IMG/VR virus record: IMGVR_UViG_3300027782_000054
Coordinates: 31,175 to 95,174 of that record
Reading direction: 5' to 3' (one strand)
DNA from: a virus
Length of the DNA: 64,000 nucleotides
Positions within the stretch are counted from its first letter, which is position 1. Each line of letters starts with the position of its first letter. The position numbers and the translations under genes were made by a program. The notes under the pieces are model-generated. The model saw nothing but the letters and a program-made list of their open reading frames with translations. It did not search any database and was not told the origin of the DNA. Shown here in pieces: positions 1-64,000 of this stretch.

Positions 1-903
1 AATCCAAATCTCTTGAGTGGTGGTAACGCATCTACGCCTTACGCATCATCTGCTCTACAGGCTGAATTCTTGAATCAGATGCTTCGCACCTATCAGAATT
101 TCCTCAAGAAGCATTACAAAGAACGCGCACTTATTGTTGCTGAAGCTCAAGGTCATTATGCATATGAGAAGCGTGGAGATACTCGCGTACCGATCATGGA
201 AGAAGTTCTTATCTATGATGAGGAAGGTAATCAGCGCATTGAAAGACGCAAGAAGCTTATGATCCCTGAGATGAGAATGAAAACTCTTGACCTTCGTGAC
301 GAAGCAACTCAACGTCAGTTCCTCACATCACTTAGACAACAGGGTGTTCCGATCCCAGATCAAGATATTACAATGGGTATGCATTACGACTTCACAGAGT
401 CTCTCAATAAATTCAGCGATGAGACAGTTAAGAAGACTATCGCAACTCAACAGGCTAAGGTTCGTGCCTACAATATCCTTGTCGCTATGAATCTACCTGT
501 CCCACCAGACCTCCTTGCAGAAATGCAGGTTGCTGGACTTGCCCCTGCCGGTCAGCAAGGCGTCCCAGGAAGTCCTCCACAAGGACCACCAGCAGGACAG
601 CAACCCGGTGGTGCCGGAGGTGCCGCAGGTGGGCCAGGAGGTCCTCCTGCAGGTGGAGGCGGTGGAGGCATCCCTATGCCCCCAGTTCCTACAGACCTAG
701 GTGGATACAATCCTGAACGTGGCAACGTGCCTGAGCAGTCTACTGAGAGGCTCCCAGGGCCAGGAGGAACTAATGCTCCTGCTGCACCGAAGGCTGCTTC
801 CTACAAAACATCTAACTTTGACCTACCAAGAGCTAAGTCTATTCCTAAAATTGAGTTCCTCCATACGTGGCAACTTGATGATGAAGAAGACTTGACAGAC
901 TAG
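1..903 (+). CDS. C-terminal part of a probable portal protein (5' end outside window)
   Basis: The reading frame is open from base 1, so the true start lies upstream; the TTG at 13 is only the first possible start inside the window. About 300 residues are visible. The first ~180 are charged and helical, with a Tyr/Lys-rich helix near the start and two short segments that look like the clip/wing end of large-phage portal proteins. Residues ~185-240 are a Gly/Pro/Gln linker, followed by a Pro-rich and then an acidic C-terminus (DDEEDL). A Gly/Pro tail on a helical virion protein is common in portals of large actinophages, but I see no decisive motif. Another capsid-vertex or scaffold-linked protein is possible. 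The next gene starts 24 bases downstream. Confidence 0.45.
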   Translation, partial: NPNLLSGGNASTPYASSALQAEFLNQMLRTYQNFLKKHYKERALIVAEAQGHYAYEKRGDTRVPIMEEVLIYDEEGNQRIERRKKLMIPEMRMKTLDLRDEATQRQFLTSLRQQGVPIPDQDITMGMHYDFTESLNKFSDETVKKTIATQQAKVRAYNILVAMNLPVPPDLLAEMQVAGLAPAGQQGVPGSPPQGPPAGQQPGGAGGAAGGPGGPPAGGGGGGIPMPPVPTDLGGYNPERGNVPEQSTERLPGPGGTNAPAAPKAASYKTSNFDLPRAKSIPKIEFLHTWQLDDEEDLTD

Positions 904-927
904 CTAATCTACGCTAGTATTCCTGTT

Positions 928-1359
928 GTGTTAGAACAGAAGCAGCTATCTCTATTTGGTGATAAGCCAAAGTATAGAATCGTATCCACTGCTGAAAAAC
1001 GCAGTCTACTTGAAGAGGCAGGAGAGTCTTGGCCTGTCTGCGATTGTTGCGGAATAGAAAAGCAATGGAACGCACAAGCTTATAAAAAAGCTGGAGGTTC
1101 TTGGGCATTACGTTGCTCAGTATTAGCCTTGGTTCATAGAAATGCAAAAACCCCTGGCACTTATCGTTATAATACAGGTCATGGTATAGGTGAACCTGGG
1201 GCGAAGGCAAGGGCAAAAAAAAGAAGACTGTCCAATACTCCTGGCACTTATGCGTACAATCAAAGAATAAAGGTTATAGATCAAAGAATGCAGAAATACA
1301 TAGATGGTACTCCTGAAAATATTGAATATCTAGAAAGGGTTAAATCAACATGGATCTAA
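928..1359 (+). CDS. small zinc-binding protein with N-terminal sliding-clamp motif
   Basis: 143 residues from a GTG at 928; the in-frame TAG of the preceding gene at 901 excludes a much earlier start. Residues 5-9 read QLSLF, which matches the bacterial beta-clamp-binding consensus QL(S/D)LF exactly and sits in a presumably flexible N-terminus. A Cys-rich patch follows (CDCCG at about residues 38-42, another Cys near 63), then a basic C-terminal half with repeated NTPGTYAYN / KTPGTYRYN-like phrases. I do not recognise the family. Clamp motif plus zinc patch plus basic tail suggests a DNA-associated protein that rides on a replication clamp; that is inference. The stop overlaps the next gene by 10 bases, indicating translational coupling. 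Confidence 0.75.
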   Translation: MLEQKQLSLFGDKPKYRIVSTAEKRSLLEEAGESWPVCDCCGIEKQWNAQAYKKAGGSWALRCSVLALVHRNAKTPGTYRYNTGHGIGEPGAKARAKKRRLSNTPGTYAYNQRIKVIDQRMQKYIDGTPENIEYLERVKSTWI

Positions 1360-1571
1360 AAAGTAAAATTACTATTGATGATGATCTTCACAGAGCAAAG
1401 CTAAAGCAGAGTCATGCTTTACGCGCAATCTTCAACTACAATGTTGGTATGCAGCGCATTGACCATCATTTTGATGTAATTAGACCTGCTCTTGCACAAA
1501 TTGATAAGAATGCTATTAAGGGTGAAGTTCCTGTGTTTGAGTTACTGGAAATCAATGCAAATCAAGGCTAG
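1350..1571 (+). CDS. small hypothetical protein
   Basis: 73 residues, ATG start inside the end of the preceding gene (10-base overlap), and its own end overlaps the exonuclease-like gene by 17 bases. Predominantly helical and charged with a His-rich stretch (RIDHHFDV). No family recognised. The tight overlap on both sides and codon use like its neighbours support it being real and co-translated with the clamp-motif protein and the exonuclease. Confidence 0.65.
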   Translation: MDLKSKITIDDDLHRAKLKQSHALRAIFNYNVGMQRIDHHFDVIRPALAQIDKNAIKGEVPVFELLEINANQG

Positions 1572-2148
1572 TAATAAAAAGCTCAAGATCCTAGACTTTG
1601 ATCTAGAAAATAGACCAATCAGTTATGCAGGTAATGACTTCACATTTTCTGATGTTACTGCTATAGCTGCATCATTTGTTGGCTCTAGAGAAGTCAAGGT
1701 ATGGGCTATCCCAGAAGTATCTTATGAAGAGATGCTTGCTGAGTTTAAGATCATGTATGATAAGGCTGACATGGTTACTGGTCATAACATTCGCAAGCAT
1801 GACCTTCCTATCCTTAGAGGAGCAATGCTTGAGTTTGGTATTGGCATTCTTTCGCCCAAGCTCACCTCAGATACTTATCTTGATCTAATTAGCTTCAGTG
1901 GAGTTTCCAAGTCTCAGGAAAACCTATCTGATATGTATGGGCTTCCTGCTTCTAAGTTTCACATGAATCAGAATAGTTGGAGACAGGCTAATAGACTAAC
2001 TGCTGAAGGCATCGCTCTCACTAAGAAGCGTGTCATCTCTGATGTTAAGCAGCACAAGCAACTGCGTAATCGTTTGATCGAAGCTAACGCGCTTCGTGGT
2101 CCTAAGATGTGGACTGGCAAAAGTACATTCACTGTTGGAAATCACTAA
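1555..2148 (+). CDS. DEDD-family 3'-5' exonuclease-like protein (RNase H fold)
   Basis: 197 residues from the ATG at 1555; a longer frame from 1492 would add an unlikely hydrophobic leader that overlaps the previous gene. Exo I motif: LDFDLE near residue 12 (catalytic Asp and Glu). Exo II: GHNIRKHDLPIL (Asn and Asp). Exo III: RVISDV near the C-terminus (Asp present). This order matches DnaQ/PolB-type proofreading exonuclease domains. The position four residues before the last Asp, normally Tyr (DEDDy), is Arg here, and the His of DEDDh is also absent, so activity is uncertain. It could be a stand-alone nuclease or an accessory subunit. Its neighbours are a clamp-motif protein and dNMP kinase, which fits DNA replication or repair. 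Confidence 0.75.
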   Translation: MQIKASNKKLKILDFDLENRPISYAGNDFTFSDVTAIAASFVGSREVKVWAIPEVSYEEMLAEFKIMYDKADMVTGHNIRKHDLPILRGAMLEFGIGILSPKLTSDTYLDLISFSGVSKSQENLSDMYGLPASKFHMNQNSWRQANRLTAEGIALTKKRVISDVKQHKQLRNRLIEANALRGPKMWTGKSTFTVGNH

Positions 2149-2156
2149 GGAGAACT

Positions 2157-2333
2157 ATGGCTAAGACAGACTTTAAACCGGAATATGCTCTCAATCGTTG
2201 CTGGTATCTAGCAGTTTACGATGTTCAAGGTGGACCCGTTCCGCCTCAGGCAATTGAAGATCTTGAGTCCTTTGCAGAACAGATTGCAGAGCAGTACAAT
2301 CTTGTCGTTTCATCTGAAATCGCAACGAGATAG
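2157..2333 (+). CDS. small hypothetical protein
   Basis: 58 residues. The start at 2157 is set by a good Shine-Dalgarno (AAGGAG, 6-7 bases upstream). The sequence is acidic and mixed, with a CWYLAVYDVQGG core that may be a beta-strand pair. Family not recognised. It lies between the exonuclease and the dNMP kinase with only three bases to the next start, so it is in the same operon. Confidence 0.7.
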   Translation: MAKTDFKPEYALNRCWYLAVYDVQGGPVPPQAIEDLESFAEQIAEQYNLVVSSEIATR

Positions 2334-2336
2334 ATT

Positions 2337-2900
2337 ATGCTAATCGGAATGACAGGAGGGCTTAGGGTTGGTAAGGATACAGCCTTTAAGCTTATTCAGG
2401 AAGAGCATCCGAGTGTAAAAAGAATTGCCTTTGCTGATAAAATGAAAGAGTCTGCTGCAGCGATACTAGATATCTCTGTGGCAGAACTCAATCATCTTAA
2501 GTCACATCCTAAGGTTAAGCTGTCTCTATATGATCCTCTCAGCACAGTCTCTGTGTCTCTCTCTATGAGACAGTTTCTTCAGAGATATGGAACAGAGGCT
2601 CATCGTGACATCTTTGGTAATAATTTCTGGGTAGACATTAGTCTACCCAGAGACTTTAGTCATGACAATAATATCGTCATCGTCACAGATGTTCGTTTCG
2701 AAGAAGAAATCAAAAGGATCCATGAACTTGATGGATATATCATAAAGATCTCAAGAGATAATAGGCATAGCGTAGATAGTCATATCTCAGAACAGCAGAT
2801 AGATGATTATGATTTTGCCATCGAAAACAATTCATCTCTTCTTGAATACAAGAAGGGTCTTTTAGATATTATGGGGTTAATTAATGATAATCCAAGTTGA
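2337..2900 (+). CDS. deoxynucleoside monophosphate kinase
   Basis: 187 residues, the usual size for phage dNMP kinases (T4 gp1 type). The P-loop is near the N-terminus (GLRVGKDT, residues 8-15), followed by a FADKMKE acceptor-lid helix and the family hallmark LQRYGTEAHRDIFG...FWVD in the middle. A late VTDVRFEEE strand corresponds to the Walker-B/adenine side. The reaction is phosphoryl transfer from ATP to dTMP, dGMP or modified dCMP to make dNDPs for replication. It sits among HAD nucleotidase, GMP reductase and ThyX, a nucleotide-supply operon. The end overlaps the next gene by 17 bases. Confidence 0.9.
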   Translation: MLIGMTGGLRVGKDTAFKLIQEEHPSVKRIAFADKMKESAAAILDISVAELNHLKSHPKVKLSLYDPLSTVSVSLSMRQFLQRYGTEAHRDIFGNNFWVDISLPRDFSHDNNIVIVTDVRFEEEIKRIHELDGYIIKISRDNRHSVDSHISEQQIDDYDFAIENNSSLLEYKKGLLDIMGLINDNPS

Positions 2901-3489
2901 TATTGACTCTACACTCTATGATGCCGACCCTCTCTTTACAGAACTAGCAAGAGAGGCTGGCATTGATTATCCAGAACATGCATATAGATGGATGTCATAT
3001 AGTGATATTAAAAAGCTAGATGGATCTCCTGTAACACTACAGGAGATGAAGTCTGTTTTTAGGAAGGCTCATTCTGCTGAGTATATTAATAAGCAAGTTC
3101 CTTATGAAAATGCAGCGGCAGTTCTTAATTACATTAAGCGTGTACATGATAATGTAGATATTATCTATGTGTCAGATAGACATCAACAATCTAATGGCTC
3201 TCTTCGTCAATGGCTCATTGAGCATAATTTTATCAAGTTCAATGATGAGAATGTAGCTACTACAAAAGATAAACGTCATTGGATGAGGACAAACAAGCCA
3301 GAGGTTGTCATTGATGATCGTGTACGCACGATCCTTGTGGCAAGATATGAGTTAAATTCAAAGGTAATCGTTCCAAAGCATAATCATAATGTAAATCTCT
3401 TTGGAGAAGCTGAAGGTATTTATGTAGAAGATGATTGGAACCATATTGGCACCAGACTTGACAAACTAGTAAGTTTGTATCTAAAATAA
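2884..3489 (+). CDS. HAD-family phosphatase, probable 5'(3')-deoxyribonucleotidase-like
   Basis: 201 residues. HAD motif I is VDIDST with the nucleophile Asp6 and acid/base Asp8. Motif II is a YVSDR segment near residue 98 and motif IV is VIDDR near residue 140. The small helical cap between motifs I and II and the total length fit the NT5C/deoxyribonucleotidase branch. It would dephosphorylate (deoxy)nucleoside monophosphates or a related small phosphate ester. The start overlaps the dNMP kinase by 17 bases, which supports a role in nucleotide-pool control; the exact substrate cannot be read from sequence. Confidence 0.8.
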   Translation: MIIQVDIDSTLYDADPLFTELAREAGIDYPEHAYRWMSYSDIKKLDGSPVTLQEMKSVFRKAHSAEYINKQVPYENAAAVLNYIKRVHDNVDIIYVSDRHQQSNGSLRQWLIEHNFIKFNDENVATTKDKRHWMRTNKPEVVIDDRVRTILVARYELNSKVIVPKHNHNVNLFGEAEGIYVEDDWNHIGTRLDKLVSLYLK

Positions 3490-3505
3490 TTATAAGGAGA
3501 ATAGA

Positions 3506-3799
3506 ATGACTGAAAACGAACAAACAACTCAAGATGATCCTCACGGTCCATCAATAGGGATTTACCCATCTATGCATGGTATTGTCCTAGATGTGTCTGA
3601 TGGCACAGAGACTAAGCAGCAAATTCTTCTTAGCCCGGATGATGCGTCTAAGATTGCTATCAATCTTATTACCAACATCGTATTATTCCAGATGAATACT
3701 GCAATGAGAGCAGCCTCAGAGAACATAGAGGTCGAGAGAATGCGTCAGCTTATTACTCAGGGCGTACAAGGAGTACCCAGTGTTCCAAATATTTCGTAA
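3506..3799 (+). CDS. hypothetical protein
   Basis: 97 residues behind a strong Shine-Dalgarno (AAGGAG, 6-7 bases before ATG). The acidic N-terminus is followed by a beta-like region and a hydrophobic helix (about residues 55-75, AINLITNIVLFQMNTAM). Family not recognised. The helix is amphipathic rather than a clear membrane span. It overlaps the next gene by 20 bases. Confidence 0.75.
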   Translation: MTENEQTTQDDPHGPSIGIYPSMHGIVLDVSDGTETKQQILLSPDDASKIAINLITNIVLFQMNTAMRAASENIEVERMRQLITQGVQGVPSVPNIS

Positions 3800-4022
3800 A
3801 AATAAACCGACTGTCACTGAGATCATCGCACTTCAAAACATTGGCATCATCGGGACTATCGAAACTCGTTCATGGCTAGCTCATGAATTCAAAGGTTTCC
3901 GCAATGCCCGTAGAGAAGATGTAGATGGTATGATTGAAAATTATGCTTCTGCTGCAACTCAAGAGCCAGAAGGTAAGTTCAACGATTTTGGCTTTAAGGA
4001 TGATGAGGACTACGATGATTAA
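3780..4022 (+). CDS. small hypothetical protein
   Basis: 80 residues from a GTG at 3780 with AAGGAG about six bases upstream, inside the end of the preceding gene. The basic N-terminus (FRKNK) is followed by a helical body and a very acidic C-terminus (DDEDYDD). Family not recognised. Overlap and Shine-Dalgarno support translation coupled to the preceding gene. Confidence 0.7.
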   Translation: MFQIFRKNKPTVTEIIALQNIGIIGTIETRSWLAHEFKGFRNARREDVDGMIENYASAATQEPEGKFNDFGFKDDEDYDD

Positions 4023-4024
4023 CA

Positions 4025-4198
4025 ATGACAAAGGCTAAGAAACCAATTAAAATTTATTTTAAATACTCTTTCTCTCCATGGTCACTATATGATCAGACTA
4101 GAGATGAGTCCTGGGCGGATGTTCAATTTGAGAGAATGAAGCAAGATCACCCAGGTGCAGAATATAAAAGAGAACCGGAGGCAAAAGAAAAGAAATGA
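4025..4198 (+). CDS. small basic hypothetical protein
   Basis: 57 residues starting two bases after the previous stop. Lys-rich at both ends with aromatic residues in the middle (YFKYSFSPWSLYD). It ends in an ATGA overlap with the next gene. Family not recognised; the continuous overlap chain argues that it is real. Confidence 0.65.
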   Translation: MTKAKKPIKIYFKYSFSPWSLYDQTRDESWADVQFERMKQDHPGAEYKREPEAKEKK

Positions 4199-4365
4199 CA
4201 TATGGAAGTAATATACTGCCATCCAAGTTTGGTCGTGGAAAAGATGATCCCCAGGAATGGACTTGCATCTGCGATAAACATAATAGAAGATGGCACAAGA
4301 AGTGTCAGGTCTGTGGTATTGACAAGGATCTAGCTAAGAAAGCGATTCATGAATCTAAGCAGTAA
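4195..4365 (+). CDS. small zinc-finger protein
   Basis: 56 residues, ATG inside the preceding stop (ATGA). It has CICDKH then CQVCG, a CxC...CxxC arrangement with nearby His that would bind one zinc ion. Family not recognised. It overlaps the GMP reductase start by 17 bases. It is one of many tiny zinc-ribbon proteins in this window. Confidence 0.7.
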   Translation: MTYGSNILPSKFGRGKDDPQEWTCICDKHNRRWHKKCQVCGIDKDLAKKAIHESKQ

Positions 4366-5353
4366 ACTTGGGTTAGGTCTGACCTATGGAGATGTTCTTC
4401 TTGTCCCTAAATTAGGGATTGTCTCATCTAGAACAGAAGTTAATACAGATACTTTCCTAACAGAGAGTATTAAGATGACGGTTCCAATCGTTGCAGCGCC
4501 AATGTCTTCTGTTACTAATGCTAAAGTAGCTAGGTCAATTTCTATGATGGGCGGTAGCGCTTTCATCCATAGAAATCAGGCAGTAATGTATCAGGTAAAC
4601 GAATGGAGTGATTCAAGAGCTAATAACACCAATTCAGGTAATGTAGGATGCGCTGTAGGTATCACTGAAATGGTGGGAGATAGGCTCATCCATCTTTATA
4701 AATATGGCTGTAGATTATTCTGTTTAGATATTGCCCATGCTCATTCAGTTTATGCTGAAAAATGGCTTAGTAGTATCCCCGGCTACATCATGGATGAGTC
4801 TGAGTTTATTTTTGGGTCAATTGCTACAGGAGAGGCTGTAGACTGGTATAAGCAAAGGTTTAACCCTGCTGGCTTCCGTGTTGGTATCGGGCCGGGAGCG
4901 GCCTGTACAACGCGGGAGAAGACTGGTCATGGAGTACCCCAGCTAACCGCTGTCTCTGAATGTGTTCATGCTGCTGATGGTATTCCAGTTATTGCTGATG
5001 GTGGAATTAACACATCAGGAGATATCGTCAAAGCACTTGCGGTTGGCGCATCTTCTGTTATGCTTGGTAGGCTCCTAGCAGGAGCAGAAGAATCACCTCA
5101 TCCAGGTCATTATTATGGGATGGCAAGTGATAGAGCTAAGAAAGAATTGGGCTACACTTCTGAATTTACAGAAGGTGTAGAAGCAGAGGTTCCAGTACAT
5201 GGAACTATTGAGAGTATTGTTAATTCACTTATGTCTGGAATAAAATCTGGCATTAGTTATTCTGGTGGTAAAGATATTCGTGGTCTTCAAAAAAACTATG
5301 AATTTATTAAGGTATCTCCTGCCACTGAAAAAGAGAGTAATGTTAGAGTATGA
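4349..5353 (+). CDS. GMP reductase (IMPDH/GMPR family)
   Basis: 334 residues, a single TIM-barrel length with no CBS insert, like GMP reductases (~345). The N-terminal [10 protein letters not shown] is the family opening motif. The catalytic loop is [15 protein letters not shown] with Cys186, and TREKTGHG resembles GMPR more than IMPDH. A phosphate-binding VIADGGI and a late GVEAEVP flap follow. The expected reaction is NADPH-dependent reduction of GMP to IMP, rebalancing purine nucleotides during infection; IMP dehydrogenase activity is the alternative. It lies within the nucleotide operon upstream of ThyX. Confidence 0.88.
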
Positions 5354-5386
5354 ATCTATTCGTAACTAAATATATAATGGAGAACT

Positions 5387-5605
5387 ATGGCTGATGTATA
5401 TGAAATTTGTTTAAATTGTCGTGAAGATGATTGCGATTTATGTGAAGACTCCTGGGTAAGCCCAAATGGTGATGAGTATTTTTGCATTTGTGATTGCAAT
5501 AAATCAGATGACGATGGTATTCTAATCGATGTTCAATCAGATACTTGGAATAAATATCGTGATGCATATGAAGATCTAGATGACGATAAATATTACGATT
5601 CATGA
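5387..5605 (+). CDS. small acidic cysteine-rich protein
   Basis: 72 residues with a GGAG Shine-Dalgarno. Seven cysteines occur in CLNC, CDLC and CICDC arrangements among many Asp/Glu residues, consistent with a small zinc-binding fold. A TATAAT at 5373-5378 lies just upstream but I see no convincing -35. The stop overlaps the ThyX start (ATGA), so it is co-translated with thyX. Function unknown. Confidence 0.75.
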   Translation: MADVYEICLNCREDDCDLCEDSWVSPNGDEYFCICDCNKSDDDGILIDVQSDTWNKYRDAYEDLDDDKYYDS

Positions 5606-6219
5606 TTAATACAGTAGAACTCATCGGAACATATGGTGATGACTTTACGATTGCTCAGTCAGCATGGACTAGTACTAGCCGTGACTTGTCTGAGGAACGT
5701 AAGAACAGGGTGGGTGGCCTTCTCAGTATGCTTGCTAGGGAGGGCCACCATACTCCCTTTGAGAAGAGTATGCTTCATTTCTATGTTGTGTGCGATACAG
5801 CAAGTCATATTCACTTCCTTAAGCATCGCGTTGGTGTCAGTATTAATGCTGAGTCAGCACGTTACAAGGAATTGAATGATGATAAATTCTACGTTCCTGA
5901 GGATTGGCCCGATCATCTCAAAGCCTTCATGAAGAGAAAGGCTAATTATCTATATGATGACTATCACTATCTCATCAATGAGCTAGAGGAATTGGGGTAC
6001 GATAGGAAGAGAGCTAAAGAGTCTGCTCGTTTTATTCTTCCCTATGCAAATCAGCTAGGTCTTGATGTTAGTTTTAACATGAGGTCATTCATGCATTTTC
6101 AGGGTCTTCGCAATAAACCTGATGCACAAGTTGAAATCCGTGAGATTGCGGATCAAATGCTTCAGCTAGTCAAAGACACAGGAAAGTTTGATCTTACCTT
6201 AAAAGCTTTTGAATATTAG
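5602..6219 (+). CDS. thyX: flavin-dependent thymidylate synthase ThyX
   Basis: 205 residues, within the family range. The ThyX signature (RHR-X7/8-S) is present at residues 74-88 as KHRVGVSINAESARY, with Lys for the first Arg and eight residues before the Ser. An N-terminal HHTPFEK matches the substrate/FAD segment. The enzyme makes dTMP from dUMP using methylenetetrahydrofolate, FAD and NADPH. It is the last gene of the left nucleotide operon and complements the thymidine kinase at 45698 and the deaminase at 56218. Confidence 0.95.
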   Translation: MINTVELIGTYGDDFTIAQSAWTSTSRDLSEERKNRVGGLLSMLAREGHHTPFEKSMLHFYVVCDTASHIHFLKHRVGVSINAESARYKELNDDKFYVPEDWPDHLKAFMKRKANYLYDDYHYLINELEELGYDRKRAKESARFILPYANQLGLDVSFNMRSFMHFQGLRNKPDAQVEIREIADQMLQLVKDTGKFDLTLKAFEY

Positions 6220-6229
6220 CTTTCTATGG

Positions 6230-6235
6230 TATAAT
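6230..6235 (+). promoter_or_regulatory. -10 element, leaderless start of next gene
   Basis: A perfect TATAAT lies in the gap after thyX, seven bases before the ATG at 6243. Transcription should therefore start at or beside the start codon. The -35 region is weak (TTGAAT with a short spacer). No Shine-Dalgarno fits between the element and the ATG. Confidence 0.65.
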
Positions 6236-6242
6236 ATATACC

Positions 6243-6437
6243 ATGGGACGTAGAGTACAATTTGCTTATCCACCTTGCCAAGTGGATCCGTCTACGGAAA
6301 AACCATATCCAAGGCATGATTGGGAGATAATTAAGGACACTCTCATTAAGAAAACTTTTAATGATGAGTCTATTTATTACTACAAGGTTCGTTGTAGGCG
6401 TTGTGGTATCAATGATCCTAATCCACCTCTACACTAG
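6243..6437 (+). CDS. small zinc-binding hypothetical protein
   Basis: 64 residues. It starts seven bases after a TATAAT box, so it is probably leaderless. One Cys lies near the N-terminus and a CRRCG pair near the C-terminus. Aromatic and basic. Family not recognised; similar short proteins with a C-terminal CxxCG are common in actinophages. Confidence 0.7.
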   Translation: MGRRVQFAYPPCQVDPSTEKPYPRHDWEIIKDTLIKKTFNDESIYYYKVRCRRCGINDPNPPLH

Positions 6438-6439
6438 AC

Positions 6440-6467
6440 TTGACAATCACTTCAAGAAGGGTACAAT
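6440..6467 (+). promoter_or_regulatory. sigma-70-type promoter TTGACA-N16-TACAAT
   Basis: TTGACA at 6440-6445 and TACAAT at 6462-6467 with a 16-base spacer. The ATG of the next gene follows after six bases, so the transcript would be leaderless. Confidence 0.75.
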
Positions 6468-6473
6468 GTAGGT

Positions 6474-6674
6474 ATGTCAAAGATATTCTCTAGCGGAATT
6501 ATGGTCCGCTGCTCAGATAGCCCGTGTCATCACACGATGATGTACTACGATCCGCTCAAGAAGAGTACGAACACTGATCCTCCGTGGCAGTGTGATCTTT
6601 GTAATAGTGGCCGTGGTCCGTTTATTCCTAAGGATGCCCGTGTAGGTCAGCAGAAACAGAGTAAGGGTAAGTAG
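6474..6674 (+). CDS. small zinc-ribbon-like protein
   Basis: 66 residues, leaderless behind the promoter at 6440-6467. CSDSPCHH and CDLCN provide a CCHH/CxxC zinc site. The C-terminus is basic and Gln/Lys-rich (QQKQSKGK). Family not recognised. The TAG stop shares a base with the GTG of the following membrane-protein gene. Confidence 0.75.
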   Translation: MSKIFSSGIMVRCSDSPCHHTMMYYDPLKKSTNTDPPWQCDLCNSGRGPFIPKDARVGQQKQSKGK

Positions 6675-6835
6675 TGATAATCGTTATCCTGATTGCCTTA
6701 TTTAACTTTATTGCTTATATATTAAGTCTATCAGGTAAAAATATTGAGGCCGCTGGTATTAATGGCTCTTTGATATTATTTTATACATTTTTACTATGGA
6801 GCCACTACAAAGAGAAATTCGCTAAGAAAAAGTAA
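6674..6835 (+). CDS. small two-span membrane protein
   Basis: 53 residues from a GTG that overlaps the preceding TAG. Two hydrophobic segments (about residues 2-20 and 31-42) are separated by a short polar loop, with a Lys-rich C-terminus, so it is probably a double-span inner-membrane protein with its tail in the cytoplasm. A holin-like role is conceivable from size and topology, but there is no lysin next to it. Function unassigned. Confidence 0.6.
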   Translation: MIIVILIALFNFIAYILSLSGKNIEAAGINGSLILFYTFLLWSHYKEKFAKKK

Positions 6836-6909
6836 TGATAATGTGTCTACGTCCCCTTTATTCTTTGGAAGAACTGTTTTAGAATTATAGAGAATTGGAG
6901 TTATAAAAT

Positions 6910-7296
6910 ATGATTCGTAGACATGGACAGCCCGACGGATTTTGGGGCGTAGGTACAACTCAGGAAGTGACTGGCGCTAGTGGTGCTTCACGCGCCGTCC
7001 AGCTTGGTCAAGCTGTTAGCCAGTTTATTGTCTATTTAGACGTTTCTGGTGCTACAGTGATTACCATTCAAGCTGCTCATTCAGGAGAACCTGATGTAGA
7101 TGGTACAGGTCAACAGCCGCCGGATCTTTCTACTTATAAAGATCTTTATTGGATAGCTGATCCAATGACTATTACCTTCGTTGGCAGTGGTTCCAGGGCA
7201 GTAATTGTCCCTGACTTTACTCCAGGTTGGGTAAGACTCACAAGTTCAAACAGCGTTAGCTGTCTCGCCGGTTGGGAAGTCTCAGCGGGAGACTGA
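6910..7296 (+). CDS. putative virion structural protein
   Basis: 128 residues, rich in Gly, Ser, Thr and Val, with alternating beta-strand character and few charges. An N-terminal RRHGQPDGFWG is followed by a jelly-roll-like pattern (SQFIVYLDVSGATVITIQAA). This composition is typical of small decoration or tail proteins. A GGAG-type Shine-Dalgarno precedes it. No specific family assigned; it is in tandem with a second beta-rich protein. Confidence 0.6.
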   Translation: MIRRHGQPDGFWGVGTTQEVTGASGASRAVQLGQAVSQFIVYLDVSGATVITIQAAHSGEPDVDGTGQQPPDLSTYKDLYWIADPMTITFVGSGSRAVIVPDFTPGWVRLTSSNSVSCLAGWEVSAGD

Positions 7297-7308
7297 AAGG
7301 GATAAATT

Positions 7309-7860
7309 ATGGCAACATGGGCAGTTTACGGAGCTTTACAAAGCAGTGGTACTTTACAGTTAAATGCGACAGATCATATCTGGCTTACTGGCACATCATT
7401 TAGTAATAATGTTGTTGCTGGTACGTATCAGGATGGTACGCATATTTCAGATTCAAATGATGTTCAAAGAGACACAGCTTCGCCTATAAATAATGTGAAG
7501 TATGTTACATCAAGCACGGCATCACTTAATGGTGCATCTGCTGTTGCTCTTAGCTCTATATCACAAACGTACGTTTCATTTAAGTTTGTTTTTTCAGACG
7601 TAGGTTCTGTTGCAACCTCTGCTGCTAAATTCTATGCTTATGATGGAGTAACAGATACCACCGCCCTTATTGGAATTGATTTCCAGGCAGCAGAACAAGG
7701 AAACTCAACTTGGACTGCTGCAAATGGTTCTGGTTCTGCGTTAAGCCTTGCTAATCAAGGCGCAAGTACAACACACAACTTCTATGTTATTCTATCTGCT
7801 TCACCAACATCTCCTGGTGCTAAATCAGGATCTGTTAAATTAACAATTACCTATTCGTGA
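7309..7860 (+). CDS. putative virion structural protein
   Basis: 183 residues, Ser/Thr/Ala/Gly-rich and almost free of Lys/Arg in the body. The beta-sandwich-like second half ends in SGSVKLTITYS, a common closing strand of phage tail and decoration proteins. It starts 12 bases after the previous virion-like gene and is followed by a clear terminator, so the two form a short transcription unit. The exact role (head decoration, tail tip or fibre) is not readable. Confidence 0.65.
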   Translation: MATWAVYGALQSSGTLQLNATDHIWLTGTSFSNNVVAGTYQDGTHISDSNDVQRDTASPINNVKYVTSSTASLNGASAVALSSISQTYVSFKFVFSDVGSVATSAAKFYAYDGVTDTTALIGIDFQAAEQGNSTWTAANGSGSALSLANQGASTTHNFYVILSASPTSPGAKSGSVKLTITYS

Positions 7861-7898
7861 TAGGTATGCAGTAAAAACTGAATGTTGTCTTCATAGGG

Positions 7899-7930
7899 AA
7901 AACCGTCAATTTTGACGGTTTTTCTCTTTT
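7899..7930 (+). terminator. intrinsic terminator
   Basis: A ten-base stem (AAAACCGTCA with TGACGGTTTT) and four-base loop at 7899-7922, followed by a T-rich tail to 7930. It ends the 6910-7860 unit and lies directly upstream of the next promoter. Confidence 0.85.
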
Positions 7931-7931
7931 A

Positions 7932-7940
7932 TGCTATAAT
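7932..7940 (+). promoter_or_regulatory. extended -10 promoter TGCTATAAT
   Basis: TG-C-TATAAT immediately after the terminator; the ATG at 7947 follows after six bases. This fits a leaderless transcript. No good -35 is visible, as expected for an extended -10. Confidence 0.7.
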
Positions 7941-7946
7941 TTTTCT

Positions 7947-8363
7947 ATGATTAAATGGGTAGCTACACTAAGTAATGGAGAAATTGCTACTGAGGGTGAA
8001 GAACCCTGGTCAGTAATTCCCGAAGAAAGACTTCCTTGGCCTCGTCTTTGCAAGTATCTACAAGAAAATAATCTACATATAGATGATGTAAAGATTTTAG
8101 ATGAAGATAACAATGTAATCTTGACACAAGTTGAAGATGAGTGGAATAGCAAAGGAGAACAACCTCTATATTACTCTATTCAATATGATGTAGAATTAGA
8201 CAACATTTTGGGCGGTGGAGTATCAAAGACATTCCTCCATCTCGCCAGTCATTATGATGACCATATTGAGCATTTCTATATAGACTTTGATACTAAAGAA
8301 GTCAGATCAGAAATCACAGAGAAATACAGCCCAATAGTTCCAAGTCCTTCTAGAAAAGAATAA
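7947..8363 (+). CDS. hypothetical acidic protein
   Basis: 138 residues, leaderless behind TGCTATAAT. Acidic, with a helical N-terminal half and a YYSIQYDVEL...FLHLASHYDDHIEHFYIDFD beta-rich segment. Family not recognised. It is a single-gene unit with its own promoter and a terminator immediately after its stop, between virion gene sets. Confidence 0.75.
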   Translation: MIKWVATLSNGEIATEGEEPWSVIPEERLPWPRLCKYLQENNLHIDDVKILDEDNNVILTQVEDEWNSKGEQPLYYSIQYDVELDNILGGGVSKTFLHLASHYDDHIEHFYIDFDTKEVRSEITEKYSPIVPSPSRKE

Positions 8364-8387
8364 GGGAGAGGTTTCCCTCTCCCTTAT
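8360..8387. terminator. bidirectional terminator hairpin
   Basis: A perfect 12-base stem (ATAAGGGAGAGG with its complement) and TTTC loop overlap the stop of the + strand gene and face the end of the - strand gene at 8417. The symmetry and A/T flanks suit termination from both sides. Confidence 0.8.
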
Positions 8388-8416
8388 CACTTCTTAATTT
8401 ACGGTAAAACTTAATC

Positions 8417-8800
8417 TCACGTAAATTCTACGCGCCAAGTGAACTGAATTGAGTCTCCGTCATTGAGGTTGACCTCAAGGAAGTCGGAGTACGCAAACAT
8501 GTCACCTGTAGCATTAGCAGAATCAAGGAATAAACCTGACTCTGTAATGGCATACGAAGCATTAGCAGTAAGAGTAGCAATAACTTGGTACGTGTCACCA
8601 GTAACCGTAGTCGTCTCAATGCTTTCCGTACCGCTAGCCTTGTTCTGAACTTGGTCGTCTAGATCATTACCGCTCTGTAGAACACCGTTACCTATACCGT
8701 AGGCGACATACTTCGGGCCGTTGGTGTAGGTGGCAGGCGTTGTTTGGAGACGGTCAGTAATTACGTTCTTACCTTTATCGGTAGTGTATGGACCAGCCAT
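8417..8800 (-). CDS. putative virion protein (tail-associated), minus strand
   Basis: 127 residues with AAGGAG upstream of ATG on the - strand. Reads as an all-beta virion protein: KGKNVITDRLQ at the N-terminus, then AYGIGNG, and an ITESGLF...GDMFAYSDF region found in small tail or baseplate-linked proteins of many phages. It is one of only a few - strand genes. It is paired with an upstream 50-residue gene (start overlaps that gene's Shine-Dalgarno/stop region). Precise role unknown. Confidence 0.7.
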   Translation of the reverse strand: MAGPYTTDKGKNVITDRLQTTPATYTNGPKYVAYGIGNGVLQSGNDLDDQVQNKASGTESIETTTVTGDTYQVIATLTANASYAITESGLFLDSANATGDMFAYSDFLEVNLNDGDSIQFTWRVEFT

Positions 8801-8953
8801 TTATTTCATTCTCCTTACGATTTTTTTTAGAAACGATTCTTTCTTTTCCCAATGAGCAATCATGCCCAGGTTTTCCTTGTCACCATTAGCTCTTGTGATA
8901 ACAGCCTCTAGTTCAAGCTTTTTTACAGGTGCGTTTATTTGTACATTTCCCAT
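8801..8953 (-). CDS. small basic protein, minus strand
   Basis: 50 residues reading MGNVQINAPVKKLELEAVIT... and ending in a Lys/Arg-rich helix (KKIVRRMK). Its stop is directly followed by the ATG of the - strand virion gene, and that gene's AAGGAG lies inside this gene. Similar short proteins with an N-terminal beta hairpin and basic tail accompany tail genes in other phages. Function unknown. Confidence 0.65.
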   Translation of the reverse strand: MGNVQINAPVKKLELEAVITRANGDKENLGMIAHWEKKESFLKKIVRRMK

Positions 8954-9023
8954 ATCAGCTATTAATTCATAGAATATAATAAAAAGATAGGTACAGTACC
9001 TTCTTAAAAGTAAAAATCTGTTG

Positions 9024-9031
9024 CATTAATA
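9024..9031 (+). promoter_or_regulatory. late-promoter-like octamer CATTAATA
   Basis: It matches the TNTTAATA element seen before several tail and surface genes here. It lies six bases before the ATG of the 1968-residue fibre gene. Resembles the T4 late TATAAATA box in form and distance. Confidence 0.5.
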
Positions 9032-9037
9032 AATGAT

Positions 9038-14944
<5,907 letters not shown>

Positions 14945-14966
14945 AACAATATGAGGATATTCAATT

Positions 14967-15764
14967 ATGGCTAATACCGCCGCACAAACATACGTAGGAG
15001 CTACTGGTGTAACTGGTCCAGCTGGCGCTGCTGGTGCATCCGGTTCTACAACTTATGCAGGCAGTCTTGCCTCTTCATCTTCAGTTGCAGTTTCATCTGG
15101 AAATCAGACATATCTTCTGACTGGCACAACTGGAGTAACTACCGTTACAGGTGGCACAAGTGGTTCAATATTAACTCTCATCGCTTCAGGGCAAGCCACG
15201 GGCGTCTGTGTCGTTCTCAACCATGCGGCATCTACCAACAACCTGTCGCTGCGTGACTCCGCAAACCTAGGGATTTACGCTGGTGAGTCCGTCACGTTCG
15301 TGTACGACGGAACAAAGTGGGTTGAGATTGCCCGCGACCTTCGCAAAGTGCTGTCGTACAACTTTGCTGAAGCTTCCGGCAGTATTTCGTCAACGACCGT
15401 GGCTGGCGGAAACACGTTGGCTACAGCATCTTCGATTACGTTTGATGGTGCAACGCCCATTGTAATCACCCTCTACCTCTACTACTGGGCGACCGGTTCA
15501 ACAGCCGGTAGCGCGGTCTTTGCAAACCTGTGGGATGGCGCTACCGCAAAAAACCGAGTCGCGTACCTAAGTAACAGTGCGGTCGCTTCCGCGCAGTCCT
15601 TGACTCTGTTCACGCAGGTTCGGTTGACGCCTACGGCTGCGGCTCGCGCCTACTCAATTCGTGCTTTTCGCGCAACCTCAAACGGAGAATGGGGAACAAC
15701 CGATAATCCGAGCGCCACCGGCGATAACGGGCAGGGTTTCATTCGCATTGAGCGGGACATCTAA
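14967..15764 (+). CDS. tail adhesin paralog 1 of 8, chimeric with GC-rich 3' part
   Basis: 265 residues. Short collagen-like opening ([16 protein letters not shown]), then the family core: ITGTTxI..MTGG-like strand, IASGQATG, LSLRDSANLGIYAGESVTF and YDGTKWVEI, then a variable C-terminal beta domain. Bases from about 15185 onward are visibly GC-richer (a 60-base line at 15401 counts 55%) than the 5' part and the neighbouring paralogs (about 40%). The switch falls at the start of the conserved core, so the receptor-side half seems imported. It is probably a fibre-tip or adhesin subunit. It follows the giant fibre by 22 bases. Confidence 0.8.
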   Translation: MANTAAQTYVGATGVTGPAGAAGASGSTTYAGSLASSSSVAVSSGNQTYLLTGTTGVTTVTGGTSGSILTLIASGQATGVCVVLNHAASTNNLSLRDSANLGIYAGESVTFVYDGTKWVEIARDLRKVLSYNFAEASGSISSTTVAGGNTLATASSITFDGATPIVITLYLYYWATGSTAGSAVFANLWDGATAKNRVAYLSNSAVASAQSLTLFTQVRLTPTAAARAYSIRAFRATSNGEWGTTDNPSATGDNGQGFIRIERDI

Positions 15765-15836
15765 TGTCTCCGAACTTTTTCACTAGGTGTTTTTTTTGAT
15801 GCGTACGAGAAGTTTCCCGGCATTGGTATAGGCTAA
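15764..15836 (+). pseudogene. remnant of the small gene found at 19464
   Basis: Immediately after paralog 1, an ATG overlapping its TAA opens a frame that stops at once in an eight-T run. If one T is removed it continues into DAYEKFPGIGIG and a stop, matching DAYDKYPGLGIG at the end of the 56-residue gene that follows paralog 5. The middle of the gene is missing. It looks like a truncated, frameshifted copy left by rearrangement. Confidence 0.65.
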
Positions 15837-15882
15837 TTAATATTAATTTTGCCCAAAACCTTTATTTTTACTCTACAACCAA

Positions 15883-15890
15883 GAATAATA
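15883..15890 (+). promoter_or_regulatory. late-promoter-like octamer GAATAATA
   Basis: Variant of the TNTTAATA element in an AT-rich gap. Six bases downstream lies an ATG opening a six-codon frame whose TGA overlaps the ATG of the gene at 15914. Confidence 0.4.
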
Positions 15891-15913
15891 TATAGAATGA
15901 ATGGATTAACACA

Positions 15914-16240
15914 ATGACTGATGTTGTCACTAAATTTTATCAGGGGTATCTAGCTCCTTCTGGAACCAATATTACAGGAGTAGCTCCTGCTGCCACAAAC
16001 TTTACTATTAAGCATATTGTATTTAGTAATGTAGGTACAGGAAGTGCTTCAATTGCTTGTGGATATAACAATATTGCCGTTTCTTCTAATTATATTATGC
16101 CAAGCGGCATTGTCATTGGTGCTGGAGAATGGGCAGAATCCACAGACATCTATGTTCTTAATGCTGGAGACTCATTATTTGCCGCAGCATCAGTCAGCGG
16201 TACAATTACCGCCACTGTCCATGGAATCACTAGTACCTAA
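15914..16240 (+). CDS. small tail-fibre-associated beta protein
   Basis: 108 residues, paralogous to the gene at 36440: both open with M(T/S)D..(T/S)(K/R)FYQGY(L/I)A.SGT, keep AGDSL near the end and close with VHGIT. All-beta, low charge, no Cys framework. Each copy sits next to fibre genes, so it is probably a small fibre or tip subunit. Start set by spacing to a mini-frame overlap (ATGA). Confidence 0.75.
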   Translation: MTDVVTKFYQGYLAPSGTNITGVAPAATNFTIKHIVFSNVGTGSASIACGYNNIAVSSNYIMPSGIVIGAGEWAESTDIYVLNAGDSLFAAASVSGTITATVHGITST

Positions 16241-16257
16241 ACTAGGGCAGGAATCGT

Positions 16258-17055
16258 ATGGCCTGGAAATTCTTTAATAATAGTGGACAGCAGAAGATTA
16301 ATAGTCCTACATATGATTTTGCTACCGTTTCTTCAGCATCTTCTATTGCCATAGCAAACAATACCGTGAATTCAGTTACGGGGACAACAACTATCTCTTC
16401 TATGACTAATGGAGTGCCTGGAAGCATCGTTACTCTTCAAGCTTCGGGTCAGGCTAATGGTACATGTCTTATCTTAGCAAATGGAACTGGATCAAATAAT
16501 CTTTCATTAAGAGATAATCAAAATTTTGGTATTTACGCCGGTGAATCAGTTACTTTTCAATATAATGGTTTTAAGTGGGTTGAAGTTAATCGTAATATAA
16601 GAACTATTCTCCAAACAGTTAGAGTTACTACTGCAACAACAATTACTGCAACTACTTCAACTTCAGGAAACTCTGGTGGAACATTAATAGCTGACTTGGG
16701 CGCAATGTCATTTGATGGAACTACTCCAATGTCTCTTGAATATCATATTCCATATATATATTCAAGTTTAAATGTAAATGGAATTAGTCGTGTTTTATTT
16801 TGGCAAACTTCTCCTTCTAGCATCCAGATAAGTAGTTACTTTTTATATTACCAACCCGACAATGCAGGACAAGAGTATTTTTCAATGAAAAACTCTTATC
16901 GTTTTACTCCTTCAGCTGGATCTGCTACATATAGATTAACAGCTAATCGTGACAGCTCTGGAGTCAGTTCATCTGCTGCAGTGGCTGGAACTAATAATTC
17001 AGGAGGCCAATGCACAGGATACTTCAGAATTGCAAGATCTCTATCTTATGCTTAA
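16258..17055 (+). CDS. tail adhesin paralog 2 of 8
   Basis: 265 residues. Opens MAWKFFNNSG, the second N-terminal type of this family. Core strand SIAIANNTVNSVTGTTTISSMTN is followed by LQASGQANG, NNLSLRDNQNFGIYAGESV and a KWVEVNRN segment. The C-terminal half is variable, Ser/Thr/Asn-rich and beta-like. GCAGGA precedes the start by seven bases. AT-rich codon use throughout, unlike paralogs 1 and 5. Confidence 0.8.
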   Translation: MAWKFFNNSGQQKINSPTYDFATVSSASSIAIANNTVNSVTGTTTISSMTNGVPGSIVTLQASGQANGTCLILANGTGSNNLSLRDNQNFGIYAGESVTFQYNGFKWVEVNRNIRTILQTVRVTTATTITATTSTSGNSGGTLIADLGAMSFDGTTPMSLEYHIPYIYSSLNVNGISRVLFWQTSPSSIQISSYFLYYQPDNAGQEYFSMKNSYRFTPSAGSATYRLTANRDSSGVSSSAAVAGTNNSGGQCTGYFRIARSLSYA

Positions 17056-17073
17056 ATATTAAGGATTATCAAT

Positions 17074-17853
17074 ATGGCATGGAATTTTTTTACAAATAAT
17101 GGATCTACCAAATATAATTCAGGTGGGAATAGTCCTATTGTCGTAGCATCTGCTGCCTCTATTTCAATAACTAGCAATACTGTGAATTATATTACAGGGA
17201 CAACATCTATAAGCTCTATGACTGGTGTAGCGCCAGGGGACACCGTAACTCTTTCTGCTTCCGGTCAAGCAACTGGTGGCTGTCTTATCCTAGTGCATGG
17301 AACCGGATCAAATAACCTTTCTCTTAGAGACTTGGCAAATTTCGGTATATATAATGGCGAATCGGTTACCTTCCAATACACAGGCTCATATTGGGTTGAA
17401 ATCAATCGTAATGTAAAAGAGATTATTAACTATAAATCTATTACAGCAGATACTTCTGTGACAACTTCATATAGCGAGACTTTTGCGGGTGTTTTCAATG
17501 TAGCCACAACGGACAATATAACATACGATGGAGTCACTTATGTTGATATTGAAATGTATCTATCAGATCTTTATTCCCTTCTTATTAATGCAAATTTGTA
17601 TCTTACCTTATGGGAAGTCAATAGCCAAACAGCAATTGGAAGAATAGCTAGGTATTCTGATCCTAGTAGCGCTGGTAATTTTCATAGACCTGGACATGGA
17701 AGAATTAGATTACAGCCTGGATCCGGAACATCTGGTGCATATCAGTATAAATTAGGCGCTAATTCCGTAACTGCCGCAACAACAATTGGAGGCGCTACTT
17801 ATGCAGGTTCATACCTAAGAGTAGTAAGATCTCCCGCATCCATTTCTTCATAA
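17074..17853 (+). CDS. tail adhesin paralog 3 of 8
   Basis: 259 residues, N-terminal type MAWNFFTNNGSTK. Contains the family core (ITGTTSISSMTG, SASGQATGG, NNLSLRDLANFGIYNGESV, YWVEINRN) and its own variable C-terminal domain with DVDIEMYLSDLYSL-type strands. AAGGA lies upstream. It is 18 bases after paralog 2, so the set is co-transcribed. Confidence 0.8.
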   Translation: MAWNFFTNNGSTKYNSGGNSPIVVASAASISITSNTVNYITGTTSISSMTGVAPGDTVTLSASGQATGGCLILVHGTGSNNLSLRDLANFGIYNGESVTFQYTGSYWVEINRNVKEIINYKSITADTSVTTSYSETFAGVFNVATTDNITYDGVTYVDIEMYLSDLYSLLINANLYLTLWEVNSQTAIGRIARYSDPSSAGNFHRPGHGRIRLQPGSGTSGAYQYKLGANSVTAATTIGGATYAGSYLRVVRSPASISS

Positions 17854-17872
17854 AAAATTAGAAAGATACATT

Positions 17873-18652
17873 ATGTCTTGGAATTTATTTACAAACTACG
17901 GATCTATTAAGAAAAACACAACAAAACAGACAACTGGAGTTGCCACAGTAGCTTCTGCGTCGTCTATTGCTGTAACCAATAACGCCATTAACTATATTAC
18001 AGGTACAACAGGTATTACCAATATGACCGGAGGAGTACTAGGAGGCATAGTTACCCTTATAGCATCCAATCAAGCCGCTGGAGCTTGTGTTGTTTTAAAT
18101 CATGGTACATCAACAAACAATCTTTCTCTTAGAGATTCTATAAATCTAGGTATATATGCCGGTGAATCAGTGACTTTTCAATACAACGGTTCATATTGGG
18201 TTGAAATTAACCGTAATTTAAGAACTATCATTGAGAATAAAGCTACTACATCTGCTATTACAACCATTACAACAACTGATACCTCATCATCTACATTGTT
18301 TGCTTCAACAAGCAGCATAACATATGATGGTGCAACATATATTACTCTTGAAGTTTTTGCCCCAACTTGTGCGCCTCCAGCTATAGCCGGTAATTACGTT
18401 ATTGCTACTGTTTATGATGGAAGTACAAATACAGGCTATATGGTCGAACGAAAAACATGTGCCAGTGGTGCAGATTATGCTTCATTTACTGGAATTTCGA
18501 CAATAAGACCTACAGCAGGCGCTCATACATACAATGTAAGACTGTGGCAAACAGTAAATGGTGGGAACGTAACCTCTGGTGTCGGTGGTGCAGGTGCTTA
18601 TGTAAATGGAGGGATAAGAGTTAGTAGACTTTTATCTGGATATACAAATTAA
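17873..18652 (+). CDS. tail adhesin paralog 4 of 8
   Basis: 259 residues, N-terminal type MSWNLFTNYGSIKK. Core: SSIAVTNNAINYITGTT, NMTGGVLGG, NNLSLRDSINLGIYAGESV and YWVEINRNLR. The C-terminal half diverges from the other copies and contains two Cys (PTCAPP, KTCASG), unusual for this set. The last gene before a gap with a late-promoter-like element. Confidence 0.8.
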   Translation: MSWNLFTNYGSIKKNTTKQTTGVATVASASSIAVTNNAINYITGTTGITNMTGGVLGGIVTLIASNQAAGACVVLNHGTSTNNLSLRDSINLGIYAGESVTFQYNGSYWVEINRNLRTIIENKATTSAITTITTTDTSSSTLFASTSSITYDGATYITLEVFAPTCAPPAIAGNYVIATVYDGSTNTGYMVERKTCASGADYASFTGISTIRPTAGAHTYNVRLWQTVNGGNVTSGVGGAGAYVNGGIRVSRLLSGYTN

Positions 18653-18676
18653 ACTTATATTTCAAGAACAACTGTC

Positions 18677-18684
18677 TTATAATA
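18677..18684 (+). promoter_or_regulatory. late-promoter-like octamer TTATAATA
   Basis: AT-rich gap before paralog 5; a very similar sequence (CATAATAAGAG) stands before paralog 6. An ATG six bases downstream opens a four-codon frame ending four bases before the gene start. Confidence 0.45.
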
Positions 18685-18708
18685 AGAGAAATGAGGATAG
18701 CATAAGCA

Positions 18709-19464
18709 ATGGCATGGAATTTATTCACTAATACTGGTAGTCAAAAGACTAGTGGTACTGTTACTGCTGGTGTTTCTACAATAGCCTCTGCATCAAGCAT
18801 TGCTATCACTAATAATTCCATTCATCTTATTACCGGTACAACTGGTATTAGTGCAATGACTGGTGGAGTTCTTGGTAGTTATGTAACACTTGTTGCAAGC
18901 GGACAGGCTACTGGTGTGTGTGTTGTTCTTAACAACGGAACTACGTCCAATGCTTTGAGTTTGCGTGACTCCGCTAATCTTGGCATTTATGCGGGTGAGA
19001 GCGTGACGTTCATGTATGACGGAACGAAATGGGTCGAGATCGGCCGCGACCTTCGCAGCGTCCTCGACTACGTGCAAGGCACCTCGAACACAAACATCAC
19101 TGCCACAACGGCCGGTACCGCTAACACCATTGTGACCGCCACAGCGTTTACATCAGACGGCGCAACACCAGTCGATATCACCTATTTTGCCGCAGCCATT
19201 GACACCCCTAACGTCGTAAACGGCACCGTTAGTCTGATCCTGTACGAAGACGGCACGAACCGCGGACGCATCGGGGACTCCCCGGGCATTCAGAACACCC
19301 GTTTTGGCTTCGGCACATATGTGACTCGGCTTACACCGGCATCTGGTTCTCGCACTTATTCAATGCGCGGATATGTTAACGGTGGTACTGGCGTGATTCA
19401 GGCCGGTGCAGGCACAACGACGACCTACACGCCGACGTACATCAAGATCAGCAGGGCGCTCTAA
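18709..19464 (+). CDS. tail adhesin paralog 5 of 8, chimeric with GC-rich 3' part
   Basis: 251 residues, N-terminal type MAWNLFTNTGSQK. The 5' part is AT-rich and phage-like; from about 18955 (the LSLRDSANLGIYAGESV core) to the stop it is GC-rich (a line at 19081 counts 57%). The GC-rich part resembles that of paralog 1 (YDGTKWVEIxRDLR, RLTP...SR.YS(M/I)R), so both came from a related donor. The stop overlaps a 56-residue gene (TAATG). Confidence 0.8.
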   Translation: MAWNLFTNTGSQKTSGTVTAGVSTIASASSIAITNNSIHLITGTTGISAMTGGVLGSYVTLVASGQATGVCVVLNNGTTSNALSLRDSANLGIYAGESVTFMYDGTKWVEIGRDLRSVLDYVQGTSNTNITATTAGTANTIVTATAFTSDGATPVDITYFAAAIDTPNVVNGTVSLILYEDGTNRGRIGDSPGIQNTRFGFGTYVTRLTPASGSRTYSMRGYVNGGTGVIQAGAGTTTTYTPTYIKISRAL

Positions 19465-19634
19465 TGCAACTAGTCATCAAAACAGACACAACGTATAACG
19501 AAGACAGGACTGTTAATACTCAAGGCAAGTGGTGGTATGAACATCCGGATGGTTTTGTATCGGATCAATTCGATAGCAGGGACGAATGCTTCCCTGATGC
19601 TTATGATAAGTATCCTGGTCTTGGTATAGGGTAA
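19464..19634 (+). CDS. small acidic protein following adhesin paralog 5
   Basis: 56 residues, ATG sharing a base with the preceding TAA. Reads MQLVIKTDTT... with GKWWYEHPDGF and ends DAYDKYPGLGIG. A truncated relative follows paralog 1, the only other copy with a GC-rich half, so this gene probably travelled with those adhesin tips. It might be an assembly factor or a small fibre-cap partner; no family recognised. Confidence 0.65.
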   Translation: MQLVIKTDTTYNEDRTVNTQGKWWYEHPDGFVSDQFDSRDECFPDAYDKYPGLGIG

Positions 19635-19662
19635 CTGGTCTTATATTGATAAAATAACTTCC

Positions 19663-19670
19663 TCATAATA
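19663..19670 (+). promoter_or_regulatory. late-promoter-like octamer TCATAATA
   Basis: Followed by AGAGGA and an ATG that opens a four-codon frame (MGII) whose TAA shares its last base with the start of paralog 6. Nearly the same layout as at 18677. Confidence 0.45.
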
Positions 19671-19690
19671 AGAGGAATGGGAATAATATA

Positions 19691-20473
19691 ATGACTAGTA
19701 GCTCTGAACAGACTTATATGGGTCCTGCTGGTCCTAGTGGCGCAGCTGCTCCCTATGGAATATCCACAATAGCTTCTGCGTCTACAGTAGCCATTACGTC
19801 TGGATATACACATCTTATCACTGGCGTAGTCCCCATTACTAAAATGACTGGTGGTATCCAAGGGTATACAGTGACCTTGGTCGCTTCTGCTCAATCATCT
19901 GGAATTTGTATTATCATTACCAATGGTGATGGTTTTACACAAGACACACTTAGTTTAGTTGGATCAAGATCACTTGGTCTTTATGCTGGCGAGTCTATTA
20001 CTTTTCAATATGATGGTGGATCATGGAATGAAGTCGGGAGAAATCTAAAAGATATATTAGATTTTCAATCAATATCTTCGACAGTGCCTTTCACTGGTGG
20101 ACAGTTCTCTATAGCACAACTCGTAATAGCACATAATGCTATCACGTTTGATGGTGCGACTCCTATTGAAATTAAGTTTCATTGTCCAGCAATTACCGCT
20201 CAAAAACCCTATGGTAGCGATGGTATATCAATACAGATATGGGCAGGAACGGTCTATACTGCGGATATTGGATACATGGGAAAAGGAAATATCCAAAGTT
20301 CTAGTTACATTGGATCATACTCTCGATACTTTATTCCTCCTCACTCATCAGTACAATATACCATTAGAGTTTTGGGAACTGTTGAAAGTCCAGGTTCAAA
20401 TTATATTCAAGCAGGAAATAGTAGTTCAGGTAATTATGGAAATGCTTACTCAGTAATAAGAAGAGCGATTTAG
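19691..20473 (+). CDS. tail adhesin paralog 6 of 8
   Basis: 260 residues with the collagen-like N-terminal type (SSEQTYMGPAGPSGAAAP). Core: STVAITSGYTHLITGVVPIT, KMTGG, LSLVGSRSLGLYAGESI and a WNEVGRNLK segment, the Arg-Asp of LSLRD being replaced here. The C-terminal domain is Ser/Tyr/Gly-rich and ends GNAYSVIRRAI. AT-rich. Nine bases separate it from the next paralog. Confidence 0.8.
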   Translation: MTSSSEQTYMGPAGPSGAAAPYGISTIASASTVAITSGYTHLITGVVPITKMTGGIQGYTVTLVASAQSSGICIIITNGDGFTQDTLSLVGSRSLGLYAGESITFQYDGGSWNEVGRNLKDILDFQSISSTVPFTGGQFSIAQLVIAHNAITFDGATPIEIKFHCPAITAQKPYGSDGISIQIWAGTVYTADIGYMGKGNIQSSSYIGSYSRYFIPPHSSVQYTIRVLGTVESPGSNYIQAGNSSSGNYGNAYSVIRRAI

Positions 20474-20481
20474 GATATACA

Positions 20482-21264
20482 ATGACAAGTAGTATTTCAC
20501 AAGTATATATAGGAACAATGGGACAAACTGGACCCACTGGTCCTACTCATAATTCAGGATCTATTCATATATATTCAGATTCTTCTATTGCAATAACCCC
20601 CTACTCCACAAACTATATACAGCTTGGGGATAATCAGATTATCCAATCCATGACAGGGGGATCACCTGGGGATATTATAAATATAAAATCAGATGTATTC
20701 CCTCCTCCTGACATCCCCGGAAAAACTTATCTTACTCTGCAGAATGGCGTTGGATCAAATAGCCTTTTATTGAGAGATTCTAAGGATGTTAGTCTTTATA
20801 TTGATGATTCAGTAATGTTTCAGAATGATGGAACTCAATGGATTGAAATAAGTCGCAATATTCAAAAAGTATTGTCTCATCAATCATCATCTTCTTCAAA
20901 AACTATCAATCATAATACTGAGGCCACTGCTAGTCTAGCCCTTACTCATGATCAATTTGAGTTTGATGGATCTACTGCAATAGAAATTATGTACTTTATG
21001 CCTAAACTTGACTTAGCCGACACAAGCTTTTCTGTAATATTATTTGACAATGGTTCTTCTGTAGGCAAAATGGGATATTCAAATATTACGGCAACTTACC
21101 CATCTTCTGTTTCACAACTTTTAACACCGACATCTGGAAGCCATGAATATAGTATTAGATTATTGAATTCAGGAAGCAATCCAACGACTATATCTGCAGG
21201 CGCTGGTACTTCATCAGGGTCTAATCCAGGCCCAATGTATTCAATAATGAGAAGGATATCGTAA
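20482..21264 (+). CDS. tail adhesin paralog 7 of 8
   Basis: 260 residues, collagen-like N-terminus (GTMGQTGPTGPT). More diverged core: SSIAITPYSTNYIQLGDN, SMTGG, NSLLLRDSKDVSLYIDDSV and QWIEISRN. Ends PMYSIMRRIS. The TAA shares a base with the start of paralog 8 (TAATG), so the two are translationally coupled. Confidence 0.8.
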   Translation: MTSSISQVYIGTMGQTGPTGPTHNSGSIHIYSDSSIAITPYSTNYIQLGDNQIIQSMTGGSPGDIINIKSDVFPPPDIPGKTYLTLQNGVGSNSLLLRDSKDVSLYIDDSVMFQNDGTQWIEISRNIQKVLSHQSSSSSKTINHNTEATASLALTHDQFEFDGSTAIEIMYFMPKLDLADTSFSVILFDNGSSVGKMGYSNITATYPSSVSQLLTPTSGSHEYSIRLLNSGSNPTTISAGAGTSSGSNPGPMYSIMRRIS

Positions 21265-22007
21265 TGGCTAGTAGCTCTCTACAAGTATATCCTGGCCCTA
21301 CTGGTGCTACTGGAGCAGCTATACCCGCTAGTATTTCAACCATAGCCTCTAGTGGCTCTATTGCAATTACTCCAGACTATACTCATTTAATTACTGGAAC
21401 AAATACAATAAGCACGATGACTGGTGGAACTACTGGATCAACCGTTATTCTCATTGCTTCTGAAAGTGACATACTTATACTAAGTCATGATACTGGGTCA
21501 GATAATTTAAAACTAAGAGACAGTAAGAATTTTGGCATCTATTCTGGTGAATCTGTGACTTTCCAATATGATGGCACAAAATGGATAGAAGTTGGTCGTA
21601 ATACCAGATCAATCCTTAGCTACAAATCTACTCAATCTGCTATTACTGTCAGTGGAACATCTGAAGCTACTGCTGTATCTCTCTTTAGCCATGACTCTAT
21701 CCCTTGCGATGGAGTAACTCTAGTCCAAATTGAATTTAGTTGCAACGCATTGACATCCAGTACGTCTAGTGATACATATTTTGTACTTTTTGAAGACGGA
21801 GTATCAAAAGGATTCATAGGAGTAAGCACCATGGACTCAGTATCATACCCGATAACAACTTCTAGAATATTCACACCTTCATCTGGAAATCATCAATATT
21901 CTATAAAAGCCTATAGAACTACTGGGAACAATACTATCCAGGCTGGCAATGGAACATCGGGAAATTACAGCGCTGCATATTCTATAATTACAAGAGTTTT
22001 CAGGTAA
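21264..22007 (+). CDS. tail adhesin paralog 8 of 8
   Basis: 247 residues, shortest of the set. N-terminus SSLQVYPGPTGATGAA, core SIAITPDYTHLITGTNTIS, TMTGG, DNLKLRDSKNFGIYSGESV and KWIEVGRN. The C-terminal strand pattern ends YSAAYSIITRVFR, close to paralogs 6 and 7, so 6-8 form a subgroup. Confidence 0.8.
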   Translation: MASSSLQVYPGPTGATGAAIPASISTIASSGSIAITPDYTHLITGTNTISTMTGGTTGSTVILIASESDILILSHDTGSDNLKLRDSKNFGIYSGESVTFQYDGTKWIEVGRNTRSILSYKSTQSAITVSGTSEATAVSLFSHDSIPCDGVTLVQIEFSCNALTSSTSSDTYFVLFEDGVSKGFIGVSTMDSVSYPITTSRIFTPSSGNHQYSIKAYRTTGNNTIQAGNGTSGNYSAAYSIITRVFR

Positions 22008-22035
22008 CAAGACTTACATTTAAGCAGTAACTTTG

Positions 22036-22043
22036 TATTAATA
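22036..22043 (+). promoter_or_regulatory. late-promoter-like octamer TATTAATA
   Basis: Same octamer as at 49837. Six bases before the ATG of the second collagen-like fibre, so the transcript would be leaderless. Confidence 0.5.
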
Positions 22044-22049
22044 TTAGAT

Positions 22050-23885
<1,836 letters not shown>

Positions 23886-23902
23886 CCTAATTAATTATTT
23901 TA

Positions 23903-23911
23903 TGCTATAAT
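23903..23911 (+). promoter_or_regulatory. extended -10 promoter TGCTATAAT
   Basis: TG-C-TATAAT in the AT-rich gap upstream of the GT4 gene. Here a leader of about 20 bases with a GGA-type ribosome site precedes the ATG at 23939. Confidence 0.6.
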
Positions 23912-23938
23912 ATATTTAATTATTATAGGATATCAAAT

Positions 23939-24991
23939 ATGAGACTACACCTTGTTGCAATGCCCCATACTAAAGTAACCGCAGAGTTTTGCGGTTGTGC
24001 ATATACGGCGAAGGCATTGAAGTTCTGCAAAATGATGACTGCTATTGGTCATGAAGTTATTCTTTACGCGCCCGAAGGCAGCGATGAGACTTATGCCAAA
24101 CTAGTAGTTTGTCTTACAAATGAAGAGCGCATTGGCATCTTTGGTGAAGATGATTCATCAAGACTTCCTGCGTGGCCTAATGATGATGAGTGGAGGCTCT
24201 TTAATCAAAGAGCCATTGAGGGTATCAAGGAAAACGCAGATCCTCACGATCTTGTTCTTCTAGCATCTGGTTGGTCACAAAAGGCTATCCAAGATGCTCT
24301 TCCTGATCTTCTTTATTGTGAGCCAGGAGTAGGATATGAAGGTATCTTAACCTCAAGATGTGCATTTGAATCATATGCCTGGATGCATCATATCTATGGC
24401 AAAGCCAATATCAATGATGGTAGATGGTATGACGCTGTAATTCCAAATTACTTTGATATGGCCGATTTCCCCACTATTGGAGAAGGAAAAGGCGGTTACC
24501 TAGCTTACCTAGGCAGACTTATTCATCGTAAGGGTGTAGAAACTGCTGCTCAAATAGCCAAAGATATGGGTATGCCATTAAAGATTGCTGGTGCAGGTCA
24601 TATGAATCTACCTGGAGATGTTGAATTTATTGGTCCAGTAAATGTGCAACAAAGGGCCGAATTCCTTGGTGGAGCAGTCGCTCTACTTACTCCAACCTAT
24701 TATATTGAGCCATTTGGCGGTGTAGCCATTGAAGGAATGATGTCTGGAACACCTGTAATCACCACAGATTGGGGTGCTTTTAGCGAAACAGTCAAGAATG
24801 ACGTAAGCGGATACCGTTTCAGACTGCTCCGTGAGGCCATAGAAGGCGTTGAGAAGGCTGCAAGCCTTGATCGCAATGCTGTGCGTCAGTATGCAATAGA
24901 TAACTATTCACTAGAAGCCGTAGGACCCATGTTTGATAAATGGTTTAATAACCTTCAAACACTCTGGGGCGATGGCTGGTATGCTAAATAA
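23939..24991 (+). CDS. GT4-family glycosyltransferase
   Basis: 350 residues, GT-B fold. N-terminal domain opens MRLHLVAMPHT; the hinge region has AYLGRLIHRKGV (nucleotide-sugar domain start) and the retaining GT4 signature E-x7-E is in IEPFGGVAIEGMMSGTPVI. It should transfer a sugar from an NDP donor to an acceptor, with retention of configuration. It lies between a Thr-rich collagen-like fibre and the giant Ser-rich repeat protein, away from the main sugar cassette, so those fibres are plausible acceptors. That link is inference from position. Confidence 0.88.
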   Translation: MRLHLVAMPHTKVTAEFCGCAYTAKALKFCKMMTAIGHEVILYAPEGSDETYAKLVVCLTNEERIGIFGEDDSSRLPAWPNDDEWRLFNQRAIEGIKENADPHDLVLLASGWSQKAIQDALPDLLYCEPGVGYEGILTSRCAFESYAWMHHIYGKANINDGRWYDAVIPNYFDMADFPTIGEGKGGYLAYLGRLIHRKGVETAAQIAKDMGMPLKIAGAGHMNLPGDVEFIGPVNVQQRAEFLGGAVALLTPTYYIEPFGGVAIEGMMSGTPVITTDWGAFSETVKNDVSGYRFRLLREAIEGVEKAASLDRNAVRQYAIDNYSLEAVGPMFDKWFNNLQTLWGDGWYAK

Positions 24992-25060
24992 AAAAGTCAA
25001 TGCACAAAATAAGGTAAAAACTCTAGCATAATCTGTAGATAGTTCATAGATAGGCAATAG

Positions 25061-28000
25061 ATGGAATTTTACCCACTAGGCGACGACTCTTTAGGTACAG
25101 ACGGCAGTGTTCAGCATGATATCCCCCTTGAGACTTCTGTTTCTACTTCTGTTAGGGAAAATAAAAAAGCATATGTTCTATTGGTGTCTGCTACGCAGAA
25201 TGTTCTTTCGTTCCTTTATATCCTAAAAGCTGTGATCCTTGCTGCATCTATTCTCACCTCTATTCCTAATGCGATAGGAAAAGCAATTGCCAAGCGCATT
25301 CCATTTATTCAGAGTCCCTCATTTGCATTTAGTCATGCAATTCAATTATTTATCGGCAAGATCACTGCTCTTACTCAATCATCTCTTGCTACCACAATAG
25401 TCCATGAGCTTAAGACCATTGCTATCATAGTAGCCGACTCTGCAAATCTTACAAAAAATATCCTCTTTAATCGCTTAGTAAGTCAATCTGCCAATATTGC
25501 TCGTACAAATGCCATAGCCAAGACAATCTTGGCTACGCAAGGCTTGTTCATTGCTGTTATTAAGGCTATCGCACTAACTATTGCTTCAAGTGTGACAACT
25601 ACAGTCAATGTTGCCAAAGATCATATTCAGCATCTTAAGGCCATCGCTGCTTCTGTACTTGGAACAGCATCTCTACTTAAGAATATTGGGTTCAATAGAT
25701 CTGCTTCACAAAGCTCAAATCTATCCCGCAATAACCTTATCTCTAGAACTATTTCAGCTGCACAAAGCGCGTCATTTGGACTTGGAAGAGGCATCCAGTT
25801 CTTTATCGGGAAGTTTGTAGTTGCAACTCAATCTTCAGTCGTAACAAAAACGGTCAAAGATCTGAAAACTATTGCAGCTTCTGTGGTAGCATCAGCCTCA
25901 ATCTCTAAGGCTATCTCATTCGCTAGATCCATTACCCAGTCTTCAAATCTAAGTGCTGCAAAAGCCTTTAGTCAACTTATCTCTGTTGTTCAATCTACTA
26001 ACTATGCCCTTGCCAAGGGTTTCCAAATGCTTGTCGGCAAGTTTGTTATCTTCACTCAAGCTTCAGTTATTAGAAAAGCAGTTAAAGAGCTAAAGACAAT
26101 CTCTGCCATAGTAGCTGATTCTGTCAATATTGCTAAACTTATCTCATTCAAGAGATTAGCGGGTGCTGTTAATTCAGGTTTCCTAGCTAAAGAAACATCT
26201 CTCGTTCGTCGCGTAACACAGTCCTCTTCCTATGGATTCACCAGAGGGTTCCGCATGGCTATTGGCAAGTTTATTGTAAGTACAGTTGGCTCTGTCATTA
26301 GGAAAACAGTCCAAGAGCTTAAAACGATCTCTGCCACTGTGTCAGACTCTGTCACTCTTTCTAAGGCTAAGTCACTTACTCTGGCGATTCTGCAGTCATC
26401 CAGTCTCTCTCCGACTAAGGCTATTGGTAAATTTGTATCTGCTTCTCAAGGAGCAGCTTATGGATTTACCAAGGGTTTCCAGATGGTGGTTGGAAAGATT
26501 ATTATTGCCACGGATGCTTCTGTTGTCCGCAAAGCAGTACAAGAACTTAAGACCATTTCAGCTACAGCATTAAGTTCTGTCAGTGTACTTAAGAACATCC
26601 TATTTAATAGAACGGCTTCCCAGTCTGCTACATCTACATTAACAAAGTTTATATCAAAAACAATAATTGTCTCACAAAGCATTGTTGCTTATATAACCAA
26701 GGCTATCAATAAGCTCATTCAGGGTATTAATGTTGCAACACAAGTATCAGTCAATTCAGACATTATTCTTCACCTGAAGGCCATCTCTGTTGCAGTTGCA
26801 AACTCAGCATCTCTAATGAAGGCAATCTTATTCAATAGACTTGCTACTCAATCAGAAAGCCTCGCACAAAATAAATTCATTGCAAAGACAACCTCTTCCA
26901 TTCAGTCTTTATCTTACGGCTTTGTAAAAGGATTCCAGATGGTGGTTGGAAAGATTATTGTCGATGCACAGGCTTCAGTTATTCGCAGAACAGTACAGGA
27001 ACTTAAGTTTATCTCTGCAGCTGTAGCCAACTCAGCCACAATAGCCAAGAGCGTTCTATTTAATAGGATCGCCACTCAATCATCAACTGTCTTCATCGCC
27101 AAGGCTATAAGTAAAACTATTGCATTCGCTCAAAGCCTTATCTTTGTCTTTACTAGAGGAATGCAACTCTTTGTCAGCAAGACTATAGTTGATGTATCTG
27201 CCTCAGTCGTAAGAAGATCTATTAGTGAACTTAAGGCTATCTCAGCGACAGTATCTAACTCAGTCAATCTTATGAAGAGTGTTCTTTTCAATCGCATAAT
27301 TGTACAGTCATCTACTTCTCGTCTAACAAAGGCAATCTCTAGATTTGTTGATTTTGCTCAAGCAGCAACTGTTGCTCTAACAAACAATAGAGCTATATAC
27401 CAAACTATATCTACACAAGTATCATCTTCAATAGCTCGCATTATTGATGTCTCTAAGGGTGTCGCCTCTAGCGTAGCCACCTACTCAATGCCATTCAAGG
27501 CGATAACTCTTGATATTGCCAAGATCATCTCTGCTTCAGTCGTGACTGTTGCCAAGGACAACATAAGAGAATTTAAGATGATTGCAATATCTGTAGCTAA
27601 CTCAGTTTCAATAGCGAAGGCAATTGTATTTAATCGGTTTGTAAATCAATCAAGCAGTTTAACGAGAAATGTTGCTATTAATAAAGCCGTATCAATTTCT
27701 CAGAGCATAGCGTTCACCTTCGCAAAGGGCGTTCAAATTGCTGTTGGTAAAATCATCGTTGCAATCCAGGCTTCTGTAGCAAGGATGACTGTTCAGGAGC
27801 TTAAAGCAATTGCCGCTTCAGTCTCTAACTCAGTAAGTGTTGCAAAGTCCACCGTGTATGCAATACAATTGTTGCAAAGCTCTAGTTTAAACCTCACAAA
27901 GTTTATCTCTAAAGCTGTTTCCGCCGGACAAGCAATATTCTTTGTCTTCGCCAAGGGCGTACAAATCCTCGTTGGAAAGACAATAGTCGCGTCTGTAGGC

Positions 28001-31000
28001 TCTGTAGCTAGGAAAACTGTTCAAGAACTCAAAGCGATTACGGCCACTGTTGGAAACTCCGTTACTCTGTCTAAGGCCAAGTCGCTTACCTTAACCGTTC
28101 TACAGTCATCTACGCTTGGACCAGTAAAGGCCATCACAAAGTTTGTATCTGCGGCACAGGGAGCGTTATATGGCTTCACAAAGGGCTTCCAAATGGTCGT
28201 GGGCAAGGTTATTGTGTCTATCCAGGCATCAATGGTCAAAAAGTCTATAGCGGAACTTAAGGCGATTGCTGCTTCAGTTGCAAATTCAGTCAATATTACG
28301 AAAAATATCTTCTTCAATCGTGCATTCAATCAAGTTACGTCAGTTGCTCGCACTAATGCCATACACAAGAATATTAGTGCCATCCAAGGCTCACTTGTTG
28401 CAATAGCAAAATTAGTTGCATTAACACTTAGTGCCTCTGTAAATACAATTGCGACTGTGACCAAAACTCACATTGCACATCTCAGAACCATCTCTGTCTC
28501 TGTCTTTAATGCAGCTACTTTAGTCAAGAATATCTCATTCAATAGAATCTCATCTCAGTCTGCCACTCTAATACGCGGTAAGGCTATCTCTAGAGCGGTA
28601 TCTATTGCACAATCTACATTCTATGTCTTTAGCAAGGGCGTACAGATATTTGTCAGTAAGTTCATCGTAGATACTCAGGCATCTGTTGTCAGAAGAGCAG
28701 TTAAAGAGATTAAGACGATCTCTGCTACTGTATCAAATTCAGTATCTATCGCCAAATCAATCTTATTCAATAGAAGCATCTCTCAAGCAAGTAATCTATC
28801 TTCACACAAGTCAACTAACAAATTTGTTAATGCTGTACAAAGCTCTTATTTCGTATTCTCTAGGGGAGTGCAGCTATTCATTAGCAAGTTCATCGTTGCC
28901 TCTGTTGTTTCTGTTGCCAAAGTCGCTGTTGCTGAGATCAAGGCTATCTCCGCATCTGTATCTAGCTCTGTCAATTTGACAAAGGCTATCTCATTCAGCA
29001 GATTTATTACACAATCTAATAACCTACAGCACAACAAAACTATCTCTAAAGCAATAGATGTTGTTCAATCTTCATTCTTTGCTTTAGCCAAGGGTTTTGA
29101 AATGATCGTAGGAAAGATTGTAGTCGTAATCCAGTCTTCAGTAATAAGAAGAACAGTCAGCGAACTGAAGACTATCTCTGCTTCAGTCGCCAATTCAATC
29201 AACCTACTTAAACTTATATCATTCAGCAGAAACGTAAATCAATCTTCAGTTCCTGGGTTCACCAAGGGCTTCCAGATGTTCATCTCTAAATTCATTGTTG
29301 AAACACAAGCCACTGTAGTCAAGAGAGCAGCGGAAGAATTCAAGATAATCTCTGCCACTGTATCTAGCTCAGTATCATTAGCTAAGGAAATCTTATTTAA
29401 TAGATCCCTAATCCAAGGTTCGTCATCAACAATAGCCAAGGCGATTTCCAAATTCATATATGCATCACAAAGCACTTCAGTAAATATTGCAAAGAGAATC
29501 TCTCTAGTAATTAAGGCATCTGTTTCTACTATAGTAACTCTGATTAAGACACACGTTGCACATCTCAGGACAATTGCTGTAGCAGTCTCAAATCCAACAT
29601 CGCTTATTAAAGCAGTGCAGCAACACAAGCCTACCTTAGTAGCTTCTAATTTCGTATTCAATAAGTTTATTGGGACAGCCTTATCAGTAACACAGGGCGC
29701 TCTTTATGGATTTACCAAGGGCTTCCAAATGTTCATTAGTAAGATCATTGTCGATACTCAGTCTTCTCTGGTAAGAAGATCTATTCGTGAAATTAAGACA
29801 ATTTCACTAGCAGTAATGAGTTCAGCGAATGTTGCCAAGAATATATTGTTTACTAGACTTACTACACAATCATCTATTGTATCTTTAAACAAGGTCGTAT
29901 CTCTTACGATTGCCTTTGTACAAAATACAGCCTATACCTTCCTTAAGGGTTTCCAGATGCTCGTTGGCAAGTTTATCGTTGCAACACAGATTGCTGTAGC
30001 CAGAAAAGCAATTGCTGAAATCAAGGCTATCTCGGCTATCGTCTCAAACTCAGCTTCAATTGCAAAGGCCATCTTATTCAGTCGCAATGCTACTCAATCA
30101 TCTAGTTCTGAAATCGCTAAAGCAATCTCAAAGATTGTTCACTTCATACAGAGTGCTTCGTATTCAATTAGAAGAAATGTTTACCTAACAATATCTAGTG
30201 TTGTTAATGTATCTGTAACTCTTAGCAAGATGGGAGTAGCACATCTCAGGACTATCTCTGTATCTGTATCTAATTCAGCTACTCTAATCAAAGACCTTGT
30301 CTTTAATAGAAGTGCGTCACAAGCCTCTGTCTTGAATCCTGCTAAGTTTATCTCTAAGACTACATCTCTCGCTCAGAGCATGGCCTACGGCTTCACGAAG
30401 GGCTTCCAGATGGTTGTAGGCAAGATCATATCTGCCACTCAAATAGCCGTAGCTAGAAAAACTGTTCAGGAACTTAAGGCAATCACGTTTGCTGCCGCTA
30501 GCAATGTAAATATTACAAAAGCTATATTCTTAAGTACGCTTGTTACTCAGAATATATCTGCGACAATAACTAAGCTTATTGGTAAGACCTTGGAGGCTAT
30601 CCAATCTGCGGTTGCTACTCTAGCTAAGAATATATCTCTAACCATACGCAGTATAGTTACCACAGTAGTAACTGTAACTAAGACTCATATTGCTCACCTC
30701 AGGACCATTTTAGCAACGGTAGGAAGTCCTGCATCCTTGGTGAAGGCAGTGCAGCAGCATAAGGTAGTCACAACCCCCCTGAGCTTTACTTTTGTTAAGC
30801 ACATCAGAGAAACTCTCTACGCTTCTCAAGGCGCTGTTTACGGGTTTATCAAGGGTTTCCAGATGGTCGTCGGTAAGATCCTATCTTCTACTCAGATAAC
30901 TCTTGCTAGAACAACAATTGCAGAGCTTAAGACTATCTCTCTTACTGTTGCAAATACAGCCAATCTCAATAAGGCTATCGCCTTTAGTAGAGTAGTAGCA

Positions 31001-34000
31001 CAATCCTCAACAGTTGCTCTATTTAAAACTATCAATAAGTTTGTTATTGCGACCCAAGGAACATTTGCATCAATTGTTAAGAATGTCTCTCTAACAATTC
31101 TTGCATCAGTTAACACAGTCACCGATACTATTAGAGATATCGTCGCTCATCTCAAGACCATTGCCGTAAGCGTAGCTAATACAGCGAATCTTAGCAAGGA
31201 AATTCTATTCACTAGATTTGCGTCACAAGTTAATACAATCAATTCTTCCAAGATTGTATCTAAGTACCTCCAGCTTTCACAGACAACAGTCTATGTCTTT
31301 ACGAGAGGTTTCCAGTTATTCATTAGCAAGTTCATAGTGGCGATACAAGCTGTAGTTGTAAGAAGAGCCATTGCAGAGCTTAAAACAATCACGGCTTCAG
31401 TATTTAATACTGCTTCTATCATAAAATCAATTGCATTTAATCGTAACGCAAGTCAATCCTCTACGATTGCTCCTCAAAAGTTTATTTCTAAAGCCACTTC
31501 ATTTACTCAGGCTATGGCATATGGGTTCACTAGAGGATTCCAGATGTTCATTGGTAAGCTTGTAGTAGGGGTTCAACCAATTGTTGCTAAGCTAGCAATC
31601 TCTGAACTTAAAGCAATTACCGCAGCTGTAGCTAATTCAATTAATCTAACTAAGGATATCCTGTTCAGTAGATTCATTAGCCAATCCTCTAACCTAAAGA
31701 GATTCAATGCCATAGACAGAGCGATTGCTATTGCTCAAGGCGCAGCCTATGGGGTTACCAGGGGATTCCAGATGTTAGTTGGTAAGTTCGTTATCGCAAC
31801 GCAGATGTCAGTTGCTAGAAAGACTATCTCTGATATCAAGACCATTGCTCTTACGGTTAGCAGTAATACAAAGATTGCCAGGGATATCGTGTTCAATAGA
31901 GCAATTATCAATAACACACAAGTAACTGTTACTAAGAGCATAAATAAGGCAATTAGCATCGCTCAAGGCATCTCTGCATCAATTGTTAAGTACATTTCAC
32001 TAACCATTATTGGGTCTGTGAATACAGTCGTAACTGTGAATAGAGCAAGCATCGCACACATAAAGGCAGTATCTGCTTCTGTATCCAGCACAGTCAATCT
32101 TACAAAGAGTATTCTATTCAATAGGGCTATTGGACAATCAGTAATTGTTAACCTCACTAAGGTTGTATCTAAGACAATCACGTTTGCACAAACAGCTGCC
32201 TACAGCTTTACGAAGGGCTTCCAAATGTTTGTTGCTAAGTTCGTAGTAGCAACTCAAATGACTGTTTCAAAGCTCACAGTAGCAGAACTAAAAACAATTT
32301 CAGCAACAGTTGCTAACTCTATATCTCTAAATAAACTTATTTCATTCAATAGAGAAATATCTCAAGCTTCTTCAGCAACCTTATCTAAGGCTATTTCCAA
32401 GCTCATCGTATTAGTCCAAACAATGTCATATGGCACAGTTAAGGCTGTAGGAATACTCGTTGGTCGTATACTTACTGTCACACAATCATCTGTTGTCAGG
32501 AAGACAATTGCAGATCTTAAGACAATAAGTACAACAGTCGCAAGCTCTGTATCACTAGCCAAGGTCGTTGAGCTTAGACGCCTTGTGGCTCAGTTGTCAA
32601 GTCTATCTCTATCAAGAACTATAGCTCAATTCATCTCTGTATCACAACAGACTGCCTATTCACTTGCCAAGGGCTTCCAAATGTTCGTAGGTAAGATCAT
32701 AATTGAAATACAAGCATCTATGGTCAGGCTCACAGGTCAAGAGCTAAAGACAATTGCTACTACCGTTGCTAACTCTGTGAGACTTTCTAAGCGTATCTCA
32801 TTCAAGAGATTCGCAGTTGTTATCGATCCAGACTTGTTAATTAGAGATATCAATTTTAATCGTAAAATTATCCAATCTTCAGTTCCTGGGTTCACCAAGG
32901 GCTTCCAAATGTTCATTGCTAAGTTTATTGTAGGTACAGTTCTTTCTGTTGCAAGAGTGACTGTGCAAGAGATCAAGAATATCTCAGCAACTGTAGCTAA
33001 TTCCGTCAATCTGACAAAGAGTGTTCTTATTAGAAAGAACATAACACAAGATGTTTACTATTCAATTAGAAAAAATATAAACATTACCATAAGTAGAATT
33101 ACAGTAACTATACTTTATCATATACATAGGTATGTTGCACATGAGTTCTTAGCTCTTGAGACTGTTGTAGCAAGCTCAATAAACCTTATCAAGGATATTT
33201 TCTACTATAAATCAATAGTATCAAATACTCAATCATTCATAACAAAAGCAGCATCTAAGGTTATTAGACTCGCACAGGCTTCTGCTGCATTCCTAAATAT
33301 AAGTGGAATACTACATCACGTACTCATAAGTGTACTCGTCAACACAAGAAGAATCACTCCATTGACACGGATTGGATCTGCTGTTGGTAGATTTGCTACT
33401 GGTCTACATCCAATTGGTTATGGTGAATATGCCTATGAATATGCGAAGATCCTGCTCTTGCAAGTTAATTTAAATAAGAATATAAATCAATCAACGAACG
33501 CCTCTCTTGCAAAGAGAATTGGTAAGTTTATCATAGCTGTCCAGGCAACATTCTCTATGTTCACAAGAGGCATCGTCCTTTCAATTGCAAAGACAATTGT
33601 TTCATCATCTGCGTCAGTAGCGAAGAGAGCAATCCAAGAGTTCAAGTATATCTATGTATCTGTATCTACTTCACCGGCTCTAACCAAGTCCATCTTCTTC
33701 AATAGAGTGGCTACTCAGGCATCTACTCTCTATAGATACAATGCGATATCAGTCATAATCGCTGCAGTGCAAACGTCGGTATTTGTATTTGCCAAGGGAG
33801 TCCAATTACTAGTAGGCAAGATTATTGCAACAACGTCTGCAACTGTTGTTAAAAGATCTATCAGCGAACTTAAGACAATAAGCGCAACTGTATATAGCAA
33901 TGCAACGCTTGTTAAAGATATATACTTAAGCCTATTGTTCAATCAATCTAATCAGGTTGTTCGCATCAAGGCAGTCTCAGCAACAATTAATCTTGCACAA

Positions 34001-35956
34001 ACAATAGCATTCACATTTGCCAAGGGTGTACAAATCGCTGTCGATAAGATTATATCTGCAACCCAGCTAGTTGTAGCTAAGATCTCCCTTAGAGAACTAA
34101 AGGCAATTTCCATAACTATATCTAATTCAGCGTCTCTTGCTAAGTTCATAATGTTCAATCGCAATATAATCCAATCTTCTAATCTAGCATACAATATGGC
34201 AATTGATAAATCCATCTCTACGGCACAGAATATCGCTTATGGATTTACCAAGGGCTTCCAAATGATTGTTGGAAAGATCCTTATTATGACTCAGTCTTCT
34301 GTGGTAAAGAGGGCCATTCGGGAGCTAAAGACAATTACGGCTACTGTCGGCAACTCCGTCACTCTGTCTAAGGCTAAATTGGTTACCTTCGCTGTTGTAC
34401 AGTCATCCATCCTTAGTCAGACAAAGGCCATCGCAAAGTTTACCTCTATAGCGCAGGGAGCAGCCTACGGCTTTACAAAGGGCTTCCAGATGCTGGTTGG
34501 CAAGATTGTAGTCGCCACTCAATCTTCATTGGTTAAGGTTGCAGTTGCTGAACTTAAGACTATTACGGCAACAGTCGCCAACTCCATCACTCTCTCTAAG
34601 TCAATTCTATTCAATATATTTGCTCAACAATATTCTAGCCTAAGTCCTGTCAAGTTCATCTCTAGAGCTACTTCGTTCATTCAGAATACAACATACACCT
34701 TTACCAAGGGTTTCCAAATGTTCATTGGAAAGTTCATTGTTACGACTGTCTTATCTGTTGCCAAGCTCGCAGTTGCTGAAGTTAAGCTTATATCAGCAAC
34801 AGTAAGTAACTCAATCAACATTGCAAAAGCGATTTCATTTGCTAGGTCTATTAACCAACTCAATAGCCTAACACAGAATAAAGCTATTGATAGAACATTG
34901 CAAGCTGCTCAATCTTCGTACTATATGTTCACGAAGGGCTTCCAAATGTTTGTTGGTAAATTCATAGTAGCTACACAAATAGTTGTTGCTAAGAAAGCAA
35001 TCACCGAACTTAAGATGATCGCCGCCACAGTATTGGATTCTGTCTCATTAACTAAGTCAGTGCTGTTCAATCGTATGGTCAATCAAGCATCCACTCTATT
35101 CCAATCTAGAGCAATTTCTAGAACGGTCTACGCTATGCAATCTGCTTATTTCGTGTTCTCTAAGGGAGTCCAACTGTTTGTCAGCAAATTCATCACAGCA
35201 TCACAAGTTGCTGTTACCAAGATCTCTGTTGCTGAAATTAAGACCATCGCTACCTCAGTAGCTAGTTCAATCAACCTCTCAAGGGCTATCTCATTCAGGA
35301 GAACAATTCAGCAAGTGTCTATCGCATCCAAGACGATGTCTATCAATAAGTTCATCAGATTCATCCAAGACACAGCTACTTCTCTTACGAAGAGAATACC
35401 TTACCAACTTATTTCAACTGTCAATACAATAGCAACACTATCCATTAATAGGATCTATCGACGCATAATCACAGCAGCCGTAACAACAATCTCCTCTATT
35501 GCCAAGAATATATTCATCAATAGGGCTATCTCTGCTGCGTCTAATATTGCTCGCAATATCTCTCTAGATAAGGCCACTAGTATCGTACAGAACAGCATCT
35601 TTACTACGACAAGAGGAATCAAGTTCTTCATCAACAAGTTTATCGTTGATACACAGGCTTCACTTATCAAGGTAGCTGCCTCAGAATTCAAGACAATCTC
35701 TGCTTCAGTTGCGAGTGCAATTAACCTAGGCAAGGCAATATCCTTCAATAGAACAGTATCACAAGCCTCTATAGGGATGCTTACCAAGAGTCTACATAGA
35801 GTTATCCTTGCAATAGTCCATACATTAGCAGTAGTTAGATATGTAACGCCTGCGTATATCAGCGTAGGACTACGCATGACAGGCTTCGTATTCAGGCCGA
35901 TGGTGAACAAGGTTCGCTCAAGAAATATCAATAAGAATATTGATACAAAGAGCTAG
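25061..35956 (+). CDS. giant 3631-residue repeat protein
   Basis: Almost the whole protein is a 76-residue repeat, about 47 copies by hand count, each made of four ~19-residue sub-repeats. A typical unit reads KGFQMFVGKFIVATQASV / RKTVQELKTISATVANSV / NLTKAISFNRxxxQSSxL / xxxKAISKxISxxQSxxYGFT. About a quarter of units are a variant with (A/Q)HL(R/K)T. It is rich in Ser, Ala, Ile, Val and Lys, very poor in acidic residues, and I find no Cys or Trp. Repeats differ strongly at DNA level. The first ~80 residues and last ~50 are non-repetitive. Regular spacing suggests an extended solenoid or fibre. It lies between a glycosyltransferase and tail genes, so it is probably a virion whisker or fibre. 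Family not recognised. ATG follows an AT-rich leader. Confidence 0.85.
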   Translation: MEFYPLGDDSLGTDGSVQHDIPLETSVSTSVRENKKAYVLLVSATQNVLSFLYILKAVILAASILTSIPNAIGKAIAKRIPFIQSPSFAFSHAIQLFIGKITALTQSSLATTIVHELKTIAIIVADSANLTKNILFNRLVSQSANIARTNAIAKTILATQGLFIAVIKAIALTIASSVTTTVNVAKDHIQHLKAIAASVLGTASLLKNIGFNRSASQSSNLSRNNLISRTISAAQSASFGLGRGIQFFIGKFVVATQSSVVTKTVKDLKTIAASVVASASISKAISFARSITQSSNLSAAKAFSQLISVVQSTNYALAKGFQMLVGKFVIFTQASVIRKAVKELKTISAIVADSVNIAKLISFKRLAGAVNSGFLAKETSLVRRVTQSSSYGFTRGFRMAIGKFIVSTVGSVIRKTVQELKTISATVSDSVTLSKAKSLTLAILQSSSLSPTKAIGKFVSASQGAAYGFTKGFQMVVGKIIIATDASVVRKAVQELKTISATALSSVSVLKNILFNRTASQSATSTLTKFISKTIIVSQSIVAYITKAINKLIQGINVATQVSVNSDIILHLKAISVAVANSASLMKAILFNRLATQSESLAQNKFIAKTTSSIQSLSYGFVKGFQMVVGKIIVDAQASVIRRTVQELKFISAAVANSATIAKSVLFNRIATQSSTVFIAKAISKTIAFAQSLIFVFTRGMQLFVSKTIVDVSASVVRRSISELKAISATVSNSVNLMKSVLFNRIIVQSSTSRLTKAISRFVDFAQAATVALTNNRAIYQTISTQVSSSIARIIDVSKGVASSVATYSMPFKAITLDIAKIISASVVTVAKDNIREFKMIAISVANSVSIAKAIVFNRFVNQSSSLTRNVAINKAVSISQSIAFTFAKGVQIAVGKIIVAIQASVARMTVQELKAIAASVSNSVSVAKSTVYAIQLLQSSSLNLTKFISKAVSAGQAIFFVFAKGVQILVGKTIVASVGSVARKTVQELKAITATVGNSVTLSKAKSLTLTVLQSSTLGPVKAITKFVSAAQGALYGFTKGFQMVVGKVIVSIQASMVKKSIAELKAIAASVANSVNITKNIFFNRAFNQVTSVARTNAIHKNISAIQGSLVAIAKLVALTLSASVNTIATVTKTHIAHLRTISVSVFNAATLVKNISFNRISSQSATLIRGKAISRAVSIAQSTFYVFSKGVQIFVSKFIVDTQASVVRRAVKEIKTISATVSNSVSIAKSILFNRSISQASNLSSHKSTNKFVNAVQSSYFVFSRGVQLFISKFIVASVVSVAKVAVAEIKAISASVSSSVNLTKAISFSRFITQSNNLQHNKTISKAIDVVQSSFFALAKGFEMIVGKIVVVIQSSVIRRTVSELKTISASVANSINLLKLISFSRNVNQSSVPGFTKGFQMFISKFIVETQATVVKRAAEEFKIISATVSSSVSLAKEILFNRSLIQGSSSTIAKAISKFIYASQSTSVNIAKRISLVIKASVSTIVTLIKTHVAHLRTIAVAVSNPTSLIKAVQQHKPTLVASNFVFNKFIGTALSVTQGALYGFTKGFQMFISKIIVDTQSSLVRRSIREIKTISLAVMSSANVAKNILFTRLTTQSSIVSLNKVVSLTIAFVQNTAYTFLKGFQMLVGKFIVATQIAVARKAIAEIKAISAIVSNSASIAKAILFSRNATQSSSSEIAKAISKIVHFIQSASYSIRRNVYLTISSVVNVSVTLSKMGVAHLRTISVSVSNSATLIKDLVFNRSASQASVLNPAKFISKTTSLAQSMAYGFTKGFQMVVGKIISATQIAVARKTVQELKAITFAAASNVNITKAIFLSTLVTQNISATITKLIGKTLEAIQSAVATLAKNISLTIRSIVTTVVTVTKTHIAHLRTILATVGSPASLVKAVQQHKVVTTPLSFTFVKHIRETLYASQGAVYGFIKGFQMVVGKILSSTQITLARTTIAELKTISLTVANTANLNKAIAFSRVVAQSSTVALFKTINKFVIATQGTFASIVKNVSLTILASVNTVTDTIRDIVAHLKTIAVSVANTANLSKEILFTRFASQVNTINSSKIVSKYLQLSQTTVYVFTRGFQLFISKFIVAIQAVVVRRAIAELKTITASVFNTASIIKSIAFNRNASQSSTIAPQKFISKATSFTQAMAYGFTRGFQMFIGKLVVGVQPIVAKLAISELKAITAAVANSINLTKDILFSRFISQSSNLKRFNAIDRAIAIAQGAAYGVTRGFQMLVGKFVIATQMSVARKTISDIKTIALTVSSNTKIARDIVFNRAIINNTQVTVTKSINKAISIAQGISASIVKYISLTIIGSVNTVVTVNRASIAHIKAVSASVSSTVNLTKSILFNRAIGQSVIVNLTKVVSKTITFAQTAAYSFTKGFQMFVAKFVVATQMTVSKLTVAELKTISATVANSISLNKLISFNREISQASSATLSKAISKLIVLVQTMSYGTVKAVGILVGRILTVTQSSVVRKTIADLKTISTTVASSVSLAKVVELRRLVAQLSSLSLSRTIAQFISVSQQTAYSLAKGFQMFVGKIIIEIQASMVRLTGQELKTIATTVANSVRLSKRISFKRFAVVIDPDLLIRDINFNRKIIQSSVPGFTKGFQMFIAKFIVGTVLSVARVTVQEIKNISATVANSVNLTKSVLIRKNITQDVYYSIRKNINITISRITVTILYHIHRYVAHEFLALETVVASSINLIKDIFYYKSIVSNTQSFITKAASKVIRLAQASAAFLNISGILHHVLISVLVNTRRITPLTRIGSAVGRFATGLHPIGYGEYAYEYAKILLLQVNLNKNINQSTNASLAKRIGKFIIAVQATFSMFTRGIVLSIAKTIVSSSASVAKRAIQEFKYIYVSVSTSPALTKSIFFNRVATQASTLYRYNAISVIIAAVQTSVFVFAKGVQLLVGKIIATTSATVVKRSISELKTISATVYSNATLVKDIYLSLLFNQSNQVVRIKAVSATINLAQTIAFTFAKGVQIAVDKIISATQLVVAKISLRELKAISITISNSASLAKFIMFNRNIIQSSNLAYNMAIDKSISTAQNIAYGFTKGFQMIVGKILIMTQSSVVKRAIRELKTITATVGNSVTLSKAKLVTFAVVQSSILSQTKAIAKFTSIAQGAAYGFTKGFQMLVGKIVVATQSSLVKVAVAELKTITATVANSITLSKSILFNIFAQQYSSLSPVKFISRATSFIQNTTYTFTKGFQMFIGKFIVTTVLSVAKLAVAEVKLISATVSNSINIAKAISFARSINQLNSLTQNKAIDRTLQAAQSSYYMFTKGFQMFVGKFIVATQIVVAKKAITELKMIAATVLDSVSLTKSVLFNRMVNQASTLFQSRAISRTVYAMQSAYFVFSKGVQLFVSKFITASQVAVTKISVAEIKTIATSVASSINLSRAISFRRTIQQVSIASKTMSINKFIRFIQDTATSLTKRIPYQLISTVNTIATLSINRIYRRIITAAVTTISSIAKNIFINRAISAASNIARNISLDKATSIVQNSIFTTTRGIKFFINKFIVDTQASLIKVAASEFKTISASVASAINLGKAISFNRTVSQASIGMLTKSLHRVILAIVHTLAVVRYVTPAYISVGLRMTGFVFRPMVNKVRSRNINKNIDTKS
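25280..35890 (+). repeat. 76-residue (228-base) coding repeat, ~47 copies
   Basis: Period measured between successive K/RG(F/V)Q anchors: 76 residues, divisible into four blocks of about 19, each with an I-S...Q-S/N-S...K pattern. Anchor forms include KGFQM, RGVQL, KGVQI and, in variant units, KNISLTI or KYISLTI. Synonymous variation between copies is high, so the array is old or protected from recombination. Confidence 0.9.
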
Positions 35957-35986
35957 TAACTCACTATAAAAGCTAAAAATGCTCTG

Positions 35987-35994
35987 TTTTAATA
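35987..35994 (+). promoter_or_regulatory. late-promoter-like octamer TTTTAATA
   Basis: Seven bases before the ATG of the third anchor-module gene; same family of elements as at 9024 and 22036. Confidence 0.45.
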
Positions 35995-36001
35995 GATAGA
36001 T

Positions 36002-36424
36002 ATGGCCCTCTATAACCTCGTTCAAGTAACTACTAATACTGCTGGTACAGGAACTATAACTCTTGGCGCTGCCGTTGTTGGCTTTAAAGACTTCACTTCC
36101 ATTCCCGATGGCACAACTGTTTCTTACGGCATTGTAGATGGAAATAACCGCGAAGTCGGCAATGGAGTCTATAGCGCTGGAACTCTAACAAGAGGCCCCA
36201 TTACATCAAGCAATAGCAATAATGCAATAGACTTGATTGGAAATAATGCAATAGTCTATTTAACACCAAATAGCACTACACTGGTGACTAATGATTCTCC
36301 TGCATTCATAGGAATACCAACTGCGCCAACCGCTACAGCAGGAACAAATAATACACAAATCGCAACTACTGAATTTGTTCTTAATAACAAACCATCATTT
36401 GCAACTGCAAGAATTTATGCATAA
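36002..36424 (+). CDS. short fibre-anchor protein
   Basis: 140 residues. Residues 1-100 are the anchor module of the two collagen-like fibres ([19 protein letters not shown]...GTLTRGPITSS...AIVYLTP). The tail contains PTAPTATAGTNNTQIATTEFV, a phrase widely seen at fibre-domain junctions. No collagen repeat follows, so it may be a stand-alone adaptor on which separately encoded subunits (36440, 36777) assemble, or the remains of a longer fibre. Confidence 0.8.
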   Translation: MALYNLVQVTTNTAGTGTITLGAAVVGFKDFTSIPDGTTVSYGIVDGNNREVGNGVYSAGTLTRGPITSSNSNNAIDLIGNNAIVYLTPNSTTLVTNDSPAFIGIPTAPTATAGTNNTQIATTEFVLNNKPSFATARIYA

Positions 36425-36439
36425 AGGGAAATATTAGAT

Positions 36440-36772
36440 ATGTCAGATACAATCTCACGTTTTTATCAAGGTTATATTGCAGCAAGTGGAACAACTATGT
36501 TTATAGTTCCTACAGGACAACGATATACTGTTCGCAATATTGTTCTTTCTAACAACAGTAAGACCGGCGGTAGTGGAGCAAGTCTTTATATCAACTCTAA
36601 AGTCGATAATTCATATGCCATTATTCCATCAGGAAGTATGATCAATCCTGCCGCAATCATACAGACTACAGACTTCTATGCGTTTGCAGCGGGAGACTCA
36701 TTGATTGCAGTATTGGCATCTGGCTCTACAAATTCAATAACAGCATCCGTCCACGGAATCACTACTTTATAA
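36440..36772 (+). CDS. small tail-fibre-associated beta protein (paralog of 15914)
   Basis: 110 residues. Opens MSDTISRFYQGYIAASGT and ends SVHGITTL, matching the 15914 gene across its length at moderate identity. All-beta and uncharged. Sits between the anchor protein and the collar-domain protein, which supports a fibre-tip role. Confidence 0.75.
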   Translation: MSDTISRFYQGYIAASGTTMFIVPTGQRYTVRNIVLSNNSKTGGSGASLYINSKVDNSYAIIPSGSMINPAAIIQTTDFYAFAAGDSLIAVLASGSTNSITASVHGITTL

Positions 36773-36776
36773 AACT

Positions 36777-37301
36777 ATGCCATTTTTTAATTCCACATTA
36801 TCTTCTGATAGTCAGAATAGTCCACCCGGAATAATCCATATGTACGGAGGAGTTACTGCTCCTACTGGGTGGTTATTGTGTGATGGATCTACTGTGGGCC
36901 GTGTTGCATATCCAGGTCTATTCAATGCCGTATCTACCCTATACGGATCTGGCGATGGATCTACTACCTTCACTTTACCAGATATGAGAGGCCGTATGCC
37001 TGTTGGCAAAGGTACTCATGCTGATGTGTCTACTGTTGGAAATAACGATGGAGTCGCCGTTGCAAATAGAAGATCAAAGCACAATCATACAGTTACCGAT
37101 CCTGGGCATACGCATAACATCGCGGACATCACTGGAGTTGGCGAGATCACGCAAGCCAAGGTAACCACCGGCGGCAGCGGCGCTGGCTACACGCCGCAAT
37201 CCACGACAAGTGCAACGACCGGCATCACGGTTGGTGTTGGTGGAACAGCCGCGACCGATGCTCCTGCTTACCTAGTCATTAATTATATTATTAAAACTTA
37301 G
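36777..37301 (+). CDS. tail-collar-domain fibre protein
   Basis: 174 residues. Phage tail-collar domain is clear: GIIHMYGGVTAPTGWLLCDG, YPGLFNAVSTLYGSGDG, FTLPDMRGRMPVGKG, then a C-terminal HNHTVTDPGHTHNI metal-binding-like His motif and the usual APAYLVINYIIKT ending. Such proteins tip short fibres and bind receptors. The stretch ~37085-37262 is strongly GC-rich (67% in one counted line) inside an AT-rich gene, coinciding with the variable loop between the His motif and the end. Confidence 0.9.
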   Translation: MPFFNSTLSSDSQNSPPGIIHMYGGVTAPTGWLLCDGSTVGRVAYPGLFNAVSTLYGSGDGSTTFTLPDMRGRMPVGKGTHADVSTVGNNDGVAVANRRSKHNHTVTDPGHTHNIADITGVGEITQAKVTTGGSGAGYTPQSTTSATTGITVGVGGTAATDAPAYLVINYIIKT

Positions 37302-37304
37302 AGT

Positions 37305-37333
37305 TTGACATCTTACTTTCTCTCTGTTATAAT
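37305..37333 (+). promoter_or_regulatory. consensus promoter TTGACA-N17-TATAAT
   Basis: Both hexamers are perfect with a 17-base spacer. The ATG of the first sugar-cassette gene is seven bases downstream, so the transcript is probably leaderless. It would drive the whole 37341-45418 cassette. Confidence 0.85.
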
Positions 37334-37340
37334 ATAATAT

Positions 37341-38039
37341 ATGAAATCTATTGCAATAATTATTCCTATTGTAAATAATTTTGGTGGAGCAGTTCAAGCA
37401 TTACAGAGTGTTAATACTAAGCATAGTTGGACTCCTATCATTTTACCTCAATGGAGAGAACCTAAACCTCTATCTGCTGCATGGAATAAAGGCATAGATG
37501 AAGCTTTTGATGAAAAGAGCTTTGACTATGCTTTAGTTATTAATGATGATATTATTTTTGCTCCATGCACTATTGATAACCTTGTAGCCGAATTTGAGAA
37601 CCAACCAGAAGATGTATTGATGGTCACTGGTTGTAATACAAGAGGAGAAATCGATCAGACTTATGGGACTCCTTTGGCGACTCTTGTATATCCCGATCCA
37701 GGTATAACTGGTAATTTTAGAGAACATCCTGACTTTTCTTGTTTTATGATTGATAGAAGGTTGCCTGAGATTGTCGGTAAGTTTGATGAGAATTTCATTC
37801 CTGCATATTTTGAAGACAACGACATGCATTATAGAATTCAATTAGCTGGCTGGAAAGCCGGTTGTACAAATTCTGCACCTTACTATCATTTTGGATCACA
37901 GACTATCAAGCCAGATTCATTCCATAATACTTTTAAAACGAATAGAGATTATTATATTAATAAGTGGGGAGCAGCACCAGGGCAAGAAACATTTGCAAAA
38001 CCATTTAACGATGTCTCTAAGACATGGAAAGATTTTTAA
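37341..38039 (+). CDS. GT2-like glycosyltransferase
   Basis: 232 residues, GT-A fold. N-terminal strand KSIAIIIPIV; DxD-type site in ALVINDDIIFAP; acceptor-side KFDENFIPAYFEDNDMHYRI with the ED of inverting GT2 enzymes. First gene of the sugar cassette, leaderless. Shares its final A with the next start (TAATG). Donor sugar cannot be told from sequence. Confidence 0.85.
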   Translation: MKSIAIIIPIVNNFGGAVQALQSVNTKHSWTPIILPQWREPKPLSAAWNKGIDEAFDEKSFDYALVINDDIIFAPCTIDNLVAEFENQPEDVLMVTGCNTRGEIDQTYGTPLATLVYPDPGITGNFREHPDFSCFMIDRRLPEIVGKFDENFIPAYFEDNDMHYRIQLAGWKAGCTNSAPYYHFGSQTIKPDSFHNTFKTNRDYYINKWGAAPGQETFAKPFNDVSKTWKDF

Positions 38040-39328
38040 TGGAAAAGATTAAGGTATTGGCTTGGGGCGATTTTTGTTGTTCTACGGGTTTCTCAACTGT
38101 GATGTCTAATATATGGAAGAGATTAGATGCAACTGGTAAGTATGATCTTGATGTAGTTGGAATCAACTACAGTGGCGATCCATACGATAAAGAGAAGTTC
38201 CCAGGTAATGTATTTACTGCCATGAGCGCTTTGAATCTAAAGCCGCCCTACAATGATCCATATGGTAGACAGAAGCTTCTTGATCTTCTCTCAGCAGGTC
38301 AATATGATATTGTATTCCTCTTGCAGGATACTTTCATTCTCCAGACTATAATGAAACAACTTTTGGAGTTACAGTCTACTCTAGAAAAGCCCTTCAAGAC
38401 CGTCTACTACTATCCAATTGATTCTACTCCAAAGAAAGACTGGATAACAGATGCAGTTGTTCCGTCTAATTATCCAGTAGCCTATACTCAATATGGTTAT
38501 GATGAATGTGTTAAGATAGCTCCTGATCTTGCTGATAGGTTGAGCATCATCTATCATGGGAACAGCTTCGATAACTATAACTACATTGAAGATAGGGAGT
38601 CCGTCAAGGCATTTAGATATTCAGCATTTAGAGGAGAGACTGATAACAAGTTCCTCATTGTTAATGTAAATAGAAATCAGAGACGTAAAGATGTTGCCCG
38701 TTCACTTATGATTTTAAAAGAGATCAAGGATCGTGGGGTTAATGATGCTATTCTCTATATGCACATGGCTCACGAAGATGTTGGTGGCAATATTGTTGAT
38801 ATGGCAAATAGCCTTGATCTTAAGATGGGCGTAGACTATGTTGTACCAGAGAACTTCTCTGTACACAGCGGCTTTCCTGAGGAAGTCGTCAACCTTATCT
38901 ACAACTCTGCTGACGCATTCCTGACTACCACTCATGGTGAAGGATGGGGTCTATCTGTGACAGAGGCTATGTCTACCAAGACTCCTGTGGTCGCTCCTAA
39001 CAATACGTCATTGACTGAGATGCTTGCAGACAACAGAGCGTTCTTAATCGACTCAGGCGCAGATCCCTCTATGTGGATTATCAAGGATAGTGACAATGAT
39101 CGTTTGCGTCCTCTAATGGATGTTAAGCAGGCAGCAGATAGACTCTTGGATATCAAGAATGGTATTCTCCCAGATATTGAGGGTGCCTATGAATGGGTCA
39201 GTAATCTCACCTGGGATAACATTGCAAAGCAATGGGAAGATCTCATCGACAAGGCTCATTCAAAGCCATTGGTCAAGGCATATGTAGGTCTTAATAGAGA
39301 ACAGAGAAGAAAGAACAAAGTTAAATGA
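38039..39328 (+). CDS. GT4-family glycosyltransferase
   Basis: 429 residues from the ATG that overlaps the previous TAA; an in-frame ATG at 38024 is possible but less well placed. GT-B fold: N-terminal LAWGDFCCSTGFSTV, second domain with NRNQRRKDV, and the E-x7-E signature in HGEGWGLSVTEAMSTKTPVV. Retaining transferase. The C-terminus is basic (NREQRRKNKVK). Overlaps the next gene by ATGA. Confidence 0.88.
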   Translation: MEKIKVLAWGDFCCSTGFSTVMSNIWKRLDATGKYDLDVVGINYSGDPYDKEKFPGNVFTAMSALNLKPPYNDPYGRQKLLDLLSAGQYDIVFLLQDTFILQTIMKQLLELQSTLEKPFKTVYYYPIDSTPKKDWITDAVVPSNYPVAYTQYGYDECVKIAPDLADRLSIIYHGNSFDNYNYIEDRESVKAFRYSAFRGETDNKFLIVNVNRNQRRKDVARSLMILKEIKDRGVNDAILYMHMAHEDVGGNIVDMANSLDLKMGVDYVVPENFSVHSGFPEEVVNLIYNSADAFLTTTHGEGWGLSVTEAMSTKTPVVAPNNTSLTEMLADNRAFLIDSGADPSMWIIKDSDNDRLRPLMDVKQAADRLLDIKNGILPDIEGAYEWVSNLTWDNIAKQWEDLIDKAHSKPLVKAYVGLNREQRRKNKVK

Positions 39329-40137
39329 AGCTATCTATAGTTACCGGTGTATGTGGTCGTAATGAAATTACTCGCAGATGGCTCGATAGCACTATAGCCA
39401 ACTGCTCTCAGCCACATGAGCTTGTCATCGTCAGCAATGGCTCCACAGATGAAGAAGATCTTCAGTTAGATACATGGCTTGATGAACTTAGTTCTGAAGG
39501 CTGGAAGACTTTTAAGGTAGAAAGCGCAGATCCCCTTGGCTCTACCATCGCCTTGAATCTTGGTATTGAACATGCCACCGGCGACATTATAGCAATGCTC
39601 CATAATGATCTATTGGTAAAAGACAAGGGCTGGGATATTCAGTTAATTGACTTTTATGAAAATACTCCTAATGTGGGAGTAGTCGGCTTTGCTGGTGCCA
39701 AAGGATTAGGCTCCCCAGATATATACAAGACTCCATATGTACTTGTCCAGCTTGCAAGGAATACAGTCTATACGTCACTTCATGATTGGCAGAGTCATGG
39801 TATGCATTGTGTACAGCCTACAAAGATTCTTGTATTAGATGGACTCACTATTTGTGCAAAGAAAGAAGATCTTATTAGACTTGGCGGATTTGATGAACAG
39901 TATGTACATCATATGTACGACAATGACATCAGCCTTACTTTTGCTTATGCTGGTCTAGATAACTATGTTATCCCAGTTCTTTGTGAACATCTAAACGGTC
40001 AGACCGCTAACTTTGCAGCATACAATGAATGGGTTAAAAAGACTCATACAGAGGATGCAGATGGTGGCATTCATAGAATTAGCCACAAGCTATTCTATGA
40101 CAAATGGATAGGAAAGCTACCAGCTAGAGTACAGTGA
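39325..40137 (+). CDS. GT2-family glycosyltransferase
   Basis: 270 residues. LSIVTGVCGRNEITRRW opening, VIVSNGSTDEED nucleotide site, IAMLHNDLLV with the metal-binding Asp, and FDEQYVHHMYDNDISL acceptor motif. Inverting GT-A transferase. Coupled to both neighbours by 4-base overlaps. Probably extends the glycan built by the cassette. Confidence 0.88.
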   Translation: MKLSIVTGVCGRNEITRRWLDSTIANCSQPHELVIVSNGSTDEEDLQLDTWLDELSSEGWKTFKVESADPLGSTIALNLGIEHATGDIIAMLHNDLLVKDKGWDIQLIDFYENTPNVGVVGFAGAKGLGSPDIYKTPYVLVQLARNTVYTSLHDWQSHGMHCVQPTKILVLDGLTICAKKEDLIRLGGFDEQYVHHMYDNDISLTFAYAGLDNYVIPVLCEHLNGQTANFAAYNEWVKKTHTEDADGGIHRISHKLFYDKWIGKLPARVQ

Positions 40138-41099
40138 ATAAGGTAGCTTTTATTACTGGCATTACTGGACAAGATGGATCATTCTTATCTGAACTTCTTG
40201 TTGAAAAAGGCTATGAGGTTCATGGTCTAGTTCGTCTATCTACTGATAATACTCAGTATAGAAATATTGAGCATATTTTAAATAAGATTAACATCCATAA
40301 TGGAGATCTTTCCTCCGAGACTTCCATAGAGCGTATTATTGATGAGGTTATGCCAGATGAAATATATAATCTTGGCGGCATCACTAATATCAAAGATAGC
40401 TTTTCTTATCCATTAAGAACCATTGATGTTAATACTAATGGATTCCTTCGTATATTAGAGTCAGTAATGAGATATAAGCCTGAGGCTAAAGTTTACCAAG
40501 CGTCATCTTCTGAAATATTCGGCAAGCATGTCCCTGGGCTTATAAATGAAAAATTCCCAATGAACCCTGATAATCCATACGGTTGTTCAAAGTATACAAC
40601 CTATATGCTAAGTAATATTTATAAATACAAGCATAGCCTTCACATATCTAATGGGATCTTGTTTAATCACGAGAGTGAACGTCGTGAGGCTAGTTATGTA
40701 ACTCGTAAAATAACACAAGCTGCAGCCAGAATTACTTATGGTAAACAAAAATCATTAGAGCTTGGGAATATAAACTCAAGAAGAGATTGGGGCTACGCAA
40801 AAGAATATTGCGAAGCAATGTGGTTAATGCTACAACAAGAAAATCCAGATAACTATGTCATTGGAACAGGGCAGTCTTTTTCTGTTAAAGATTTTTTAGA
40901 AGAAGCTTTCTCATATGTAAACCTTGATCCTTATAAATATTTAGCATACAATAAAGAGTTGTCTCGTTCAGGACAAATTGGATATGTCTGCGCTGATGCA
41001 CGTAAAGCAAAAGATAAACTTAGTTTTGTTCCTAAAACTAACCTTAAAGAGTTAGTAGGGATTATGATGAAAAACGATTTATATATAGAAAGAAAGTAA
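40134..41099 (+). CDS. GDP-mannose 4,6-dehydratase-like SDR enzyme
   Basis: 321 residues from a GTG (GTGA overlap). Rossmann motif GITGQDGSFLSELL (residues 8-21), ASSSEIFG with the catalytic Ser/Glu, YGCSK with Tyr149 and Lys153, FNHESERR and NINSRRDWGYAKEY, all typical of GDP-mannose 4,6-dehydratase. It would make GDP-4-keto-6-deoxymannose, the precursor of fucose, rhamnose, perosamine or methylated deoxy sugars. No GDP-mannose synthesis gene is in the window, so the donor must come from the host. Confidence 0.88.
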   Translation: MNKVAFITGITGQDGSFLSELLVEKGYEVHGLVRLSTDNTQYRNIEHILNKINIHNGDLSSETSIERIIDEVMPDEIYNLGGITNIKDSFSYPLRTIDVNTNGFLRILESVMRYKPEAKVYQASSSEIFGKHVPGLINEKFPMNPDNPYGCSKYTTYMLSNIYKYKHSLHISNGILFNHESERREASYVTRKITQAAARITYGKQKSLELGNINSRRDWGYAKEYCEAMWLMLQQENPDNYVIGTGQSFSVKDFLEEAFSYVNLDPYKYLAYNKELSRSGQIGYVCADARKAKDKLSFVPKTNLKELVGIMMKNDLYIERK

Positions 41100-41308
41100 T
41101 GGATACATTAGGAAGCTTAATTGATAAACTCTCTGTTGTCAATATTAAAATTTTCCACTTGGTGGACGCAATCGAAGACAAGAATGCAGATGATATAGCT
41201 GTTGCTGCTGCAGCAAGAAAAGCACAGACTCTTAATAGAGAGAGGTCTAGTCTTATTAATGAAATCAATGAGAACTTAGGCATAAGGAATAGGATTACTA
41301 AATTATGA
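41099..41308 (+). CDS. DUF4254-like small helical protein
   Basis: 69 residues. The pattern TLGSLIDKLSVVNIKIFHLVDAIEDK followed by LNRERSSLINEIN resembles DUF4254, a helical family often found inside surface-polysaccharide gene clusters. Role unknown. Start shares a base with the preceding TAA and the end overlaps the methyltransferase gene (ATGA). Confidence 0.65.
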   Translation: MDTLGSLIDKLSVVNIKIFHLVDAIEDKNADDIAVAAAARKAQTLNRERSSLINEINENLGIRNRITKL

Positions 41309-42555
41309 ATATAGACAAGTGTAGATCATGTCAAAGTGTTGATGTAACCGATCTCCTTTCATTGGGAGATCAATATCTTTCTGACTTCAGAGAAGATGAT
41401 CAGTTGCCGCCAAAGTACCCTCTTGATCTAGTTATCTGTCAAGACTGTATGCTGGTTCAACTCAAAGAAACAACTCCTTCTCACGAACTCTATACAGACA
41501 ACTATGGATATGAGTCAGGTATTAATGAATCTATCAAAGCTGACTTAAACAGCATCGTAGCCAACGCTATTGCTATTTACAGAGGTAAAGATAAAGATCT
41601 AGATGATAAGGTCGTAGTTGATATCGGTGCGAATGATGGCACATTATTAAGTAATTATGCATATTTCGGATATCATCCCCAAAAACTAGGCATTGATCCA
41701 GTGCCGAAATTCAAAGAAAAGCTAAAGCGCCATGCTGACTACGCTCACACCGATTTCTTCAAGCACGGTATCTTTGAATCTATTTTCCCAGATCGCAAGG
41801 CTTCTATAATTACATCAATTTCGATGTTCTATGATCTTGATGATCCAAATACCTTTGTCTCAGATGTTAAAGATATCCTTGCAGATGATGGCATTTGGGT
41901 TGTGCAGCAGAATTACCTTGGAACAATGCTGTCTCAGACAGCGTATTGCAATATCTGTCATGAACATGTCGAATACTATTCATTGTATTCATTTGAAAAA
42001 CTTCTTAATAAATTTGATTTAAAGGTGTTCAAGGTCGGACAGAGTAATATTAATGGAGGTTCTTTCAGAGCCTTTATCTGTCATAAAGATACTTATGTCG
42101 AAGAAGACTCTGTTCAAGAAATGAGAGACTCTGAGATCTCTCAAGGGCTTGATAGGATCGAAGTATATAAAGAGTTTGCTGATCGAATTGAGCTTAGGGC
42201 TAATGAGCTTCATGATCTTATTGAAGATCTAGTAGAACAAGGTAAAACTGTTTATGTCTACGGTGCCTCAACTAGAGGTAATACGCTCTTGCAAGCAAGT
42301 AGATTGAATAATCATTTGCTACCGTTCGCGGTAGAGCGTAATCCTGGCAAGTGGGGAAAGAAGATAGCTTCTCTTCAAATTCCTATTATCAAGGAAGAAG
42401 AAGCCAGAGAGCATCAGCCTGACTATATGCTTGTTCTTCCATGGTTCTTCTTTTCTGAATTTGCACAAAGAGAAGCAGACTATCTTGAAAATGGTGGGTC
42501 ATTTATCCTACCATTACCAGAAGTAAGAATTGTTACGAAGGATAGTATTGACTAG
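41305..42555 (+). CDS. sugar C-methyltransferase (TylC3/NovU type)
   Basis: 416 residues in the three-part order of NDP-sugar C-methyltransferases. N-terminal zinc domain (CRSC and CQDC), SAM domain with VVDIGANDGTLL (~110), HEHVEYYSLYSF and NINGGSFRAF active-site segments, then a C-terminal Rossmann-like VYVYGASTRGNTLLQ. It adds a methyl branch to a 4-keto sugar nucleotide, the kind of product the adjacent dehydratase would supply. This makes a branched deoxy sugar likely. Confidence 0.88.
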   Translation: MNIDKCRSCQSVDVTDLLSLGDQYLSDFREDDQLPPKYPLDLVICQDCMLVQLKETTPSHELYTDNYGYESGINESIKADLNSIVANAIAIYRGKDKDLDDKVVVDIGANDGTLLSNYAYFGYHPQKLGIDPVPKFKEKLKRHADYAHTDFFKHGIFESIFPDRKASIITSISMFYDLDDPNTFVSDVKDILADDGIWVVQQNYLGTMLSQTAYCNICHEHVEYYSLYSFEKLLNKFDLKVFKVGQSNINGGSFRAFICHKDTYVEEDSVQEMRDSEISQGLDRIEVYKEFADRIELRANELHDLIEDLVEQGKTVYVYGASTRGNTLLQASRLNNHLLPFAVERNPGKWGKKIASLQIPIIKEEEAREHQPDYMLVLPWFFFSEFAQREADYLENGGSFILPLPEVRIVTKDSID

Positions 42556-43486
42556 AGTGCTTTATATCAATCATGAGTTTGCTCAATGTGGAGTTTTTCA
42601 AGCAGGAGATAGACTTGGAAATGCACTTCAAAAACATCAAAGCAAGCATGATTTTAATTATATCAATGTAAATTCATTTGAGGCGTATGCTCAAGCATTT
42701 TCTAATTATAAACCTGACCTAGTCTTAGCTAATTTCTTTCCCCCCACCATGGGATGGCTAACAGAAAATGCTGTTGCAGCGACTCCAGTACCAATCATCT
42801 CAATATGCCATGAAACATACATGTTGAACGATCTACTTAAGAAGTTTGATTACGCATCAGTACTCAATCCCTTTTATCCAACAAAAGACAAAAGGGTTCT
42901 TCTAACTAGAAATGGTTTACCAGAATATGTGCCTACCCCCACTGATCCAGAAAAAATTACTATTGGTAGTTTTGGATTCTCATTTCCCAATAAGGGTTGG
43001 CATCGTATTATGGAACAAGTTAACGAAGAGTTTGATGAAGCCCATATTAGATTCCATATGCCTCAGTCAACATTTGGAGATAGTGACGGAGCGCATACTC
43101 AAAATAGAATAAAAGAGGCAAGGGAGTTCCCATTTAAACCTGGGGTCACTATTGAATTTTCTCATGACTATAAGAATGAAAAAGATTTAATTGATTGGTT
43201 ATCTGAGAATACTGTAAATTGTTTTTTCTATGACGAATTTGGAGAAAGAGGAGTGTCTTCTACAACAGATTACGCACTTGCCTCAAGAAGGCCAATCGCC
43301 ATATCTAATTCCTCAATGTTTAATAATCTAGATGTTGAAGGGATTAGGGTTCCTGAAACGACATTGAGGCAAATCATTAAGAATGGAATCAGACCTCTTG
43401 ATCCACTTTACAAATATACAATGGATTATGTTGTTAAACAATATGAAGATTTTATAGACAGTATTATAGGTAAAAAAAATGGCTAG
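42548..43486 (+). CDS. GT-B-type glycosyltransferase-like protein
   Basis: 312 residues from a TTG at 42548 (AAGGA upstream, stop of previous gene overlapped); an in-frame TTG at 42530 is the alternative. Features: an N-terminal VLYINHEFAQCGVFQAGDRL, a DLVLANFFPPT strand and a C-terminal FYDEFGERGVSSTTDYALASRRPIAIS region, the place where GT-B enzymes bind the donor. No classical E-x7-E. A divergent glycosyltransferase is the best guess. Overlaps the next gene. Confidence 0.6.
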   Translation: MTRVLYINHEFAQCGVFQAGDRLGNALQKHQSKHDFNYINVNSFEAYAQAFSNYKPDLVLANFFPPTMGWLTENAVAATPVPIISICHETYMLNDLLKKFDYASVLNPFYPTKDKRVLLTRNGLPEYVPTPTDPEKITIGSFGFSFPNKGWHRIMEQVNEEFDEAHIRFHMPQSTFGDSDGAHTQNRIKEAREFPFKPGVTIEFSHDYKNEKDLIDWLSENTVNCFFYDEFGERGVSSTTDYALASRRPIAISNSSMFNNLDVEGIRVPETTLRQIIKNGIRPLDPLYKYTMDYVVKQYEDFIDSIIGKKNG

Positions 43487-44243
43487 AGCAGCAGTAACAT
43501 TTCCAGGTAAGGTTGGAGATATTCTTTGGAGTCTACCTACTGCAAGAGAGATTGCTAAAGAATATGGACCAGTAGATTTTTATGTCATGGAGCATTTCGC
43601 AGGTATCTGCGAATTAATCGAACATCAGCCCTATATTAATAAATGCATAGGTCTTGAAGACTGGACCGTAGATGGAAATAAATCATTGCAGGACATTAGT
43701 CCCCCTGCTTTAGCCCAAGAGTATGAGAAAGTTCATAATCTTGGATATATAGAGTATCCTAGTCAATCTCTAATAAATATTTCTCCTCTCGTCGCAGGAA
43801 TATCTTTATCAGAACCTGTTCTTCCATTTATTAATGTTGAACCTAAAGGTCAATATGATATTGTATTTGGATTCAGCGTATACGTTCAGCCAATAAAGGA
43901 AGAGTTTATCAGCAAAGTTATTTCAAGTGTTTTGCAAAAATTTCCTAACGCTACTTGGATCGATGCATCAGATATGCCCTGGAAAGAGTTTGCTGAATAT
44001 ACATCTGGCGGAAAGATTTACGTTGGCGACAAAACAGGAATGCATGTAATAGCACATGGTTTAAGTAAAAGATATATCATTGAAGCAGAAGGTAATATGG
44101 ATAGAAGAAGCCATATTTTTTCTTGCCCATATGACACTCAAAACACGATAAGGATGGACTTGCCTAATCATTATGGTATCATTGATTATCATCAAGTTTA
44201 TTCTGAGATGATAGAGCTTTGTCTAGGAGCTATATATGCTTGA
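43479..44243 (+). CDS. GT9-like (heptosyltransferase-type) transferase
   Basis: 254 residues, shorter than typical GT9. N-terminal FPGKVGDILWSLPTAREIAK matches the GT9 opening (GxxGDxLxxLP), and YVGDKTGMHVIAHGL matches the C-terminal GxDTGxxHxA motif. Inverting GT-B enzyme. In a phage sugar cassette it probably transfers a hexose or heptose to the growing glycan. Overlaps both neighbours by eight bases. Confidence 0.75.
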   Translation: MARAAVTFPGKVGDILWSLPTAREIAKEYGPVDFYVMEHFAGICELIEHQPYINKCIGLEDWTVDGNKSLQDISPPALAQEYEKVHNLGYIEYPSQSLINISPLVAGISLSEPVLPFINVEPKGQYDIVFGFSVYVQPIKEEFISKVISSVLQKFPNATWIDASDMPWKEFAEYTSGGKIYVGDKTGMHVIAHGLSKRYIIEAEGNMDRRSHIFSCPYDTQNTIRMDLPNHYGIIDYHQVYSEMIELCLGAIYA

Positions 44244-44865
44244 TTACCCGATTTATTATTCTCAAGCTGGTCAAGATGGATGGGTTGTTGAGATGACTAG
44301 TTCTAAGAGAGACGGATTCTACGTAGATATTGGAGCGCACAATGGTGTTTCATCCAGTAACACCTATGAGTTAGATAAAACATATGCATGGAAAGGTATT
44401 TGTATTGAAGCTCACCCAGAAGCATTCCGACAATTAGTTGAAGCAAGGCCCAATGCTATTAATATCAATTGTGCAGCTACCGATTACAATGGTAAGTGTT
44501 TATTTGGTGGAGATAGGGTAGTTGAGGATGGAGGAGTAGAGACTCCTTGCTTCACTCTTTATTCATTACTTAAAAACAATAATGCACCTAATTTTATTGA
44601 CTATCTTTCTATTGATATAGAAGGTCACGAACCGATTGTCTTTGCTAAATTCTTTGAGGAAAATGATTGTTTTACGTTTGGCCTCATAACGGTTGAACAC
44701 AATGTATATAGCGGAGACGATACACAAAAGAAATCTTTATATAAAATATTAACTGCTAATAAATATGAAAGAGTGTTGGAAGATGTTACTGTTAGATCCA
44801 ATGATAGTTGGAATGGCCTACCGTACGAAGATTGGTATAGGAGCGTAAATTATGAGGCTATTTGA
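44236..44865 (+). CDS. FkbM-family methyltransferase
   Basis: 209 residues. YSQAGQDGWV, FYVDIGAHNGVSSSNTYEL (SAM site) and DYLSIDIEGHE are the FkbM-family hallmarks. FkbM proteins O-methylate small molecules and glycans. Placed at the end of the cassette it probably caps or decorates the glycan. Overlaps the next methyltransferase by 14 bases. Confidence 0.88.
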   Translation: MLDYPIYYSQAGQDGWVVEMTSSKRDGFYVDIGAHNGVSSSNTYELDKTYAWKGICIEAHPEAFRQLVEARPNAININCAATDYNGKCLFGGDRVVEDGGVETPCFTLYSLLKNNNAPNFIDYLSIDIEGHEPIVFAKFFEENDCFTFGLITVEHNVYSGDDTQKKSLYKILTANKYERVLEDVTVRSNDSWNGLPYEDWYRSVNYEAI

Positions 44866-45418
44866 TGAAATTTATGAAAAGGTAGAAGAGTCAAGTCACG
44901 AAACAGCTTTCAATCGTGATCAAGCTAGAATATTCTATAGCATTATTAATCTAAATAAGCCTAAGGTTGTTGTTGAAATTGGTGTTCAATTTGGACGTTC
45001 TGCGACTGTCTTAGCAGAGCTACAAAAGGTTCATGGGTATGATCTTCATTTGATTGATGGTTGGATTGAAGAGGTTTCAAGCAGTGCAAGAGAGCATTTC
45101 AAAAATCAAACCGAGAAGCATGATTGGAGTTTTACCTTTTATCCTGTTAATTCTGATATTGCTATTGATGATTTAAAAAAGAATATTGATGAGATTGATT
45201 TCATCCACATTGATGGTGGTCATGAATATGAAGAAGTTAAATCTGACATCCTTCTCTATACTCCACTTGTAAAGAGTGGCGGATTCGTTGTCTTTGATGA
45301 CTATGGTCATGACTCTCTCCCTGGTGTATTTCAGGCTTGTGAAGAAGTCATGACTCCAGATAAATTTGAATTCATCGGTAGATATGCAAATAAAACTGGT
45401 GTGTACAAAAAACTATAA
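44852..45418 (+). CDS. class I SAM-dependent methyltransferase
   Basis: 188 residues. VVVEIGVQFGRSATVLAEL SAM motif, DLHLIDGWI second strand and DFIHIDGGHEYEEVKSD, the pattern of the Methyltransf_24 / cephalosporin-hydroxylase-like group that is common in glycan clusters. Last gene of the sugar cassette; an AGGAG-led small gene follows 15 bases later. Confidence 0.82.
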   Translation: MRLFDEIYEKVEESSHETAFNRDQARIFYSIINLNKPKVVVEIGVQFGRSATVLAELQKVHGYDLHLIDGWIEEVSSSAREHFKNQTEKHDWSFTFYPVNSDIAIDDLKKNIDEIDFIHIDGGHEYEEVKSDILLYTPLVKSGGFVVFDDYGHDSLPGVFQACEEVMTPDKFEFIGRYANKTGVYKKL

Positions 45419-45433
45419 TGATAGGAGAATAAA

Positions 45434-45607
45434 ATGATTATAGAAACTGAGCATATGGTTTGTGAGAGATGTATGGAATTTACAGAATGTAGGATTAGTA
45501 GTGGAGAGTGGTCATGTGAGGTATGTACTACCTTGCCTCATCTCGCATTAACTCCGCAGGACCTCATTGACAAAGACGCAGTTGATGATACACTTGGTGT
45601 AGAATGA
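45434..45607 (+). CDS. small zinc-ribbon protein
   Basis: 57 residues with AGGAG upstream. CERCMEFTEC and CEVC supply four or five cysteines for a zinc ribbon, followed by an acidic tail. Family not recognised. Its TGA overlaps the ATG of the next small gene. Confidence 0.7.
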   Translation: MIIETEHMVCERCMEFTECRISSGEWSCEVCTTLPHLALTPQDLIDKDAVDDTLGVE

Positions 45608-45711
45608 GCAAGAGAAGCGTTGCTATAGTTGGGTTTGCATCCCTATCTTCTCTTATCTTATCTATCATTTTTATATTTAAAAAGGAGAGAATCAAGAATG
45701 GGAACCATTGA
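45604..45711 (+). CDS. single-span membrane peptide
   Basis: 35 residues: MSKRS, a hydrophobic span of about 20 residues (VAIVGFASLSSLILSIIFIF) and a basic tail KKERIKNGNH. ATGA overlap upstream, and its end overlaps the thymidine kinase start by 14 bases; the kinase Shine-Dalgarno lies inside it. Too short for a family call, but the overlap pattern supports translation. Confidence 0.5.
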   Translation: MSKRSVAIVGFASLSSLILSIIFIFKKERIKNGNH

Positions 45712-46294
45712 GGTAATTTGCGGTCCAATGTATAGTGGTAAGAGTGAAGAGCTTATCCGTCGTATTAGGCGTGTAGAGATTGCTGGATATGAGCCACTCG
45801 TTGTGAAGCCCATCATTGATAGTCGCTACTCATATACTGACGTAGTTAGTCACTCAGGTCTTTCAAGGGAAGCTAGTGTAGTTGAGAAGTCTTCTGACAT
45901 TATCAATAAACTTTATGGTGTTGAAGAAGTAGTCGCCATTGATGAAGTGCAGTTTTTTGATGAAGGTATCATTGATGTTATCAAGTATCTCCGTGGTGAG
46001 AAAGTTCGTGTAATCATCGCAGGACTAGATACAGATTACCGTGGAGAGCCGTTCGGTCAAATGGGTCATATCCTTGCTATTGCAGATAAGGTAGATAAGC
46101 TACAAGCTATCTGTCACCATTGTAGAGGGTTCGATGCAACCATGACTCAGCGCCTTGTAGATGGAGAGCCAGCAGAATGGGATGCAGAGACTATCGTAGT
46201 CGGAGGTAGGGAATCCTATGAGGCTCGCTGTAGGGGATGCTGGGAGGCTCCTGTGAAGACAGGGGATCATCCAGGGCAACTAACCCTATTTTAG
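45698..46294 (+). CDS. tdk: thymidine kinase with C-terminal clamp-binding motif
   Basis: 198 residues from the ATG at 45698, chosen because AAGGAGAG precedes it; an earlier in-frame start would add a non-homologous leader. Type II thymidine kinase: P-loop GPMYSGKS (residues 9-16), IDEVQFF Walker B, GLDTDYRGEPFG lasso and a zinc site made by CHHC and CRGC. It phosphorylates thymidine to dTMP. The very last residues are GQLTLF: QLTLF fits the bacterial sliding-clamp-binding consensus and is placed like that of E. coli Pol II (C-terminal QLGLF). It may dock dTMP synthesis on the replisome. Confidence 0.93.
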   Translation: MGTIEVICGPMYSGKSEELIRRIRRVEIAGYEPLVVKPIIDSRYSYTDVVSHSGLSREASVVEKSSDIINKLYGVEEVVAIDEVQFFDEGIIDVIKYLRGEKVRVIIAGLDTDYRGEPFGQMGHILAIADKVDKLQAICHHCRGFDATMTQRLVDGEPAEWDAETIVVGGRESYEARCRGCWEAPVKTGDHPGQLTLF

Positions 46295-46304
46295 GCTAAT
46301 TCTT

Positions 46305-46313
46305 TGCTATAAT
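46305..46313 (+). promoter_or_regulatory. extended -10 promoter TGCTATAAT
   Basis: TG-C-TATAAT directly after the thymidine kinase stop; the ATG at 46321 is seven bases downstream (AGGTACA between), so leaderless or nearly so. No clear -35. Confidence 0.7.
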
Positions 46314-46320
46314 AGGTACA

Positions 46321-49300
46321 ATGGATGATTGCCGCGAATGTGGATACCCTATTCATATAGAAATAGGAATATGCGCTAATTGTCATAGCGATACCTTCAC
46401 TCCCCCATACAAATGGGATGGTCAAAAACCATATTGGTTCGGTGGAGATCCTGATATCAGCGCCGCTGAACCTATTGCAGATGTAGCCAGGGATCCCTTG
46501 GCTTTCTTCAATTCTTCTATTGATATATGGGAGAAGGATGCCGACTACGGCATGACTAATTTCCCGGCTTCTGATCCAGGTAGTCCAACAGACAATCTCA
46601 AGCAGAATCTAGATCCAATGTACAATGGATTGTCTTATGGAGCAGATGATGCCCCAGGACTATTGCGCCGTGTTAGAGATCGTCTTCACGATAAAACAAG
46701 AGGGCTACGTCATAAGAATAAGGGAAGAAGAGTCCGCCGTAGATATAAGAAGCCCCTCTTTCATGATGATGCAAGTCATGCAATATTGTTGCGCGATAAT
46801 AATGTCAATGTATATGCCTCAAAAGAAGAAGTACCTGCAATTTATGACATTTTACCGGGTCCTATCCCATGGGCAGAAATACCACAAAATGATGATAAGC
46901 TTGTCATTGATGATGTTATTGACTATGGAATGGTACCAGAAGATACTCAATGGAAGATTTGCGCCGTCCCATTAAAACTTTTGCCAGATATTCATTTTGA
47001 AGATTATGATGATGAGACAGGAAGCAGAGATAGAGAGTATGTAGAAGACCTTGCCGCAGCTATTAAGAGCGGAGAAGTCGATATGCCTCTTATGTGTTTC
47101 CTAGATAAGAGTGGCGGTGTAATTCTAGTTGATGGATATCATCGTACAGCGGCCCTTAATGAGCTTGGCTATGAATATGCAAAAGCATACATGCCATATG
47201 AAGATAAGAAGTTTAAGAAGATTGAGTCTAATGTAAAGATAACTGCCAGAGATCCTATTCAACAAATAGCAAACGATAATGGTTGGACATTGGAAGGATT
47301 GACCGCCAATAGTCATCGTAAGTATACCTTAACTGATCTCAATAGAATAGTCCACACTGTGATTGTTGGCGACAATCGCCATATGGGTGATCCCAGGGCG
47401 CTTAAAAATGCCACTGCTGATCTTCTTCGTTGTACGAGGGGCGGATGCATCCATGTACTTCAACAACAGAATCGCAATGTAAAGAATCCCAATGTAAAAA
47501 TTGCTCAACCTGCTATTTTAGAAGCGCCAGATATACAAATAGGTGAAATACAAGGTTTTGACTTTGAGAATTGGGCAGTATCAGATCATGGATGGCGTTC
47601 ATATTATTGGCTTCCTGCATTTGATTGTTTTAAAGACAAAGATCCTCAAATGTATCAAGATTTGATAAAAGCATACTTTTCGCCTTCCAATATAACTTGG
47701 CTAGATGCAAAAGAATTTTTGCTTCAACTAGCCCAGGGTATGATTAACAGGGATGATAATCCTCCTGGCAGTAGAGAAAAAGGCAACAAAATTATGTCTA
47801 TAGTGCAAACTGTGGCAGAGGGTCAAGAATTATCTACAACTATTCCCACAAACAATAATAATCTTGATCCAAAATGGGATTGGCTTCTAGTTATCGAAAT
47901 GGTTGATAACGCTCACGAATCTCATATAAAGATCAGTGAAGTAAAACCAGTAATCATTAAGGGTATTCATGACGATGCCAAGAAAGTCCTCCATAAGTTC
48001 TGGGAAGATCATCCTGATCTCCGCAAAGGTTGTTTAGATAAGTATGGCTATGATCCAATTGATGATGAATTGCCCTACTGGTATTATGGCCTAGCAGAGC
48101 CAGAGCATCATATGATCCTTGAGGACGTATTGAAGAATGATGGCTTCATTGATTTAGAGCAGGCCAATCGTTGGACAAAGAGTGAACTGGCCGCAGAGAA
48201 GAAAGAAGCTCACATTAAGATAAGTGAGCAAGCTTTTGATCAAGAGACGAACACTAATAGAATTATGGATATGCTGTTTCCTAAAGACATGAGTGAGCCG
48301 ATTAATGAACCACTTTATCATCTTGCTCCAACTAGTGAAAGAGCTAGAATAATGGCGCATGGTATTCAACCAAGTAAGCCCTTCGGATCAGAAAATTGGG
48401 GAGATGCCAAGGGGCTATTGAATCAACCTATGGCTGTCTATGCTGTAAAAGCGGAAGATATTGAAGAGATAAAAAAACTATATTATTGGAATAATATTAA
48501 AGAACTTGATCTGTGGGAAATCGATCCTGAGAGCGTTGGAGGAGCAAAAAGAGACAAAGTCTTAATTGGCTCTCAATCTTATACAATCCCCCATATGGTA
48601 TATGCAACACTAGTTCAGCCATACGAGAAATCTGAAGAATTCGATGAAGTCGCCTATCTAAAGGACTATCCAGATGAAAATAAGATAGAATCTGGTTGTG
48701 CGTGCGGATCAAAAGACTATGTCCTGTTAGATAAGGACAAAGTATGCAAGCACTGCCTATCACCCTGGCGCTATGCAGAAAAAGAACCGGGCTGGGGTGG
48801 ATCAGCGATGCAAAACCAACAATATAGAATGAATACTCGTGGTACCTATAATCCTATGACAGATCAATTCCAAATTCCTGTTAAGGCTATTACTGAGCGC
48901 TCAGTTCGTCAAAAAAAATGCCCCAGTTGCAATACTCGCACATTAACGAATTGTGGTGATTTCCTTTCTTGTGATCTATGTCCATTTGAATATTCCTTGG
49001 TCCAAGATAAAGAATCCAATAATGTAGCGGACAATGATTCTAGTTCTCGCTACATTCACATAGACCATGTTGATCTTGGCTCTTCATTAAAAGCAGAAAA
49101 GGACTATCAAGATACACATGAGTCATGCAAAACCTGCAAGATAAACAAGGCTGGCCTTACAGGTTATTGCCCTTCTTGCAATAAGGAACGTAAGTATGTC
49201 ACCGCCCATATTTGGGAGAAAGAAGCGGACATCACTCAGAATGATATAAGTGATAGTTTGACAAACACAACAGATTTACATGCTTTTACAGATGATACTC

Positions 49301-49818
49301 TTGCCGATCTTCGTTCAAGAGATAAAGAACATATTAAGGATATCGAGAGTTTTTCAGATGAAGATGGTAACGTATACTTTGTCTACTCAGATGGCAAAAT
49401 CCATTGGGGTAAGTCAATTGACAACATCATTTCACAACATCTCAATCATAAACATGATACATACACACATCCAGTCTTGGTTGGTTCATTCAATTTAGAG
49501 ACAAAAAAGGTTAGATTTGAGTCCAAGACTGAGCTAAATCAGACTGCTTCTCTTAAGCAATCATTCTTGTCTGCCCTTAAGCGCAACTTTAACACTTACT
49601 TCCCTGATATTGACTATCCCAATGAAGATATTCTCCATTCTGATGAGGAAATTTACGATGTCAAGATGGGTTCTACTAAAAAAGACAATACAGAGTATGA
49701 TTTTGATGAAGAAAAAGATAGTGAATCATTTAAATCTTGGCTTAAGTACTTCAAATCTGATGAAAAAGATAGTTTTGAGTGGAAATTAAACAAGTGGGTT
49801 AAGAAAAAGTCATCTTAA
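46321..49818 (+). CDS. large multidomain polyvalent-type protein (ParB-like, ART-like, four zinc ribbons)
   Basis: 1165 residues. In order: zinc ribbon (CREC, CANC; 4-21); basic patch RRRYKK (~140); ParB/Srx-like domain (~197-290) with the diagnostic VDGYHRTAAL; an Asn/Asp-rich middle; ADP-ribosyltransferase-like segment (~660-760) opening LYHLAPTSERARIMAHGIQP and closing VYATLVQP; zinc ribbons near 792-812, 866-890 and 935-957; an acidic/charged C-terminus. Such stacks are known as phage polyvalent proteins, often delivered into the host to counter defences or alter host proteins. HIKISE occurs twice (535-540, 631-636) and HIWEKE once (~963), possible protease sites. Single-gene unit with its own promoter. 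The ART call is tentative. Confidence 0.8.
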   Translation: MDDCRECGYPIHIEIGICANCHSDTFTPPYKWDGQKPYWFGGDPDISAAEPIADVARDPLAFFNSSIDIWEKDADYGMTNFPASDPGSPTDNLKQNLDPMYNGLSYGADDAPGLLRRVRDRLHDKTRGLRHKNKGRRVRRRYKKPLFHDDASHAILLRDNNVNVYASKEEVPAIYDILPGPIPWAEIPQNDDKLVIDDVIDYGMVPEDTQWKICAVPLKLLPDIHFEDYDDETGSRDREYVEDLAAAIKSGEVDMPLMCFLDKSGGVILVDGYHRTAALNELGYEYAKAYMPYEDKKFKKIESNVKITARDPIQQIANDNGWTLEGLTANSHRKYTLTDLNRIVHTVIVGDNRHMGDPRALKNATADLLRCTRGGCIHVLQQQNRNVKNPNVKIAQPAILEAPDIQIGEIQGFDFENWAVSDHGWRSYYWLPAFDCFKDKDPQMYQDLIKAYFSPSNITWLDAKEFLLQLAQGMINRDDNPPGSREKGNKIMSIVQTVAEGQELSTTIPTNNNNLDPKWDWLLVIEMVDNAHESHIKISEVKPVIIKGIHDDAKKVLHKFWEDHPDLRKGCLDKYGYDPIDDELPYWYYGLAEPEHHMILEDVLKNDGFIDLEQANRWTKSELAAEKKEAHIKISEQAFDQETNTNRIMDMLFPKDMSEPINEPLYHLAPTSERARIMAHGIQPSKPFGSENWGDAKGLLNQPMAVYAVKAEDIEEIKKLYYWNNIKELDLWEIDPESVGGAKRDKVLIGSQSYTIPHMVYATLVQPYEKSEEFDEVAYLKDYPDENKIESGCACGSKDYVLLDKDKVCKHCLSPWRYAEKEPGWGGSAMQNQQYRMNTRGTYNPMTDQFQIPVKAITERSVRQKKCPSCNTRTLTNCGDFLSCDLCPFEYSLVQDKESNNVADNDSSSRYIHIDHVDLGSSLKAEKDYQDTHESCKTCKINKAGLTGYCPSCNKERKYVTAHIWEKEADITQNDISDSLTNTTDLHAFTDDTLADLRSRDKEHIKDIESFSDEDGNVYFVYSDGKIHWGKSIDNIISQHLNHKHDTYTHPVLVGSFNLETKKVRFESKTELNQTASLKQSFLSALKRNFNTYFPDIDYPNEDILHSDEEIYDVKMGSTKKDNTEYDFDEEKDSESFKSWLKYFKSDEKDSFEWKLNKWVKKKSS

Positions 49819-49836
49819 TTATACCTCATATCTTAT

Positions 49837-49844
49837 TATTAATA
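49837..49844 (+). promoter_or_regulatory. late-promoter-like octamer TATTAATA
   Basis: Identical octamer to that at 22036, in the 58-base gap upstream of the PA14 gene. Here a leader of about 30 bases with CTGGAG before the ATG follows. Confidence 0.45.
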
Positions 49845-49876
49845 GATGGAGATAGCTTTCAAGTCTGGAGTACACA

Positions 49877-52084
49877 ATGCAGAAGTTTTTGCAATATATA
49901 AATATCGATTATGCTAATGATCTCCTCCAAAAGAGGAGATTTTTTTATGCCATTTTGACCATTATTACGATGGTTCTAGCTATACCTGCCGGTCTTTATG
50001 CGGATAACCCATTGGATCCAGTAGCTAAGGCTCAGGCTAATCTTAATACTGCTCAACAAAAGCTTGATAAACTTCAAGCTGCACTGGCTGTTGCAAAAGG
50101 CGATATAAAAACATATCAATCTGCATCACAAACAGCTGGAAATAGCCTTGTTACACAGAAACAGATACTAAATGATGCAACAAGCAAATTAGTAGTGTTT
50201 AAATCTATTTTTGATGACAAGCAATCTATACAAAAGAAAGTATCTGATGCTTTTGATACTCAAAATACCGTATTAAATCAAGCTAGAAATGATCTAGTGT
50301 CTGCTCAAGGAGCATATAATACGGCTAAAAGTAACTTTGATGGGCAATCACAAGTTGTTACAAATGCACAAGTTAATTTAAATATCGCAAATCAATCTGC
50401 AATAATAGCATCGTCAGCAGTTAGCAAGGCCCAATCTGACTTCCTCCAAGTTAAAGCAATTGCTGATTCAGCTAGAGAGATACAACAGTCAGCACAAAAT
50501 GCCTATAGTGATCATTCAAACTATATTCCAGATCCCACTGCATCACCGGCTTATCCTGGTTTGCATGTAGATGTATATAACAAGACTTCTAATTCATGGG
50601 ACAGAACAGCAACCGGAAATGTTTTATGTACTTCCACTATACTTATAGATGAACTGGCTTCTGTATGGGGTGGTGGAAACCTCTTAGGTTGTGGAAATAA
50701 CAATATTTTGGTTCATTTTCATGGATATATGACCTTCCCATCAGATACAACGGCTAACTTCTTAGGTATGGCAGATGATGGTTTTTATATGGAAATTGAT
50801 GATCAAGTTGTTATTAATGATTGGTATGCAAAGGGTTGCGGTGGATCAATATCTCCTACGGTTAATTTTGAAGCGAATATACCGCGTAAAATTGATGCTT
50901 GGTATTTTCAAGCTGGTGGAGGTGCCTGTCTCTCATTGCAATACTACACCACTGCTAATGGATGGAACAACGTATCTCCTGAGACATTTACTCAAAGTGC
51001 GCCACAAATGATGGCTGACCCTGCTCTTTTAGCAATATTAACTTCTTCCAATCTAATGTTAACTTTATATGAAGCACAACAATCTGATGCACAAAGCACT
51101 GTAACTCAAGCTAATACAGCATTAAGTACTGCTCAATCAGATTCAGTCACCAAACAATCTGCATTTAACAATGAAAGCTCAAAACTAAATACACTGGCAT
51201 CTACAAGAGATAGTGCAGATCAATCGGTACAGTCTAATAGTGACAATGTTTCAGTACACCAAGATGCCTTAAATAGCTTAAATACAACTAAAATTCAAAC
51301 ACAATCTGATTTAGATATGGCTCAAAATGATTTAAAGGCACAACAATCTAATGTTGATACTGCAACAGTCTTCTTAAATACACAACAACAACTCCAACAA
51401 ACTGCTGATAGTCAGCTTACAGTTGCAAGAAAGACTGAAACAGAATTATTGGCAGAATTAGATCAAGCTCATAAGGATGTCAATCAAGCATTAGATGAAT
51501 TAGCCAAAGCACAGAAAGATACTCAGGAGATCAAACAGAAGGAAAATTCAACAATCCCGATCAATCCTCCTAATACTCCACCGCCTCCCCCTACAACCCC
51601 TCCTGTGGCTCCACAGCCACCACCAAATAATCCTCAAGATAACCAGAATAGCCCACCGCAGGATAATCCAGGGACAACAACAGATCAAAATGCTACACCA
51701 CAAGATCAAGGAACATCAACAACAGACACAACTGCTACGACAACAACAGACAATAGCTCAACTGTTGTAGCTAATAATAGCGATAATTCTTCAAATAATA
51801 ATACACCACAAGATAATTCAATACTACCAGAGGATAGAATACCACCTCCACCTAAGCCAAGCGCAGCAACTAAAGCTGTGGCAAAAAAGTTTGATTCTGT
51901 AATTCCAGGTGCTGGTAAGGCAATCCTTGCAGTAGTAAGTCTAGGAAGCGATATGACTCCTAGAGAAAGAGAAAAAGCGCAACAAGTGGTAATCCCAGCA
52001 GTTATCGTCATGGGAATAATTAATGCAGTGAGTGCAGCCGCTGGCGCTGCTGCCGCTGGAGCAAGCTTAAGGAGAAAGATATGA
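49877..52084 (+). CDS. membrane-anchored coiled-coil protein with PA14-like domain
   Basis: 735 residues. KRR then a hydrophobic stretch (22-40) ending LYADN, a signal peptide or anchor. Residues ~50-210 are Ala/Gln-rich coiled coil. Residues ~222-375 are PA14-like: YPGLHVDVYN opening, HFHGYMTFPSDTTANF, then FLGMADDGFYMEIDDQVVIND, the DDG..idd core of PA14/GLEYA sugar-binding domains, with four Cys. A second coiled coil (~385-545), a Pro-then-Thr/Asn linker (~555-660) and a C-terminal hydrophobic Ala-rich span ending RRKI follow. It should be displayed outside the cell or on the virion. ATGA-coupled to a membrane protein. Superinfection exclusion, aggregation or receptor binding are possible roles. 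Confidence 0.8.
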   Translation: MQKFLQYINIDYANDLLQKRRFFYAILTIITMVLAIPAGLYADNPLDPVAKAQANLNTAQQKLDKLQAALAVAKGDIKTYQSASQTAGNSLVTQKQILNDATSKLVVFKSIFDDKQSIQKKVSDAFDTQNTVLNQARNDLVSAQGAYNTAKSNFDGQSQVVTNAQVNLNIANQSAIIASSAVSKAQSDFLQVKAIADSAREIQQSAQNAYSDHSNYIPDPTASPAYPGLHVDVYNKTSNSWDRTATGNVLCTSTILIDELASVWGGGNLLGCGNNNILVHFHGYMTFPSDTTANFLGMADDGFYMEIDDQVVINDWYAKGCGGSISPTVNFEANIPRKIDAWYFQAGGGACLSLQYYTTANGWNNVSPETFTQSAPQMMADPALLAILTSSNLMLTLYEAQQSDAQSTVTQANTALSTAQSDSVTKQSAFNNESSKLNTLASTRDSADQSVQSNSDNVSVHQDALNSLNTTKIQTQSDLDMAQNDLKAQQSNVDTATVFLNTQQQLQQTADSQLTVARKTETELLAELDQAHKDVNQALDELAKAQKDTQEIKQKENSTIPINPPNTPPPPPTTPPVAPQPPPNNPQDNQNSPPQDNPGTTTDQNATPQDQGTSTTDTTATTTTDNSSTVVANNSDNSSNNNTPQDNSILPEDRIPPPPKPSAATKAVAKKFDSVIPGAGKAILAVVSLGSDMTPREREKAQQVVIPAVIVMGIINAVSAAAGAAAAGASLRRKI
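49920..49947 (+). terminator. terminator-like hairpin inside the PA14 gene
   Basis: Perfect eight-base stem (ATCTCCTC with GAGGAGAT), five-base loop CAAAA and seven T residues, within codons 15-24 of the PA14 gene. It has all features of an intrinsic terminator although it is translated. Could act as an attenuator that lets transcription through only when ribosomes follow closely. Confidence 0.6.
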
Positions 52085-52551
52085 AACTAATTAAAAAGAT
52101 ATTCAAAAAGACACTATTCAAGTCATTGTACCTAATTGTAGAAGCAACATTTGTCTTATGTAAAGGACTTAATGTTCTATTTAATGCAATTAAATTCATT
52201 TTTAATATAATAAATACAATTTTTATTAAAATAATTAAGTTTTTATTCCTTTTATTGATTGATTTAATAAAGTTTAGTCACTTTATTGCCGGAAAGCCTT
52301 TATTCAAGCTGTTTTTAATAATCATTAAAATATTGATAAAGTTGGTTAAACTCCTGTTTAACGTGTTTAAAAAGTTTATTAAAGGCTTTTTTAAATGGGT
52401 AAAAGAGATTATAGAGCAAGCATGGACTCTGCTTGGTATGTTTGTGGCATGGATTGTCTTGACTGGATCCTCCAAAGCAATCGTTGGTTATGCTATAATC
52501 GTTATTTTATTAATATGGTTATTAACTCTTAACTGGCGTAATAAAGATTAG
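52081..52551 (+). CDS. very hydrophobic Lys/Ile/Phe-rich membrane protein
   Basis: 156 residues starting within the stop of the PA14 gene (ATGA). Repeating hydrophobic-plus-Lys stretches (KKIFKKTLFKSLYLI, FIKIIKFLFLLLIDLIKF, KLFLIIIKILIKLVKLLF) look like amphipathic or re-entrant membrane helices; the last ~40 residues contain a clear span (AIVGYAIIVILLIWLL). No family recognised. It probably partners the PA14 protein in the envelope; a pore-forming role is possible but unproven. Confidence 0.75.
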   Translation: MKLIKKIFKKTLFKSLYLIVEATFVLCKGLNVLFNAIKFIFNIINTIFIKIIKFLFLLLIDLIKFSHFIAGKPLFKLFLIIIKILIKLVKLLFNVFKKFIKGFFKWVKEIIEQAWTLLGMFVAWIVLTGSSKAIVGYAIIVILLIWLLTLNWRNKD

Positions 52552-52552
52552 A

Positions 52553-52580
52553 TTGACAAGGCCCATCCATGTGATACAAT
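52553..52580 (+). promoter_or_regulatory. promoter TTGACA-N16-TACAAT with extended TGA element
   Basis: TTGACA at 52553-52558, TGATACAAT ending 52580, and the ATG at 52587 after six bases. The -10 sits in the loop of a perfect inverted repeat. Confidence 0.8.
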
Positions 52581-52592
52581 GCATGGATGGGC
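52561..52592. repeat. perfect 11-base inverted repeat around the -10 box
   Basis: GCCCATCCATG at 52561-52571 and its complement at 52582-52592, ten bases apart. The -10 box lies between the arms and the start codon lies in the right arm. Could be a repressor operator, or in RNA a structure that hides the start if transcription begins further upstream. Confidence 0.8.
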
Positions 52593-52895
52593 TTATTTGA
52601 TTATATTATTGTAGAAACTGATATTCCTGGTTATGAATCAACAGAGGACTCTAATCCAGATTTTCAGACTAAATCGCTAGATTCTCTTATGGAATCCTAT
52701 AGAATCACCAAAGATGGCGATCTATTAAGAAAACCCTATAATTCTGATATCTGGCAGGTAGTCCAATATCATGGCATTATTAATTTCTATGACCAGGGTA
52801 ATGATAACGTGTGGCGTGAATACTATGCCAAGTTTACTGATGGCAAGCTAGTTTCTATCACTAAAGAAGATCCTCAAGAGACTGATAGTGTCTAG
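52587..52895 (+). CDS. hypothetical protein, MGLFD-type phage family
   Basis: 102 residues. Opens MGLFDYIIVETDIPG with DFQTKSLDS near residue 25, the layout of a widespread small phage family that starts MG(L/M)FD and carries FQTK(S/D). Function unknown. Probably leaderless; the end overlaps the next gene by eight bases. Confidence 0.75.
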   Translation: MGLFDYIIVETDIPGYESTEDSNPDFQTKSLDSLMESYRITKDGDLLRKPYNSDIWQVVQYHGIINFYDQGNDNVWREYYAKFTDGKLVSITKEDPQETDSV

Positions 52896-53073
52896 ATGGT
52901 CTAAGATCAGAAACCCAGATCATCTTATATGCGATGCATGTGAGAGTTCTGGTGTTGAAACAGACATGTATCGGAAGAGAGGCGGCGATGACCGCCTTTG
53001 TGTGTTATGCTTGATCACCTACTTCGATTCCGACCCAAGGAGTGACCTAGATGCAGAGTTTCCTTCCTTATAG
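52888..53073 (+). CDS. small zinc-binding protein
   Basis: 61 residues from a GTG inside the previous gene. CDACESSG and CVLC form a CxxC...CxxC site. Overlaps the DNA glycosylase gene by 23 bases. Function unknown; the arrangement suggests co-translation with the glycosylase. Confidence 0.65.
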   Translation: MSRWSKIRNPDHLICDACESSGVETDMYRKRGGDDRLCVLCLITYFDSDPRSDLDAEFPSL

Positions 53074-53473
53074 CGATTTCATTAAGAGTGCCAAGGTGCT
53101 GGACTATAGACGCTGCGGAAAGCAGCGCATTGAAGCGCTACAGATGCTTCAGGCTATGGATCGCACAGAAGGTGGTTGGATCAATCATCCCTGTACCAAG
53201 ATGTGGTCTAGTCATCCTCTTGCCCTTGCCGCATATGGTCTGGTAATGTGCAATGAATGGGTCAGTCGTGGCTACAAAGACACTATGACTGAGCGTTTTG
53301 AGAATATCCTTGGCAAGCATTCGCTTCATGACATTGAAATGCCCGATTGGTTGGGCAATGATGACATTCATGCTAGCCATCGTTCCAACCTGCTTCGCAA
53401 GGATCCTGTATACTACGGTCAGTTCAAGTGGTCTGAGCCAGATGATCTGCCCTACGTTTGGCCCGTAAACTGA
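53051..53473 (+). CDS. pyrimidine-dimer DNA glycosylase-like protein (MSMEG_6728 family)
   Basis: 140 residues. QSFLPYSDFIKSAKVLDYRR, GKQRIEALQMLQAM, GWINHPCTKMW, LAAYGLVMCNEW, SHRSNLLRKDP and the C-terminal DDLPYVWPV match the MSMEG_6728-like branch of the pyrimidine-dimer glycosylase (endonuclease V/Pyr_excise) family across its full length. These proteins are common in actinobacteria and their phages. Expected role: removal of UV dimers from DNA, though the branch is little tested. ATG start overlaps the zinc-protein gene. Confidence 0.85.
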   Translation: MQSFLPYSDFIKSAKVLDYRRCGKQRIEALQMLQAMDRTEGGWINHPCTKMWSSHPLALAAYGLVMCNEWVSRGYKDTMTERFENILGKHSLHDIEMPDWLGNDDIHASHRSNLLRKDPVYYGQFKWSEPDDLPYVWPVN

Positions 53474-53507
53474 CATATAATTAGCATCACCGTGTCATGG
53501 TTGTACC

Positions 53508-53536
53508 TTGACACTATGGAACATAGATGCTAAACT
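53508..53536 (+). promoter_or_regulatory. promoter TTGACA-N17-TAAACT
   Basis: Perfect -35, 17-base spacer and a TAnnnT -10. A leader with AAAGGAGAC leads to the ATG at 53562. Drives the lysozyme-like unit. Confidence 0.7.
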
Positions 53537-53561
53537 GGTCTATGTAAACGAAAGGAGACTA

Positions 53562-53651
53562 ATGCAAATTTCATTTGCTGGTCATTATCGAAGTACGAAT
53601 CGCCGTTATGTTATGAAAGAATACGGTGATGGTAGTCTGGGGGGTATGTGA
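53562..53651 (+). CDS. 29-residue leader protein of the lysozyme-like unit
   Basis: MQISFAGHYRSTNRRYVMKEY..., with a strong Shine-Dalgarno six bases upstream, and its TGA sharing a base with the ATG of the lysozyme-like gene. The ribosome site belongs to this short frame, so the lysozyme-like protein is probably translated by coupling. Confidence 0.6.
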   Translation: MQISFAGHYRSTNRRYVMKEYGDGSLGGM

Positions 53652-54145
53652 TGCGTAGATCAACTTCTATCGTCATCCTTTCAGTGACTATTCTACTGTC
53701 TACAGGAGTTCAAGCAATGGCAGCTGTCAATCCGTTTAGTGCCATTGATCTTCTTGTTGCTAATAGAAATGTAGTTCGTAAGAAAGTTAGTCGTAACCTT
53801 CAAATAGAGAGGGCAATTCGTAAGGTATTTGGCCCTCAACATGATGATACAGCAATCTGTATCGCTAATGCTGAATCAAGTGGCCCTGGTCCACAGGGTT
53901 ATTGGAGGCCCGGTATGGTAATGAGGTTTAACACCTCTGCATGGTCACAAACTGGTGATCATGGTCTATTCCAGGCCAACTATCTTGCTCATCATTGGCC
54001 GCATGAGAGTGAAAAAGTATTCCATGCGCGTATGAGTCAGACATGGTATAATATCAATTGGGCCTATAAACTGTCTAGAGATGGCAAGAGCTTTGCCGCA
54101 TGGACAGGAACATATGGCCGTGGTCTATGTCACGGACTAAGCTAA
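53651..54145 (+). CDS. secreted lysozyme-like (transglycosylase-fold) protein
   Basis: 164 residues. Signal peptide 1-24 (MRRS, hydrophobic core, QAMA). Catalytic-type Glu75 in CIANAESSG, then TGDHGLFQANY, and a C-terminal FAAWTGTYGRGLCHG, the motif order of the SLT/lysozyme superfamily in actinobacterial cell-wall hydrolases. It should cleave peptidoglycan outside the membrane. As the only wall hydrolase in the window it may be the endolysin or a virion-independent lysis factor; export by signal peptide would make it a SAR/Sec-type lysin. Confidence 0.85.
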   Translation: MRRSTSIVILSVTILLSTGVQAMAAVNPFSAIDLLVANRNVVRKKVSRNLQIERAIRKVFGPQHDDTAICIANAESSGPGPQGYWRPGMVMRFNTSAWSQTGDHGLFQANYLAHHWPHESEKVFHARMSQTWYNINWAYKLSRDGKSFAAWTGTYGRGLCHGLS

Positions 54146-54158
54146 AGTAAGCATTGCG

Positions 54159-54182
54159 GGGGAGGGCGAAAGCCCTCCCCTT
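54159..54182 (+). terminator. GC-rich terminator hairpin
   Basis: Perfect nine-base stem GGGGAGGGC with GAAA loop, but only two T residues follow before the next -35 begins. Strong stem, weak tail. Confidence 0.7.
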
Positions 54183-54208
54183 GACATTGACGATCACTAT
54201 GCTAAGAT
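54181..54208 (+). promoter_or_regulatory. promoter TTGACA-N16-TAAGAT
   Basis: The -35 abuts the preceding hairpin. ATGs at 54212 and 54218 open a short frame that ends overlapping the Shine-Dalgarno-led start at 54253. Confidence 0.65.
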
Positions 54209-54252
54209 GGGATGAGTATGAAAGATTCTATCCCCTTCAAGGAGATTTTAAG

Positions 54253-54351
54253 ATGAATGATCTGAGTAAACTGACAGACAACGACCTGATCTTTGAGATC
54301 CGCAGGCTGCGGGAAGCGATGGAGGGAATCAAGATCGAGGCGGAGTCGTGA
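54253..54351 (+). CDS. 32-residue helical protein
   Basis: MNDLSKLTDNDLIFEIRRLREAMEG..., start set by AAGGAG nine bases upstream. Charged single helix. GC content rises sharply within it (65% at 54301-54360). GTGA overlap with the next gene. Function unknown. Confidence 0.55.
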   Translation: MNDLSKLTDNDLIFEIRRLREAMEGIKIEAES

Positions 54352-54647
54352 GCGGGCTACCCGAACTGCGGTCGCTGCTTGCACGGGTGCAGTCTGCGCC
54401 ACTGATCGCACCGTCCCGGCACAGCACAACGATGTGGGTGCCGTACCGTCATGTGGACGAATCAGACTGGCAGAAGCTCTCCGCCGCTGTTGCCGCTCTC
54501 ATTGCCGTCGTAGACGCAGCAGAGGAAGTGCTGGACTTCTTACCATTGTTGGACGAGAATGAACGATGGGACGCAAGCATCACCGCTCTCCGTGCTGCTG
54601 TCAATGCAGCGAAGGAGGAAGGACATAATGAGTTGGAAAATTATTGA
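54348..54647 (+). CDS. GC-rich hypothetical helical protein
   Basis: 99 residues from GTG (GTGA overlap). Ala/Leu/Glu-rich helices, e.g. LSAAVAALIAVVDAAEEVLDFLPLL. Codon use is GC-rich, unlike the phage average, pointing to recent capture from a higher-GC genome. Overlaps the next gene by 20 bases. Function unknown. Confidence 0.6.
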   Translation: MSGLPELRSLLARVQSAPLIAPSRHSTTMWVPYRHVDESDWQKLSAAVAALIAVVDAAEEVLDFLPLLDENERWDASITALRAAVNAAKEEGHNELENY

Positions 54648-54930
54648 AAGAATTTCAGATAAGTATCCTGGCAGCATTGTCAGGGTATTATCAGGCGGAC
54701 AACTGGATGAGAATACTCGTTTTACCTACTTCTGGGATGAGAAGTATAATGGTTGGAGCGTCATTCAGGAAGAACATAACAGTAAATCTGACATATGGTT
54801 CGTCATCAACATTGACAAGGCTCAGGATGAATGGTATCTTGAGAGTCATGTCCCGGTTGCAATCGCAACATGGGTAAGTAGATATCAGCAACAACAGGAG
54901 ATTAGAAATGAAAATCAAGATGCAGAATGA
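54628..54930 (+). CDS. hypothetical protein
   Basis: 100 residues, start chosen at 54628 by GGAGGAAGG upstream. Aromatic beta-rich body (RFTYFWDEKYNGWSVIQEE, DIWFVINIDKAQDEWYLESH) and a Gln/Asn-rich tail. Phage-like AT-rich codon use resumes here. Family not recognised. Confidence 0.7.
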   Translation: MSWKIIERISDKYPGSIVRVLSGGQLDENTRFTYFWDEKYNGWSVIQEEHNSKSDIWFVINIDKAQDEWYLESHVPVAIATWVSRYQQQQEIRNENQDAE

Positions 54931-55120
54931 TTTTGATATGTGTGATCATGGTAATGTTTTTACTCTTGATCCCAATAATTCTGAAGCTACTGAATGGATC
55001 ATTGAAAATCTTCCGGATGCTGCTCCATGGGGTTCAGGCGTAGTTATTGAGCATGGATATGTCAATGACATCCTTGACGGCATTGATCTTTGTGGCTATA
55101 CTGTTTCCATCCAAAATTAA
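54908..55120 (+). CDS. small acidic hypothetical protein
   Basis: 70 residues, AGGAG seven bases upstream, overlapping the preceding gene by 23 bases. Acidic with a TEWIIENLPDAAPWGSGVVIEHGYV middle. Family not recognised. Confidence 0.65.
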   Translation: MKIKMQNDFDMCDHGNVFTLDPNNSEATEWIIENLPDAAPWGSGVVIEHGYVNDILDGIDLCGYTVSIQN

Positions 55121-55122
55121 CG

Positions 55123-55677
55123 ATGACCGTGGTTGAGAAGAAGAAGAGAGGTAGACCAAGAACTCGTCCTGTAAAGTTTACAGAAGATGAGCGTCGTCTA
55201 CTCGCGTATCCTCCTACTACTCAAACATGGATCTGCGTTAATAGATATGGAGAAGGGAATACCTTATGTGAACTTCCTAATGCTGGCTATCAGGATAAGT
55301 GTTGGGGTTGCGGTACACCCAAATCAGAGAAATCCTTGCTAGCATGGGATCTTTATGTTAAGGTATGTGAGAAGGTTGGGGTCGATCCTAGCCTTCGTAA
55401 GTCAGTAGATATCAATAACTACAATATTAAAGGAGGTGAAGAAGTGCCACTATTCCGCCGTCGCAAGAAGGAGACTGCTGTCGTTTTTGATGAGCCGCTA
55501 CAGACCCCGGTTGAAACACCGGCTGCTGTTAAAGCTACCGTCACGAAGTCAAGCCGTAAGCCTCGCACTACCAATCAGGCTACCGCCAAGGCAACATCAA
55601 CGACTGCTAAGACAACTTCCGGTACAGCTACTAATAAGCCTGTAATCAAAAAGACTGTCACACGCAAGTCATCATAG
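55123..55677 (+). CDS. AT-hook zinc protein with histone-like tail
   Basis: 184 residues from the ATG at 55123. KKKRGRPRTRP (6-16) is a classic AT-hook that binds the minor groove of AT-rich DNA. A zinc-ribbon-like part follows (WICVNRYGEGNTLC...CWGCG). The last ~75 residues are Ala/Thr/Lys/Arg-rich with SRKPRTT and KKTVTRKSS phrases, like bacterial H1-type tails. It probably packages or bridges DNA, phage or host. It lies among small early-type genes. Confidence 0.75.
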   Translation: MTVVEKKKRGRPRTRPVKFTEDERRLLAYPPTTQTWICVNRYGEGNTLCELPNAGYQDKCWGCGTPKSEKSLLAWDLYVKVCEKVGVDPSLRKSVDINNYNIKGGEEVPLFRRRKKETAVVFDEPLQTPVETPAAVKATVTKSSRKPRTTNQATAKATSTTAKTTSGTATNKPVIKKTVTRKSS

Positions 55678-55678
55678 T

Positions 55679-55688
55679 CTGATACAAT
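55679..55688 (+). promoter_or_regulatory. extended -10 promoter TGATACAAT
   Basis: Located just after the AT-hook gene; same TGATACAAT as at 52572 and 63704. A GCGCG...CGCGC hairpin and T-rich stretch follow before AAGGAG and the ATG at 55748. Confidence 0.5.
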
Positions 55689-55747
55689 GGTGGGGCGCGA
55701 CACACACAACGCGCATTTTATCTTTATTCATATAGAAGGAGACAGTT

Positions 55748-56074
55748 ATGCAGACTGAGTATAATCCTGGTAATCCTGGCGCAACTCTATCTCAGCTTCG
55801 TCTTGACGGTTACCGCGTATTCGCTTCTCACCGGCGTCCCATGAAGAATATAGAGACTCCTTATCTTATGTTCTCTCATCATGAAATGAAGAACATGGGT
55901 TTTAATCTAAGTGAGGATTGGGCTGTCCGTGGTGGTCAGACTACGGTACACATCTACCTTGGAGATACTCTCCTTGGGTATGGTGAGGCTCGTTGTTGCG
56001 ATAAGGATCCATTCAATAAGAAGCGTGGCCTCATCATTGCTCTTGGCCGCGCACTCGCTGAAACCAACCTTTAA
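55748..56074 (+). CDS. hypothetical protein
   Basis: 108 residues, AAGGAG upstream. Mixed fold with a HIYLGDTLLGYGEARCCDKDP strand region. Family not recognised. Short gap to the next gene. Confidence 0.7.
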   Translation: MQTEYNPGNPGATLSQLRLDGYRVFASHRRPMKNIETPYLMFSHHEMKNMGFNLSEDWAVRGGQTTVHIYLGDTLLGYGEARCCDKDPFNKKRGLIIALGRALAETNL

Positions 56075-56090
56075 GTAGAGAGGGTTTGCC

Positions 56091-56231
56091 ATGAAGAAAG
56101 CCAGTAAAATTAAAGCCCTTTTGGGCAGACCCTTGACACAGCCCACTGGTAACGGCTATCATAAGGATAGGCGCACCAAGCGTGAGCAGAACACATTGCA
56201 GAAGGAACTGAATCACTATGAAGATAAATGA
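56091..56231 (+). CDS. small very basic protein
   Basis: 46 residues, rich in Lys/Arg (MKKASKIKALLGRP..., KDRRTKREQN). A nucleic-acid or membrane-surface contact is plausible. Overlaps the deaminase gene by 14 bases. Confidence 0.55.
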   Translation: MKKASKIKALLGRPLTQPTGNGYHKDRRTKREQNTLQKELNHYEDK

Positions 56232-56634
56232 GCCTTCTCTTGATAGGGCAGTAAAGATGGCGCAGAGATCTCCTCAGAAAAGATTCATGACTGGTGCAGT
56301 CATTGCCAGGGGAGACAGGGAGGTATCTACGGGATGGTCACATATGTCATCCCTTCGACTGAGTACGGTATCTAGTATTCATGCAGAGATCCATGCTCTT
56401 GGTCGTGGTAGGCATGTTGATCTTTATGAGGCAGTTGCATATATTGCAAATATTTCTCGCAAGTCAGGCAATGTAACTCTTGCCAAGCCATGCTTTAGTT
56501 GTGCTATCTCATTGTACGCAGCAGGTATTCGCTACGCTGTCTACACCATTGACAAGTCGAACTATGGTGTGCTAGACTTGACGAAAGACCTTAGTGGACT
56601 CAAGGTGTATGAGATTCACAAACCAAAAGACTAA
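56218..56634 (+). CDS. cytidine/deoxycytidylate deaminase-family protein
   Basis: 138 residues. Zinc and proton-shuttle motif HAE at 55-57 (IHAEIHAL) and PCFSC at 91-95, the CDA-fold signature. dCMP deamination would give dUMP for ThyX; free cytidine or an RNA/DNA target cannot be excluded. Length is typical for single-domain CDA proteins. Confidence 0.85.
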   Translation: MKINEPSLDRAVKMAQRSPQKRFMTGAVIARGDREVSTGWSHMSSLRLSTVSSIHAEIHALGRGRHVDLYEAVAYIANISRKSGNVTLAKPCFSCAISLYAAGIRYAVYTIDKSNYGVLDLTKDLSGLKVYEIHKPKD

Positions 56635-56637
56635 AAT

Positions 56638-56799
56638 ATGACAGATAATCGCACACAACTATTAGAAGATATCGCACAAGCTGCACAGCGTCTTGTAGAT
56701 TCCAATGAAAGCAACTCTCTTACTAAGCATATGAATGGTACACAGCTTCTTAATTGGGATGCTATCATTGGTAGACTATCCCATCTTAAAGATAAATAG
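56638..56799 (+). CDS. small hypothetical protein
   Basis: 53 residues, helical: MTDNRTQLLEDIAQAAQRL... with LLNWDAIIGRLSHL at the end. Four bases after the deaminase stop. Family not recognised. Confidence 0.6.
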   Translation: MTDNRTQLLEDIAQAAQRLVDSNESNSLTKHMNGTQLLNWDAIIGRLSHLKDK

Positions 56800-56808
56800 G
56801 AGGATATT

Positions 56809-56922
56809 ATGGAGCATTACTGTGTTGAGTGCAAGAAAGACTTTAAGGGAGATATTTGCCCCTCTTGTCGTCGTAGCGTAAAGTTTTCTCCTTCCAGCAT
56901 GTTCCTGGCTCTTGTCAAATGA
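56809..56922 (+). CDS. 37-residue zinc ribbon
   Basis: Shine-Dalgarno AGGAGG precedes it. CVEC and CPSC make a complete treble-clef or ribbon-type zinc site. Ends in an ATGA overlap with the next gene. Confidence 0.65.
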   Translation: MEHYCVECKKDFKGDICPSCRRSVKFSPSSMFLALVK

Positions 56923-57047
56923 GAATTGAATTTCTAAAGAGCTATACTTGTGACAATCTAAATAGAGACTATTATGGTTGCACCCTTATCGTTCGTATCT
57001 TTAAAATTCAATTTGAATTGATTATCGCTAAACGTAGGAATAAGTAA
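56919..57047 (+). CDS. small basic protein
   Basis: 42 residues, MRIEFLKSYTCDNL..., with an IVRIFKIQFELIIAKRRNK C-terminal beta/helix. Start overlaps the zinc ribbon, stop overlaps the next ATG (TAATG). Function unknown. Confidence 0.55.
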   Translation: MRIEFLKSYTCDNLNRDYYGCTLIVRIFKIQFELIIAKRRNK

Positions 57048-57403
57048 TGTCAATCGTTCATCGCACACCCAAGAAGAAGGAAGATCTTAAGGCATCTTCA
57101 AAGGTAGTCGCGCCAAAGCCTGCTACTGTATCATATAAAGAGGGAGATACAGTAGATAGAGTCAAGACCAGCCAAATATCTAAAAGAAAAATTTTGGCAC
57201 AAAAGACTATTGATGGTCAAGACTATATTCTAGAGAGTGTACCGACAGGCTTTGAGTTAAGGGGACATTCGTATCAGTATACAAATCAATACTATGTTGT
57301 ACGTTATTTAAAAAACAATAGATGGCATGGACATATCTTTAGGGGAGCCAAGTCAGAGACTGAGGCAAAGTTATGCTATAGTCATATGCCAATGGAAGGG
57401 TAA
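57047..57403 (+). CDS. hypothetical basic protein
   Basis: 118 residues. Lys-rich disordered N-terminus (HRTPKKKEDLKASSK), then a beta-rich domain (YILESVPTGFELRGHSYQY, YYVVRYLKNNRWHG). Might bind nucleic acid. Family not recognised. The promoter for the next gene lies in its 3' end. Confidence 0.65.
   Translation: MSIVHRTPKKKEDLKASSKVVAPKPATVSYKEGDTVDRVKTSQISKRKILAQKTIDGQDYILESVPTGFELRGHSYQYTNQYYVVRYLKNNRWHGHIFRGAKSETEAKLCYSHMPMEG
57374..57382 (+). promoter_or_regulatory. extended -10 promoter TGCTATAGT
   Basis: TG-C-TATAGT within the end of the preceding gene, about 25 bases before the methyltransferase ATG, which has a GGAAGG ribosome site. Confidence 0.45.
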
Positions 57404-57406
57404 TCA

Positions 57407-57967
57407 ATGTCGCAATTTGTTGAACAAGGACATCTAGGTGGATATATTCAAGGTGGAGATGAAGCAACTTGGTATCCTGAGCTATGGACTTGGCTTGTAG
57501 AAGAAAAGGGAGTCAAGACTGTCCTTGATGTAGGATGTGGGGAAGGTCTGACTGTAGACTATTTCAGTAACCTTGGCTGTGAAGCTATTGGCATTGAAGG
57601 AGTAGAGCAGGATCATCCTAGTATCATTCAGCAGGATTTTACTCTTGGTGAAGCAGACCTTGATAGACAAGGATATGACCTTGTCTGGTCATGTGAATTT
57701 GTAGAGCATGTTGAAGAGAAATATATGCACAATTTCCTTGATGCATTTAAAAGAGGCAAGATCGTTCTGATGACTCATGCTGCCCCTGGACAAGCAGGCT
57801 ACAATCATGTAAACTGCCAGGATCAGAGCTACTGGGTTGGAGTAATGGCAGGCATTGGCTATAAGTTAGATGAAGAACTGACCACTCTCACTAGAGGGAT
57901 GGCAGCATTCAATCAATCGCCATGGAACCATTATAAAAGATCTGGCCTAGCTTTTGTTAAACGATAA
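57407..57967 (+). CDS. SAM-dependent methyltransferase
   Basis: 186 residues. VLDVGCGEG is the SAM-binding glycine loop, followed by an acidic strand end (IGIEGVEQ) and a DLVWSCEFVEHVEE motif, typical of class I small-molecule methyltransferases of the Methyltransf_11/23 type. Not in the sugar cassette, so target unknown. Confidence 0.82.
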   Translation: MSQFVEQGHLGGYIQGGDEATWYPELWTWLVEEKGVKTVLDVGCGEGLTVDYFSNLGCEAIGIEGVEQDHPSIIQQDFTLGEADLDRQGYDLVWSCEFVEHVEEKYMHNFLDAFKRGKIVLMTHAAPGQAGYNHVNCQDQSYWVGVMAGIGYKLDEELTTLTRGMAAFNQSPWNHYKRSGLAFVKR

Positions 57968-57987
57968 AGTCAAACAAGAGGAATCAA

Positions 57988-58182
57988 ATGTATCCCTATG
58001 TTGGCCCTGGTATAGTGTATCCCTGGATGACAGGCATCACAGAAGAAGATCAAAAAGGCACAATCTTTAAAGGCACATTACATTCTGCTCAGGGTCATTC
58101 TTACACATGGCGAGCAAACCGTCGCTATGCTATGCTCAAGAAGCAGATCGACAAGATGAACGCAAAGCCCAAGAAGAAGTAA
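57988..58182 (+). CDS. small hypothetical protein
   Basis: 64 residues, Pro/Gly/Tyr N-terminus (MYPYVGPGIVYPW) and a basic C-terminal helix ending KPKKK. Family not recognised. GAGGAA upstream. Confidence 0.6.
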   Translation: MYPYVGPGIVYPWMTGITEEDQKGTIFKGTLHSAQGHSYTWRANRRYAMLKKQIDKMNAKPKKK

Positions 58183-58194
58183 AGGAGCTTTATA

Positions 58195-58491
58195 ATGTTC
58201 GCAATCACAAATAATAAAGGCTTCCATATCACTTTTGACAATGGATGGACTGTATCTGTACAGTTTGGTTGGGGCAACTACTGCGACCATCATGGCAAGC
58301 CTTATGATTTTGATAATTTGACTGGTTATTATGGAGATAGCTCTACTGCTGAAATTGCAGCATGGGATACAAACGATGTTTGGCATGAATTTGATCTTGA
58401 TATTGTCAAGGGCTACGTCAAGCCTAACGATGTGCTAGACTTCATGAACATGATCGCCGCCAAGGATACTGTCACTACAGAGGAGAACTAA
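58195..58491 (+). CDS. hypothetical protein
   Basis: 98 residues. FHITFDNGWTVSVQFGWGNYCDHHG opening and a STAEIAAWD segment resemble a small phage-borne family of unknown function. Acidic. Two bases from the next gene. Confidence 0.7.
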   Translation: MFAITNNKGFHITFDNGWTVSVQFGWGNYCDHHGKPYDFDNLTGYYGDSSTAEIAAWDTNDVWHEFDLDIVKGYVKPNDVLDFMNMIAAKDTVTTEEN

Positions 58492-58493
58492 TT

Positions 58494-58928
58494 ATGCTGC
58501 CAGCAGGTACATATTACATTGGTGATCTTTGTTATGTCATGGATAACGAGTGGGATGATGTTTGTAGTAAGATCATTGTAGACAATACTGTTGTAGAGGG
58601 TGAGTTTGTTCTAGATGATGGTAGAATTTTCGCCAACTTCTCTACTGCACATGGTGATGGTGTTTATGCTGATAATCAGGATAAAAACTACGCAGTAGAT
58701 TCTGGCAGTATTGGTTGTATCAAGATTGACGATATTCGCAATCCCAATAATGGGGATATCAAGAGGCTTGGTAATATTGTCACCTTTGATGCTCCCTTTA
58801 ATTGCCACAGCAATGGAAAGGTGATTACCTTCGGCAACAAGATTGCCATTGACACAGACCCGGCTGACGACTATGATGACTACGACCCCGATAGTGTCTA
58901 TGATGATGAGAGTGGACTGGAGTACTAA
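58494..58928 (+). CDS. hypothetical protein, YYIGDLCYV family
   Basis: 144 residues. LPAGTYYIGDLCYVM at the N-terminus is the mark of a family of unknown function seen in phages and bacteria. Beta-rich middle, very acidic C-terminus (DDYDDYDPDS). Follows the 58195 gene directly. Confidence 0.72.
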   Translation: MLPAGTYYIGDLCYVMDNEWDDVCSKIIVDNTVVEGEFVLDDGRIFANFSTAHGDGVYADNQDKNYAVDSGSIGCIKIDDIRNPNNGDIKRLGNIVTFDAPFNCHSNGKVITFGNKIAIDTDPADDYDDYDPDSVYDDESGLEY

Positions 58929-58929
58929 A

Positions 58930-59175
58930 GTGGATATTGATACAGGAAATCAGGTTATTGCCTCTTTTGATAACAAGCAGAGGGTTGTTCTGGCAATTGA
59001 TGCCCGTATAAATTCTGATGCTTCCTGCAATCAAGCTGATTCAGGATGGTGGGCATTTGACATTAGGACTGAGATCGACTACTTTGTAAGTGATGAGCTT
59101 ATCGTATATAAAAGCGATAACAATATGGAGACTTTCGATATAGCTTGTGGTACAGTAGTCGATGTGCTACTGTAA
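58930..59175 (+). CDS. hypothetical protein
   Basis: 81 residues from a GTG one base after the previous stop (TGGAG upstream); an ATG at 58909 would overlap the previous gene and is the alternative. Beta-rich, acidic: QRVVLAIDARINSD, GWWAFDIRTEIDYFV. Family not recognised. Confidence 0.55.
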   Translation: MDIDTGNQVIASFDNKQRVVLAIDARINSDASCNQADSGWWAFDIRTEIDYFVSDELIVYKSDNNMETFDIACGTVVDVLL

Positions 59176-59203
59176 AAGATGTGTTGCGATGAAGGAGGAA
59201 CGG

Positions 59204-59440
59204 ATGACCATTGAACAGATTAAAGGCCAGAAGCGCTCAGGAGCCGTTCATGGAGCGAGAAGCACCAAGGAGGTTGCTGCCTACCTTCCGTCCAACTACG
59301 AGGCCGTAGGTGAGGCTACAGGGGACGATGGTCGCCTTATCGTGTACATTACAGGAGTAGATCGCAACGGTTGGACTTTTGATGAGTATGTCACTCCCCG
59401 TCTTGCTAGTGGTATGATGTACGCAAAGGAGACTAAATGA
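59204..59440 (+). CDS. hypothetical protein
   Basis: 78 residues, start set by AAGGAGGAAC. Basic N-terminus (KGQKRSGAVHGARSTKE), then a beta-rich domain (RLIVYITGVDRNGWTFDEYV). ATGA overlap with the first of three tandem paralogs. Confidence 0.65.
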   Translation: MTIEQIKGQKRSGAVHGARSTKEVAAYLPSNYEAVGEATGDDGRLIVYITGVDRNGWTFDEYVTPRLASGMMYAKETK

Positions 59441-59802
59441 CTGTTGACGAAATATACAATCAGATCAAGGATCACTTCTCCAAGCCCGGTGCTGTCCTTG
59501 CCAAGTCAGCCCCAGATCATGGTGGAGTGTGCTACTATCGCATGGACAAAGATCCAGAGTCTGCTGCAAGGTGTGCTGTAGGCTGTCTGATCCCAGATGA
59601 TATGTATGATCCCAATTGGGAAGGCAATAGCGTCTACGATCTATTCACAGAATTTAATAATTTTGGCCCAATCCTTAATATTAAAAAAGATGATAAGTCT
59701 TTTAACTTCCTTAAAGAAGCTCAGTATGACCATGATGGTTCACACAGTGTAGACTACTTCTTGGATAAGCTAAAAGACTCATATAATCGGCACAAGGATT
59801 AA
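59437..59802 (+). CDS. tandem paralog A, phage hypothetical family
   Basis: 121 residues. Shares with the next two genes MT(V/I)DE(I/M)YNQ(I/M)K, a short Cys-Tyr-Arg strand, RCAVGCLIPDD and a C-terminal KDSYN helix. This family is widespread in phages and of unknown role. Copy A has the longest insert between strand and CAVGC. AAGGAG upstream; TGGTATGAT just before the start may be a promoter. Confidence 0.75.
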   Translation: MTVDEIYNQIKDHFSKPGAVLAKSAPDHGGVCYYRMDKDPESAARCAVGCLIPDDMYDPNWEGNSVYDLFTEFNNFGPILNIKKDDKSFNFLKEAQYDHDGSHSVDYFLDKLKDSYNRHKD

Positions 59803-59806
59803 CTAA

Positions 59807-60184
59807 ATGACTATCGATGAAATATACAATCAGATCAAAGAATATTTCTCTCGTCCAGATGCTGTTTTTGCCATGAAAGACAGGGGCAAAGATGGTAACT
59901 GTGTATATCGCCTTGACAATGACCCCTCTTCTCCTGTAAGATGCGTTGTAGGTTGCTTGATCCCAGATGATCTGTATAATTCTGCTTGGGAGAGGGCTGG
60001 AGTGGACGCTCTGATCAAGCATCGCCCTGATTTTGGCGCAGCCATTGGTGTTACTCAGGATAGTGAGGCTCACAAATTCCTTGCAGTAGTCCAACCGATT
60101 CATGATCGTCTTGCCCATGATGAAGCTTCTACTGTAAAAGATTTCCTTAATAGACTAGAGGAGGTATATAATGACTATCGATGA
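59807..60184 (+). CDS. tandem paralog B, phage hypothetical family
   Basis: 125 residues, same family as its neighbours, with RCVVGCLIPDDLY, FSRPDAVFAMKD and a HDRLAHDEAS C-terminal region. Five bases after copy A and overlapping copy C by 14 bases. AAATGA-type start without a strong Shine-Dalgarno suggests coupling to copy A. Confidence 0.75.
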   Translation: MTIDEIYNQIKEYFSRPDAVFAMKDRGKDGNCVYRLDNDPSSPVRCVVGCLIPDDLYNSAWERAGVDALIKHRPDFGAAIGVTQDSEAHKFLAVVQPIHDRLAHDEASTVKDFLNRLEEVYNDYR

Positions 60185-60524
60185 AATGTATAATCAGATG
60201 AAGGATCACTTCTCCAAGCCAGATGCTGTCCTTGGCAAAACTGGCATTAACTGCCTTTATCGCCTTGACAGCGATCCTCTCTCACCTGTAAGATGTGCCG
60301 TAGGTTGTCTCATTCCTGACGACAAGTACAACCCTGTCTGGGAAGGTCTTGGCATCAGGGACGCAATGAAAGAATCTAATATGGCTGACGTACTTGGCAT
60401 TTCTGTTGGAGATAGTAACTCTGTCGGCTTCCTTCTGGCTGCTCAAAGAGAGCATGACGACTCAACCAGCACAACCAGTTTTCTTGAGGGTCTTGAGGAT
60501 GTCTATAATAGCTGGCGGGATTAA
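60171..60524 (+). CDS. tandem paralog C, phage hypothetical family
   Basis: 117 residues, shortest copy: DHFSKPDAVLGKTG, RCAVGCLIPDDKY and EHDDSTSTTSFLEGLEDVYN. GAGGAGG lies upstream of its ATG inside copy B. Last gene before a long non-coding stretch. The three copies are clearly diverged, so the duplication is not recent. Confidence 0.75.
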   Translation: MTIDEMYNQMKDHFSKPDAVLGKTGINCLYRLDSDPLSPVRCAVGCLIPDDKYNPVWEGLGIRDAMKESNMADVLGISVGDSNSVGFLLAAQREHDDSTSTTSFLEGLEDVYNSWRD

Positions 60525-60568
60525 GAGGACACTTCACTTTACACAAAATGAAAAAACGCCATGAGAAC

Positions 60569-60597
60569 TTGCCCTAGAGGGCATCTTGTGGTATGAT
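60569..60597 (+). promoter_or_regulatory. promoter TTGCCC-N17-TATGAT with palindrome in spacer
   Basis: Extended -10 (TGGTATGAT). The palindrome GCCCTAGAGGGC at 60571-60582 overlaps the -35 and spacer and could be an operator. No ORF follows, so it may make a small RNA or prime replication. Confidence 0.5.
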
Positions 60598-60890
60598 TGA
60601 GGATAGTTTGGTAGTATGTGGTAGTGTCCGAGACAAGCAATTAAAAAAGCAATCCAAAACAATCAAAAATATATATAAAGAACATGACTCAAATACGCAT
60701 GAATAAAAGAAAATCGCCACACATTCTTCAGCTAACACTATAGACAGAGAATAATACAGACAATCATCCAGACATTCGGCAGAACATAAAGATCTTTTTC
60801 TTAAGACCTTTTATCTTAAGGGGAATCTTTAGAGAGATTATCTTAAGAGGGAATTTCTAAAGAGATTCTTTAAAGAGATATAAAAGATAT

Positions 60891-60970
60891 TCAAAACATA
60901 GTCAAAACAACTCAAAACATAATCAAAACAACTCAAAACAACTCAAAACATAGTCAAAACATACAAAAAC
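60891..60970 (+). repeat. helically phased A-tract repeat (TCAAAAC)
   Basis: TCAAAAC begins at 60891, 60902, 60912, 60923, 60933, 60943 and 60954, with a related ACAAAAAC at 60963. The mean interval is 10.5 bases, one DNA turn. In-phase A4 tracts give intrinsic bending. Confidence 0.85.
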
Positions 60971-61016
60971 TAGCCCACTTTTTTCCATTCTCAAATCTCA
61001 AACTAAAAGATAAATC

Positions 61017-61208
61017 ATGAATATATCACGCAAACAAGCCAAATTATTCCTATTTAGTATAGTATTATCTCTATACGGGATATATATCGCCTTTTCTTTA
61101 AGGCATCATATTGCAAGATGGGACCAAATAGTCTTTGCCCCTCTCCTTGTTGCCTATATAGGCATCATGATATACTTAGCCGTGTCTATTAACAGGCGTA
61201 AAGGATAA
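61017..61208 (+). CDS. small two-span membrane protein
   Basis: 63 residues. Basic start (NISRKQAK), span FLFSIVLSLYGIYIAF, loop SLRHHIARW, span VFAPLLVAYIGIMIYLAV and basic end NRRKG. Isolated between non-coding stretches, without an obvious Shine-Dalgarno. Function unknown. Confidence 0.6.
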   Translation: MNISRKQAKLFLFSIVLSLYGIYIAFSLRHHIARWDQIVFAPLLVAYIGIMIYLAVSINRRKG

Positions 61209-61240
61209 TCTCTAAAGGGATTCTCTAAAGGCATTTAATC

Positions 61241-61290
61241 GCCCCCAAAGGACACTTGACGATTTTTCCTATAAGGAAAACTCAGGGGGC
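61241..61290 (+). other. nested hairpin
   Basis: Outer GCCCCC...GGGGGC arms enclose an inner TTTTCCT-ATA-AGGAAAA stem. Follows the membrane protein by ~30 bases; may be an RNA 3' structure. A copy of GGACACTTG lies inside. Confidence 0.5.
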
Positions 61291-61346
61291 AGATAACCTT
61301 TCCAAGCCAAATCAGGTTTTCGTATTAATTCATCAGATTGGACACT

Positions 61347-61370
61347 TGCCTTTTTCTTAAGGCAGTTTTT
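61347..61370 (+). terminator. terminator-like hairpin
   Basis: TGCCTT / AAGGCA six-base stem, then G and five T residues. Follows a second GGACACTTG copy. Confidence 0.5.
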
Positions 61371-61416
61371 GCTTTAAACAAGCCAAATTCATCTAAATCT
61401 GATAAAAAACTCCCCA

Positions 61417-61445
61417 TTGACATCACCCAGCATCAATGCTACGAT
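61417..61445 (+). promoter_or_regulatory. tRNA promoter TTGACA-N17-TACGAT
   Basis: Places transcription start a few bases before tRNA-Asn. Confidence 0.75.
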
Positions 61446-61455
61446 GATATATTAT

Positions 61456-61527
61456 TCCCCTGTAGCTCAATGGTAGAGCATTCGACTGTTAATCGAAGGG
61501 TTGCTGGTTCAAATCCAGCTGGGGGAG
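61456..61527 (+). tRNA. tRNA-Asn (GUU)
   Basis: Full cloverleaf: acceptor TCCCCTG/TGGGGGA (with G-T and T-G wobbles), D-stem GCTC/GAGC, anticodon stem TTCGA/TCGAA with loop CTGTTAA, T-stem GCTGG/CCAGC. Discriminator G, as expected for Asn. CCA not encoded. One base separates it from the next tRNA. Confidence 0.95.
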
Positions 61528-61528
61528 C

Positions 61529-61601
61529 TGGCCCGTAGCTCAATGGTTAGAGCAATCGACTCATAATCGATGGGTTCTCAGTTCGACTCTGAGCGGGCCA
61601 A
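61529..61601 (+). tRNA. tRNA-Met (CAU), elongator or Ile2 type
   Basis: Acceptor TGGCCCG/CGGGCCA, D-stem GCTC/GAGC, anticodon stem ATCGA/TCGAT with loop CTCATAA, T-stem CTCAG/CTGAG. Lacks the initiator features (three G-C pairs in the anticodon stem, unpaired base 1). A lysidine-modified Ile tRNA cannot be excluded. CCA not encoded. Confidence 0.93.
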
Positions 61602-61745
61602 CCTCATATGAAGATCCTTCAGCATGTTTTCTAGTATAGAGATCTGCCTTTTAGTTTGATCTTTATTGGCAGAGTAAGCTAGTTCTGACTTTCTCTTGGA
61701 GAGGTTTTGTTCCACGATCCTGATTTTGGTGAGGTTCATGTCCAT
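61578..61745 (-). CDS. possible small coiled-coil protein, minus strand
   Basis: 55 residues, MDMNLTKIRIVEQNLSKRKSE..., a Lys/Leu/Glu-type helix. An extended -10 (TGATATAGT) lies six bases before its ATG with TTGCGG 16 bases further up, the leaderless layout seen elsewhere. The last third runs antisense through tRNA-Met, which lowers confidence. Confidence 0.4.
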   Translation of the reverse strand: MDMNLTKIRIVEQNLSKRKSELAYSANKDQTKRQISILENMLKDLHMRLARSESN

Positions 61746-61751
61746 GCCCCA

Positions 61752-61760
61752 ACTATATCA
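61752..61760 (-). promoter_or_regulatory. minus-strand promoter TTGCGG-N16-TATAGT
   Basis: Extended -10 TGATATAGT read on the - strand; the same hexamer pair occurs at 62642-62670 on the + strand. Confidence 0.45.
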
Positions 61761-61823
61761 GCATCGAACTAATCCGCAACTAAATCTCGTAATAGATATC
61801 CCAGGTTCCATTAGCAGGTCTAC

Positions 61824-61852
61824 TTGACAAGCGTCTGGGCTGTCTGTAAGAT
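61824..61852 (+). promoter_or_regulatory. promoter TTGACA-N17-TAAGAT
   Basis: Good match with ideal spacing. It is followed by a perfect AAGGAGGTG ribosome-site-like sequence that leads only to a four-codon frame. Confidence 0.65.
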
Positions 61853-61858
61853 AGGTAG

Positions 61859-62250
61859 GGCAAGGAGGTGAAGTGATGAGCCTCTGAGCCAACTACATGG
61901 CACTTGACAGCAATGCGAGTCTCATGTAGAGTAGTGAGTGTTGAAGTTGTGAGCGGGGATTTCAAGAGGCCCGTCATTGCATGGATGCGATGGTTATAGA
62001 GGCAGATGCCTACTAAACGGAACACAACTGTATCACAAAGGTCTAAATCTGTATCGGCAATCACACGATGCATCCTACTTCATGTTCCTCTTACCACACT
62101 CATACGTTGTCCTAGGCCACCTCGTCCCTGAGTCTCGTAACGAACCCCTGAGTAGCGACCCGTCAATGTTGCGCGTATCATTTAGATGAGGTGTTTCCCT
62201 AAAGGAACTACCAATGAGGGGCCAGGGCTGATCCCCCTGGCTCCTTCCTT
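61859..62250 (+). ncRNA. candidate structured non-coding RNA
   Basis: About 390 bases bounded by the promoter at 61824, a second promoter-like pair inside (TTGACA 61904, TAGAGT 61927) and a strong terminator at 62218. No frame in it looks like a phage gene; the longest ones have odd composition and no usable ribosome site. I see no tmRNA, RNase P or tRNA signatures. It could instead be an untranslated or decayed segment. Confidence 0.35.
62218..62250 (+). terminator. intrinsic terminator
   Basis: Ten-base stem GGGGCCAGGG with CCCTGGCTCC (one G-T pair), seven-base loop and TTCCTTTTT tail. Confidence 0.85.
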
Positions 62251-62290
62251 TTTCATACTATCTTCATACCTAGCGTTTACAATATTTGCA

Positions 62291-62318
62291 TTGACGACTA
62301 TTGCGTATCTGATATAGT
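62291..62318 (+). promoter_or_regulatory. promoter TTGACG-N16-TATAGT with extended TGA
   Basis: Followed by a ~40-base leader and GAGGAG before the ATG at 62362. Confidence 0.7.
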
Positions 62319-62361
62319 GCTGTCATCGGGGCGAAATGATCGCTCCCCATAGAGGAGTCAT

Positions 62362-62655
62362 ATGCAGATCGCTACTTGGTACAATCTTGTTCAGAAGAAG
62401 CATGAGGCCATCGTCATCGGTCGTGGACGCCCCGTTCGTCAGGATGCACCCATCTCTGAGCGCGAGAAGTCTACCCGTGAGTTCTTCACCGGAACCAGCA
62501 AGGACGAGGCTCTCATGGCACTCGCCAACAACCACGGCATGAGCCTTGAGGATGTCAAGGCAGCTATCGCCAAGGACACCAAGGTCGTCTACAAGGGCAA
62601 GCGCGAGCATCCCAAGGGTTGGAGCCACAAGGCTGCAGAGGTTGCGGAGGTCTAG
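62362..62655 (+). CDS. GC-rich basic hypothetical protein
   Basis: 97 residues, GAGGAG upstream. IVIGRGRPVR contains an AT-hook-like GRP core; the C-terminus is Lys-rich (KVVYKGKREHPKGWSHKA). A line counted at 62401 gives 62% GC, far above the phage background. Probably DNA-associated and recently acquired. Family not recognised. Confidence 0.7.
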   Translation: MQIATWYNLVQKKHEAIVIGRGRPVRQDAPISEREKSTREFFTGTSKDEALMALANNHGMSLEDVKAAIAKDTKVVYKGKREHPKGWSHKAAEVAEV

Positions 62656-62670
62656 ACCCTCTGCTATAGT
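62642..62670 (+). promoter_or_regulatory. promoter TTGCGG-N17-TATAGT with extended TGC
   Basis: Overlaps the end of the preceding gene. The predicted start lies in the left arm of the next hairpin. Confidence 0.6.
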
Positions 62671-62671
62671 T

Positions 62672-62697
62672 GGGGAGTGGGCTTAGACCCACTCCCC
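62672..62697 (+). terminator. ten-base hairpin at terminator or 5' end of next transcript
   Basis: GGGGAGTGGG with CCCACTCCCC, six-base loop, then TCTTTCCCC. It could end the upstream gene, or form a stable 5' stem on the transcript from the promoter at 62642. Confidence 0.75.
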
Positions 62698-62717
62698 TCT
62701 TTCCCCAAAGGAGAATC

Positions 62718-63179
62718 ATGAGCGATACTTTTGATAAGCAGGCAGCATTCGATGGTATGACCAAGCGCGGCATCAACCGTATTGAGATTCACTTCTCTGG
62801 CGGTAATGACGAGGGTGGCATCGACTACATGCAGGCTACTGATCTTGAAGGCAACATTATCGACATTCCAGATGCTCCCTGGGTTTGTAGTTGCTATGAG
62901 AATCAGACCGTCACTCAGGGTGTCTGGCTTCCTAATCAGGCCGTGGACGCGGAGTTCCAGAATCAGAAGTTCGTTCCTCTGTCTGATCTTGATGCAGAGG
63001 TACTTGATAATATCAACTTCCGTAGTAGCTTTGAGAACATCGTCTATGGCAAGTATTACACTTTCGCTGGTGACTACTATGTTGAGGGTACCGCCATCCT
63101 TGACGTTTCCGAAAATCTTGCTAAGATCACTGCACAGGAGAGTGTTCAGGAGTGGTCTGACATTGAGGAGAGCTTCTAG
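62718..63179 (+). CDS. hypothetical acidic protein
   Basis: 153 residues from the ATG with AAAGGAG upstream. Beta-rich and acidic: GINRIEIHFSGGNDEGGIDYM, then a C-terminal YTFAGDYYVEGTAILDVSE. Similar single-domain proteins of unknown role occur in phages. Its TAG shares a base with the next GTG start. Confidence 0.72.
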   Translation: MSDTFDKQAAFDGMTKRGINRIEIHFSGGNDEGGIDYMQATDLEGNIIDIPDAPWVCSCYENQTVTQGVWLPNQAVDAEFQNQKFVPLSDLDAEVLDNINFRSSFENIVYGKYYTFAGDYYVEGTAILDVSENLAKITAQESVQEWSDIEESF

Positions 63180-63541
63180 TGTCTAATCCGTATCATCATG
63201 CTGTCTCTAGTGCGAAGAGGTATGGTGGAGAGCCTGAGGACTATCAGGCTCTCCATGACTGGTTCGATGCGTCTAAAGAGATGTATGCAGACTTCAGGCA
63301 CCGCGCACTACGTCATCATGCTCAGGGCATCTTTGAGTCAGAGCGCGTGTTTGGTCATACCATCCTCAATAGTGCAGGAAAGCACATCCCTACTCGTTTG
63401 ATTGGGGAGCAGCATTGTATAGAGGATTGTGGTTTCATTCCATCCATTCAGGATTGGTTTAGCAACATTGAGCCTCAGAGGTGGATGAACAGTCCTCGCA
63501 AGCTGAGTAGAGAGCTTGACAGACAGACAGAAGTAGTGTAG
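63179..63541 (+). CDS. DUF6915-like protein
   Basis: 120 residues from GTG. NPYHHAVSSAKRYGG, DWFDASKEMYADFRHRALRHHAQGIF, IPTRLIGEQHCIEDCG and a late PQRWM match the DUF6915 layout along its length. Rich in conserved His, suggesting a metal or nucleic-acid site; function unknown. Confidence 0.78.
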   Translation: MSNPYHHAVSSAKRYGGEPEDYQALHDWFDASKEMYADFRHRALRHHAQGIFESERVFGHTILNSAGKHIPTRLIGEQHCIEDCGFIPSIQDWFSNIEPQRWMNSPRKLSRELDRQTEVV

Positions 63542-63544
63542 GAT
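63516..63544 (+). promoter_or_regulatory. tRNA promoter TTGACA-N17-TAGGAT
   Basis: Overlaps the end of the DUF6915-like gene and starts transcription just before tRNA-Glu. Confidence 0.75.
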
Positions 63545-63554
63545 GCATGCATAA

Positions 63555-63626
63555 GCTCCTATCGTCTAGCGGCTAGGACACAGCCCTTTCAAGGCTGGAA
63601 GAAGAGTTCGATTCTCTTTAGGAGTA
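63555..63626 (+). tRNA. tRNA-Glu (UUC)
   Basis: Acceptor GCTCCTA/TAGGAGT (first pair G-T), anticodon stem CAGCC/GGCTG with loop CTTTCAA, T-stem AAGAG/CTCTT. Discriminator A. CCA not encoded. Three bases before tRNA-Lys. Confidence 0.93.
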
Positions 63627-63629
63627 TTT

Positions 63630-63701
63630 GGGGCTATAGCTCAACGGTAGAGCAAGGGACTTTTAATCCCGAGGTTGAAGGTTCAAATCCTTCTGGCCCC
63701 A
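63630..63701 (+). tRNA. tRNA-Lys (UUU)
   Basis: Acceptor GGGGCTA/TGGCCCC, D-stem GCTC/GAGC, anticodon loop CTTTTAA on stem GGGA/TCCC (outer pair A-G mismatched), T-stem GAAGG/CCTTC. CCA not encoded. Confidence 0.93.
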
Positions 63702-63703
63702 TC

Positions 63704-63712
63704 TGATACAAT
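63704..63712 (+). promoter_or_regulatory. extended -10 promoter TGATACAAT
   Basis: Just after tRNA-Lys; AGGGAGG and the ATG at 63737 follow. Confidence 0.6.
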
Positions 63713-63736
63713 GTGTCTATCGACTAGGGAGGCAAA

Positions 63737-63919
63737 ATGCTCAAAGAGAAAATCCTCAAGGTCAATAGCCGTATTCGTTTTGTTGAAGTCTTTGATGGAA
63801 TGACAAGCGAATGGCTTGGTACTGTCACTCGCATTGCCGACAAAGATCATGTTATGGTAAAGTGGGATCTTGGACTGACAGAGAAAGTTCATATCAGTAT
63901 CATCTCCCCGATTATCTAA
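63737..63919 (+). CDS. small beta-barrel-like hypothetical protein
   Basis: 60 residues, AGGGAGG upstream. Alternating hydrophobic strands (RIRFVEVFDGM, WLGTVTRIADKDHVMVKWDLG) suggest a small SH3-like or OB-like barrel. Function unknown. Confidence 0.65.
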   Translation: MLKEKILKVNSRIRFVEVFDGMTSEWLGTVTRIADKDHVMVKWDLGLTEKVHISIISPII

Positions 63920-63938
63920 AGATATATTGTAAAGGCAT

Positions 63939-63966
63939 TTGACATGCCTCTCCTTACTGGTATAGT
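63939..63966 (+). promoter_or_regulatory. promoter TTGACA-N16-TATAGT
   Basis: At the right edge; the gene it serves lies outside the window. Confidence 0.75.
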
Positions 63967-64000
63967 AAGGGCATAGGCATTCCACTCTTAGGAAGGCAGG

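Follow-up and report, generated by a model that had tools for sequence, protein, structure and literature searches.

A phage type II thymidine kinase ending in a pentapeptide of the sliding-clamp-binding type

The thymidine kinase (TK) encoded in the studied window (the whole analyzed stretch of 64,000 nucleotides, part of a virus record of 95,174 bases) combines an ordinary type II core with the pentapeptide QLTLF as its last five residues. We favor, at roughly even confidence, the explanation that this phage TK docks on the host sliding clamp DnaN through its C-terminus. The points for docking are the exact match to the clamp-binding consensus, the exposed position of the peptide, and the low expectation of such an end (3.5e-4 per genome of this size), to which sequence comparisons add TK tails elsewhere that look like a similar peptide and a second phage protein with a QLSLF motif. 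The points against it are that the tail is a single case and that the tails of the Sericytochromatia-like TKs lack the phenylalanine at position 5.

The TK gene (45698..46294, plus strand) is a single open frame of 198 codons translated as MGTIEVICGPMYSGKSEE...YEARCRGCWEAPVKTGDHPGQLTLF*, with the C-terminal end reading ...CRGCWEAPVKTGDHPGQLTLF, a TAG stop codon (46292-46294, plus strand), and a Shine-Dalgarno-like AAGGAG (45682..45687, plus strand) upstream of its ATG. The Pfam TK profile (PF00265) matches the product over its full length (176/176 positions, E=1.4e-50); the sequence-only reading of a complete type II TK ending in QLTLF is confirmed. The P-loop GPMYSGKS, the DEVQFF motif, and the zinc ligands C139, C142, C178, and C181 are all present. 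In an alignment of 20 TK sequences, residues G9, G14, K15, D82, E83, C139, C142, and C178 are invariant, and C181 is conserved in at least 90%. The AlphaFold model built from 20 sequences has a mean pLDDT of 89.8 and superimposes on the Bacillus cereus TK (2ja1, 55% identity) with a TM-score of 0.90. By domain match, residues, and fold, the core of the phage TK is thus that of an ordinary type II enzyme. Enzymes of this class phosphorylate thymidine, are inhibited by dTTP, and are usually tetramers; from the class we infer a probable tetrameric state for the phage TK.

The zinc domain ends at C181 and is followed by the linker W182-G193 (WEAPVKTGDHPG; 46238..46276, plus strand, including C181), which leads directly to the QLTLF codons (residues 194-198; 46277..46291, plus strand) at the exact C-terminus. 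In the AlphaFold model, residues 190-197 have pLDDT values below 50, and therefore QLTLF is predicted to lie on a disordered tail, where the last five residues would be accessible. By sequence, the peptide fits the β-clamp-binding consensus QL[SD]LF / QxxLF. The C-terminal motifs of E. coli Pol II and Pol IV bind the clamp pocket. Position 3 of the clamp-binding motif is tolerant (PMC11139829), and the last five residues of the B. subtilis PolC are QLSLF and apparently essential (PMC12309361). The QLSLF peptide binds B. subtilis DnaN at 3.8 µM, a single short motif being capable of only micromolar affinity, and the QLSLPL motif of E. coli Hda is a tight clamp binder (PMC12309361). Given the consensus fit, the tolerance of position 3, and the PolC precedent, the earlier identification of QLTLF as a bacterial clamp-type motif holds good. 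Shaping of the TK tail by an overlapping promoter was considered and rejected: the last two codons place CCTATT at the -35 distance, with no match to TTGACA, and no promoter is listed there. The extended -10 element of the next gene (TGCTATAAT, 46305-46313) sits 3' of the TK stop codon.

An alternative that we consider possible but doubtful is that QLTLF arose by chance in a fast-evolving, non-functional tail. A chance estimate from the phage's own composition (117 ORFs, 30,018 residues), made after the fact, gives 0.09 expected occurrences of QL[SDTGNE]LF anywhere in the phage ORFs and 0.00035 at any of their C-termini. Among the 1155 other non-redundant ORFs of the fetched loci, none has a C-terminal QLxLF, and the QL[SDT]LF motif is found in five ORFs of these loci, four of them in DinB loci that were fetched on purpose and one in Bacillus phage G. 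The C-terminal QLTLF is thus not a chance match within one genome, although this number needs a discount for the many windows of the scan; a whole scan takes in so many proteins that a single C-terminal match could arise by chance. The free variation of bacterial TK tails in length and sequence, the absence of a tail in the sister phage, and the single known instance speak for a chance origin. It is opposed by the expectation and the ORF count given above, by the perfect placement of the peptide on a disordered linker, and by the conservation of QLx[LF]-type tails in one clade of bacterial TKs, which is described below.

The closest viral TK, 58% identical, belongs to a syntenic sister phage (L001) that has TK neighbors and other genes in common with the studied phage (thymidylate synthase, IMP dehydrogenase, and others); this enzyme stops at the zinc domain and has no tail. 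The QLxLF end is absent from all 80 viral TKs found by alignment, the sister enzyme among them. When the C-terminal 60 residues of the TK were used as a query, just short spurious matches were obtained in viral contigs, and no phage TK alignment in the search with the C-terminal region extended to the end of the tail. We also searched viral records for a DNA pattern consisting of the TK zinc motif, 15-45 bases, and a QLxLF-stop; this pattern reaches only YE[AP]RC-like spellings of the last zinc motif and possibly missed records very near the window. It matches the window once and none of 100 shuffled sequences, and no other viral TK matched. The sole other viral match is a DNA methyltransferase (L343) with a C-terminal QLxLF (...NYNKQLKLF). 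Alignment with other phage TKs had been proposed earlier as a check, with drift away from the consensus counting against the clamp motif. The related phage TKs have no tail, and hence neither conservation nor drift is seen in the group: the motif is a single case, missing from the sister enzyme and from every other viral TK examined, and is not conserved among orthologs. In the sister phage, an ORF of 67 aa (L341:7469-7672, minus strand) has QLALF as its exact end.

Among about 200 bacterial TKs examined, none ends in QLxLF, and a slightly different form of the DNA pattern matched none of 399 genomes of one Bacillota phylum (that of G008). Three of the 80 ordinary best-hit bacterial TKs carry a loose QLx[LMIFV], and none of these 80 ends in QLxLF. 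One of the three comes from the record named 'Cyanobacteria bacterium UBA8530' (L065), the one named record from which the class Sericytochromatia is inferred. The tail contains QLx[LF] in eight of the 12 Sericytochromatia-like TKs (QLSLPT, QLPLPG, QLSFPS, QLLLLA, QLPLLS in two cases, QLPLSP, and QLALQY). These eight TKs (L180, L182, L184, L186, and L188-L191) form one supported clade (99/98) in which 8/8 members carry the motif, so it has a single origin and has been kept while the residues on either side changed. With P, L, S, or Q in place of F at position 5, these tails do not have the best form of the motif; some of them resemble the first five residues only of the E. coli Hda QLSLPL. The motifs QLSLF, QLGLF, QLDLF, and QLTLF occur in DinB proteins from this class, with QLTLF located in the C-terminal region (L254). 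Inheritance of the phage tail from a Sericytochromatia-like TK was considered and set aside: the alignment hints at it (PVRPGVTQLSLP / PVKTGDHPGQLTLF), yet the phage TK falls in an unresolved fork of the tree. Gastranaerophilales-like relatives with small genomes from the same phylum (L192-L209) have another conserved TK tail with a K[LV]L[NQS]F-like end.

A second family, from Bacillota and unrelated to the Sericytochromatia-like clade, shows a conserved NKNQV[STE][FL] tail in 16 of 27 TKs (L307-L309, L314-L318, L320-L322, L326, L328, and L330-L332), individual members having QVSLFKKG or QVTLL-stop. These sequence patterns increase the prior probability that a peptide of the kind found in replication proteins can occur on a TK tail. 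A broader proposal, that clamp-binding tails were gained separately by the phage TK, the Sericytochromatia-like clade, and the Bacillota family, and that clamp-docked dTMP synthesis would be a recurring device, appears unlikely to us.

The phage encodes a nearly complete dTTP route. A deoxynucleotide monophosphate kinase of the same nucleotide pathway as TK (2337..2900, plus strand; PF21448, E=3e-19), an IMP dehydrogenase / GMP reductase-family protein common to the sister phage (4349..5353, plus strand), and a ThyX-like thymidylate synthase as a second source of dTMP (5602..6219, plus strand; phrog_85, E=1e-38) are located within the window; the motif scan found no clamp motif in the thymidylate synthase. 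TK thus supplies this route with a salvage branch. Beyond the window, genes of the record specify a Pol III α subunit (phrog_405, E=3e-262), DnaB-like and DnaC-like proteins, a primase, a UvsX/RecA-like recombinase, a RuvC-like resolvase, and a ribonucleotide reductase (RNR). A MoxR-type AAA ATPase adjoining a DUF2201 (VWA-like) protein (L091:5801-8417, minus strand) is also common to the sister phage.

The sequence-only reading had left the partner of the TK as either a host or a phage clamp. The phage clamp was rejected as the partner: the middle domain of the β clamp (PF02767), the only clamp domain searched for, has no match in the phage record, which is a contig and possibly incomplete, whereas 10 of 14 control genomes were positive; clamps of the T4 type fall outside this profile search. 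The phage Pol III α (1025 aa, L092:821-3898) has no consensus Q-type clamp motif, the internal site of bacterial DnaE included. Since neither a phage β clamp nor a clamp motif in the phage Pol III α was detected, the TK motif, provided that it binds a clamp, would most simply have the host DnaN as its partner.

The second canonical clamp-binding-type motif of the phage, detected by the motif scan, is an N-terminal QLSLF (residues 6-10) in an orphan, Cys-containing protein of 143 aa (928..1359, plus strand; MLEQKQLSLFGDKP...), for which no Pfam, PHROG, or phage relative was found. In L093, a contig that matches at 97.3% identity across 1093 bases, QLSLF is kept while the nearby R17 and I18 are replaced by K and S. 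The gene has a leaderless-like arrangement, its GTG start being located 7 bases 3' of TTGACA-N17-TAGTAT. At five gene starts (928, 7947, 37341, 46321, and 52587), a TATAAT-like -10 element lies just 12-13 bases 5' of the start codon and a Shine-Dalgarno sequence is missing, as in leaderless mRNAs. Near the TK of Bacillus phage G, a 158-aa protein with an N-terminal QLDLF (L004:3390-3866, plus strand) is encoded directly after an exonuclease-like gene.

A second alternative, quite improbable to us, is that the multimeric TK, with its several C-terminal motifs, and the QLSLF protein occupy the host DnaN, compete with the host polymerases, and slow host replication, the phage polymerase being spared because it has no clamp motif. 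It agrees with the absence of a Q-type motif from the phage Pol III α, including its usual internal place, with the lack of a detected phage β-clamp domain, and with the occurrence of canonical motifs on two different phage proteins; moreover, phage-encoded clamp competitors have been described for S. aureus phages. Yet it would be odd for an inhibitor to be carried by an enzyme, one short motif can bind with only micromolar affinity (PMC12309361), and the phage polymerase may use a clamp motif of an unrecognized kind. The present data fit both the feeding of the fork and the blocking of the host clamp.

We regard as very improbable a third explanation, in which the tail is a short linear motif of a different type, for instance one that signals degradation or binds intramolecularly, and resembles a clamp motif by accident: C-terminal hydrophobic ends can act as protease signals, and the Bacillota family tail is mostly NKNQV[ST]F followed by charged residues (QVSFED) and is not a clamp motif of the canonical form, which would allow for motifs of other kinds on TK tails, but QLTLF is far nearer to the clamp consensus than to known bacterial C-terminal degrons.

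According to the favored explanation of docking on the host DnaN, a normal, catalytically complete type II TK would have acquired a short, disordered extension at its C-terminus, with QLTLF as the last residues. During infection, each TK subunit would fit this peptide into the clamp's hydrophobic pocket on the host DnaN, with the usual tetramer of the class giving avidity for the clamp, and docking would place the dTMP-making enzyme on replicating DNA. A local supply of dTMP at the fork would be the purpose, which is the least certain part of the proposal. The binding between TK and DnaN is itself plausible, as suggested by one sequence. It has been debated for decades, on indirect evidence, whether enzymes that make DNA precursors are seated at the fork; if docking is true, the phage TK would be a nucleotide enzyme with an explicit, removable five-residue clamp hook, permitting a simple mutant test of fork seating.

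Compared with the bacterial type II TKs of B. cereus/B. anthracis (2ja1/2j9r) and C. acetobutylicum (1xx6), the phage TK has the same core, P-loop, DEVQFF motif, zinc ligands, and fold, whereas the bacterial TKs examined end at or just past the zinc domain, with an unrelated tail or none and with no QLxLF end. The Sericytochromatia-like TKs are similar to the phage TK in having QLx[LF] at a similar distance past the final zinc ligand, in most cases on a linker that contains Pro, and differ from it in the fifth position and in the extra residues beyond the motif. With the clamp binders that use a C-terminal motif (PolC, Pol II, and Pol IV), the phage TK shares a consensus-type pentapeptide as the last residues of a flexible tail; however, these proteins are DNA polymerases, and the phage TK, a putative binder, is a nucleoside kinase with no DNA-binding role. 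The concept that enzymes producing dNTPs are kept at the replisome is shared with the E. coli RNR/replication hyperstructure and the T4 dNTP synthetase complex, and precedents of this kind, including a reported interaction of RNR with DnaN, are cited in PMC2826317. For these two assemblies no clamp pentapeptide is named on a nucleotide enzyme in the literature examined, whereas the motif of the phage TK is explicit and removable. In the open-access literature, we found no report that pairs a TK with a clamp-binding motif, or a bacterial or phage TK with a sliding clamp. Both the enzyme and the peptide are known, and within the open-access literature searched it is plausibly their combination that is new.
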